Positions 1 through 38,755 of a DNA stretch of 38,755 bases are shown in pieces. The translations under genes and the position numbers were made by a program. Every line of letters begins with the position of its first letter. Position 1 is the first letter of the stretch. The notes under the pieces are model-generated. The model saw nothing but the letters and a program-made list of their open reading frames with translations. It made no database searches and was not told the origin of the DNA. Where the stretch lies: positions 1 to 38,755 of the IMG/VR virus record IMGVR_UViG_3300028394_000157. One strand, 5' to 3'. Origin of the DNA: a virus.

Positions 1-714
1 GTTGGTATATACCGGAGCACTTGCGCCGGCTGAAACTAATATTTGATTAGCAGTACCAGGACCAACAAACCCAGTAGTATTGGCCGCACTTTGATAAACT
101 AATTGTCCGGTAGTACCTGCTAATATGTTGGCCGCATAACCAATTTGTGCAGTAGACGTCGTAGTCCATTGCGGTGCTGTTGCACCTGCATTAACTGATA
201 AAAATTGTCCAGCAGTACCAATGGCTAACATGCCTGTGGCATTGGCGGCTGTTTGATAATGGATGCTACCTGTAGCACCTGCTAGTACGTTGGCCGCATA
301 GCCGACTGAAATACTAGCAGTGTTAGTATAAGTAGGAGCACCTGTGCCAGCTGATACCAGTAGTTGACCACTAGTACCAGGACCTGCGAACCCAGTAATG
401 CCAGGTGCTGATTGATAAACCAATTGGCCAGCAGTGCCACCTGCAACGTTACTTGAAGTAGTAACTGTGCCTGTGACGTTACCAGTGATGTTACCAATGA
501 TACTACCACTGGCATAGATAGTGCCGTTGACCTGTAGTTTATAAGCACCTTGGCTGGTCGTGTATCCCATTAAACTGTAGCCGTTGGTGTCGATCCTATT
601 ATATTCAGTATTGTTCACACTAAAAGTTATAGGTGACCCAATAGCGTTGACAGTACCAGTGGTGATTGCACCAGCACTGTTTTGTAAGAACGACAAATTA
701 CTAGCTATAGTCAT
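1..714 (-). CDS. Tail-fibre-like repeat protein, 3' part missing (window edge)
   Basis: The frame is open from an ATG at 714 to the window edge without a stop, so only the first 238 residues are present. Residues 1-90 are a non-repeat head with motifs such as NTEYNRIDTNGYSLMG and GNITGNVTGTVT. After that come repeats of about 50 residues of the type AGQLVYQSAP-GPGTSGQLLVSAG-APTYTN-GYAANVLAG. The same unit fills the 1227-residue protein at 3952-7635, so the two are paralogues. It is probably a virion fibre or adhesin; the exact position on the virion cannot be told. It lies 42 bases downstream of the preceding gene's stop, across a hairpin, with no clear Shine-Dalgarno beyond TGGAAAATC. The frame, composition and shared repeat make coding status certain; function is inferred from repeat style. 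Confidence 0.85.
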   Translation of the reverse strand, partial: MTIASNLSFLQNSAGAITTGTVNAIGSPITFSVNNTEYNRIDTNGYSLMGYTTSQGAYKLQVNGTIYASGSIIGNITGNVTGTVTTSSNVAGGTAGQLVYQSAPGITGFAGPGTSGQLLVSAGTGAPTYTNTASISVGYAANVLAGATGSIHYQTAANATGMLAIGTAGQFLSVNAGATAPQWTTTSTAQIGYAANILAGTTGQLVYQSAANTTGFVGPGTANQILVSAGASAPVYTN

Positions 715-730
715 ATTGATTTTCCAAATT

Positions 731-753
731 ATTCACTGTATTTACCAGTGAAT
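731..753 (-). terminator. Intergenic 8-bp hairpin, weak terminator or processing site
   Basis: ATTCACTG (731-738) and CAGTGAAT (746-753) form a perfect 8-bp stem around a 7-base loop. It sits between the stop of the 1054-residue gene (757-759) and the next start at 714. There is no U-tract on the minus strand, so a strong intrinsic terminator is unlikely. The loop reads GTAAATA, which is close to but not the late-promoter consensus. Confidence 0.4.
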
Positions 754-756
754 AGA

Positions 757-3700
757 TTAAGCCTGAGCTTCGCCCCAACGTAATACCAAGTTAGCGTTAA
801 CAGCACTACCCTGTGTCACATACACGTTGATCATCAGCACGTCTGGACCGTTTGGATAAGTTCCTCTACCTCCGATTGGAGTATTAGTCAACTCTTTCAA
901 TGGTGATAGATCTAGTCCGTCTTTTGAACTTGGGCTTGAGATAAAGGAGAAAATAGTTTCACCCGGTGATGCATATTGATTTCGACTAAAAGTCAATGCT
1001 GTACCGTTTTGAATCTGCCCAACTAGTGCGGCACTTAATGTAACAGTACCTGCACCAATCGACGACACAGTTGTAGCACCTTGCAAGAACACACTACCAG
1101 AAACAGCATCACCTACTTGTAGGTTAGTGTTGGTTGTTAGTGTAAGTGTTGTAGTACCGGTGTTGGCAATAGCACCTAAGTTAATGTTTTGCGTAAAGGC
1201 ATTATCGAATGTAATACTTGATCCGGCCGCCACTTGGCTAAAGCTAGGCTGTCCTGTACTGGTTAAACTGTTCCAGGTAACGTTAGCAGTGTTTGTGGGA
1301 TAGTTACTTGGATTTAGTACTCCTTCAATGACCAAAGCCTGACCAGCCGCCGCACTACCCGCAGTAATTTCAATACCTTGTAGTAACAATTGAGCGCGAT
1401 TAATCAATTCACGTACACCTAAGTCGCCTGTGATAGCATTACTAACGCTGGGTGCTAGACGAATAGCAAACGCTGTGGTTTTTCTAACCTGAGCACTGAC
1501 GTTAGTAGCTTGGTAGTTAAAAATGTAACCACGGTCATTGTCAAATTGTCCGTCTGTTAAGAATGCTGAACCCCAATGGCTGATTACCGGACTGGCTGTT
1601 TGACCAATGACGATAACGCCTGCTCCTGCTGAGTGTGCCGCGGCTGAACCGCCTGAGAATGTTCTGTTGGTGCCCGCAACCCATTGTGTAACAGTGGCCG
1701 CTCTGGTAAGTCCACTTAACACCGCAGTACCACTACTGGCAGTTCTAGCGGTATAACTGATCTGTTCATTATCAACCAGTACAACTCCTGCACTTGGAAG
1801 ATAAGTTACATCGGTAACAGTCATCTGTGTGCCCACAGAGCTAAGAGCGTCTGTTAATGTTGTACGACCACTTTCGTTTTGTACTTCATAACGAACCGGC
1901 ATGTTACCCGAACGCATATAAGCTTCTGTATTAACGTTGGAATTTTTTACACGGTGTACAGTGATATAATTTCCGTCTGGGCCACGTAGCATCCAGTCAA
2001 TAAATCCAGCACCGTACCATGTCCATTGTAGGCCAATCATCTGCATCTTGTTGGGCAATAGATTGTATCCGCTTGGATTATATACACCGTTTGATCCATC
2101 GCAACGATCTATGTTCCACTGATATTGAGGATATAAAAGATCTTTAACCTTGAGCATTTTAGTGCCAGATGCGGATGCACTGCCTCTATAGTCAGGTGTC
2201 ACATACATAGTTGTATTATTGGTAATAGCAGAAACCACGTGAGTCATACCTTTGATAACCACGCGATCACCTGCCGCCAATTGTTCAGTAAATCTTGAAT
2301 TAGTTCCTGTAACTAGGTTAGAATCTGGTGTCACTGCCACAGTACCCGCAGTCTGTGCAGTGGCAGTTCTTAGGCCCAGCGCCATCAGCTGGCCGTCATA
2401 CTGCCAATACATACCATTTTGATCGTCAAATGTTCCTGCACGAACAGTTGAACCATACCAGGTAACCATAGATACTAGGCAAGGTGTTGATAATACCGCT
2501 GTGGTAGCACCTAACAAACTGGTTGATAAGAATGTAAATGTACGTTCGTCTACAATGGTAGCCACAGTGTAGTTACCGTTATAACCTGTAGTGGTTACTC
2601 CGCTGATAGCAATTACTGCGCCAGCCTGTAGTCCGTGATCGATATCGTCAGTGATCACTGTTACTGTAGATCCAATACTGGTACCACTGGCTGTGATGCT
2701 ACGGACATCGTAGTTGGGTGCAAACAGAGCACCTGTATTATAGTTGATTGATTTACCAGATTGATAACGGATATATTTCTTACTCATACGCACAGCCTGG
2801 CCGCCGTGTGCCGGACCGCCGGTGCCCAAACTTACACCGCCGTCGAAGGGTCTGTGAACATAAAAACTATCTGAGCGAACATACACGCTTCCAGCAGGAG
2901 TACCAGTAATAGTTCCCACATTTCTAGCAGGGTAAGTCAGTGTAGTTGCACTAGGCACACTGGAAATATAAAACGGTCCTTGGCATAATGTATTATTATT
3001 AGAACCGTTATCGCTGGTAATAGCAACATAAATGCTGTCGCCCGGAACTAACCCGTGATTGCTGGTAAAAGTTACAGTTACAGTGCCAGTAGTGGTTGCG
3101 CCACTGCCTGCTGTTGAAAATGTAGGTGTACCAATAGATCCGCCGGTATAAAATCCGCCTTTTCTAATCTGTGTGTATACCTGGTTAACAGATTGACCAA
3201 AACTTGAACCTACACGAGCTTTGGCATAATATTTAAATGATGTTGGTGTTGGGACACTGTCAATGACAAATGATCCCTCTGCTCGAGCATATCCACTTAC
3301 ACTGGCATCAAGACCTTTGATTGTGATCGCAGTGCCTGTGGTCAACTGATGTGCGGCCGAGCAAGTGACTGTGATTAAACTTGCAATATCTGTGGCCGCT
3401 CCAAACGAATAGTCTGATGTAGTGGCTGTGATGGTTTGCAAGTCTGTACCTGGAATTTCATAAATGCCGGGATAACCTCGAACCATACTGATAGTCTGCC
3501 ACTTGGTAGGCTGTAGTCCGTATTCAAAGTCAGCGTCCAGCATACTTTGTGGCAATGCTACACGAGTACGTTCAAATGCATCTGTGCCCATAGCCCACGG
3601 ACGAACTGTTAATTCGTTCTTTTCAACAAATATTTGCAGTGTGTCACCGGACGACATGCCGCTGGTACTATACCCCAGCGTGATAGTGGTTATACCATCT

Positions 3701-3921
3701 GCGTTGTTTAATGTAGTCGGAAAAGCCGCAGTGTTTGCCCGGCTAAATCCTATACTGGTATTAGTATATCTGTTATCTGCAAAATTATAAATTACTGTAT
3801 TTTTGGTAGTATTAGTAATTACTAAAATTTGGTTGAGGTCCCATTTACCCGGGATAGCAATAGTTCCTGCACCTGCTCCGCCAGGTGTAAAAACATAAGT
3901 TCTCATTAATTGCTTGGCCAT
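757..3921 (-). CDS. Large virion structural protein with beta-sandwich insertions
   Basis: This is a 1054-residue protein of a type found among marine T4-like virion proteins; I recognise the style, not a characterised function. The N-terminus (about 1-110) has YVFTPGGAGAGTIAIPGKW and DLNQILVITNTTKNTVIYNF. The middle contains several Ig-like or sheet modules with the phrases VTCSAAHQLTTGTAITI, FTSNHGLVPGDSIYV and DDIDHGLQAGAVIAI; each reads as an 'HGL-xxGD/A' repeat typical of phage structural proteins. A conserved-looking core near residues 600-680 is rich in aromatic residues (QYQWNIDRCDG, LQWTWYGAGFIDWMLRGPDG). The C-terminus ends NLVLRWGEAQA. The ATG is preceded by AAAAGGATTTTTTAAA, an acceptable ribosome site. 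Unlike its neighbours it has few fibre repeats, so it may be the tail or baseplate protein to which fibres attach; that is inference. Confidence 0.85.
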   Translation of the reverse strand: MAKQLMRTYVFTPGGAGAGTIAIPGKWDLNQILVITNTTKNTVIYNFADNRYTNTSIGFSRANTAAFPTTLNNADGITTITLGYSTSGMSSGDTLQIFVEKNELTVRPWAMGTDAFERTRVALPQSMLDADFEYGLQPTKWQTISMVRGYPGIYEIPGTDLQTITATTSDYSFGAATDIASLITVTCSAAHQLTTGTAITIKGLDASVSGYARAEGSFVIDSVPTPTSFKYYAKARVGSSFGQSVNQVYTQIRKGGFYTGGSIGTPTFSTAGSGATTTGTVTVTFTSNHGLVPGDSIYVAITSDNGSNNNTLCQGPFYISSVPSATTLTYPARNVGTITGTPAGSVYVRSDSFYVHRPFDGGVSLGTGGPAHGGQAVRMSKKYIRYQSGKSINYNTGALFAPNYDVRSITASGTSIGSTVTVITDDIDHGLQAGAVIAISGVTTTGYNGNYTVATIVDERTFTFLSTSLLGATTAVLSTPCLVSMVTWYGSTVRAGTFDDQNGMYWQYDGQLMALGLRTATAQTAGTVAVTPDSNLVTGTNSRFTEQLAAGDRVVIKGMTHVVSAITNNTTMYVTPDYRGSASASGTKMLKVKDLLYPQYQWNIDRCDGSNGVYNPSGYNLLPNKMQMIGLQWTWYGAGFIDWMLRGPDGNYITVHRVKNSNVNTEAYMRSGNMPVRYEVQNESGRTTLTDALSSVGTQMTVTDVTYLPSAGVVLVDNEQISYTARTASSGTAVLSGLTRAATVTQWVAGTNRTFSGGSAAAHSAGAGVIVIGQTASPVISHWGSAFLTDGQFDNDRGYIFNYQATNVSAQVRKTTAFAIRLAPSVSNAITGDLGVRELINRAQLLLQGIEITAGSAAAGQALVIEGVLNPSNYPTNTANVTWNSLTSTGQPSFSQVAAGSSITFDNAFTQNINLGAIANTGTTTLTLTTNTNLQVGDAVSGSVFLQGATTVSSIGAGTVTLSAALVGQIQNGTALTFSRNQYASPGETIFSFISSPSSKDGLDLSPLKELTNTPIGGRGTYPNGPDVLMINVYVTQGSAVNANLVLRWGEAQA

Positions 3922-3951
3922 TTTAAAAAATCCTTTTCTTTATTTGTTTAG

Positions 3952-6900
3952 TTACAGTCCCATGGCCACTGCCATTGCTGTAGCAAATCCGTTGACATCA
4001 GTACCGTTTTGTTGTAAATTACCTACTACATTTAAAGTACCGTTTATGGTACCGCCACTACTACTTATAGCATTCGAAATGCTCACTGAGTTGAAGCTGA
4101 TGACTCCAACTACTACACCGTTTGCTGGAATACTGCTGAAAATAACACTTGAACCGTTGTTAGCGGTATAGGTAGTGGGCATCTGCAATGTACCGTTTTG
4201 GTAAACCTGAACTGTTGCTGTGCTATAAGTAGTGGCAAAAGTTGTTGTGGTACCATTTGACGTGTATTGATTAAATGTATATGCCTGTTGAGCATTTACA
4301 GCATAATTCTGGCTGACCACTACACGAACAATATCGTTAACATTGCGTCCGTTGTTTAATACCACCGAGGTACCATTGCTGGCAGTGTAATCACCAGAAG
4401 CAAGATTAACACCGTTAGCATATACCTGTATCTGGCCAACTGTGTATCCGCCACTAATGGTGAATGTAGTTTGACCCGCTGTGGCTGTGAACTCTTGTAT
4501 ACTTGTAGGTAATACCTGTGCACCGTTGGTATAGATATTACCGGCATACAATGCCCCACCGATACCTGCTCCGCCTACTACCTGTAGAGCACCAGTAAGG
4601 GTTGAAGTAGCACTGGTCACTCCGGTGATAACAAGGTTAGTACCAGTTACTGTACCACCAACAAACATACCTCCACTGACACCTACACCCCCTGTGACTA
4701 TCAATGTACCACTGGCAGTAGATACAGTAGGAGTGTCCCATTTGTTCATGGTCACTGCTACCATGGTGTTGGTCACTGTGGTAGCAGTGACTGCCACCAA
4801 GAATTTCATCTGTGTACCAGTTGTGGTTGTGCCAAATACCAAATCACCGTTACCGGCAGTGGCATTTTTACCAACCATAATATAGCCATCATTGGCTGTC
4901 AGTGCTGTGCCTAAACTGTTGGCCTGTGTGCCATCCCACTGACTGCTGGTAATACCCATGTCAATATAAGCATTGCCCAATGTTACGTTGTCTGCTGATG
5001 CAACGATATCAGTTGATGCTTTGGCGCCACTATTAACGTTTTGTACGTTAATTTCCATGTAGTCATTATAATTACCAGAGGCCTGGAACATGGTCTGACC
5101 AAATGGTGTATAGTTGGCCACACCTGCATACAGCGCACCGTTACCTGTGGCATCACCGAGGAACACACCGCTGGTAGCAGTAACTTGACTTACCAAAATA
5201 CCTGCATTAGTACCAGTAATAACCCCGTTGACTGTTAAATTGCCTGAAACAACTGCGTTTCTTCCCACAGTTAGATCATATGCTACTCCGATGCCGCCTG
5301 CAACATATAATGAGTTAGCAGATAAAGTTGCAGTACTCGATGCAGTACTGGCCACAGTCAACTGATTGGCAAAATAACTGTTACCCGAAACTCCAAGACC
5401 ACCTGCACTAACAACTAATGATTGACCCACAGCCTGTGATGCACTGGCAACACCAGTGGCCGTCACTGTGACCTGAGTAACATAAGCCGGTGTGGCTCCG
5501 TTACTGGCCAATACGGCCCCAGGTGTTCCGCTAACAGCCAACATGCCTGTGGCATTAGCGGCTGTTTGATAGTGTATACTACCGGCCGCGCCGCCTAACA
5601 CGTTGGCCGCATAGCCAACTTGAATTGTTGTGGTATTGGTATATACTGGAATGGCCGCGCCAGCTGATACTAACAGTTGACCTGCTGTACCTGGTCCGAC
5701 AAACGCAGTGGTGTTGGCCGCACTTTGGTAGACTAATTGACCAGCAGTACCGGCCAGTATGTTAGCTGAGTAACCAACTTGTATTGTTGTAGTATTGGTA
5801 AATGCAGGGGCGCCTACACCAGCCACTAAAATTTGATTTGGTGTACCTGTGCTTAAGAAGCTGGTAACGTTAGGAGCACTTTGATAATGCAACGATCCAC
5901 TACCGCCGCCCGATATACTTCCAGCATAGCCAATAAAGAATGTTGAGGTATTAGTGAATACTGGACCAGTTGCACTAGCACCCGCCGATACTAGTATCTG
6001 TCCACTAGTACCCGGACCAAAATATGATGTAGCATTAGCCGCACTTTGGAATGGAACTTGGCCAACTGTACCTGCTAATAAATTAGCCGCATAGCCAATC
6101 TGTGCAGTAGATGTTGTTGTCCACTGAGGTGCAGTAGCACCTGCGTTGACTGTTAAAATTTGTCCAGCAGTGCCGATTGATAAGAATGTACTGGCATTGG
6201 CACCTGATTGATAACGTAAGCTACCTGCGGCGCCACCTAGGTCATTAGCTGAATAGCCAACTTGTATAGTTGAAGTTGACGCAAAGGTTGCTGTATTTGC
6301 ACCCATTTGCAATAAAGTATACTGTGAACCTGTACCAATAAAACTTGTAACACCTGGAGCAGTTTGGAAAGGTATTTGACCTAATACGCCACCTGCAATG
6401 TTGGTAGCAGTTGTAGAATTACCTGCAGAGATTGCGCCTAATGCTGTCCATTGAGGCGCACTAGCACCGGCAGTCAGTACATACCCAGAGGTACCTAATG
6501 CCAACATTCCTGTAGCATTGGCCGCTGTTTGATAAGGCAAACTACCTGCCGCGCCTGCTAATAAGTTAGCACTATAACCTACCTGCTGTGTTGAAGTATT
6601 TGTTGATAGTAATGCACCTGCAATGGCCGCAAACCCAACTTGCGTAGTTGATGTACTTGTTGGTAGTAATACGCTTGCAGTAGTTGCAAATCCGACTTGT
6701 ACAGTTGTAGTATTAGTAAATGATGGAGAACCTACGCCTGCTACTAACAGTTGACCAGGAGTACCTGTGCTTAAGAAGCTGGTAACGTTAGGAGCACTTT
6801 GATAGTGAATAGCACCATTACCGCCTGCTAGTACATTAGCTGAGTAACCAACTTGTACAGTTGTAGTATTAGTAAATGATGGAGCACCGACACCTGCTAC

Positions 6901-7635
6901 CAATAGTTGACCAGGAGTACCTGTGCTTAAGAAGCTGGTAACGTTAGGAGCACTTTGATAGTGTAGTGAGCCATTACCGCCAGCTAGTACGTTGGCCGCA
7001 TAGCCAATTTGAATACTTGAAGTTGATGCAAAAGTTGCGGTGTTCGCGCCCATTTGCAATAGAGTATATTGAGATCCTGTACCTATAAAAGCAGTAGCAC
7101 CACTAGCTGTTTGGTATGGAATCTGACCCAATAAACCTGCCGCAATATTAGAAGCAGTGGTTGATGCACCGACATAGATAGAAGATGTTGTAGTGAAGAC
7201 TGGTGCGCCAACTGCCGCAACTAACAGCTGACCGGGAGTACCTGTGCTTAAAAATGCTGTAGTGTTTGGAGCACTTTGATATAAGATAGAACCATTGCCG
7301 CCGGCTAATAAATTTGCACTATATCCAACCTGTATACTTGAAGTTGTTACAAATGATGCAGTGTTTGCACCCATTTGCAATATGGTATATTGTGTGCCTG
7401 TACCGATGAATGCAGTAGCACCGCTACCAGTTTGATATGGAATTTGTCCTAATGAGCCGCCTAACAAGTTAGTCGAGGTTGACGATGCGCCGCCAATTGT
7501 TGTACCACCAGCAGTTACTCCATCATGGAGTCTAAGTTGTTTGCTGGTTGTGTCGACCGTTAGTTCACCAATAGCACCTGTGTAGGTGTTATTCTGTGTT
7601 GCGGTTCCTCTTTTTAATTGTACTTGTGTAGACAT
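3952..7635 (-). CDS. Tail fibre with Mtd-type N-terminus and about 52-residue tandem repeats
   Basis: This is a 1227-residue fibre protein. The N-terminus (STQVQLKRGTATQN, GAIGELTVDTTSKQLRLHDG) matches the short N-terminal domain of phage fibre proteins of the major-tropism-determinant (Mtd) type. Residues from about 50 to 700 are at least a dozen imperfect repeats of 50-53 residues built on GGNGSIHYQSAPNVTSFLST, GTPGQLLVAGVGAPSF and TNTTTVQVGYSAN. Some neighbouring copies are identical at DNA level. The next segment has 'ATSTLTGALQVVGGAGIGGAL' style repeats. The C-terminal 200 residues contain two fibre modules of the form FTATAGQTTFTISGGYTVGQ and QVYANGVNLASGDYTASNG. It is expected on the virion surface, contacting the host. 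Start: ATG with GGAAT 6-10 bases upstream, 12 bases after the previous stop, so probably co-transcribed. Confidence 0.88.
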   Translation of the reverse strand: MSTQVQLKRGTATQNNTYTGAIGELTVDTTSKQLRLHDGVTAGGTTIGGASSTSTNLLGGSLGQIPYQTGSGATAFIGTGTQYTILQMGANTASFVTTSSIQVGYSANLLAGGNGSILYQSAPNTTAFLSTGTPGQLLVAAVGAPVFTTTSSIYVGASTTASNIAAGLLGQIPYQTASGATAFIGTGSQYTLLQMGANTATFASTSSIQIGYAANVLAGGNGSLHYQSAPNVTSFLSTGTPGQLLVAGVGAPSFTNTTTVQVGYSANVLAGGNGAIHYQSAPNVTSFLSTGTPGQLLVAGVGSPSFTNTTTVQVGFATTASVLLPTSTSTTQVGFAAIAGALLSTNTSTQQVGYSANLLAGAAGSLPYQTAANATGMLALGTSGYVLTAGASAPQWTALGAISAGNSTTATNIAGGVLGQIPFQTAPGVTSFIGTGSQYTLLQMGANTATFASTSTIQVGYSANDLGGAAGSLRYQSGANASTFLSIGTAGQILTVNAGATAPQWTTTSTAQIGYAANLLAGTVGQVPFQSAANATSYFGPGTSGQILVSAGASATGPVFTNTSTFFIGYAGSISGGGSGSLHYQSAPNVTSFLSTGTPNQILVAGVGAPAFTNTTTIQVGYSANILAGTAGQLVYQSAANTTAFVGPGTAGQLLVSAGAAIPVYTNTTTIQVGYAANVLGGAAGSIHYQTAANATGMLAVSGTPGAVLASNGATPAYVTQVTVTATGVASASQAVGQSLVVSAGGLGVSGNSYFANQLTVASTASSTATLSANSLYVAGGIGVAYDLTVGRNAVVSGNLTVNGVITGTNAGILVSQVTATSGVFLGDATGNGALYAGVANYTPFGQTMFQASGNYNDYMEINVQNVNSGAKASTDIVASADNVTLGNAYIDMGITSSQWDGTQANSLGTALTANDGYIMVGKNATAGNGDLVFGTTTTGTQMKFLVAVTATTVTNTMVAVTMNKWDTPTVSTASGTLIVTGGVGVSGGMFVGGTVTGTNLVITGVTSATSTLTGALQVVGGAGIGGALYAGNIYTNGAQVLPTSIQEFTATAGQTTFTISGGYTVGQIQVYANGVNLASGDYTASNGTSVVLNNGRNVNDIVRVVVSQNYAVNAQQAYTFNQYTSNGTTTTFATTYSTATVQVYQNGTLQMPTTYTANNGSSVIFSSIPANGVVVGVISFNSVSISNAISSSGGTINGTLNVVGNLQQNGTDVNGFATAMAVAMGL
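6749..6963 (-). repeat. Near-identical tandem DNA repeat inside fibre gene (156-base period)
   Basis: Bases 6751-6807 and 6907-6963 are identical over 57 bases, offset by exactly 156 bases (52 codons). A partly conserved third copy lies near 5840-5880. These encode the core of the 52-residue fibre unit. Exact DNA identity between adjacent copies implies recent duplication or gene conversion. Confidence 0.85.
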
Positions 7636-7647
7636 GCGTTATTCCGT

Positions 7648-8784
7648 TTAAAATATTCCAAAGTCAAAATAATTTTGACCAGTAGGATCGTCAATTGTTC
7701 CAAAATCAGCAGTAAGGCCTTGCGCACCAGGGATAAAGGCAATATAAACTGAACTAGTGCCTGTGCTGGCCACGCTGATTCCTACTTGACCAATGATACT
7801 TGCTGTGGTTAAAACTGTTTTGTTATTTACAACTAGATTAGTTCCAGTATAGACTAATGCATTAGTTAATGTGGTAACGCTGGGAGCTAGCTGATAAGGT
7901 ATCTGACCTGCTTGCCCGCCTAGCAAATTTGTAGCATTTGACGCAGTGGTAGATGATCCGCCAACTAATACACCATTGCTGTAAATGTTACCGGCATAAA
8001 TTGATCCACCTACTCCTAGACCGCCTGTGACTAATACTGCGCCTGTGGTAGTTGATGTTGATGTTGCTGTACTGGTTACAACTAATGTTGTGGCTGTTAA
8101 CTCGCCGCCGACAAATAGTCCTCCATTAATGCCCACACCCCCCACTACGGTTAGAGCACCTGTTGACGTAGAACTTGCGCCAGCAGTACTGGTTAATACT
8201 AATCTGGTTCCAGTGGTTACCCCGTTAACATTTAAGCCGCCGTTAATACCAACACCGCCTAGTACTTGGAAAGCACCCGAAGTTGGGCCAACTACACCTG
8301 TGGTGTTACTTACTGTGGTAATTCCAATAAAATTTGAATTGCCGCCAACTGTTAAATTAAGGCCAATACCAACACCGCCCTGTACTTGCAGAGCACCGGT
8401 GTTAGTTGATATTGATTGGATTGTGCTGGCTAAAGTCAGCGTACTTTGATAGCGAGGAGCACTGGCTCCGTCGCTGACTAAAACTTGCCCTACACCGCCA
8501 GGCCCAAAAAATCCTGTATTACCACTAGAAACTTGGTAAGGAATTTGCCCTGCAGTTCCACTTTGTAGGTTGGTTGCAGTAGTGGTAATGCCTTGAACAG
8601 ACGCATTAATAGTACCAACTACTGTTAGATTTCTGCCTACCCAAACGTCAACGCCCACTCCTACTCCGCCTGCAACCTGCAAGGCACCTGTTACAGTTGA
8701 AACTGCGTTAACCGTTGAGAGGATAGTGCCCGTGGTTGATACCACAAGGCCTTTTTTGACTCTAAAGTCCTGGTTCGTTGCCAT
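7648..8784 (-). CDS. Fibre-like virion protein with GALQVxGGVGI repeats
   Basis: This 378-residue protein is made mostly of repeats built on 'STSTGALTVVGGVGINGGLFVG' spaced by about 40-45 residues. One copy of the 'AGQIPYQVSSGNTGFFGPGG' unit shared with the larger fibres lies near residue 80 and a second near 285. The N-terminus is ATNQDFRVKKGLVVSTTG. The C-terminus, ADFGTIDDPTGQNYFDFGIF, is an acidic and aromatic tail of a kind often seen closing fibre proteins. It follows an exact late promoter at 8823-8830 and an upstream terminator, so it heads the last transcription unit in the window (this gene, 3952-7635, 757-3921, 1-714). The start ATG is preceded by GGAAAGGGAAACTAA. It is probably a fibre or fibre adaptor; no enzymatic motif is visible. 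Confidence 0.85.
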   Translation of the reverse strand: MATNQDFRVKKGLVVSTTGTILSTVNAVSTVTGALQVAGGVGVGVDVWVGRNLTVVGTINASVQGITTTATNLQSGTAGQIPYQVSSGNTGFFGPGGVGQVLVSDGASAPRYQSTLTLASTIQSISTNTGALQVQGGVGIGLNLTVGGNSNFIGITTVSNTTGVVGPTSGAFQVLGGVGINGGLNVNGVTTGTRLVLTSTAGASSTSTGALTVVGGVGINGGLFVGGELTATTLVVTSTATSTSTTTGAVLVTGGLGVGGSIYAGNIYSNGVLVGGSSTTASNATNLLGGQAGQIPYQLAPSVTTLTNALVYTGTNLVVNNKTVLTTASIIGQVGISVASTGTSSVYIAFIPGAQGLTADFGTIDDPTGQNYFDFGIF

Positions 8785-8822
8785 TTAGTTTCCCTTTCCA
8801 CCAATAGGCTGGTTTGTTGATA

Positions 8823-8830
8823 TATTTATA
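8823..8830 (-). promoter_or_regulatory. T4-type late promoter TATAAATA
   Basis: The minus strand reads exactly TATAAATA, the T4 late promoter -10 box, 39 bases upstream of the 378-residue gene's ATG. It lies directly downstream of a terminator, so it restarts transcription into the last fibre genes. Confidence 0.8.
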
Positions 8831-8854
8831 CTATATCAAAGATTTGGTTTAATT

Positions 8855-8885
8855 AAAAAAAGAATAGGGCCCAAAAGGCCCTATT
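8855..8885 (-). terminator. Intrinsic terminator after the 1080-residue fibre gene
   Basis: AATAGGGCC (8863-8871) pairs perfectly with GGCCCTATT (8877-8885) around a 5-base loop. On the minus strand the stem is followed by C and seven Ts (8855-8861). It begins 17 bases after the upstream gene's stop. A run of Ts on the other side makes it potentially bidirectional. Confidence 0.9.
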
Positions 8886-8901
8886 TTTATGCAATCAGCT
8901 G

Positions 8902-11900
8902 TTACGCTGTCATTGCAGTTCTTGCCACTTTGATCACCATAGATGACGGAGTGTAGTTTGGAGTAAATGTCAATGTCATTGTACCTCCACTGTATCCTGC
9001 ATCAAATGATCCTAGTTCACCTGTTGAAGTCGCAATAGCATATTCAGTTAAGAATGCGTTTGTACCATCATGGAACAATAGGATTTCTTCTGCATGTATC
9101 TTAACACCGTCTACAATTTGAACAATATATTTTGCAGTTCTATAGGTAGCTCCACTATATGTGTCTAAGTTAACCAATGCGCTAGTAGTAATTGCTGAGC
9201 TGGTGTAACTTGATTGTAAATTGTTATTACTAAACAGTGCATTAATTACTGAACCTGCGGCCGCTGTACCAGCAGTAATACTACCACCTAATGTAATACT
9301 CTTAGCGAGACCCATACCACCTGTGGTTACAATGGAGCCAGCGTTAGTAGCATTACTGTCTGTGACGTTGTTTACCTGTAGGGTGTTGTTTAGTGTTGTA
9401 GAATTGGTTACTTGGAAAGTTCCACCAACTGTACCGTTACCGCTAACTGTCAAACTTGTTGCTGTAAAGTTAGTAGTAGTTGTACCACCGTTCAAGAATG
9501 TCTGTTGTGTTACAGATAGCTGACCAGCAATAGTAGCAGTGCTGGCTACATAGATATCTTTAGCAATACCAACACCACCAGCTACCTGTAATGCACCAGT
9601 TGTAGTTGATGCCAAACTAGGTGTAGTGCTACTTAATACTAGTGATCCAGCAATGGTAGCAGTTGTGCCAACATACAAATCTTTAGCAATACCAACACCA
9701 CCTGTTGTTTGAACAGCACCAGCAGTTGCACTGGCCAACGTTGGTGTTACGTTATTGTGATATGCTATTCCAACAAAAGTAGCAGTAGTACCAACATACA
9801 AATCTTTGGCAATTTCTACACCACCGGAAACTTCAACTGCGGCTACTGCAGGAGCTCCACCTAATGTCGGAGCGGTGCTGGTAGCAAAAATTGTCCCAGC
9901 GATAGTAGCAGTTGTGCCAATGTAGATATCTTTAGCAACACCAACACCGCCAGTTACCTGTACCGCACCAGCAGTTGCTGAGCCTAGTGATGGTGCAGTG
10001 TTAGTTGGAAGTAAAATTCCTGCGATAGTAGCAGTAGTACCAACATAGATGTCTTTGGTAATACCAACGCCACCTAGCGTTTGGATTGCACCAGCAGAGG
10101 CTAAACCTAAGCTAGGTGTTACACTGGTTGCAGTCATTACGGTAGTGCTTGCACCACCATTTAATAATGATTGACCTGTGACTGTTAATGTAGTGCCAAC
10201 TGTTAATGCATTTGTCACAGTCAATGCGCTGGCTGTTGCACCAGCATTGAGAGATACATATCCACTAGCAGAAATCTGTGCGGCTGATAATGTACCAGTT
10301 ACACTTGGGCTAGCTGAGAATACAATATTACCGGTACCTGTTGCACCAGTTGAGGTAACACCTTCAAGTGTAACACGACCAGTAGCAGTAAAAGCACCAC
10401 CAACAAATAATCCTCCTGCAACACCAACTCCACCAGCAACTGTCAGTGCACCTGTTGTGCCGCTGATCGTACCATTAGTGCCAGTTACCGCAATGTTAGC
10501 AAATGTACCAGTAGTAGCAGTAATTGTGTCTGCACCACCGTTAACAAGATTAAGGTTACCGGCAACGTTAATGTCACCACCAACATATAGGCTCTTAGCA
10601 ACGGCCACACCACCTAAGGTTATGAAAGAACCTGTGCTAGCACCAGAACTTGCGCTATCAGTTGTTCCAGAAACTACGATGTTTGTGGTTGTAAAGACTG
10701 TGCCATTATACACCAATCCAGCATTGAATACTGTTGATCCAGGAGCACTTTGATAAGGTATTTGATTAACCAGTCCGCCGGCGATGTTGGTAGCTGTTGT
10801 AGAATTACCTGCGCTCAGAGCACCAACGCTGGTCCAAGCTGGGTTACCACCACTGACCGATAAGATATAACCGTTAGTACCGATCGGCAACATTGATGTT
10901 GAACCAGCCGCAGTCTGGTATGGTAAACTGCCGCTTGCTCCACCTGCTAGGTTAGTGGCAGTATTAGCATAATAAATGGTACCATTTAATTGTTGTACTG
11001 CGCTGTTCCACAGTACGTTAGAGTTGACTAGGTTACCACTAGCGTCTGAGAATATAACACCGCTGTTTGTGGTCAAGTTAGCCACTGTTGCGCTGGCCGC
11101 ACGTATATTGTTAGAGCTGTAAATTGCACCAGTTACACCAATACCACCGACTACCCGTAGCGCACCTGTGCCAGTTGATGTGGCATTTTGTGTGTCCTGT
11201 AGATACGCACTGCCAGTTCTAAATGTACCAAGTGTTGCATTGGAAAAGTCTCCACTAGCACCTTCTGCCCCGGCATTATACCAGTGTAGTTCTTTAGTAG
11301 CATTGTCTAATACCAATGCCGCATTGGTATCAGTTGAATTTGTATAATAGCGGAAACGGAAACCAATGTCTTTACCATCGTCAACAAACCAAGGAGAATA
11401 AACACCACCTGGTGGTGTATGGATTTCAAGGATGCTATCTGTATAGTATGTGTTGGTACTCAATACATAAGTTGCTGTACCACTGAATGTTACAGGACCT
11501 TTGAACAATGCCGCACCACTAATAGTCAATCCGCTATCTGCGTAAATACCACCTTGGGTATAAATCGCGTTGGCAGTGTTAGTAGCAGTGTTGTACTGCG
11601 TACTCATCACAATCAAGTTGTTGTTTATATAAGCGCCGCCAGTTACTGTCAACGCACCTAGACCGGCACTGGTAGCAGAAGTAGCATTAGAAACACTAGC
11701 AACTCCGCTGACACTTAATGTGCCGCCAAGTGCTGTAATATTTGTACCGGTAACAAACAGAGCACCACTGAATGTGTTTATTGCTCCGTTAAAAAGACTA
11801 GGACCGCCTACTAGTAAATTATTTGTTACGGTGGCCGCACTAATGGTCGCCCCGCCGTTTAATCCACTAAAGCCGGTTACTGTTAACGAATTAGTTACAG

Positions 11901-12144
11901 TAAATACGTTAGCTGTTGCTCCACCATTCAATGAAGTTTGACCAGCTACAGCTAGTGTGCTGTTTAAATTAGTTGCTCCCCAGACTGTAGCAGTTGAGCC
12001 AACTACTATGTTTTTTGCAATTGCCGCCCCGCCATTAACTTGTAGCGTACCGGTTTGCCCTGTTGATGTACTCGCAAAAAAAGAGCCTTCAACCAGGACA
12101 CCTGCTTTGGTTACAAAGTCTCTAGTAATTGATGTTAGTGCCAT
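8902..12144 (-). CDS. Giant fibre protein with 41-residue tandem repeats and C-terminal beta domain
   Basis: This 1080-residue protein is Thr/Ser/Gly/Ala-rich and nearly free of cysteine, typical of trimeric fibre shafts. Repeats based on 'GALTVAGGVGVAGGLFVGG' run through most of it. A tight array of five to six 41-residue units (GGVGIAKDLYVGTTATIAG plus 'TTPSLASATAGAVQ') lies at about residues 675-870. Around residues 230-300 a non-repeat domain (YYTDSILEIHTPPGG, WFVDDGKDIGFRFRYY) interrupts the shaft. This resembles short conserved domains in other T4-like fibres. The last 85 residues (YRTAKYIVQIVDG to MVIKVARTAMTA) form a compact domain that is clearly homologous to the end of the 377-residue neighbour. 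Start: ATG preceded by AAAAAGGAATATAAAAA. It ends at a strong terminator. Confidence 0.88.
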   Translation of the reverse strand: MALTSITRDFVTKAGVLVEGSFFASTSTGQTGTLQVNGGAAIAKNIVVGSTATVWGATNLNSTLAVAGQTSLNGGATANVFTVTNSLTVTGFSGLNGGATISAATVTNNLLVGGPSLFNGAINTFSGALFVTGTNITALGGTLSVSGVASVSNATSATSAGLGALTVTGGAYINNNLIVMSTQYNTATNTANAIYTQGGIYADSGLTISGAALFKGPVTFSGTATYVLSTNTYYTDSILEIHTPPGGVYSPWFVDDGKDIGFRFRYYTNSTDTNAALVLDNATKELHWYNAGAEGASGDFSNATLGTFRTGSAYLQDTQNATSTGTGALRVVGGIGVTGAIYSSNNIRAASATVANLTTNSGVIFSDASGNLVNSNVLWNSAVQQLNGTIYYANTATNLAGGASGSLPYQTAAGSTSMLPIGTNGYILSVSGGNPAWTSVGALSAGNSTTATNIAGGLVNQIPYQSAPGSTVFNAGLVYNGTVFTTTNIVVSGTTDSASSGASTGSFITLGGVAVAKSLYVGGDINVAGNLNLVNGGADTITATTGTFANIAVTGTNGTISGTTGALTVAGGVGVAGGLFVGGAFTATGRVTLEGVTSTGATGTGNIVFSASPSVTGTLSAAQISASGYVSLNAGATASALTVTNALTVGTTLTVTGQSLLNGGASTTVMTATSVTPSLGLASAGAIQTLGGVGITKDIYVGTTATIAGILLPTNTAPSLGSATAGAVQVTGGVGVAKDIYIGTTATIAGTIFATSTAPTLGGAPAVAAVEVSGGVEIAKDLYVGTTATFVGIAYHNNVTPTLASATAGAVQTTGGVGIAKDLYVGTTATIAGSLVLSSTTPSLASTTTGALQVAGGVGIAKDIYVASTATIAGQLSVTQQTFLNGGTTTTNFTATSLTVSGNGTVGGTFQVTNSTTLNNTLQVNNVTDSNATNAGSIVTTGGMGLAKSITLGGSITAGTAAAGSVINALFSNNNLQSSYTSSAITTSALVNLDTYSGATYRTAKYIVQIVDGVKIHAEEILLFHDGTNAFLTEYAIATSTGELGSFDAGYSGGTMTLTFTPNYTPSSMVIKVARTAMTA
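9540..10110 (-). repeat. Five-copy tandem repeat, 123-base period
   Basis: The DNA encoding KDLYVGTTATIAG recurs at about 9548, 9671, 9794, 9920 and 10043, that is every 123 bases with one step of 126. The repeats are imperfect at DNA level and stay in frame, giving units of 41 or 42 residues in the fibre shaft. Confidence 0.85.
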
Positions 12145-12160
12145 TTTTTATATTCCTTTT

Positions 12161-13294
12161 TTATATTGACATTCCTGTCCTAAATGTCTTTATTACCTTG
12201 TCCGAAGCTTGATATGCTGTAAAGTATAATCTTACTATGTTATCTCCCTGCACATCTGCCGCAAATTCCCCTAGTTCTCCAGAAGATGAAACAACCGCAT
12301 ATTCTGTTGCATAAATTGTTCCTATATTGTCTACTAGTAACAGTATTTCAATAACTTCAAAATTTGCCCCAGCGCCCACTCCCTCTGATATCTGTATTAC
12401 GTATTTGGACGCCCTAAAGTCGCCCATTGAATAACTATCTACTACAACAGTATCTGTATTATTTACCATAAGATATGAAGAATCCATGACTGTATCCGCA
12501 ATTTTAATACTTTCTGAGCAGATTCTTTTAGCCACTCCCAGGCCGCCGTCGATAATCACTGCACCTGTTCCAGTACCGGTAGATTCGGTAGTGTTGGCAA
12601 AACGCACAACATTTGTAGTAGTCGACCCTCTACCTGTGACTGTTTGCAATGTTGAAGTGTTATTAATAACTAACACACCTTGAGTACCGGTGTTAGCAAT
12701 AAAAATGTCTACGCCTGCAAAAATACTTTGCCCCAGGCTAGATGTAGTGATTACAGGAACGCCGGCGCTGTAGATTGTGCCACCTAACCATAGATCGCCT
12801 CCTGCAGAAATACCTCCACCGACAACCAGCGCACCGGTACCTACTGAAAATGCCGACGCAGTATTTAGAATGGTAATCTGTTGAGTAGTAGTGGACCCTC
12901 TCTCAGAGACTGACTGTAGAGTACTGGTATTCCAAACAGTTACTACTCCAGTTGAACTACTAACTGCGGTGTCTGTGCCAGCAAGTACTGTGGTTTGAAT
13001 TACATATCGATTCAGCGTAGCAGTGGTAATAATTTCGGCGCCGTCGATCGTAGAAGTATTATTAATGTTAACTGCACCGCCGACACCAACACCACCTGTA
13101 ATTACTAGGCCGCCAGTGTTTGTGGAAGTACTTTGTGTACTGGTAGTAATAGTAATATTTGTTGCGGTAAGCACCGTTACAACACTGGAATTTTGGCTTT
13201 GAATGGCCCATGCGGTTCCATTCCAAACGTAGGTTTTGGTGCCTAGGACATACGTGTCTCCTGGGTTGGGGTTATTTGGAAATCCTAATGACAT
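12161..13294 (-). CDS. Fibre-like protein with N-terminal WNG motif and shared C-terminal domain
   Basis: This is a 377-residue protein. The N-terminus, SLGFPNNPNPGDTYVLGTKT followed by YVWNGTAWAIQS, is the short module that opens many T4-like marine fibre proteins. The middle has 'STSTNTGGLVITGGVGVGGAV' repeats alternating with a second element, 'NTSTLQTVTGRGSTTTNVV' (two to three copies, with RGSTTT conserved). The last 115 residues (ADTVMDSSYLMV to VIKTFRTGMSI) align along their length with the end of the 1080-residue protein: FRASKYVIQI against YRTAKYIVQI, YATEYAVVSSSGELG against LTEYAIATSTGELG. This is therefore a shared terminal domain, perhaps a trimerisation or receptor-facing tip. 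The ATG follows AAAGAGTAAAAAAT; spacing to both neighbours is 12-16 bases, so it is in an operon. Confidence 0.86.
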   Translation of the reverse strand: MSLGFPNNPNPGDTYVLGTKTYVWNGTAWAIQSQNSSVVTVLTATNITITTSTQSTSTNTGGLVITGGVGVGGAVNINNTSTIDGAEIITTATLNRYVIQTTVLAGTDTAVSSSTGVVTVWNTSTLQSVSERGSTTTQQITILNTASAFSVGTGALVVGGGISAGGDLWLGGTIYSAGVPVITTSSLGQSIFAGVDIFIANTGTQGVLVINNTSTLQTVTGRGSTTTNVVRFANTTESTGTGTGAVIIDGGLGVAKRICSESIKIADTVMDSSYLMVNNTDTVVVDSYSMGDFRASKYVIQISEGVGAGANFEVIEILLLVDNIGTIYATEYAVVSSSGELGEFAADVQGDNIVRLYFTAYQASDKVIKTFRTGMSI

Positions 13295-13306
13295 ATTTTT
13301 TACTCT

Positions 13307-15454
13307 TTATAATTGTGCAATTTGTAACCAGAATCTATCACCACCATCATTGATCCACTGATATTGTGCTAACGATGTAAGATCTATCCAATAGTCTCCT
13401 ACCCTGTTAGTTGATGTTGTGGGAGCCTGGACTCCAACAGTTACTCTAGGAGTATAAAGTAGATAATCTTCGTCGGCATTACCTGCGTTTGAATAAATGT
13501 TTCCGGGAACATTTAATGTGTTAGTGCCTGAGGTAAAATAACTGCTGGTTGATTCGGTAACATAGGTCAGTGCAACGTCACTTCTAATAGGACTGTAGTC
13601 GACAATAGCATCTGTTAATCCTAGATAATAAGACTGTAAAGGACTTACATCATTAATGAATACATTGTCAGAGTTGGTTGCTGTTTGTGCAGTTCCTGCC
13701 GACAGTGCTCCGATACTATTCCAGAAAGGCACATGCCCGTCTGATACCAATACTTGGTCAATGGTACCAATTGGCAATAGTGTAGTAACACCTGAAGTAG
13801 TTTGATAAGGTAAGCTACCTCTGTCTCCGCCTTGTATATTGGTAGCGGTAGTAGCAACACCGACTAAGTTACCAAAGAAGGTAGTAGCGGTAACATTATT
13901 TTCTACATAAACATCATTAAAAAATGCGTCTCTAGGATTATCTTTTCCGATGATCATCCTGTCTAATACGCCGTCAATGCTTGATTGTATTGTTACTTTT
14001 CCGCCTAGTGTAGGCTGAATAATAACGTCGGCACTAGCAGGACTTAATGTCACAGAGCCCAGGCCAGTAACATTCAATTCTCTAATCACATTTAAATCTC
14101 GGCCAATTCTAGCGTCTTGATTAACGTAAAGATCTTCTCCAATGCTGGCGCCGCCAGTAACCTGTAAGGCACCTTCGCCTTGATTATTAGCCTGCTGTGC
14201 TGAAAGAATTCTTACAATACCACCAATGTTAGCATTATCTCCAATACCAACGCCACCTAATACTACCAATGCTCCAGAATTAGTACTTGTAGACAGTGTA
14301 CCTAATCCTAAACCAGTATCTGCATTGATCTGTAGGTATCCGCCTCCATTATAATAAAAAGTAGAACCAATGCTAATTTGATTGTCAACACCGTCTACAA
14401 GGTTATCACCACCAAGTGCAATGTTACCACTGCCTTTGGTCATGTTGTTTGCTACCTCATGCCCGATAAGCAAATTATAAGAACCTGTGGTTAAACTATT
14501 GGCTAAATTATGTCCTAAGAAAAAGTTTTGTCGACCATTGATTAAATTATTTGCCGCATTTATACCTACTGCAATATTATCATCATATACTGTGGTAATA
14601 GAAATCAAGCCGCCGCTGTCATAGGCAGTAAATGTACCAGTTAATGGGGTTGTTAAATTTATATCTGTGTATAAATTAATGTCATTTGCAGTAATTGGAT
14701 CGGCGTAATATGTATTATTATTAAGTTCTGTGGTTCCAACCACTCCGGTGATAAGAATCTCTGTACCGGAGGTAATATTATGTCCGGAGGCTGTTATGGT
14801 AATAAATCCAGTAGTGCTAACTCCTGTGATACCGATCCAAGGAATGCTGTGATATACTCCGATGTTTTGTAAACTACCGTCACCAATAGCAATTGTCTGT
14901 ATTACTCCTGTGCCAGTGCCAATGGCATTACGACCAATTGCCACTACCTTTAATGAAGTGTCGATCCCCAACAGAGTGTCCCAGCCTATGGCAATACTTG
15001 ATTGCCCGGTCGGACTGCCATCTTGAGCTATGGCGCCAGTGCCCTGTAAGACTACGTTATTTTTGCCTTTAAACCCTTGACCAACAGTTATTCCATTTAC
15101 ATGGATATCGTCTCCGGTCCACATGCCGGCTTGTACGCCAATGCCTCCTTGGACAACTAATACTCCGGTGAAAGTGCTGGTGTTAATAACATTGCCGGCA
15201 ACAATCACAGTGCTTGTACCAGTACCCACAATTTGTATATTTTGATTAGGCACATTGCTATACATAGTACCTGATGTAAATTGTATGTTACCAAGACTAG
15301 ATCTATAAGTAGTAATTAATTTCTCATCGGTTACAATTGTATAACCTGTAGACGTACTTGGTGACGGCGGTAGCTGAGGTTGCGCTCCCTTTAGGTCAAT
15401 AAATTGACCACTTCCACCTCGTCTTAGCGTTGACCCACTTAATAATCCTGGCAT
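13307..15454 (-). CDS. Fibre protein with YadA-head-like repeats
   Basis: This is a 715-residue protein. Residues about 150-200 and 300-370 carry repeats of the form SIAIGWDTLLGI, VAIGRNAIGTG, IAIGDGSLQNI, IAVGINAANNLI and LLIGHEVANNM. These match the left-handed parallel beta-roll ('head') motif of YadA-type trimeric adhesins, known from other T4-like fibres. Between the blocks is an Ig-like module (ITASGHNITSGTEILITGV). The rest has GALVVLGGVGIGD fibre repeats. The C-terminus (VGDYWIDLTSLAQYQWINDG then DRFWLQIAQL) is an aromatic, probably globular end. The N-terminus, PGLLSGSTLRRGGSGQFIDL, resembles short attachment tails. Start: ATG with TAGGATGATATA upstream. It is presumably a long tail-fibre or adhesin component; attachment partner unknown. 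Confidence 0.86.
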   Translation of the reverse strand: MPGLLSGSTLRRGGSGQFIDLKGAQPQLPPSPSTSTGYTIVTDEKLITTYRSSLGNIQFTSGTMYSNVPNQNIQIVGTGTSTVIVAGNVINTSTFTGVLVVQGGIGVQAGMWTGDDIHVNGITVGQGFKGKNNVVLQGTGAIAQDGSPTGQSSIAIGWDTLLGIDTSLKVVAIGRNAIGTGTGVIQTIAIGDGSLQNIGVYHSIPWIGITGVSTTGFITITASGHNITSGTEILITGVVGTTELNNNTYYADPITANDINLYTDINLTTPLTGTFTAYDSGGLISITTVYDDNIAVGINAANNLINGRQNFFLGHNLANSLTTGSYNLLIGHEVANNMTKGSGNIALGGDNLVDGVDNQISIGSTFYYNGGGYLQINADTGLGLGTLSTSTNSGALVVLGGVGIGDNANIGGIVRILSAQQANNQGEGALQVTGGASIGEDLYVNQDARIGRDLNVIRELNVTGLGSVTLSPASADVIIQPTLGGKVTIQSSIDGVLDRMIIGKDNPRDAFFNDVYVENNVTATTFFGNLVGVATTATNIQGGDRGSLPYQTTSGVTTLLPIGTIDQVLVSDGHVPFWNSIGALSAGTAQTATNSDNVFINDVSPLQSYYLGLTDAIVDYSPIRSDVALTYVTESTSSYFTSGTNTLNVPGNIYSNAGNADEDYLLYTPRVTVGVQAPTTSTNRVGDYWIDLTSLAQYQWINDGGDRFWLQIAQL

Positions 15455-15466
15455 TATATCATCCTA

Positions 15467-15850
15467 TTATGCGTTAGCTGTTTGAAGTATACTCATTATC
15501 AATTGCATAGTGCCTGTACTGTCGGTATATGCACGAATGCTGTCTAGTTCTTCAACGATCATTTTACCCGATAACGGTGTTCCTGCATCGTTAGGAGGAA
15601 TAGCAAAATCTCTTACCAGCGCACTTGCTGTTTGCCCTGGCTGGCCGCCAAATCCTTGAGCATCTGCTAGAATTGTTCTATACCTAAAGTGTTCAAAACT
15701 TACCACATGTGTTTCGGTACTTAAATTTGCCACCTGAGCCATCAATACAATGGCAGTAACACCAATAGGTGCAGTATAGACCGTAGCCGTAGTACTGGTG
15801 GTCAACATTGCTGTTTTTGTTAAAAATTTGTTTAATGGTAACTGTGCCAT
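15467..15850 (-). CDS. Small virion-associated protein, conserved-hypothetical type
   Basis: This 127-residue protein begins AQLPLNKFLTKTAMLTTSTT and contains VYTAPIGVTAIVLMAQVANL, VVSFEHFRYRT, and VRDFAIPPNDAGTPLSGKMI followed by VEELDSIRAYT. The pattern of alternating strands around 'APxGxTAIVLxAQVxN' and 'VPPxDAxxxLxGKxxxExxDS' is one I associate with small proteins encoded beside the fibre genes of T4-like marine phages. Its function is unknown; a single beta-sandwich that caps or adapts a fibre is plausible. ATG follows CAGGAATAATATAAT. It sits 17 bases after the beta-helix gene and 12 before the YadA-like fibre gene, so it is part of the same transcript. Confidence 0.8.
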   Translation of the reverse strand: MAQLPLNKFLTKTAMLTTSTTATVYTAPIGVTAIVLMAQVANLSTETHVVSFEHFRYRTILADAQGFGGQPGQTASALVRDFAIPPNDAGTPLSGKMIVEELDSIRAYTDSTGTMQLIMSILQTANA

Positions 15851-15867
15851 ATTATATTATTCCTGTT

Positions 15868-17826
15868 TTACTCAATTGCCAATATGAACGGTGTCATGTT
15901 AGCATATAAACTTTGTACAAATGTTCTTCCGGATAACACACCAGTTGCCTGACTAATTACCAATCCTGGACCAATACGGAAGTCACCGTTTTGATCTGTT
16001 GAAGTAAAGAACACCTTACCACTATTTAACTGAACTGTTTCCTTGCTTTGAACAGGGTCAGCAACTCCGCGTTGAGGTAAAGCACCGTAGTCTGTGCCTG
16101 CGCCCACGTATTCAAACACATAACCGGACGCACTAATATAACTACGCTGATAGAAGTTTACAGTTGATCCGTCTGGGAACAAGTCGGGTCTAGTCACCGC
16201 TTCTCCCATTTCTACAATATGATAAGTTCCTGGACGACTCCAGTAGCTCAATCCACTGTAAACACTGTTGTAATTTCCGCCTGATTCCAAATCATAAAGA
16301 ATCTGTTGAAGAATTAACTTGATGTCTCTGGCGCATTTATCTGAATTATAGTCAGTTGCTCCGGTAACACTGCCTAGGTAAATCCTAACATAGGCCGCAA
16401 CTTCTTCGGCTAAGAAATCTATGTTACCTTCAATTAGTGTAATGGCCGCGCCTGCACCTGTAGGAATTGTCCCCGAAGTGGTTATTAGGCTAGGCGGAAC
16501 TACATTCTTAGCCGCGTCAATATCGGGCGCATTGATAATGTTGATCATTTGATCAAATCTTAAATCAATAAACGGTTGTGCGGCGGCTCCACCGGTAATA
16601 TTACCTGGAATAAATTGTGTAACAAGATTTCCTGACGAAGTTGTAACAGCAATATTAGCAATAACTTCATCTACTTTTTCTTTTAAGTATTCTATTGTTT
16701 GAGCATGTGCCGCAATTTGGCCAATACTAGGTCCTTGATAGAACGAGTTAGTGTTGGTTGCTAAAATGTTAGTGTTCGGAGCATATGGACTAGTTGCCAC
16801 AACACTTGTTTGTACTGTGTAATAACTGTTACCGCAGAAATACAGTGTAAAGAAAGTAGGGTTAGTAACGTCGCCACCGCCGTGAGTCAATGCTTGGTTA
16901 AGTGTAATACTATTATATCCAACATCTGTGACAATGGTGCCAGTGGCCGCATACCATTTCATGTATCCTTCGTTTGGAGTAGGTTGGTCAAATTCATCGT
17001 AAATGATATTGCCAAATCCGTCTACGACATAAGGAAACTGATCATATTCGTAGCCGTACTGATCCCTAATACGAACTGCATTGTCAATATATACATCAGT
17101 GGTAGAAATGTTGCTCAGTACAATTGACCCTGTAGACAATGTACTGGTACTTGGCTGTGCATTTAAAAATCCAGGCAACCCTTGCTCGTTGGTATGCCCT
17201 GCTGGAGGAATAATTTCCATAACCTCGCCGATGTGAGGCCTGTTGTTTAAGTCAGGTACAAACACCTCAACTCGTCCACCAGTTGGCCAGTAGCCAGTTG
17301 GATAAAATTGATCCAAATATGGCAATGGATTACCTTGGCCGTCAACTCCTTGTGGGCTGAACGGGTAGGCTCTAAACGGAGGATTAAACACTGTTCCGCT
17401 AAAATCTCTCTTACCAAATCCCTTGGCCACTAAACAAAGATTGCCAAAGTTAGCGTTACTGTTAACAATACTTGCAATACCGCCGTTATCGCAAAGGACA
17501 CCAGTTGAACAGAACAATGTAAACACCGATACCAACTGTGCGTAACCGTTGTTTGTGACTTTAATACCAACACCGCCCTGGGTGACCTGGGTATATGCAT
17601 CATAAACAAACGATTGAATTGGACTACGATCACTGATCACAGAGCCGTCAACTAAACTTCCCCCCATGCTACCAATCTTGTCCGTCTTACGTTGGTCCCA
17701 TGTGGTAGCATTACCTGTATAGGCTAAACTCTTTTCTTCTACTTGAGAGTCTTGTAGTGGAAAAATTAATACATCGCCAAAATATAAAGTGGCATTATTA
17801 CCAAAACCAATAGTACTGGTGCTCAA
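15868..17826 (-). CDS. Second half of a split beta-helix virion protein
   Basis: The frame gives 652 residues from TTG at 17826 but is open up to 17889. An ATT at 17881-17883 would add IAPRITAVNRLSTGTYQIG, which reads like real protein; no ATG exists near the start. Residues 60-145 (SPIQSFVYDAYTQVTQGGVG, NNGYAQLVSVFTLFCSTGVL, NSNANFGNLCLVAKG) look like the later turns of a pectate-lyase-type beta-helix. The early turns are in the upstream 1497-residue ORF. Residues 465-530 hold a seventh copy of the C-x-R-D helical repeat (CARD at 498-501, GGNYNSVYSGLSYWSR). The C-terminus (DFRIGPGLVISQATGVLSGR) is another conserved-looking module. It is a virion surface or fibre component. The start is uncertain: candidates are TTG at 17826 with a distant GGA, the ATT, or a -1 frameshift from the gene before it. 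Confidence 0.8.
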   Translation of the reverse strand: MSTSTIGFGNNATLYFGDVLIFPLQDSQVEEKSLAYTGNATTWDQRKTDKIGSMGGSLVDGSVISDRSPIQSFVYDAYTQVTQGGVGIKVTNNGYAQLVSVFTLFCSTGVLCDNGGIASIVNSNANFGNLCLVAKGFGKRDFSGTVFNPPFRAYPFSPQGVDGQGNPLPYLDQFYPTGYWPTGGRVEVFVPDLNNRPHIGEVMEIIPPAGHTNEQGLPGFLNAQPSTSTLSTGSIVLSNISTTDVYIDNAVRIRDQYGYEYDQFPYVVDGFGNIIYDEFDQPTPNEGYMKWYAATGTIVTDVGYNSITLNQALTHGGGDVTNPTFFTLYFCGNSYYTVQTSVVATSPYAPNTNILATNTNSFYQGPSIGQIAAHAQTIEYLKEKVDEVIANIAVTTSSGNLVTQFIPGNITGGAAAQPFIDLRFDQMINIINAPDIDAAKNVVPPSLITTSGTIPTGAGAAITLIEGNIDFLAEEVAAYVRIYLGSVTGATDYNSDKCARDIKLILQQILYDLESGGNYNSVYSGLSYWSRPGTYHIVEMGEAVTRPDLFPDGSTVNFYQRSYISASGYVFEYVGAGTDYGALPQRGVADPVQSKETVQLNSGKVFFTSTDQNGDFRIGPGLVISQATGVLSGRTFVQSLYANMTPFILAIE

Positions 17827-20800
17827 ACCAATTTGATATGTTCCTGTAGATAGTCGATTAACCGCTGTAATTCTCGGAGCAATGACACATCACTGCCATT
17901 AAGACCGGTCAAACTAACTAGGCCACCGCCTGCGTATACCGGAGGAGCAGACCTTGGTCCATTAGTGATAATATCGCTAACAATGTTAAAGTTTCTTCTA
18001 ACAGCCTGCTGGGGCATGTAATCCCCACCATACTGGAAGAATGGATTGATAACCTGTGTAGCCACTGTGCCAGTCACTGATGTCACTGGTGTATTTGCAA
18101 TAACGGCCAAAGCTAGATCTCTAGCATAACTGATAGCCAAAGTCGTTGTGGTTACCTGATTGGCAACATAGTTAAATCCTTGGTTCCAATAACTTAATCC
18201 TGCCTCAACACTCTTTTGATTTCCACCTAATAGAATATCTTGGCTGACCGCATCAATAATTAGACCCGTATCTCTATAGCACAAATCTTGATTGTAACTA
18301 AATGACGTTGGATTAAACACTTGATCAAGATATGAAATTGTTTCTGCTACAATAAATTCTTTGTTAGCTTTGATTATATTGTAGGCATTAACTGTGGCAG
18401 TCGATGTACTGGCTGTTAACGAAATAGGTCTTATAGCGGCCGCAACTGACGGGCCATTAGTAATAATATTAGTAATAGTGTTGATACTAATTCCAATAGC
18501 CCGGGCGTCACTGATCGAACCTGTTGATAATCCTGTTACAGGTTTGACAAGTTTTTGTAAGGTATTAATTGGATTACCAACAATTAAAAATTGTGTAAGA
18601 CTACTGATAAAATCAAATGCCATTGTGGTGGCTGTAGTTTCATCAGGAATTACCGTGGTTCCGTTGGAACTGGCATAGTAGCTCAACCCGCTCTGTATTG
18701 CTTGACGATTTCCGCCATGTAAAAGATCAAATGCAATACTTTGTATAATATAACCTACATCTCTAGCACAGGTAGCAGTGCTATAAACAAATCCAGGGTT
18801 ATTGGCATTTACATAGGCCACAATTTCTTGCGCCATGTAGTTGGTATTGGTTGTTAGTAGATTTACAGTGTTCTGTACACTTAACAATTTACTAGGTGGG
18901 CCATTTGGCACAATTAAATCTGTAACACCTTCTATTCTACCATTTAGAATATTTAGAATTGTTGCAAATTCAGATCTAATGATTCCAACCTCGTTGCTGG
19001 TAGCATAATTGCTAGCAGTTGTTTGAATTCCGTTAGTATATCTAAATACACCGACCAATGCATCAGTGGCAGTGGTAATATTTTGAACAACTTTAACACT
19101 TAAATCTCTCAAATAGGTAATTGCGCTAATTGTAGGATTAATTTGATCTTTAATTAGACCAGTATATCTGTTTTGAGTAAAATATTGTAACCCTGCAAAT
19201 GTTGATTGACTATGTGTAGGAGTTGGATACAATAGATCGGCCGCAATACTATCAACAATAATTCTAGCATCTCTCCTGCACTTAATTTGATTATAAGGCA
19301 ATAATTTTGCAGGTATCGATAGATTATAATTAATATGATTAATTACATTTTCTTGAATAAATGTTCTGTTGGCCTGCAATAAAGTTTCAGCACTGACAAA
19401 TGCCGCATCTGGGCCTGTACTGGTGTAGATAGCAGGAGCAGATGATGGCCCATTTAAAATAATATTTGTTGTGATGTTTAGTAATTTCTCAACAGAATCA
19501 ATGGCAATTGCTCCGCCGGTTAATGCAGTATTTCTAACCTGACTAGCAACAGGAATTCCAACAGGAGGAATTAATACTGTGCATGAAGAATTTACAATAA
19601 TTTGTTTAGCCAGATCACCAATATAATCAAAGGCACTGACTGTTTGAGTTTCTTGTCCGGCAATTACACTGGTTACACCTCGATAATAAGCTAGTCCGTT
19701 TTCTACACTCTTTTGATTTCCGCCAAAAGCTAAATCGTAAGACATGTTTTCTACAATAATACCTGCGTCTCTGTAGCATAGCTGTCTGTTATAATCAAAG
19801 TTGTTCATTGTCCTGTCAAGGAATGCAATAACTTCAGCTTGAATAAATGGGATATTCCTAGTCAATAGATCGTAGGTGTTCAACACACTGGTAGCAGTGT
19901 TTTGTGTTAAATTAATTGGAGTTTTTCTGTCAGCTTCGGGGGGCCCGTTACGTAAAATTCTAGTTATTACATCAATATTATTTTGTAAAGTTGTAACCTC
20001 ATAGCTACTACCGTAGGTAGATGTGGTGTATTGTGTTACTGCTGTTTGATTTGGACTTAGAATAAGTTCCGATTTAACAATATTAGGAATAATACTTTTA
20101 ATAAAATTGTAGGCCGCAGTAGTAGCTGGGATTTCATTAGCAATCTGTGTAGCAGTTGTAGAAAAATTATAGTAATAAACACCACTCTTGATACTTTGAA
20201 CGTTACTATTATTACCAATTCCTGGATGCAAGAAGTCAAAACTTACGCTGTCAATAATATAGCCCACATCCCTGTAGCAGGTAGCAGTAGTATAATTTAA
20301 ACTAGGATAAGTAGCATTCACATAGTTAACTACCGCTTGTTGCATTGCGGCTTTGTTGGCCTGTAATGCATTATAATCAGTAACAATAGATCCAACTGTT
20401 GTAGGTAATCCGCCGTATGTAACTTGATCAGAGATGCCTATAAGACCAGTACTGGTGCTGACAATATTGGTAATAATGGTAAACAATGCATCTACTCGTG
20501 TTTGATTTCCTGGGCTAACATAGCTATGAGTTAAATTCTTTAGGTAATTTATTGCACCGACAGTTGCAGTTAATTCTGAATAAATTTGACCGGTATATCC
20601 GTCTTGATTCCAATATTGCAATCCAGCAAAGTTACTATCACTGGTACTGTTATACAACATATCTTCGGCAACGGCATTAACAATCAATCCAACGTCTCTA
20701 GAACATTTAGTTTGATTATAGGTAAAAGATCCGCTATTGAATGTGTTATCTACAAACGCAACAACCTGTGACTGTATGAATGGTTTATTAGCCAGCAACA

Positions 20801-22316
20801 ATGTACGAGCATTGAAGAATCCTGGATTTTGTTGTCCAGCATTTATACTTTGACCAATTGAAATAGATCCTGTGCTAACTGATACCACAATACTTGTGGT
20901 GTTAGCCAGCCATGTGCCCGTTCCCACAGCCGAAGGAACTTGAACTGTTTGGTTAGGGACAAACATTGTCCCATCTTTTAACCAAGGTCCGCTTTGATTG
21001 GTACAGTTTTGTACATACGGAGAATGGAATAGGTCGATTCTATTATCACCAGTTTGTGGTGGAAATGCTGTTGCATAAGCACCGCGGTTAACTCCGGCAG
21101 TGTAAGGTCCTTCAAGTAGACCACTACGACCATTTAAGAATGTCATGTAGTTAAGATAGCAACCACTTTCTAAATGGAACAGGTCTTGTGTTTTATTGAT
21201 CGGTTCAATAAAAGTTGTACGAATATCAGCGCCTCTAACAGAAGTATAAGGTTTTAGTCTAATAGGATTATCTTCTAGATAACGGCCTGCACTGACTAAA
21301 ATTTGTGTACCTGGTTGAAAATAAGGACTGTTTACTGCACCAGAAATTGTTCGGCACGCTCTGCTAGCATCCATAGCACGGCCGTCGTTGGTGTCATTAC
21401 CATCTACTGTTACATATAAAGTATTTGTAACTACAGGTGCAGTACCTATTGGGTTATTACCTCGAACTCGAATTTCACCGAATAGATCGGTCATGCCTGC
21501 ACCAAGTGCAATTGTGCCTGAACTGGCTGGAATGCTTAAGAATTTGCTGTAGACATCGTTTAGGTATTCATCAGTAAAATTATTACTAGGATAAACAGTA
21601 CCGCCTATAGTGATGTCTTTAGAAAAACTAGCACCACCTTTGACCTGTAAAACTCCGGTGTTTGTTGAAGTTGTATCTTCAGTGGCAACAATACTAACAC
21701 GGTCCACACTAAGTTCACCGCCTCTTGTGCCGCCGGTGTTGGGATAGTATACTAGACCGCTTTCTGTTTGCTGTTGATTATTAGAAAAACTATTATAAGG
21801 ACTTTGGACATCCTCATATAAAATTCCACTAGTCGGAGCTCTTTCACCAAATATCAAATAATAAGGGCTAGAATTGTTATTGGTTAAAATTACTACTTGA
21901 GAACTGGTTGTTGCTGTGTTGGCCTGTGCAATACGACCATAGATGAACCCGCCTACGTTTAAATCTTTTTCAATACCGACACCGCCGGTAAAATAAGCCG
22001 AACCGGCTTCTCTGTGAGCAATGGTGTCGTATACTTGATTAGGGTCTTGAGGAATTAAATAGTTAGCCGCTGGGTGGCCAACGTTGTCGGTGCCGAGAGA
22101 TTTAAATTTAGACCCGCCAGTCTTTAGGGTAAGGTTACCATAGATGTCAGCATCTCTATTAATTTTAGCATTTGCACCAATGTCTACATCATTGTTAACG
22201 ACTACTTTACCATCACTTTTTGTGGTCAGGTATACGTTACCGTTGGTAGCTGAAACGGTTGCGGTCTTACCGTCTTTATTCGGTGTTACATTTTTCGTTC
22301 CTGAAAAGCGAGCCAT
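17823..22316 (-). CDS. Giant virion protein: beta-helix start plus six C-x-R-D helical repeats
   Basis: This is a 1497-residue protein. Residues 1-250 are fibre-like (GGVGIEKDLNVGGFIYG, TNTGVLQVKGGASFSKDITI). Residues 298-440 form a right-handed beta-helix of pectate-lyase type: LYVTVDGNDTNDG, GTQILVSAGRYLEDNPI, LKPYTSVRGADIRTTFIEP, FHLESGCYLNYMTF, HSPYVQNCTNQSG. From about 505 to 1405 come six repeats of roughly 165 residues, each with 'ANKxFIQxEVxxYV', 'YNxxxCxRDxGxIIDSV' and 'GGNxxSVxAGLxYW', followed by a linker with 'ITNIIxNGP'. The C-x-R-D motifs start at 538, 680, 847, 1013, 1183 and 1346. The protein ends SLLRELQRLIDYLQEHIKLV. ATG is preceded by AAAGGAATAGAT. It is likely a host-contact structural protein; no catalytic residues of lyases can be assigned. 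The 652-residue ORF that follows seems to continue it. Confidence 0.86.
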   Translation of the reverse strand: MARFSGTKNVTPNKDGKTATVSATNGNVYLTTKSDGKVVVNNDVDIGANAKINRDADIYGNLTLKTGGSKFKSLGTDNVGHPAANYLIPQDPNQVYDTIAHREAGSAYFTGGVGIEKDLNVGGFIYGRIAQANTATTSSQVVILTNNNSSPYYLIFGERAPTSGILYEDVQSPYNSFSNNQQQTESGLVYYPNTGGTRGGELSVDRVSIVATEDTTSTNTGVLQVKGGASFSKDITIGGTVYPSNNFTDEYLNDVYSKFLSIPASSGTIALGAGMTDLFGEIRVRGNNPIGTAPVVTNTLYVTVDGNDTNDGRAMDASRACRTISGAVNSPYFQPGTQILVSAGRYLEDNPIRLKPYTSVRGADIRTTFIEPINKTQDLFHLESGCYLNYMTFLNGRSGLLEGPYTAGVNRGAYATAFPPQTGDNRIDLFHSPYVQNCTNQSGPWLKDGTMFVPNQTVQVPSAVGTGTWLANTTSIVVSVSTGSISIGQSINAGQQNPGFFNARTLLLANKPFIQSQVVAFVDNTFNSGSFTYNQTKCSRDVGLIVNAVAEDMLYNSTSDSNFAGLQYWNQDGYTGQIYSELTATVGAINYLKNLTHSYVSPGNQTRVDALFTIITNIVSTSTGLIGISDQVTYGGLPTTVGSIVTDYNALQANKAAMQQAVVNYVNATYPSLNYTTATCYRDVGYIIDSVSFDFLHPGIGNNSNVQSIKSGVYYYNFSTTATQIANEIPATTAAYNFIKSIIPNIVKSELILSPNQTAVTQYTTSTYGSSYEVTTLQNNIDVITRILRNGPPEADRKTPINLTQNTATSVLNTYDLLTRNIPFIQAEVIAFLDRTMNNFDYNRQLCYRDAGIIVENMSYDLAFGGNQKSVENGLAYYRGVTSVIAGQETQTVSAFDYIGDLAKQIIVNSSCTVLIPPVGIPVASQVRNTALTGGAIAIDSVEKLLNITTNIILNGPSSAPAIYTSTGPDAAFVSAETLLQANRTFIQENVINHINYNLSIPAKLLPYNQIKCRRDARIIVDSIAADLLYPTPTHSQSTFAGLQYFTQNRYTGLIKDQINPTISAITYLRDLSVKVVQNITTATDALVGVFRYTNGIQTTASNYATSNEVGIIRSEFATILNILNGRIEGVTDLIVPNGPPSKLLSVQNTVNLLTTNTNYMAQEIVAYVNANNPGFVYSTATCARDVGYIIQSIAFDLLHGGNRQAIQSGLSYYASSNGTTVIPDETTATTMAFDFISSLTQFLIVGNPINTLQKLVKPVTGLSTGSISDARAIGISINTITNIITNGPSVAAAIRPISLTASTSTATVNAYNIIKANKEFIVAETISYLDQVFNPTSFSYNQDLCYRDTGLIIDAVSQDILLGGNQKSVEAGLSYWNQGFNYVANQVTTTTLAISYARDLALAVIANTPVTSVTGTVATQVINPFFQYGGDYMPQQAVRRNFNIVSDIITNGPRSAPPVYAGGGLVSLTGLNGSDVSLLRELQRLIDYLQEHIKLV
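18150..20830 (-). repeat. Six-copy protein repeat with C-x-R-D signature (about 165 residues)
   Basis: In the 1497-residue protein the spacings between successive C-x-R-D motifs are 142, 167, 166, 170 and 163 residues. Each unit has two helical segments around C-x-R-D, then a GLxYW/Y motif, then a Thr-rich linker with NGP. DNA identity between copies is low, so the array is old and maintained at protein level. Confidence 0.8.
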
Positions 22317-22332
22317 ATCTATTCCTTTGATG

Positions 22333-22340
22333 TATTTATT
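22333..22340 (-). promoter_or_regulatory. Possible late promoter AATAAATA
   Basis: The minus strand reads AATAAATA, fitting the NATAAATA late box of T4-like cyanophages, between the stop at 22344 and the ATG at 22316. It is so close to the start that the transcript would begin near the Shine-Dalgarno AAAGGA, which weakens the call. Confidence 0.4.
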
Positions 22341-22343
22341 AAA

Positions 22344-22862
22344 TTAATGGATTCGCATCTCAACTGAATCAATTAATACCGGATCTTTATGAGGCCAATC
22401 CGGATGAGCTCGAAATCTAATCACTACCCCAAAGGTATTGTTTTGAACATCCGATACAGATATACTTTCTGCATTCCATATACTGATTTCGGAACCATAA
22501 ATTTTTTGAGGAAGTATATCTCTAGTGGCTTGATTTTCTCCCAGGGCAGTACCGTCAAGGCAAAGCTCGACAGTGTCATCTGTTGCTCTGCCATAGCGTC
22601 TGGTATTCAACCTAACTTCGATACCAGAAATTGTAGCAGGTAAATTTTGAAAATTAAATCCAGTGGCACGTATAAAATAAGTTTTATTTTTTATGTCTAA
22701 TTTAGGACTTCTTGCTGAATGAATTAAATTTCCATTTGATTGGGCAGATCGGTTGTCTAAACTTTTTATATTATCAAGGTATTCCCAAGCAATATCTATT
22801 AATTCTGCACCAGGTTCCGCATATTGATCAACGTGTGATGGTAGTGTCCATGAGGTAGTCAT
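22344..22862 (-). CDS. Virion-associated protein of unknown function
   Basis: This 172-residue protein has a compact predicted beta-sandwich pattern: YFIRATGFNFQNLPATISGI, EVRLNTRRYGRATDDTVELC, GENQATRDILPQKIYGSEIS, then NTFGVVIRFRAHPDWPHKDP and LIDSVEMRIH. The combination of 'I-x-G-I-E-V-R-L', 'D-D-T-V-E-L-C-L' and 'P-V-L-I-D-S-V' reminds me of small structural proteins found in unrelated tailed phages, possibly sugar-binding or fibre-adaptor; I cannot name the family. ATG at 22862 follows AGGTAAATACTGTC, a weak ribosome site. It is the first gene after the terminator at 22902-22925, 27 bases ahead of the giant beta-helix gene. No clear late box is seen upstream, though GTAAATAC is near-consensus. 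Confidence 0.82.
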   Translation of the reverse strand: MTTSWTLPSHVDQYAEPGAELIDIAWEYLDNIKSLDNRSAQSNGNLIHSARSPKLDIKNKTYFIRATGFNFQNLPATISGIEVRLNTRRYGRATDDTVELCLDGTALGENQATRDILPQKIYGSEISIWNAESISVSDVQNNTFGVVIRFRAHPDWPHKDPVLIDSVEMRIH

Positions 22863-22901
22863 GACAGTATTTACCTGATTTTATTCTATATGTACTAAAT
22901 G

Positions 22902-22925
22902 AAAAAGGACTCCGAAGAGTCCTTT
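22902..22925 (-). terminator. Intrinsic terminator with UUCG loop
   Basis: AAAGGACTC (22904-22912) pairs with GAGTCCTTT (22917-22925) around a loop that reads TTCG on the minus strand, the very stable UUCG tetraloop. The stem runs into two further Ts. It lies 17 bases after the stop of the 396-residue gene. Confidence 0.88.
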
Positions 22926-22942
22926 CCATGAATCTAATATTA

Positions 22943-24133
22943 TTAGACGTTTGACAGAGTAATGTAAGTACCTGTAGTATTACCAATAGTCCACGGAGCA
23001 ACTTGACCTGTGGTATAGATCGCTGTGCTTGTATTGTATCTGTTGACCACTGTTGCCTTGTGAGCAGTTAACTTGGTAACATAATAAGATGCACTAGTCC
23101 AGTCAGTGGCAATTAAGTTCATCTGCCCTTCTGCAGGTGTATTGCTAGCAACTAACTTGCACTGGCTTTGACCTTCTGCTGTTTTAACTAGATATCGACG
23201 ACTAGCTTCTTGTTTCATGATATCGCCTAGTACCGCAGAACTTCCGCCAACTACAAACGCATTAACTCTTAAACCATTTTGATAAGAGTTTGTTAATACT
23301 GCTGTAGCAGAAGCACCAGTGCCGCCACTGAATGTGATTGCGGCATCAGAAGTAGCAGTATAGCCGCGACCTGGTGTCAATACATCAACACTTTCTAATC
23401 CAGAAGTAATAGTTAAAGTTGCACCAGTTCCGCCTGATGGGCTAACTGTAGTTGCCTTAGCACCAGAAGTAAATGCGGTATAGTCGCCTTCTGTAGCAAC
23501 TGCTACAGTGGCAACACCCCAACTTGTTAAGTTCAAGATTAGACCAGAACCGTTGTGGTCAACACCATCTGCTACTTGAGTTAAAATAGCACCGCCAGTG
23601 TTTGCCGGAGCGCCTGCGCCAGACCATACACCCGGAGTGACCACAGTCCACCCACCTGCTTGAACTACACCAGTAACTGCGTTAGTAATGCGAACACGTA
23701 AAGGTGTTGTCCATGAACCGCCACTGTATGAACCACTGAATGTGTATTCATCACCGTTGTCAATTGAAGAACCACCGTTGTTTAGTGTTAATCCGTTAGT
23801 TTTTAATGCTGTTACAGTCCAGGTAGCAGGTGTTCCTGTTACTCCTGATGTTTGCGTTAATACATTATTGTATGCGTAACCAGAACCTGCCGCTGTAGCA
23901 ACAGCTGATAGTGCTTTGAAATTTGCTTGAACAGTTGCAGTTGCGGCACCGTCAAACGCAAAGTCTGGGTCACTTACTGTTACTGTTGGTGTTGATGCCC
24001 AGCCAGAACCGGCAACAATAGTGCTGTAACTAGCAACACCTTCACCGCCATAACCAGTTGTGCCACCTGTGGCGTGATTTTGATATGGATTATTTAAATT
24101 CGCAAAGAATTTCTTTTTAATCGGACGTCCCAT
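22943..24133 (-). CDS. Abundant-type beta-rich virion protein, possible capsid decoration
   Basis: This 396-residue protein starts GRPIKKKFFANLNNPYQNH, a basic N-terminus, then is glycine- and threonine-rich. It has the repeated phrase 'GSGWxSTPTVTVSDPxF / GSGYAYNNVL / GRGYTATSDAAITFSGGTGA', the turn-strand repeat common in phage structural proteins. The C-terminal third (DIMKQEASRRYLVKTAEGQS, CKLVASNTPAEGQMNLIATD) is more globular. It stands alone: a late promoter 82 bases upstream, a strong ribosome site (AAAGGAGAAACAAA) and terminators on both sides. It lies directly after the major capsid gene, where T4-like phages often encode a vertex or decoration protein, so high-level expression and a capsid-surface role are inferred. 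It shows no obvious similarity to gp24 or Hoc. Confidence 0.82.
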   Translation of the reverse strand: MGRPIKKKFFANLNNPYQNHATGGTTGYGGEGVASYSTIVAGSGWASTPTVTVSDPDFAFDGAATATVQANFKALSAVATAAGSGYAYNNVLTQTSGVTGTPATWTVTALKTNGLTLNNGGSSIDNGDEYTFSGSYSGGSWTTPLRVRITNAVTGVVQAGGWTVVTPGVWSGAGAPANTGGAILTQVADGVDHNGSGLILNLTSWGVATVAVATEGDYTAFTSGAKATTVSPSGGTGATLTITSGLESVDVLTPGRGYTATSDAAITFSGGTGASATAVLTNSYQNGLRVNAFVVGGSSAVLGDIMKQEASRRYLVKTAEGQSQCKLVASNTPAEGQMNLIATDWTSASYYVTKLTAHKATVVNRYNTSTAIYTTGQVAPWTIGNTTGTYITLSNV

Positions 24134-24214
24134 TTTGTTTCTCCTTTAATGTGAATCGTTCTATGATCTACGCGGATGGTACCGCATAAACTCTCTGTTA
24201 AGAGTGAACAATGT

Positions 24215-24222
24215 TATTTATG
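24215..24222 (-). promoter_or_regulatory. Late promoter CATAAATA for the 396-residue virion gene
   Basis: The minus strand reads CATAAATA, matching the NATAAATA late box. It lies just after the gp23 terminator and 82 bases before the ATG at 24133. The leader between them contains a small ACTCT/AGAGT hairpin. Confidence 0.7.
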
Positions 24223-24234
24223 GTTTAGTCAACA

Positions 24235-24258
24235 AAAAACGCCCCGGAGGGCGTTTTT
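24235..24258 (-). terminator. Strong intrinsic terminator after gp23
   Basis: AAAAACGCCC (24235-24244) pairs perfectly with GGGCGTTTTT (24249-24258) around a 4-base loop. This gives a 10-bp GC-cored stem ending in six Ts on the minus strand. It is 22 bases downstream of the major capsid gene stop and closes the head operon. Confidence 0.92.
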
Positions 24259-24279
24259 GTTTTGCTAATAAGCAGTTGA

Positions 24280-25455
24280 TTACTTGAAGCTTACGTTGGC
24301 AGTAGTGATAGCTACTTTACCTAGGTAATCACCAGCGTTGCCTAAAGAACTAGCTGTGTTGGTTAGAGCCACGTATCCATAACGTGTCAAGAAACCAACT
24401 ACTGGTTCAAAAGTTGCTGGGTCAAGAACAACGCCAGAACTCATCAAAGGAATGTATGGGCAATAGAACGCGGCCGCATCAGCCTCGCTAGAACCTTTGT
24501 ATCCGATAAGAACTTGGTTTGCATCTTGTGCAGTTGTGTCAGTCATGTATGCGTCAACATAAATGCGCATAGCACCGTTCAATGTACCAACAAACTTGGT
24601 GTTTGTTGGAGCTTCGAATGTGCCTTCTGTAGTACGAGCAAACGCACTGGTTGTAGCAGACTGAAGAATTGTCAATGCTTGGTTAGAAACAACAGCCCAG
24701 TTACCAGAACCACGACGTGTACGTTGAGCAATCAAGTTGCTTACACGGTTGATTTGGATAGCTAGAGCGGCGTGCTCGTCACCAACGAATGTAGCTGTAC
24801 CAGAAACTAATGACTGGTCATATGTTTCTTCTACGCTGGCTAAACTACGTAGGCTGTTTAGGATCTCTTGATCGATTTCAGCAGTGATTTCTTGTGCCAA
24901 AGCGGCCATGATTTCTGCTTCGATGTCAATACCTTGTTGAGCTTGTGCATCTTGAGCGGCCTCGAATGTCCAACGTGCGCTTAGTTTACGAGACTTAGCT
25001 TCGACTGGAGTCTTCAAGATTTGAATGCTCATCTTACGGCCTGGTTGACCTTCTAGGCTAGCTGTTGTAGTAGCTGTTGGGTTAGTACCGTCACCAGAGT
25101 AAGAACGAGCAATGTTGAATGGGCTTAGAGCTTCTTCACCAGCTGAAACTTCTGATGTACCTTCTGCATAACGAACACGTAGAGTGTGGATCTGTGCAAC
25201 AGGTCCTGTCATTGGCTGAACACCAATGATTTCGTTAGCGATAACTGTCGGCATAACACGACGGATAACTGGAAGAATCACACGGTTTAGTGTAGCGATG
25301 TTACCAGCACTTGTTGCTCCTGCTGTTGCAGACTCACCCAAGTAACGACGTGTATTTTCTAGGCATACGCCCATTGAAGCACGACGGTTACCAGATAGGC
25401 CTTCAAGCAGAGCTTCTTTGGTCTCTGACCATCTTTCATTTAATAGTTGTGACAT
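24280..25455 (-). CDS. 23: Major capsid protein gp23
   Basis: This 391-residue HK97-fold shell protein forms the hexamers of the T4-type head. Recognisable T4-like gp23 motifs include LPVIRRVMPTVIANEIIGVQ, PMTGPVAQIHTLRVRY, and the C-terminal FYCPYIPLMSSGVVLDPATF followed by PVVGFLTRYGYV. It is shorter than T4 gp23 (521 residues). The N-terminal propeptide is brief: ALLEGLSG contains L16-L17-E18/G19, which fits the T4 prohead-protease site (L/I)-x-E/(G/A), so mature protein may start at G19. The ATG is preceded by a very strong site, AAGGAGACAATAA. It follows gp22 by 20 bases and ends at a strong terminator. No separate late promoter is evident in the short gap before it. Confidence 0.95.
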   Translation of the reverse strand: MSQLLNERWSETKEALLEGLSGNRRASMGVCLENTRRYLGESATAGATSAGNIATLNRVILPVIRRVMPTVIANEIIGVQPMTGPVAQIHTLRVRYAEGTSEVSAGEEALSPFNIARSYSGDGTNPTATTTASLEGQPGRKMSIQILKTPVEAKSRKLSARWTFEAAQDAQAQQGIDIEAEIMAALAQEITAEIDQEILNSLRSLASVEETYDQSLVSGTATFVGDEHAALAIQINRVSNLIAQRTRRGSGNWAVVSNQALTILQSATTSAFARTTEGTFEAPTNTKFVGTLNGAMRIYVDAYMTDTTAQDANQVLIGYKGSSEADAAAFYCPYIPLMSSGVVLDPATFEPVVGFLTRYGYVALTNTASSLGNAGDYLGKVAITTANVSFK

Positions 25456-25475
25456 TTATTGTCTCCTTGAATAAA

Positions 25476-26567
25476 TTATTTTAGACCCGCTAATTTGCGG
25501 ATGTCTAATATATTGTCTAAGCCTACCTCGGGCTTGCTTTCACGATTCCCAGTTACTGCACTGCTCTCAGAAAGCATTGCTTTTTTAGTAGCAACAACTT
25601 TCTTCTCGCCTTCCATTACTGTGGGTAGGTACTTGTCAAATGCATCTGCTAACTTTTTAGTCTGTACAGACTCAAGTAGTTGATGCATTAGATCTCTCTT
25701 ATCAGCACTTAGGGGTGCCAATAATTCAGCCATAACATTTTTACGCTCCATCAAATCTTTAGTAACACGAATTTCGCGGTCTTTAGATTCAACGATAGTT
25801 GCTTTTTCTGTTAATGCTTTCTTTGTCTCAGATAACTCATAATCTTTCTTTTGAATGATCTTTAACAATTTGCTTGTTTCAGATTTTTCATTTAGATAAG
25901 ACCCTGCATATTCCTGAGCAAAAGCTTCATAAATTTTGCGACCAAAATCGTTGCTACGAGCACTGTCAATATCTTCTTTTAATTGCTTGATTTCAGATGT
26001 TAACTTTTTAGTAACTGCGTTTTCAACAACCTTAGCACTACGCTTAATGAAGTTTTGTTTAATATCTTCGAACTTGCTCTTAGCTTCACGGACTAACTTA
26101 ACTTTAGTTTCAGCTAGGTCACGCTTGTCAACAGCAAACTCGTTGATTTCTTTTGCTAGAGCATGTACTACAAACTGCTCTAGTTTAGCAAAGTTCTCAC
26201 TAACTTTCTTACGATCGTTTTGGAACTCTACTAGTTCTTTACCAAGTTGCTTGATTACAAACCCTTCTAGCTTCTTGCCATCTTTAGACATCTTTTCTTT
26301 GTATGCCTTTTTAGCTTCTGCTAGTGATTGCTTGTCTTCATGCAATTCGGCCATTTCTACGGCCAATCTTTCGCTCAACATCTTGTCGATTGCTTCAACC
26401 ATAACAGTCTTATCATGACTGTATTTTTGTGCAAACTCTTCACGAAGTTCAGCGGTGACTTGGTCGCGATTCTCTTGAATTTTTTCAGCGAATGCAGATT
26501 CAATAACAGATTTTGTTTCTTCTGTCATTACACCTGACTCTACTAATTGTTTGAATGCGTCCAACAT
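25476..26567 (-). CDS. 22: Prohead core scaffolding protein gp22
   Basis: This 363-residue protein is strongly helical, rich in Lys, Glu and Ala, with long coiled-coil stretches from about 20 to 320 (for example EFQNDRKKVSENFAKLEQFV, ELSETKKALTEKATIVESKD). Composition, length and position between gp21 and gp23 identify it as the T4-type main scaffold. It fills the prohead and is later degraded by gp21. The C-terminus has a short conserved-looking tail, NILDIRKLAGLK, ending in the same GLK as gp21's end. ATG follows GAGGAGAAAAAAA. It is 17 bases downstream of gp21 and 20 bases upstream of gp23, so it is translated from the same transcript. Confidence 0.92.
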   Translation of the reverse strand: MLDAFKQLVESGVMTEETKSVIESAFAEKIQENRDQVTAELREEFAQKYSHDKTVMVEAIDKMLSERLAVEMAELHEDKQSLAEAKKAYKEKMSKDGKKLEGFVIKQLGKELVEFQNDRKKVSENFAKLEQFVVHALAKEINEFAVDKRDLAETKVKLVREAKSKFEDIKQNFIKRSAKVVENAVTKKLTSEIKQLKEDIDSARSNDFGRKIYEAFAQEYAGSYLNEKSETSKLLKIIQKKDYELSETKKALTEKATIVESKDREIRVTKDLMERKNVMAELLAPLSADKRDLMHQLLESVQTKKLADAFDKYLPTVMEGEKKVVATKKAMLSESSAVTGNRESKPEVGLDNILDIRKLAGLK

Positions 26568-26584
26568 TTTTTTTCTCCTCGGGC

Positions 26585-27214
26585 TTATTTTAGACCTTTA
26601 ATAATTTGAAGAAGTGATTCCTTCAAATATTTCTGGGCCTTTGGATCTTCTTTAACTTCTTGTGCAACACGGAATGCTCTATTCCCGCCGCGAGCATTCA
26701 TTAGGTGCTCGTAAACAGGGGTAGGATACGCTCCGGGTGCGCTGGGCTGGGCAACCACATCTACCGTAATAATTTCAAAATCAGATACATGGCCGTTCAT
26801 GTCGTTAACATTGCCGCTACCACGAGAACTAACACCAAGTTTTACTCCGCTTTCAAGCATAGTACGAACTAAGTTACCCATAGGCGTAGGAAGGATTTTC
26901 ATCTTTCCATAACCATTAGGACCTTCCATCCACATTTGAGTGATCATATGGGATACACGATCCAAATTCACTTTTAAATCATCAGGATGATCAACTTCAC
27001 CTAACACTGAATAACCATTTTGAATCTGATCATTAAGTGTTTTCACAGCACGTTCAATTTCATCTACTGGGTAAACTCGTTGATTTGCATTGCGAATACC
27101 ACCTTGAATAGCAATGCCCTTCAAATGAAGTGTTTTGCCATCCTTGTCATCAGACTCGAGTACTACTCCAGCCTGATCAAAACTTAGGTGTTCGCGTAGG
27201 TAGCTTAGTTGCAT
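26585..27214 (-). CDS. 21: Prohead core protease gp21
   Basis: This 209-residue serine protease of the T4 prohead-protease family (peptidase S77) cleaves scaffold and capsid precursors during head maturation. The family motifs are visible: GGIRNANQRVYPVDEIERAV near the N-terminus, the catalytic histidine in LGEVDHPDD (His76), and the serine motif GVSSRGSG (Ser129/Ser130). An aspartate follows in DFEIITVDVVAQPSAPGAYP (Asp152). Length is close to T4 gp21 (212 residues). ATG is preceded by AGAGAAACAGG. It lies 13 bases after the gp67-like gene and 17 before gp22. The call is firm; exact assignment of the third triad residue is inference. Confidence 0.94.
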   Translation of the reverse strand: MQLSYLREHLSFDQAGVVLESDDKDGKTLHLKGIAIQGGIRNANQRVYPVDEIERAVKTLNDQIQNGYSVLGEVDHPDDLKVNLDRVSHMITQMWMEGPNGYGKMKILPTPMGNLVRTMLESGVKLGVSSRGSGNVNDMNGHVSDFEIITVDVVAQPSAPGAYPTPVYEHLMNARGGNRAFRVAQEVKEDPKAQKYLKESLLQIIKGLK

Positions 27215-27227
27215 CCTGTTTCTCTAA

Positions 27228-28229
27228 TTATAGTTTTTTCAAGAAAGGCTTGATAGGAGCAACACTGGTTTGACCAGCTTTGTCACCTGAACCAGAACCT
27301 ACTGGGCCTGGACCTGAACCCTTCTTCTCAGCACCGTGTCCGCCAGCAACTTTAGATAGGTTCTTTACACCCATCTTGCCGCCAGGAACATTACCGTTGC
27401 CTGTTTTCATATCTTGTGGGTTCTTAACTAGTCCACCTGTTTTTCCGTTAGGGCTTGTACCGTCCATTGCGCCTTCGCCTGTAGCACTTTGATTAATGCC
27501 ACCTGCGCCTGCGCCTGTTACTGGCTTACCTTTGCCAGAACTAACTGGAGGCTTGCCTTCTACTGGAGCACTCATCTTTTCGCCAGTGCCGGCACCAACG
27601 TACTGTCCTTGTGTCTTTTGGCTGTTCTTGTCCCAATCGTTGCCAACTTTTTCAACGTATTCACGGGTAACACGGCGACCTTCCATTGTGTGGCCGATCA
27701 TTTCCATTTCGTCTTCGTCACCCATTTCTTCACCGTCTTCTTCGTCACCAAACTCGCTGTCCATGTCCATGTCACCTTCTTCGGATCCATGTGCTTGTTC
27801 TAGCTCGGCAAAAGCGGCTTCTAGATCTGCAATAGCATTCTTGATGTCAAAAATTGCTTGGTCTTCTTCACCTTCTGGCTCTTCTCCGCCCATATCGTCG
27901 CCGTCGACTTCGATATCAGCGCCTAGGTCGTCAGTGGCATCACCTTCTTCTCCGCCAAATCCGTCGTCTTCGGCATCCATCATGTAGGAATCTTCAAGTT
28001 CTTCAGACTCATCAACTTCTTCAGCAGATTCATCCATGTCATCTTCTTTAGCTTCTTCCATGTCGGTGTCGTCGTCTGTTGATTCTTCAACTTCGTCGTC
28101 TTCTTCGGCGATTAGGTTTTCATAAATGGTTCTTGACTTTTCTACAACGATCTCATGGAATAGCTCATTGGCTTTATCCATTTCTTCGTTAACTAGATAG
28201 TCTAATAATTGTTCAAATTTTGTAGACAT
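27228..28229 (-). CDS. 67: Acidic prohead core protein, gp67-like
   Basis: This is a 333-residue protein. The first 45 residues (FEQLLDYLVNEEMDKANELF, KSRTIYENLIAEE) match the plan of T4 gp67, in which a helix with 'ARKLFAEAM' and 'IARNFLIEGEE' leads into an acidic run. Here residues about 43-180 are extremely acidic (Asp, Glu, Met, Gly) with one predicted helix (IFDIKNAIADLEAAFAELEQ). A short conserved-looking segment follows, GHTMEGRRVTREYVEKVGND. The last 130 residues are glycine-, lysine- and serine-rich and end PIKPFLKKL. T4 gp67 has only 80 residues, so this is a greatly extended version or a gp67 joined to other core functions. Position between gp20 and gp21 fits. ATG follows TAGGAGAATTACGCA. 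Confidence 0.8.
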   Translation of the reverse strand: MSTKFEQLLDYLVNEEMDKANELFHEIVVEKSRTIYENLIAEEDDEVEESTDDDTDMEEAKEDDMDESAEEVDESEELEDSYMMDAEDDGFGGEEGDATDDLGADIEVDGDDMGGEEPEGEEDQAIFDIKNAIADLEAAFAELEQAHGSEEGDMDMDSEFGDEEDGEEMGDEDEMEMIGHTMEGRRVTREYVEKVGNDWDKNSQKTQGQYVGAGTGEKMSAPVEGKPPVSSGKGKPVTGAGAGGINQSATGEGAMDGTSPNGKTGGLVKNPQDMKTGNGNVPGGKMGVKNLSKVAGGHGAEKKGSGPGPVGSGSGDKAGQTSVAPIKPFLKKL

Positions 28230-28430
28230 TGCGTAATTCTCCTATGTGGTTGCGCGGCAAGGCTGTCAAGTATATTTACACTTGATCCAGAATAGGTATG
28301 GGAAACAGGCCAAAAACGAGTCGTTTTTGACTTTTGATAACAGAGTTTTGCCTCTGTTTGGCCTAGTTTTGTTAAAAATATTTAGTTTTAATTGAAAAAA
28401 GTTTTATTGGTGTTTATCTTTTTCAATTAA
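28230..28430 (-). other. Hairpin-rich intergenic leader before the gp67-like gene
   Basis: These 200 bases contain no gene. Four inverted repeats are visible: 28388-28399 with 28419-28430 (12 bp, A/T-rich, immediately after the upstream stop), 28339-28345 with 28352-28358 (7 bp), 28311-28318 with 28322-28329 (8 bp, 3-base loop) and 28266-28271 with 28280-28285 (6 bp). No NATAAATA box is present. The first may end the gp20 transcript; the rest could stabilise or regulate the abundant head mRNA. Confidence 0.6.
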
Positions 28431-28676
28431 TTACTGTGGAGCCGCCTCAGCTGGCGGAGCCGCATACATCTTTCTAACAAGGCCTAATTCTTCTTTTTTC
28501 TCTTTATCATGCGTTTCACCGGCTTTTCGTATGTCATTTAACATGCGAAAGGTCAAACGCATTTTACGCAAATCTTTTTGTTTCAAAACACTGGTGTCAT
28601 TCTGACTCAGATACCTCATGTCTTCTTGAGGGTCTGCATGGTTTCGATCAAAATAGATAAATTCTTTTAGTAGCAT
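28431..28676 (-). CDS. Small conserved-type protein between gp20 and the core genes
   Basis: This 81-residue protein has the segments LLKEFIYFDRNHADPQEDMR, DTSVLKQKDLRKMRLTFRML and KEKKEELGLVRKMYAAPP. It is charged and helical, with a C-terminal Ala/Pro tail (PPAEAAPQ) that resembles the end of gp20 just upstream. Its location is where T4 encodes gp67, but the acidic composition of gp67 is absent here, and the next gene fits gp67 better. Proteins with the 'DTSVLxxxDxRKxRLT' pattern occur beside the portal gene in some T4-like phages as I recall; the function is unknown and a role in prohead initiation is only inferred. ATG at 28676 lies 17 bases after the gp20 stop, with a possible late box in between. 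Confidence 0.78.
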   Translation of the reverse strand: MLLKEFIYFDRNHADPQEDMRYLSQNDTSVLKQKDLRKMRLTFRMLNDIRKAGETHDKEKKEELGLVRKMYAAPPAEAAPQ

Positions 28677-28683
28677 GATGAAT

Positions 28684-28691
28684 TATTTATT
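28684..28691 (-). promoter_or_regulatory. Possible late promoter AATAAATA between gp20 and the 81-residue gene
   Basis: The minus strand reads AATAAATA (NATAAATA type) inside the 17-base gap after the gp20 stop. It is very close to the ATG at 28676, so the transcript would have almost no leader. Confidence 0.4.
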
Positions 28692-28693
28692 CA

Positions 28694-30427
28694 TTATTGG
28701 GCAGGTGGAGGGGGCGGAGCTTCACCGCCCGGTGCACCTTCTGCTCCGGGCATATCATCAGGCATGTCTTCCGGTGCGGCAGTATTGTCTGCCATGCCGC
28801 CTAGATCGCCTGCTATGCCGCCTGCGGTAATGCCTGCTGAACGTAATTCAGCATTAGCTGATAATTTAATATCTTCATCAATATTTTCTTCTTTCCACAT
28901 TTTTTCGTTTTCCGCGATTTCTTCAGCAGTTAATCCCAAGAATCGTTTCATGGCAAAACGGTTAGACACGAAAGGAATAGCCATCATCACGTTAAATGTG
29001 TTGACACGAGCAGTGTCCATTTCTGCTTGACGATAGCTGGCAAAGTTTTGTGGTGGATTAAATTTAACATCAAAGATATTACTGTCAATGTTAATACCTT
29101 TGTTATGCAGATACAGTTTAAATTCTGTATCAAACTGCTCATGCATCAGGCTCTGCAGGCGTTCGCAGTATTTGTTAAATCTTAATTCTTGAATGTAAGC
29201 AGTTCCGACTCGTCCATCGTTGAAATTTGAGCCGCCGTCATCTGCGCCAGTAGGTAAGTAACTGCTAGGAATCCTAAGAGCCCTAAAAAGTTTGTTCGTA
29301 AAGTATTTAAGATCATCAATCTCTCCTAAGTTTGTACCACCTGGAAGAATTTCAACTTTACTGCCGCGACCTTCTGCAGTCTGCGGAAAGAAATAATCTT
29401 CATTGATACTTAAAGGGTTGTAGCCTGCATCGACCACTGTTTGACTACCACCTGTATTACTAGGTATTCGTCGCTGATTTACTTCGTTTTTAACACGCTC
29501 AACAAAGCCCATGGCCAAATGGCTGGGCATGTTGCCCACATCGATGTAAAATACTCTGCGCTCAGGAGCACGTTGTACACGATAGATAATGATAGCATCT
29601 TCAAGTAATTCTTTTTGTTTGAACACTTTAAAAATACTTTCTAAAAGACTGTTACCAAATGGATAGTTGTTATCCAGACCTTCGCTCATGCTGATGTGTA
29701 TCACATGGCGGGCGTCAATTGTGTATTGATTTTGATTTTGACTGAATCTGCTAGAGTTAGCCGTGGTCGGAAAACTACCAACCATACCTCGTGATCCGCC
29801 GGCGCCGCCTTGCCCTGTGCCATAGCTTCCGCCAAATTGACTGCCGCCGCCCTGTACATTGCTGGGTTGAATAGCTGTAGTGGCTAATGTTTCTAAATTA
29901 GGATTAAAATCACGGATCACATATTGTTCGGGCTTTTTGCCATCGCTTTCGTTGACAATGATCTTATCAACTTTAGCAGGATCGATGTACATCCATGTTT
30001 GAGTTTCCGGATCTCGAACAAAAAATACATCACCATATTTGAATACATTGCGTACTATTTTAAAAATTCTTGTGTAGAACTTGTTCTGTTTGGTCCACTG
30101 TTGCAGATACTTTTTAATAATGCGTATTTCTGTGCCGCTGGCCTGTTCTTTGAATGCAACCTGGAAAGGAGTTCCGTTCTCGTCATTCTCTTGGGTGCAA
30201 AATTCTGCAAGTATGTCCAGTGCCGCATTAACTTCACTGTCCCAGTCCATGGTATCGTACTGTCCATAGCGTTCTAAACGATTCGGATGTCCTGAGTATA
30301 CATCGGGCAAATAGCTAGAATAGTTAGTTCTGCTGGGATTTGCGCCGCCGCCTGAACTCATAGCCCCACTAACTGGACTCAGCTTGCCAGTGGTGTTTAC
30401 GGGTGTAAAATATTTTTTCCAGCTCAT
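28694..30427 (-). CDS. 20: Portal vertex protein gp20
   Basis: This 577-residue T4-type portal forms the dodecameric ring through which DNA enters. Family motifs include RLERYGQYDTMDWDSEVNAA, LDILAEFCTQENDENGTPF, FKYGDVFFVRDPETQTWMYI, VQRAPERRVFYIDVGNMPSH, and the tunnel-domain stretch KYFTNKLFRALRIPSSYLP. The C-terminal 70 residues are an acidic, Gly/Pro-rich extension (PGGEAPPPPPAQ) of a kind not essential to the fold. T4 gp20 has 524 residues. The ATG lies 3 bases after the tape-measure-like gene's stop (TAATATATG), so translation is likely coupled; there is no obvious Shine-Dalgarno. A Gly/Gln/Ser-rich loop near residues 185-235 (QGGGSQFGGSYGTGQGGAGG) is an insertion relative to the usual portal. 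Confidence 0.95.
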   Translation of the reverse strand: MSWKKYFTPVNTTGKLSPVSGAMSSGGGANPSRTNYSSYLPDVYSGHPNRLERYGQYDTMDWDSEVNAALDILAEFCTQENDENGTPFQVAFKEQASGTEIRIIKKYLQQWTKQNKFYTRIFKIVRNVFKYGDVFFVRDPETQTWMYIDPAKVDKIIVNESDGKKPEQYVIRDFNPNLETLATTAIQPSNVQGGGSQFGGSYGTGQGGAGGSRGMVGSFPTTANSSRFSQNQNQYTIDARHVIHISMSEGLDNNYPFGNSLLESIFKVFKQKELLEDAIIIYRVQRAPERRVFYIDVGNMPSHLAMGFVERVKNEVNQRRIPSNTGGSQTVVDAGYNPLSINEDYFFPQTAEGRGSKVEILPGGTNLGEIDDLKYFTNKLFRALRIPSSYLPTGADDGGSNFNDGRVGTAYIQELRFNKYCERLQSLMHEQFDTEFKLYLHNKGINIDSNIFDVKFNPPQNFASYRQAEMDTARVNTFNVMMAIPFVSNRFAMKRFLGLTAEEIAENEKMWKEENIDEDIKLSANAELRSAGITAGGIAGDLGGMADNTAAPEDMPDDMPGAEGAPGGEAPPPPPAQ

Positions 30428-30430
30428 ATA

Positions 30431-32752
30431 TTATGCCAATTGAAATAGGTCGGGGTTAAGAACTTTAACCGCATCATAGGTCCTTCGACTGTTGTCAGCA
30501 GTGATCTTAGCCTGCACTAGTAGTTGTTCGCTGATGTTATTTAAGCCTCTAATCACATTTAATAACTCACTATTGGCGGCTCCGGATACCATTCCAATCA
30601 TCTGTTCGGGAGTCATTACACTTTCAGTACCATGTAGGGTAGCCGGAGTTCCTGATCCCCAATTTTCAAACAGCTTACCAGTCATGCCCAAAGATCCTGT
30701 AGCTCTGGGTGTACTTGCCGGTGGAACACTAGGCTTATTACCGCTCAGTACCTCTTTAATAATATCATCCTGTATTTTAAGAGCCGACCTTTGTTCCCTA
30801 ATTTGCGCATTGTAAGTACCTTCCCACCCTTTACCTCCAGGAGCATCCCTCAGTGCTTCCAGTCTACTGATTTCTGCATTTATCGTTTTCTTTTGGCCTT
30901 CAGCGTCGGATAATCTTTTAGCAGGATCTTCACCAAACAACAATCTAGCAATTGCACTATTCCTTCTTAGAGCATTGATAATAAATTCTAATACACTTTC
31001 CATTAAGCCTGCCAGCATGGGGGCTACATCGTTTTTCCAAAAATCACTAATGATTGGACCAAATAAATTTATCATAATATCTTTATTGGCTCTCCAGGCC
31101 TCGGCCATAGCATCCCCTAGGACTTTAAACACTCCATTGAATTTTTCTTTGTAGTCTTTTCCATCGCCCCAGGCTTTCTTTAAATTACTAAATGTAGTTT
31201 CAAACCAACTGGCTACGTCTTTAACTATTTTTCCAAATTCTTCACTCCTTATTAAATTACTAATAGCAGTAAACACAGTGTCAGACAAACTTATAATTCG
31301 ATCCATAAAAGGGCCTAACGCAACATTCAATAATTCTCTGACTTTAGATCCGAATTGTGTAAATCGCATTTCTAGCTCACCAAGTGCACCTGCACTGCCT
31401 TTTGCCGCATTTTTTTGGTCTTCAGCAATCTTGGCCTGTACTGCTGTCATACTGTTACCGTTAGCCTTCAGTAACCTTTGCATTTTAATAAATTCATCCG
31501 GTATCTGACCTGCCAGCATACCCGAGGCTTTTTGCTGATCAGAGAACATGTCTAAAGTTTTACCAGACGCTATTGCTATCCTACCCATGAACTCTAAAGT
31601 AATTTGTGTTTGTTTTTTGGCATCTCCTTTGGCCGCGGCCATATCTTTTCTGTACTGTTCCCCAGCAAGACTTGCCCCATTACTAAACACAGCTAAGTTT
31701 GCTCCCGCTTCACTAACTGGAATATCTAATCCTCTCAATCTGGCCTTAACTTCTTCTACTGCGGCTTTACCAAAGGGAGTTGCGGCTTCTATAGCCGCCA
31801 TTACTCCGGCTTTATCTGCCTTATCCAGCCCATCAACAAATGACATCCATAGCTGGTCTCTTTCAACTTCTTCAATTTCTTTCTGTACTTGATCTCGGCG
31901 TTTTCCAGTTAGTTTAGACAGCATGTCTAGATTTGTTAGGTAATCGTTTGTTGCTTTTGCCAACTCACTTGAATTAGACATGTTCTCTTTAGAACTAATA
32001 CCCTGCATTTTCATCACAGTGGCTAGTCCACTTGCGGCCTGATCAGCAGTGTAGCCCAATCCCATAATACCTCTAGCATACGGACTACCGGGTCCTAATA
32101 ATTTTCCGCTGGCCTGTGTAAATCTTTCAATTCCTGTATTAATATTTCCGCCACCAAAGGCCGCTAAGGTTTCACTATTTTGTGTAATAACGTTTACAAA
32201 TTGTTCCAACCCTAATCCAGCCTGAGAAGCCATTCTCGATATGTCAAACAGACTGCCACCAAATGTGGCTCCGACTACCGCAGTACGTCTGTAAAGATCT
32301 AGATAATTTTGACCTACTTGTGCAATTTGAGAAAAAATATTAAAAACTTTTCCAATCACAGGGAGGTCTTGAAACACAGCAATAAAATCGCTCAGCCTTG
32401 CTCGACCGTCCATGGCTTTTTTGGTAAATTCTACAAAGTTTTCACCTAGATTAACCATGTGCCCAATAAAACCGCCTATGATCGATCCTGCGTATCCAAC
32501 AACTTTAGACAGTGCGTTAAATGCGACACCTAACGCTTTTGAGGCCACTCCGGCTACGGTAGCTACAGTTCCCAGGCCTCTAATACCGCCTACCGCGCTG
32601 GCCGCGGCCCCTGCTAGACCGCCGGCACCTCCCCCGCCGCCTGCGGCACCGGCACCTCCCGCTGAAAGACTAACCAGTCGTTGCAATAATGCCGTTTGAG
32701 CACCGGCTTGCGTTAAGAGGTCTTGTAGTATTGCTAGTTCGGCACCGTTCAT
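30431..32752 (-). CDS. Tape-measure-like tail protein
   Basis: This 773-residue, mostly helical protein has a Gly/Ala-rich hydrophobic N-terminal part (about 30-105, with GGAGAAGGGGGAGGLAGAAA and YAGSIIGGFIGHMV). The middle is a long helical domain that includes NLDMLSKLTGKRRDQVQKEI and further hydrophobic stretches near 480-610. It ends with GTPATLHGTESVMTPEQM, a motif common at the C-terminal end of tail tape-measure proteins. Length and composition fit a ruler protein that sets tail length, though T4 gp29 itself has 590 residues and this does not resemble it in the parts I know. Genes for a gp26-like protein and its partner lie next door on the other strand, which fits a tail-hub module. 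The ATG has no clear Shine-Dalgarno; a late box lies 60 bases upstream. An alternative is an internal virion protein. Confidence 0.72.
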   Translation of the reverse strand: MNGAELAILQDLLTQAGAQTALLQRLVSLSAGGAGAAGGGGGAGGLAGAAASAVGGIRGLGTVATVAGVASKALGVAFNALSKVVGYAGSIIGGFIGHMVNLGENFVEFTKKAMDGRARLSDFIAVFQDLPVIGKVFNIFSQIAQVGQNYLDLYRRTAVVGATFGGSLFDISRMASQAGLGLEQFVNVITQNSETLAAFGGGNINTGIERFTQASGKLLGPGSPYARGIMGLGYTADQAASGLATVMKMQGISSKENMSNSSELAKATNDYLTNLDMLSKLTGKRRDQVQKEIEEVERDQLWMSFVDGLDKADKAGVMAAIEAATPFGKAAVEEVKARLRGLDIPVSEAGANLAVFSNGASLAGEQYRKDMAAAKGDAKKQTQITLEFMGRIAIASGKTLDMFSDQQKASGMLAGQIPDEFIKMQRLLKANGNSMTAVQAKIAEDQKNAAKGSAGALGELEMRFTQFGSKVRELLNVALGPFMDRIISLSDTVFTAISNLIRSEEFGKIVKDVASWFETTFSNLKKAWGDGKDYKEKFNGVFKVLGDAMAEAWRANKDIMINLFGPIISDFWKNDVAPMLAGLMESVLEFIINALRRNSAIARLLFGEDPAKRLSDAEGQKKTINAEISRLEALRDAPGGKGWEGTYNAQIREQRSALKIQDDIIKEVLSGNKPSVPPASTPRATGSLGMTGKLFENWGSGTPATLHGTESVMTPEQMIGMVSGAANSELLNVIRGLNNISEQLLVQAKITADNSRRTYDAVKVLNPDLFQLA

Positions 32753-32779
32753 AGATTAAAAATGACCATTAAATGTGTA

Positions 32780-32787
32780 GATAAATA
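32780..32787 (+). promoter_or_regulatory. Late promoter GATAAATA for gp26
   Basis: GATAAATA on the plus strand, in the longer string GATAAATAAAC (32780-32790), lies 43 bases before the gp26 ATG. It matches the NATAAATA late box and is mirrored by an identical 11-mer on the minus strand at 32809-32819. Confidence 0.7.
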
Positions 32788-32811
32788 AACTTGAATTATC
32801 TTTATATAGTT

Positions 32812-32819
32812 TATTTATC
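32812..32819 (-). promoter_or_regulatory. Late promoter GATAAATA for the tape-measure/gp20 operon
   Basis: The minus strand reads GATAAATA within GATAAATAAAC (32809-32819), 60 bases upstream of the ATG at 32752. Together with the plus-strand copy it forms a divergent, overlapping promoter pair. Confidence 0.7.
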
Positions 32820-32829
32820 GGAGAAAAAT

Positions 32830-33708
32830 ATGCAGAACACTCAGTTTTCAAAAAAAGCCAATCCTTTGTCTGGTTATATGCGCCAACCAAAGATCTATAT
32901 CACACTTCCCAGTGGAGGCAATTTTTGGACACCCGGCAGTTTAGAAATGACCGAAACTGGAGAGTTTCCTGTTTACTCAATGACTGCTCGAGATGAACTG
33001 CTATTTAAAACTCCCGATGCATTACTTAACGGACAGAGTGTAGTCGATGTAATTCAAAGCTGTATGCCCAATATTAAAAATGCTTGGGACTGTCCTACGA
33101 TTGATTTAGACACTATTCTTATTGCAATTAGACTGGCCACATATGGCGACAAAATGCCATTTGCGCACAAAATTCCAGTGATCAACGAAGAAGTAGAGTA
33201 TGAACTTGATTTAAAAGTTCTGTTAAATCAACAGCAGGCTAATCATTGGGTTGAACAGGTGGTTATTAACCCCGACTTTATTATATTTGTTAAACCCCTA
33301 ACTTATAAGCATCTTACGCAGACCAGCATAAAAGGGTTTGAAACCAGTAGAATTATGAGCATGGTCAATGATGAATCTATCCCCGAAGAGCAAAAGTTAG
33401 AAATGTTCGGCACTAGTTTTAGAAATCTAACCAAAGTGACCATTGACCTAACAGCTGACAGCATTTATAAAATCGTTACGCCAGACGGTGAAGTGACCAA
33501 TGCAAAATTCATATCTGAGTTTGTACACAATGCTGATAAAGAAATTTTCCAAGCAGTACAGGAACATCTTAATAGCCTAAAAGAAAATAATAAACTGAAA
33601 GATTTAGAGTTCGCCACTACCGAAGAACAACAAGAAGCAGGAGCACCTGCTAGTTATTCAGTTCCTATCAACTTTAATAATTCAGATTTTTTCGCCAACG
33701 GCTTTTGA
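32830..33708 (+). CDS. 26: gp26-like baseplate hub / tail assembly protein
   Basis: This 292-residue protein is counted from ATG at 32830, chosen because CGGAGAAAAAT lies just before it; a TTG at 32791 would fall inside the promoter. Hallmarks of the T4 gp26 baseplate family are present: YITLPSGGNFWTPGSLEMTE, VYSMTARDELLFKTPDALLN, GQSVVDVIQSCMPNIKNAW, and ILIAIRLATYGDKMPF. The family helps assemble the baseplate hub around the tape measure. T4 gp26 has 208 residues; the extra length is C-terminal, acidic and helical, then an NFNNSDFFANGF tail. The last codons contain T TTT TTC, a -1 slippery heptamer, and a second ORF follows in the -1 frame. It is divergent from the tape-measure-like gene. 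Confidence 0.85.
   Translation: MQNTQFSKKANPLSGYMRQPKIYITLPSGGNFWTPGSLEMTETGEFPVYSMTARDELLFKTPDALLNGQSVVDVIQSCMPNIKNAWDCPTIDLDTILIAIRLATYGDKMPFAHKIPVINEEVEYELDLKVLLNQQQANHWVEQVVINPDFIIFVKPLTYKHLTQTSIKGFETSRIMSMVNDESIPEEQKLEMFGTSFRNLTKVTIDLTADSIYKIVTPDGEVTNAKFISEFVHNADKEIFQAVQEHLNSLKENNKLKDLEFATTEEQQEAGAPASYSVPINFNNSDFFANGF
33687..33693 (+). promoter_or_regulatory. Candidate -1 frameshift site T TTT TTC
   Basis: In the gp26 reading frame, GAT TTT TTC gives the canonical X XXY YYZ heptamer (T TTT TTC) four codons before the TGA at 33706. After a -1 slip the frame is open through 33705 and on into the downstream small ORF, to TGA at 33921. Heptamers of this form support efficient slippage in other systems; no experiment here shows that it is used. 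Confidence 0.5.
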
Positions 33709-33746
33709 TTCTAACTCTTCCTCAAATTGAGGAGGAGGTCAAACGG

Positions 33747-33923
33747 ATGGATGAAGAATCAAAAGCCTTAAAGAAAGAAATTTATAAGTTGGCTTGGTTC
33801 ATGCGCGGCTCGTTGAGCATAGAAGAAGCATTCTCTATGGATCTCATGGATCGAGATATTCTCATAGAGATTATAAAAGAAAATCTAGAAACTGCTAAAG
33901 AAACCGGATTACCGTTTTTTTGA
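33747..33923 (+). CDS. Small tail-assembly partner ORF downstream of gp26
   Basis: From ATG at 33747 this encodes 58 residues: a helical protein with KALKKEIYKLAWFMRGSLSI, EEAFSMDLMDRDILIEIIKE and ETAKETGLPFF. The 'LAWxMRGxLSxxEAxxMxxxDRxxIxxIIxEN' pattern is one I associate with the small ORF after gp26 in T4-like marine phages. The start is supported by a perfect GGAGGAGG (33731-33738), 8 bases before ATG. The frame is also open backwards to 33705 and beyond, into the -1 frame of gp26, so it may be made both alone and as a gp26 fusion. This is like the second component of lambda-type tail assembly chaperones (G and G-T). T4 gp51 is a possible functional counterpart. Its 3' end overlaps the convergent gene by 15 bases. 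Confidence 0.75.
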   Translation: MDEESKALKKEIYKLAWFMRGSLSIEEAFSMDLMDRDILIEIIKENLETAKETGLPFF

Positions 33924-34829
33924 TTCAGGGATTTTAGCCGCCGCCAATCTTTGATCAATCTTTTGTATAGAAGCTTTTAAATCGGCTATTTCAGCATTGC
34001 CAGCGGCCGTGCTTGCAGGAGTCGACGCAGGTGTACTTGCAGGAGTAGTTCCGCCAGCACCGCCCCCTCCTCCTTGAGCGTAGTAGGGATCAGGACGACT
34101 TGGGTCTCCAATACCACCTAGGCCATATCCGCCTTGAGTACTACCGAATGATTTTCGTTGACGGGCTGTATGATATCCAGCACCTAATCCACCTGCCGCG
34201 GCACCTATTGTCTGTCCAATACCACCAGCAGTTGCGGAGGCCACATCCCCTACGCCTTGTGCCACTGTAGATCCTAAGTCGCTTGCACCTCTAACAAATC
34301 TTTGGGCTCCGCGATTAAGAGCACCGGTGGCATCAGCAACTCCTGCCCCGAATTTAGTTGCATCATCACCTGACTGTGCAGAGTTTACATAATCCCACCA
34401 CGATTTCTTTTCAGCATCGGACGCACCCGCAGTTGGAGCAGTGGGTGCAGGTCCTGTTGGAGCAGGTGTAGTATCGCCAGTAGGTCCTGTGGGCGCACCT
34501 GGTGGTGTTGGAGCAGTAGGAGCAGGACCTGTTGGCCCGCCTGCTGGAGGAGTATTTTTACCCGGCAAAGGTACAGGAGCACTTGCTGTTTTTGCGGCCT
34601 TTTGTGCGGCTAATCTTTGTGCAGGAGTAGTTTGACCTAATGTATCACCTCCTACATCTGTAGTATTTGAGGCCTGTGCATTTCTAGCCTGAGCCTGTGC
34701 TTGTTGTGCTCCCGGAGCACCTGCCGCTATTTGACGACCTAGAGCTTGCCCCTGAGCATTTGAAACTTCTCTTCCAAAATTATTTCTCCGAGCTTCGTCT
34801 AAACTATCTACTAGGTGTTGGATTTTCAT
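33909..34829 (-). CDS. Ala/Gly/Pro-rich protein of unknown function
   Basis: This is a 306-residue protein. It begins MKIQHLVDSLDEARRNNFGR, then is low in complexity: Ala/Gln-rich (residues 25-60), Pro/Gly/Thr-rich with PTGPAPTAPTPPGAPTGPTG near 100-135, and a folded-looking segment SWWDYVNSAQSGDDATKFGA. A Gly/Ala helix with repeated GGIGQTIGAAAGGLGAG follows, then Gly and Thr/Pro/Ser runs (STPASTPASTAA). It ends with a 25-residue amphipathic helix, NAEIADLKASIQKIDQRLAA, likely a coiled coil. It carries its own exact TATAAATA promoter and GAGGAACAAAT ribosome site, so it is a late, probably virion-associated protein. It is convergent with the gp26 module. I do not recognise a family. Confidence 0.8.
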   Translation of the reverse strand: MKIQHLVDSLDEARRNNFGREVSNAQGQALGRQIAAGAPGAQQAQAQARNAQASNTTDVGGDTLGQTTPAQRLAAQKAAKTASAPVPLPGKNTPPAGGPTGPAPTAPTPPGAPTGPTGDTTPAPTGPAPTAPTAGASDAEKKSWWDYVNSAQSGDDATKFGAGVADATGALNRGAQRFVRGASDLGSTVAQGVGDVASATAGGIGQTIGAAAGGLGAGYHTARQRKSFGSTQGGYGLGGIGDPSRPDPYYAQGGGGGAGGTTPASTPASTPASTAAGNAEIADLKASIQKIDQRLAAAKIPESKKR

Positions 34830-34853
34830 ATTTGTTCCTCGTATCCGATACTT

Positions 34854-34861
34854 TATTTATA
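34854..34861 (-). promoter_or_regulatory. T4-type late promoter TATAAATA
   Basis: The minus strand reads exactly TATAAATA, 25 bases before the ATG at 34829 and just after an 8-bp hairpin (34874-34892). It drives the Ala/Gly/Pro-rich gene. Confidence 0.8.
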
Positions 34862-34873
34862 TTCATCATCCTA

Positions 34874-34892
34874 AAGTGAACTGCGTTCACTT
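34874..34892 (-). terminator. 8-bp hairpin before the late promoter, possible terminator
   Basis: AAGTGAAC (34874-34881) pairs with GTTCACTT (34885-34892) around a 3-base loop. On the minus strand it is followed only by TTTAGG-like sequence, so the U-tract is weak. It separates the upstream gp46/47 cluster from the late promoter at 34854. Confidence 0.45.
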
Positions 34893-35307
34893 GCTCTTTC
34901 GCTCACGCTCAGAGCATTGTTACATCGAAGATGTTTAAGTATTATCCAGATTCTTCGGTCACACTTCGCCCACACAGGGCGAAAAATGACATTATCCGAG
35001 TTCGAACAATCACTTAGTGTTAGAGCATTACAGTGGCGGTTGACCGGTACCACGAGCTCCGTCTTCATTACAACGGCAATATACAGATGCACACTAACGC
35101 ATTTGTATATCCAGGGTTTTTCTCCCTTCCTTTTGCCTATACTTTCCTTTTCAAACAATCAAATCGCAGGGCTTAATAGCGATCCTCATCCTTTCGGGTA
35201 GTGATTGAGTACTCTTTACGGCGAGAGATTTCCATCCCTGTGACCCGAGGTCCAGGTTTAGGGCGCACGAAATTGGCCAGCGCCAGCCTTTTTACCGTTT
35301 AAGGAGC
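34893..35307 (-). other. Structured 415-base stretch without a convincing gene
   Basis: No frame on either strand reads like protein over its length. Visible structure includes TTCGCCC (34965-34971) with GGGCGAA (34977-34983), ACATC/GATGT at about 34922-34934, CGGT/ACCG near 35037-35046 and ATCGC/GCGAT near 35163-35182. On the minus strand 35100-35160 is purine-rich with two AAAAGGAA segments. A short open stretch at 35173-35268 (minus) looks protein-like (see findings). It could be a non-coding RNA, a decayed gene, or the long 3' end of the GIY-YIG transcript; no tRNA or tmRNA could be fitted. Confidence 0.5.
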
Positions 35308-35736
35308 CTAAATTTTAGATTTTATATGGGAGCCATGTACACGGACTTGTATGTGTCCGTTGTAATAATCATCGGATTCTAATACTTTGCGGTCGAATTG
35401 TTCTCGGGCCTCAACGTAAGATGTTTCTGATTTGCTTTTACAATAATACAATATTTCTCTTGTAAAATTTTCTTTGCCTATGGAGTTGATATCTGCTGTT
35501 AAATTAGGACTGGACCCGTAATATTCCTGCCAGCCACTATCGATTTTGCTTCGAATCTTCTTTTTCTTCTTGGTGCCGTTCTTTAACTTTACAGTCTTGT
35601 AGGTCGTTTTACTAAACTTTGATAATTTTTTGCCAATATACTTACGTCCCGAAACAGTGTTGGTGATTAGATACACAAATCCAACACAGTCATCGGGCAA
35701 TTCATTTACTGTCTGTCCTTGATAGGTCCAAGACAT
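35308..35736 (-). CDS. SegE-like GIY-YIG endonuclease
   Basis: This 142-residue protein has the GIY-YIG core: VGFVYLITNTVSGRKYIGKK, with V21-Y22-L23 standing for the GIY and Y33-I34-G35 for the YIG. A lysine-rich loop follows (KLKNGTKKKKKIRSK, about residues 50-64). Next come GWQEYYGSSPNL and a distal YVEAREQFDRKVL, whose Glu109 or Glu112 would be the metal-binding glutamate of the family. It resembles the free-standing SegE-like group of phage T4 relatives, which cut DNA and can spread by homing; some are probably repurposed. The gene starts 3 bases after the TGA of the 65-residue gene, so it belongs to the gp46/47 cluster rather than sitting in an intron. The C-terminus (HIQVRVHGSHIKSKI) is basic. 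No separate DNA-binding domain is evident, so homing specificity is unclear. Confidence 0.85.
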   Translation of the reverse strand: MSWTYQGQTVNELPDDCVGFVYLITNTVSGRKYIGKKLSKFSKTTYKTVKLKNGTKKKKKIRSKIDSGWQEYYGSSPNLTADINSIGKENFTREILYYCKSKSETSYVEAREQFDRKVLESDDYYNGHIQVRVHGSHIKSKI

Positions 35737-35739
35737 TGG

Positions 35740-35937
35740 TCACTTAGCGGCCTTGGCTTCCTTGCGAGCATTCTTCTCAGCAGTGATTTCGTTGCGACGA
35801 GTTTTGACCTGCTTGCCTAATTCTGCTAGGGCCTTGCGGGCACGAGTACCTGCCGCGCTGTTACCTGATGTAAATTTATCATCTTCTGCTAGGAATTCTT
35901 CAAAGGTCTGTTTCATTTGTTCTGTTGCGTTGTCCAT
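35740..35937 (-). CDS. Small basic helical protein
   Basis: This 65-residue protein has two parts. The N-terminal half is acidic (MDNATEQMKQTFEEFLAEDD). The C-terminal half is basic, RARKALAELGKQVKTRRNEI followed by TAEKNARKEAKAAK, a helix ending in an Ala/Lys tail like that of histone-H1-type proteins. DNA binding is possible but not shown. Coding is supported by an AAAGGAACAAAAA ribosome site before the ATG. The reading frame starts 38 bases inside the end of the preceding 112-residue gene, and its stop is 3 bases from the GIY-YIG start. I do not recognise a characterised family. Confidence 0.72.
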   Translation of the reverse strand: MDNATEQMKQTFEEFLAEDDKFTSGNSAAGTRARKALAELGKQVKTRRNEITAEKNARKEAKAAK

Positions 35938-36238
35938 TTTTTGTTCCTTTTGGTCTACCGACCGGTTTAGTATTGGCCCTCTTCCAGGCTAGTTTTTCTT
36001 CTTTTTCTTTTAGTTTGTTAGCTCTAAAATTCTTTGTATGCTCTTGGCTCACATCTCTGCAGGCCAGTAGCAGTTCTCGTTCCAGTTTCATCATGGCCCT
36101 TAGGCTCTTTCTTACTCCTAGTCCAGTATCATACCCTCTAGTGACCGCAAACACATGATGGTAGTTATGCAAATTTACTGCATGCTCCACATATTTTGAA
36201 TATAAATCGAGATACTTTTGTAAAAGGTCATTCGACAT
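35900..36238 (-). CDS. Small basic protein with AT-hook-like motif
   Basis: This 112-residue protein has a helical first part (LLQKYLDLYSKYVEHAVNLH, NYHHVFAVTRGYDTGLGVRK, SLRAMMKLERELLLACRDVS) and a strongly basic end, LKEKEEKLAWKRANTKPVGR followed by PKGTKNGQRNRTN. The GRPKG within KPVGRPKGTKNG resembles an AT-hook core (GRP flanked by basic residues), so minor-groove DNA binding is a fair guess. It overlaps the end of gp46 by 11 bases and the start of the 65-residue gene by 38 bases, so the three are translationally linked. Its place beside gp46/gp47 suggests a role in DNA metabolism; the family is not one I can name. Confidence 0.75.
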   Translation of the reverse strand: MSNDLLQKYLDLYSKYVEHAVNLHNYHHVFAVTRGYDTGLGVRKSLRAMMKLERELLLACRDVSQEHTKNFRANKLKEKEEKLAWKRANTKPVGRPKGTKNGQRNRTNETDL

Positions 36239-38009
36239 AGTCTGTATCGTTACTATAACTGGTAAATCCGTTTTCTTTTACCACACGAAGCACATTATTG
36301 ACCCTGCCAACTAATTCATCCTTATGTGATATCAAGTATATATTCTTATTGCGTTCACGGGCCATTTTTTTCAGTACAGCTAATGCTGACTCGACTCCTG
36401 CTGAGTCCATTCCGGCATCTACTAATTCATCAATAAACAATAAATTAATGCTTTGATATAGTCCTTCCCAAACATCACGGAAGGCAAAACTCATTGATAA
36501 AATCAATCTGTTGCGTTCCCCGCGCGACAGATTATCAAAATCTAGATCTTGTCCTAACTGTGTGATTTCTACATTCAGATCATTTTGGAAAATAACCTGA
36601 TGTGGTAAACCTAGCTTGTCGATATAATAACTTAATCGCCTGTTCAAATAGGTTAAATTTTGATCAATGATTTTCTTACGAATAAAACTGTCTTTATTGG
36701 TCAATAATTTATACAAAAACTCTTGATGATCTTTTAGCTTGGTAAGTGAGTTAATACTTTCCCAATCAATTGTTTGAATAGCAGTTTTCTTTAACTCGTC
36801 AATTTGTTCAGCATAGGGATTGTTTTCTATCGCCTTAGCCTCCAGTGATTTTTCTAACTGATCCAGGTTGTTCTTGTGTCCTAATGCCTCTGCTTCGGTT
36901 TCGTAGAATGTTGCGGGCTTTTTAGGCAATATGCCTATTCCGGCAATTTCTTCTGTAATCTGTTTTAGCTGGGCTCTTATCCGTTGCCAATATTCGTAGG
37001 CTTCGTCGTGATGTTGTACAGCGGTAGCAGTCATTTCTTCATGCTTATGATCGTGAAGCTCTTGTTCACAAGCATGGCATGTCTTGTTTGCTAGACTTTC
37101 AAGCTCTTTTGTATACTTCGCTAGACTTTTCTCCGCTTGACCCACGGCAGATTCTAGAGTTGCCTTTTGTTTGTTTAAGTTTCGAATTTTAGTATCGTTA
37201 TCAACCCATTTTTGTAGTTCGCCGTGTGCAGATAGTTCTGCTTCAATATCTACAGACTCCAGATTAACAATGGCTTTGCCTAGATTTTCTAATTCAGTTT
37301 GCTGTTTGTTATCCCAAGCCGAACTTTTTAATTGCAGGCTATCGATACTTTTTTGTACATTTTCGTTAGCTGTCTTTATGGCATTAACTTTGAGTTCTTC
37401 AGCATTGATTTTTTCTTTAGTTTCTTTAACTAGAAGTTTTAATGCTTCTGCTTTTTCACTGAGTAGGGTAATGCCCAATAATTGTTCAATGATTTCTCGC
37501 TGATCCGCGGCCTTCATTGACAGGAATGGCTCGGTGTAGGTGTTTAATGCCACTAGATGCTTGAACATTGTGTGCGACATTTCCAACATCTGCTCGATGG
37601 CTTTCTGTGTTTCTCGGCTGTCGCCTTGACTGTCATCTTCAACTTCTTCGGTTTTTATTTGTGCATCATTGACAAACAATCTAAGAATATTAGGTTTGCG
37701 ACCTCGCTCGATACGATAAAGATTACCGCCTTTTTCGAACTCAACAGTGACCAACATGCCTTTTCCGTTGATCTTGTTGATCAGATTTTCTTTGCGTATA
37801 TTGGTTAAGGCCTGCCCGTACAGCGAATAACTTAGGGCATTGATAATGGTAGTCTTACCTGTACCATTCCTTGATCCTGTATCATCACCGCCGAGGTCAA
37901 GATTACTACCCAAGACTAGGGTTAGCTGTTGCTTATCAAAGTCTACTGCCTGGGTTTGATTGCCCACGCTCATGAAGTTTTTTACGGTTAAACTTTTTAT
38001 TTTGAACAT
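36228..38009 (-). CDS. 46: Recombination endonuclease subunit gp46 (Rad50/SbcC-like)
   Basis: This 593-residue SMC-type ATPase partners gp47 to resect DNA ends for recombination-dependent replication. The nucleotide-binding site is SRNGTGKTTI with Lys52; the usual first glycine is Ser46, as I recall for relatives in this branch. Coiled-coil arms span about 185-310 and 330-450, and the zinc-hook turn is CHAC (Cys311 and Cys314). The ABC signature is NLSRGERNRLIL (Ser495-Arg496-Gly497-Glu498), and Walker B is INLLFIDELVDAG (Asp527, Glu528). T4 gp46 has 560 residues. Its ATG overlaps the gp47 stop by one base (TGATG), and its end overlaps the next gene by 11 bases, so all are in one operon. Confidence 0.95.
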   Translation of the reverse strand: MFKIKSLTVKNFMSVGNQTQAVDFDKQQLTLVLGSNLDLGGDDTGSRNGTGKTTIINALSYSLYGQALTNIRKENLINKINGKGMLVTVEFEKGGNLYRIERGRKPNILRLFVNDAQIKTEEVEDDSQGDSRETQKAIEQMLEMSHTMFKHLVALNTYTEPFLSMKAADQREIIEQLLGITLLSEKAEALKLLVKETKEKINAEELKVNAIKTANENVQKSIDSLQLKSSAWDNKQQTELENLGKAIVNLESVDIEAELSAHGELQKWVDNDTKIRNLNKQKATLESAVGQAEKSLAKYTKELESLANKTCHACEQELHDHKHEEMTATAVQHHDEAYEYWQRIRAQLKQITEEIAGIGILPKKPATFYETEAEALGHKNNLDQLEKSLEAKAIENNPYAEQIDELKKTAIQTIDWESINSLTKLKDHQEFLYKLLTNKDSFIRKKIIDQNLTYLNRRLSYYIDKLGLPHQVIFQNDLNVEITQLGQDLDFDNLSRGERNRLILSMSFAFRDVWEGLYQSINLLFIDELVDAGMDSAGVESALAVLKKMARERNKNIYLISHKDELVGRVNNVLRVVKENGFTSYSNDTDYVE

Positions 38010-38755
38010 CAGAGATTATTATAAATTTCAAGTAAGGTACTACGATCAAACTGCTCCGATTCAATATTAACCAATTGCTCGGTTACAATTTGATCCACGC
38101 TTTCAAATTTGGCATCTGGGTTATCGTCTATGGTACCTTCTAGATTTGTTTTATCCTGTATTAGACTAATTTCTCTAATATCATAATCATTAACAAAGGT
38201 TTCTTTGATAAAGTTTGCTTCTTCAAAGCTGATGTCGATATCAAGGTTGACCTTGAGATGCATCTTGCTTTTCATGATCTCATCTTTGCGATCAATTAGA
38301 TCGCTGAGTTTGAGTACTCTATACTTTGGACAGTTGGGCCAGTTGATAAACTCGGGCTCCTTGCCCCACTCGAGAGTCATCATACCTCGTTCGTCGTCAT
38401 AGTTATCGGCAAAATTATGAGGAAACGCATTTCCAATATACCAAATATTGCCTTTGTTCTGTCGTTTGTGGAAATGTCCACTGAACACGTACTCTGGTCC
38501 GCTGAATGCGTCAGCCTTGAGTTCGCCGTGATCTGGCATCTGTACCATGGCATTCATAAAGAATAAGGGCAATTCTAAATGACCAAACACATATCTGCTC
38601 TTGATCTTTTCCATAGAACGCCATTCGTTCCCTACCAACCACGGAACAAGGGTAACATCATCAAGAGTTGTTATACCATCTACAACGGTAACTCCTGGAA
38701 TGTGGCGACCAAACGCCGAGGAATGAATGTCTCGCTTGTCTTTGTAAAACAAATC
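38009..38755 (-). CDS. 47: Recombination endonuclease subunit gp47 (Mre11/SbcD-like), 5' part missing
   Basis: This is the C-terminal 248 codons of the nuclease subunit that pairs with gp46. The frame is open through the right edge; the first visible residues, DLFYKDKRDIHS, correspond to the place after GNH in the GNHD motif of the family (T4 has GNHDLHYKN), so about a quarter to a third of the gene lies outside. Visible metallophosphoesterase motifs are FGHLELP (the GHxEL motif) and FSGHFHKRQ (the GHxH metal ligands), followed by WYIGNAFPHNFADNYD. The C-terminal region contains a helical tail with acidic patches (EEANFIKETFVNDYDIREIS). The TTG at 38750-38752 is an internal leucine codon, not a start. 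Confidence 0.93.
   Translation of the reverse strand, partial: DLFYKDKRDIHSSAFGRHIPGVTVVDGITTLDDVTLVPWLVGNEWRSMEKIKSRYVFGHLELPLFFMNAMVQMPDHGELKADAFSGPEYVFSGHFHKRQNKGNIWYIGNAFPHNFADNYDDERGMMTLEWGKEPEFINWPNCPKYRVLKLSDLIDRKDEIMKSKMHLKVNLDIDISFEEANFIKETFVNDYDIREISLIQDKTNLEGTIDDNPDAKFESVDQIVTEQLVNIESEQFDRSTLLEIYNNL

Follow-up and report, generated by a model that had tools for sequence, protein, structure and literature searches.

The question raised by this locus was whether a gp26-like gene and the small open reading frame downstream of it are two genes or a single gene read with a -1 frameshift. The window, a 38.8-kb (38,755-nucleotide) fragment of a phage genome, had previously been read from the sequence alone, and it had been suggested that the two frames may be the counterpart, in the T4 branch, of lambda G and G-T. 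This suggestion was supported by the arrangement being kept at 97 of 97 loci, by a covarying RNA stem and by membership of a family that includes T4 gp26 and gp51. We concluded that the gp26-like gene and the downstream -1 ORF very probably form one gene for a TAC-N/TAC-NC pair of 292 aa and 364 aa, which would be made by -1 ribosomal frameshifting.

The gp26-like gene

The gp26-like gene occupied positions 32830–33708 (+), with GGAG 6 nt 5' of its ATG. Its zero-frame product of 292 aa is a putative TAC-N and would be the equivalent of lambda G. The protein matched PF12322 with 43.4 bits (E 4e-11), above the curated cut-off of 24.5, and phrog_150 ('baseplate hub') with an E value of 4.5e-14. 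Both T4 gp26 (208 aa) and T4 gp51 (249 aa) were full PF12322 matches and both were found in phrog_150; by these matches, the gene was established as a member of the T4 gp26/gp51 family. An AF2 model of the gp26-like protein was obtained with a pLDDT of 85. When it was searched against BFVD, T4-like baseplate hub assembly proteins were matched with a best E value of 7.5e-22; the Gp26 protein from Aeromonas phage 25 was also matched (E 2.3e-4). No solved tail-assembly chaperone structure was found among the PDB fold matches of this model, none of which was significant.

The slippery heptamer and its conservation

The last codons of the gp26-like gene were GAT TTT TTC GCC AAC GGC TTT TGA, where TGA was at 33706–33708. 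The slippery heptamer T TTT TTC was located at 33687–33693 (+) in the gp26 register, with four codons between it and the stop, and so both the position and the register given for it in the sequence-only reading were correct. In this register, the P-site and A-site tRNA-Phe could both re-pair after a -1 shift. It had been cautioned that runs of six Ts are not rare in such a genome. T runs may indeed be common, but the main ORFs of the window comprise 11,879 codon positions, and T_TTT_TTC was in frame at just one of them, the copy described here. The expected chance count in the last 12 codons of one gene was ~0.001. A chance heptamer was ruled out by this in-frame rarity together with the codon bias at the site in 75 loci.

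A tblastn search against phages gave 61 records, nearly all of them from jumbo phages (RaK2, GAP32, CBB, 121Q, PA5oct, Atu_ph07 and others). The conservation of the site was assessed in 97 loci, comprising the window, 16 annotated jumbo-phage relatives and 80 IMG/VR loci. The heptamer and the open -1 frame were present in all 97, as T_TTT_TTC in 96 and as T_TTT_TTT in XacN1, and none of these relatives lacked the slippery site or had the small ORF in another frame. The gp26 stop was located 1 to 11 codons 3' of the heptamer across the 16 annotated relatives, and the heptamer and the -1 ORF were still kept. Since independent genomes agreed, a sequencing error or a broken gene was rejected.

The heptamer was also compared with the synonymous expectation, as had been proposed earlier, and the outcome was in agreement with a slippery site. 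Among 75 non-redundant loci, the codon preceding the two Phe codons was always NNT, with nine different amino acids encoded. TTT served as the first Phe codon in 75 of 75 loci and TTC as the second in 74 of 75, when elsewhere in gp26 these codons made up 78% and 22%, respectively. For the T + TTT part alone, log10 P was -26 with the loci treated as independent, a value that is overstated since the loci are related. Moreover, the eight bases TTTTTTCG were invariant in all 62 loci with a 78-codon -1 ORF.

The -1 frame C-terminal exon

The -1 frame C-terminal exon, by analogy the equivalent of lambda T, was assigned to 33693–33923 (+) and comprised 76 codons followed by TGA; the -1 ORF was open in all relatives. 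The earlier claim that the frame is open from the heptamer to TGA 33921 was confirmed, the open frame extending from 33681 to TGA at 33921–33923 and reading FRFFRQRLLILTLPQ... The predicted fusion consisted of gp26 residues 1–288 and 76 aa, giving 364 aa. Beyond the gp26 stop, the open -1 frame extended over 58–76 codons in the relatives, and one contig (L076) ended inside the -1 ORF. The junction FFRxRLL, which exists only in the -1 reading, was present in the consensus of both C-exon alignments.

From the gp26 stop to codon 20 of the -1 ORF, the variability was 0.54, 0.41 and 0.66 at -1 codon positions 1, 2 and 3, respectively, and after codon 20 it was 0.40, 0.25 and 0.55. By this per-position pattern the -1 ORF behaves as a translated frame. 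The C-exon was located directly 3' of gp26 in 11 complete jumbo genomes, and no second strong copy of it was detected elsewhere in those 11 genomes. A second gp51-type gene that would replace the frameshift was also considered and rejected, since none was found in the jumbo genomes searched, the window itself being a fragment of 38.8 kb.

The AF2 model of the C-exon was helical, with a pLDDT of 86; it gave no usable match to solved structures and none in BFVD. The -1 ORF ended in the conserved peptide LPFF (33909–33923 of the window), and its end overlapped the convergent ORF at 33909–34829 (-) by 15 bases, the tails of the two genes being shared.

The downstream RNA stem

A stem 3' of the heptamer was the part overlooked in the sequence-only reading. 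A spacer of 6 nt (33694–33699, +), delimited by sequence and fold, was followed by a stem of 13 bp. The 5' arm of this putative stimulatory RNA stem, GGCTTTTGATTCT (33700–33712, +), paired perfectly with 33755–33767 (+), where the 3' arm, AGAATCAAAAGCC, was identified by stem search, covariation and fold. In the MFE fold, an inner hairpin was formed within the stem loop at 33715–33737 (+), by pairing of 33715–33724 with 33728–33737, and it covered most of AGGAGGAGG. The window element folded at -33.6 kcal/mol, with a z of -6.2 against shuffled sequence.

When 60-base folding windows were scanned in the 75 loci, the mean z was -1.7 at offset +10, while most flanks gave +0.1 to -0.6. A second, smaller and unexplained dip (mean z -0.9) was recorded at offset ~+160, inside the C-exon, which corresponds to ~33847 in the window. 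The stem search gave one diagonal common to 49 of the 75 loci, with the 5' arm at +10 to +26 and the 3' arm at +67 to +83 from the heptamer start, and the best stem score was 13.4 compared with 4 to 7 at control offsets. L083, L084 and L090 were among the loci with a nearer stem partner. The enterobacterial RaK2-type relatives kept the heptamer, and in most of them a long stem was missing.

Pairing was evaluated on 62 aligned loci, in which 77% of cells were paired compared with 30–53% when the partner was slid, and both sides had changed in 76 cells compared with 20–33 in the slid versions, the diagonal having been chosen from the same loci as were tested, which favours the unslid version. 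The covariation score was 0.207, with at most 0.095 for slid partners and at most 0.120 for shuffles (0 of 500 shuffles were as high); loci with another stem partner were left in this count, which lowers it. Both stem arms also encode conserved residues, and the covariation argument therefore rests on paired changes, such as A-U versus U-A at columns 22/76 and C-G versus A-U at columns 23/75. RNAalifold, applied to the 62 aligned loci over offsets +7 to +76, gave no consensus structure, since most 3' arms extend beyond this range and a different partner is paired in some clades. A covarying stem that begins 6 nt 3' of the heptamer fits a ribosomal stimulator. Frameshifting by -1 at 33687–33693 is strongly supported and, as judged from sequence comparison, nearly certain.

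Proposed mechanism and function of the products

The comparison of sequences shows the slippery site, the -1 coding frame, the stem and the place of the gene in the T4 gp26/gp51 family; that it is ribosomes which slip, how efficiently they do so and that both products act as chaperones is what we infer. In the proposed scheme, most ribosomes would stop at TGA 33706 and release TAC-N of 292 aa, and a minority, held by the stem-loop 6 nt 3' of T_TTT_TTC, would slip back one base there and read on to TGA 33921, resulting in TAC-NC of 364 aa. On the model of lambda G and GT, TAC-N would coat the tape-measure protein, tail-tube subunits would be recruited by the helical domain at the C-terminus of TAC-NC, the rarer product, and both proteins would leave before the tail is finished. 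If the frameshift is accepted, it is probable that the products act as such a TAC-N/TAC-NC pair.

The divergent neighbour of the gp26-like gene (30431–32752, -) encodes a protein of 773 aa. Its position was conserved and matched that of the gp26 neighbour in RaK2, CBB, GAP32, PA5oct and others, the RaK2 homologue being annotated as similar to tape measure. The sequence match of the 773-aa protein to tape measure was weak and no significant family match was obtained; it is a putative tape-measure-like protein and the likely client of the chaperone. On the other side of the locus, a SegE-type GIY-YIG endonuclease ORF (35308–35736, -; PF19835, E 2.8e-32) was flanked by the tail genes on one side and by the gp46/gp47-like genes (36228–38752) on the other.

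The alternative that survived best accepts the frameshift and takes its products for baseplate hub parts rather than tail-assembly chaperones. Such a role agrees with the annotation of gp26-like proteins as baseplate hub subunits and with the baseplate names of the fold matches; T4 gp51, however, carries the annotation of both a chaperone and a baseplate hub assembly protein, and tail-assembly chaperone genes of T4-like phages were identified in 2022 (Vladimirov, Gautam, Davidson, Virology 566:9, as cited in PMC10885494 and PMC12846349). The mass spectrometry of the phage CBB virion recorded 55 proteins, with 29 peptides for CBB_251 (PMC5259590), which is the counterpart of the tape-measure-like neighbour if the numbering is taken as equal to the RefSeq tags. 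CBB_249 and CBB_250 were not in the virion peptide list (PMC5259590), as expected for a chaperone, although this is weak evidence that depends on the same equal numbering. The CBB homologue is named 'structural protein' in its record. Overall, a role of the products as hub parts was considered rather unlikely.

Separate translation and transcriptional slippage as improbable readings

It was less probable still, and in our estimate improbable, that the locus consists of two separate genes with an incidental heptamer, the small ORF being translated alone from ATG 33747 or by re-initiation at TTG 33705. The sequence-only reading had pointed to AGGAGGAGG and to ATG 33747 before the small ORF, and both were present. 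In the window, AGGAGGAGG is a strong Shine-Dalgarno sequence 7–8 nt 5' of this ATG, from which a separate 58-aa product (33747–33923, +) is possible, and TAAGG-CTT-TTG was observed just past the gp26 stop in many relatives. However, Glu codons within a conserved peptide also account for AGGAGGAGG, which falls in the inner hairpin, and the -1 peptide was conserved from the heptamer onward, upstream of the starts. A counterpart of the ATG with its Shine-Dalgarno sequence was found in L018 and L023, with a weaker GAGGT. Within codons 1–33 of the -1 ORF, ATG was present in 46 of 75 loci and missing in 29, and 7 of the 75 had no ATG, GTG or TTG, when the ORF and the heptamer were kept in all; ATG or GTG with some Shine-Dalgarno sequence was found in 19 of 75. 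The start codons for a separate translation of the C-exon were thus erratic and not conserved. Separate translation may add to the frameshift in the window phage.

Transcriptional slippage on the T6 run, by which a mixed mRNA encoding the fusion would be formed, agrees with the T homopolymer found at the site in every relative but was judged highly improbable, because a run of six T is short for polymerase slippage, and, in addition, the run was almost always exactly six T before C, the T_TTT_TTC register was kept and the covarying stem 6 nt downstream fits a stimulator of ribosomal slippage.

The probable frameshift in the wider T4 group

In the span of phrog_150, gp26 ended at position 235 and gp51 ran on to 280, which gives it an extra C-terminus. 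One PF12322 gene was carried by 18 of the 19 matched records and two by T4. When whole records were searched with phrog_150, two genes were found in T4, RB49 and 44RR and one in KVP40. In S-PM2, P-SSM2, HTVC008M, Cr30 and phiM12, phrog_150 matched gp26 and, with its C-terminal part, a further stretch just 3' of gp26 in the -1 frame. A -1 exon was combined with T_TTT_TTC in S-PM2, P-SSM2 and KVP40, and with T_TTT_TTT in HTVC008M, Cr30, phiM12 and CM1. The C-exons of the cyanophage type matched phrog_150 from ~206–230 on and gp51 at an hhalign value of 70%. The match of the window-type (jumbo-phage) C-exon to the gp51-type C-terminus was weak (hhalign 27%), and no significant match was obtained by HMMER for the C-exon profile against T4 gp51. 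From position and pattern, the jumbo C-exon and the gp51-type C-terminus are likely homologous.

Other arrangements were observed as well. In Salmonella phage Vi01 (L113), the PF12322 gene was followed by a -1 ORF without an XXXYYYZ heptamer; a different shift signal may operate there, or the ORF may be translated separately. For the Campylobacter phage CP220 record, L160, L164 and L166, the short and long forms were seemingly far apart (11158–11790 and 2343–3035). Such spacing would represent a second two-gene arrangement, in which the genes are not adjacent as they are in T4.

The tree united T4-type gp26 and gp51 in a single group supported at 98/97; KVP40 was placed next to this group with weak support (67/55), and the root was not fixed. 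The grouping fits a duplication in the T4 line after a frameshift ancestor, a direction that we infer under a root that is not fixed. On balance, we favour the proposal that the single-gene -1 frameshift was ancestral in the wider T4 group and is still used in jumbo phages (with the long covarying stem), in cyanophages and in KVP40, while the two-gene gp26/gp51 of T4 would have arisen by a later duplication, after which slipping was no longer needed. In a 2010 comparison of genomes, the gp51 proteins from cyanophages and marine vibriophages were described as lacking the first 200 residues, with about a fifth of the full length (PMC3037559). A -1 exon would account for these shortened forms; if the frameshift was ancestral, the 'shortened gp51' of cyanophages would be the frameshift exon.

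Relation to known systems and significance

A conserved -1 frameshift of long-tailed phages, with gpG/gpG-T in lambda, was reportedly described by Xu, Hendrix and Duda in 2004. The window locus resembles the lambda pair in a -1 slip near the 3' end of the putative chaperone gene, in a predicted short and extended product and in its place beside a putative tape-measure-like gene. It differs in that no sequence relation was shown, in the divergent orientation of this neighbour and in the large stem 3' of the heptamer.

With the T4-like TACs (Vladimirov 2022) and T4 gp26-gp51, the locus shares PF12322, phrog_150 and a short form together with a long form that has a C-terminal extension. T4, RB49 and 44RR have two genes, whereas the window, all jumbo relatives, KVP40, S-PM2, P-SSM2, HTVC008M, Cr30 and phiM12 have one gene with a -1 slip site. 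As the 2022 Virology work is summarised in PMC10885494, some T4-like phages encode the short and the long form in two genes instead of using the frameshift, and in PMC12846349 the same work is the reference for poly-T slip sites of TAC-N genes from T4-like phages. The TAC of Vandenendeviridae and Andersonviridae (phage Adele), as far as it is described in the relevant part of PMC12846349, is likewise a myophage TAC with a poly-T slip motif, a -1 frame and no stop codon in any genome; its motif is GTTTTT, the families are other ones and no stem is reported in that part.

T4 was treated as the exception to the tail-chaperone frameshift in a review of 2016 (PMC5009743), and the title of the 2022 Virology work hints at another mechanism for T4-like phages. 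The sequences compared here indicate that frameshifting is in use in a large part of the T4 group. As T4-like tail-assembly chaperone genes were already identified in 2022, our reading is less new than it had seemed from the sequence-only reading; the window belongs to a large, already recognised kind of system, and the well-defined stem is the new detail. The frameshift reading would correct gene calls in many jumbo-phage records, and the slip site with a covarying stem of variable design would offer a clean system for measuring how tail assembly is governed by the ratio of the short to the long product.
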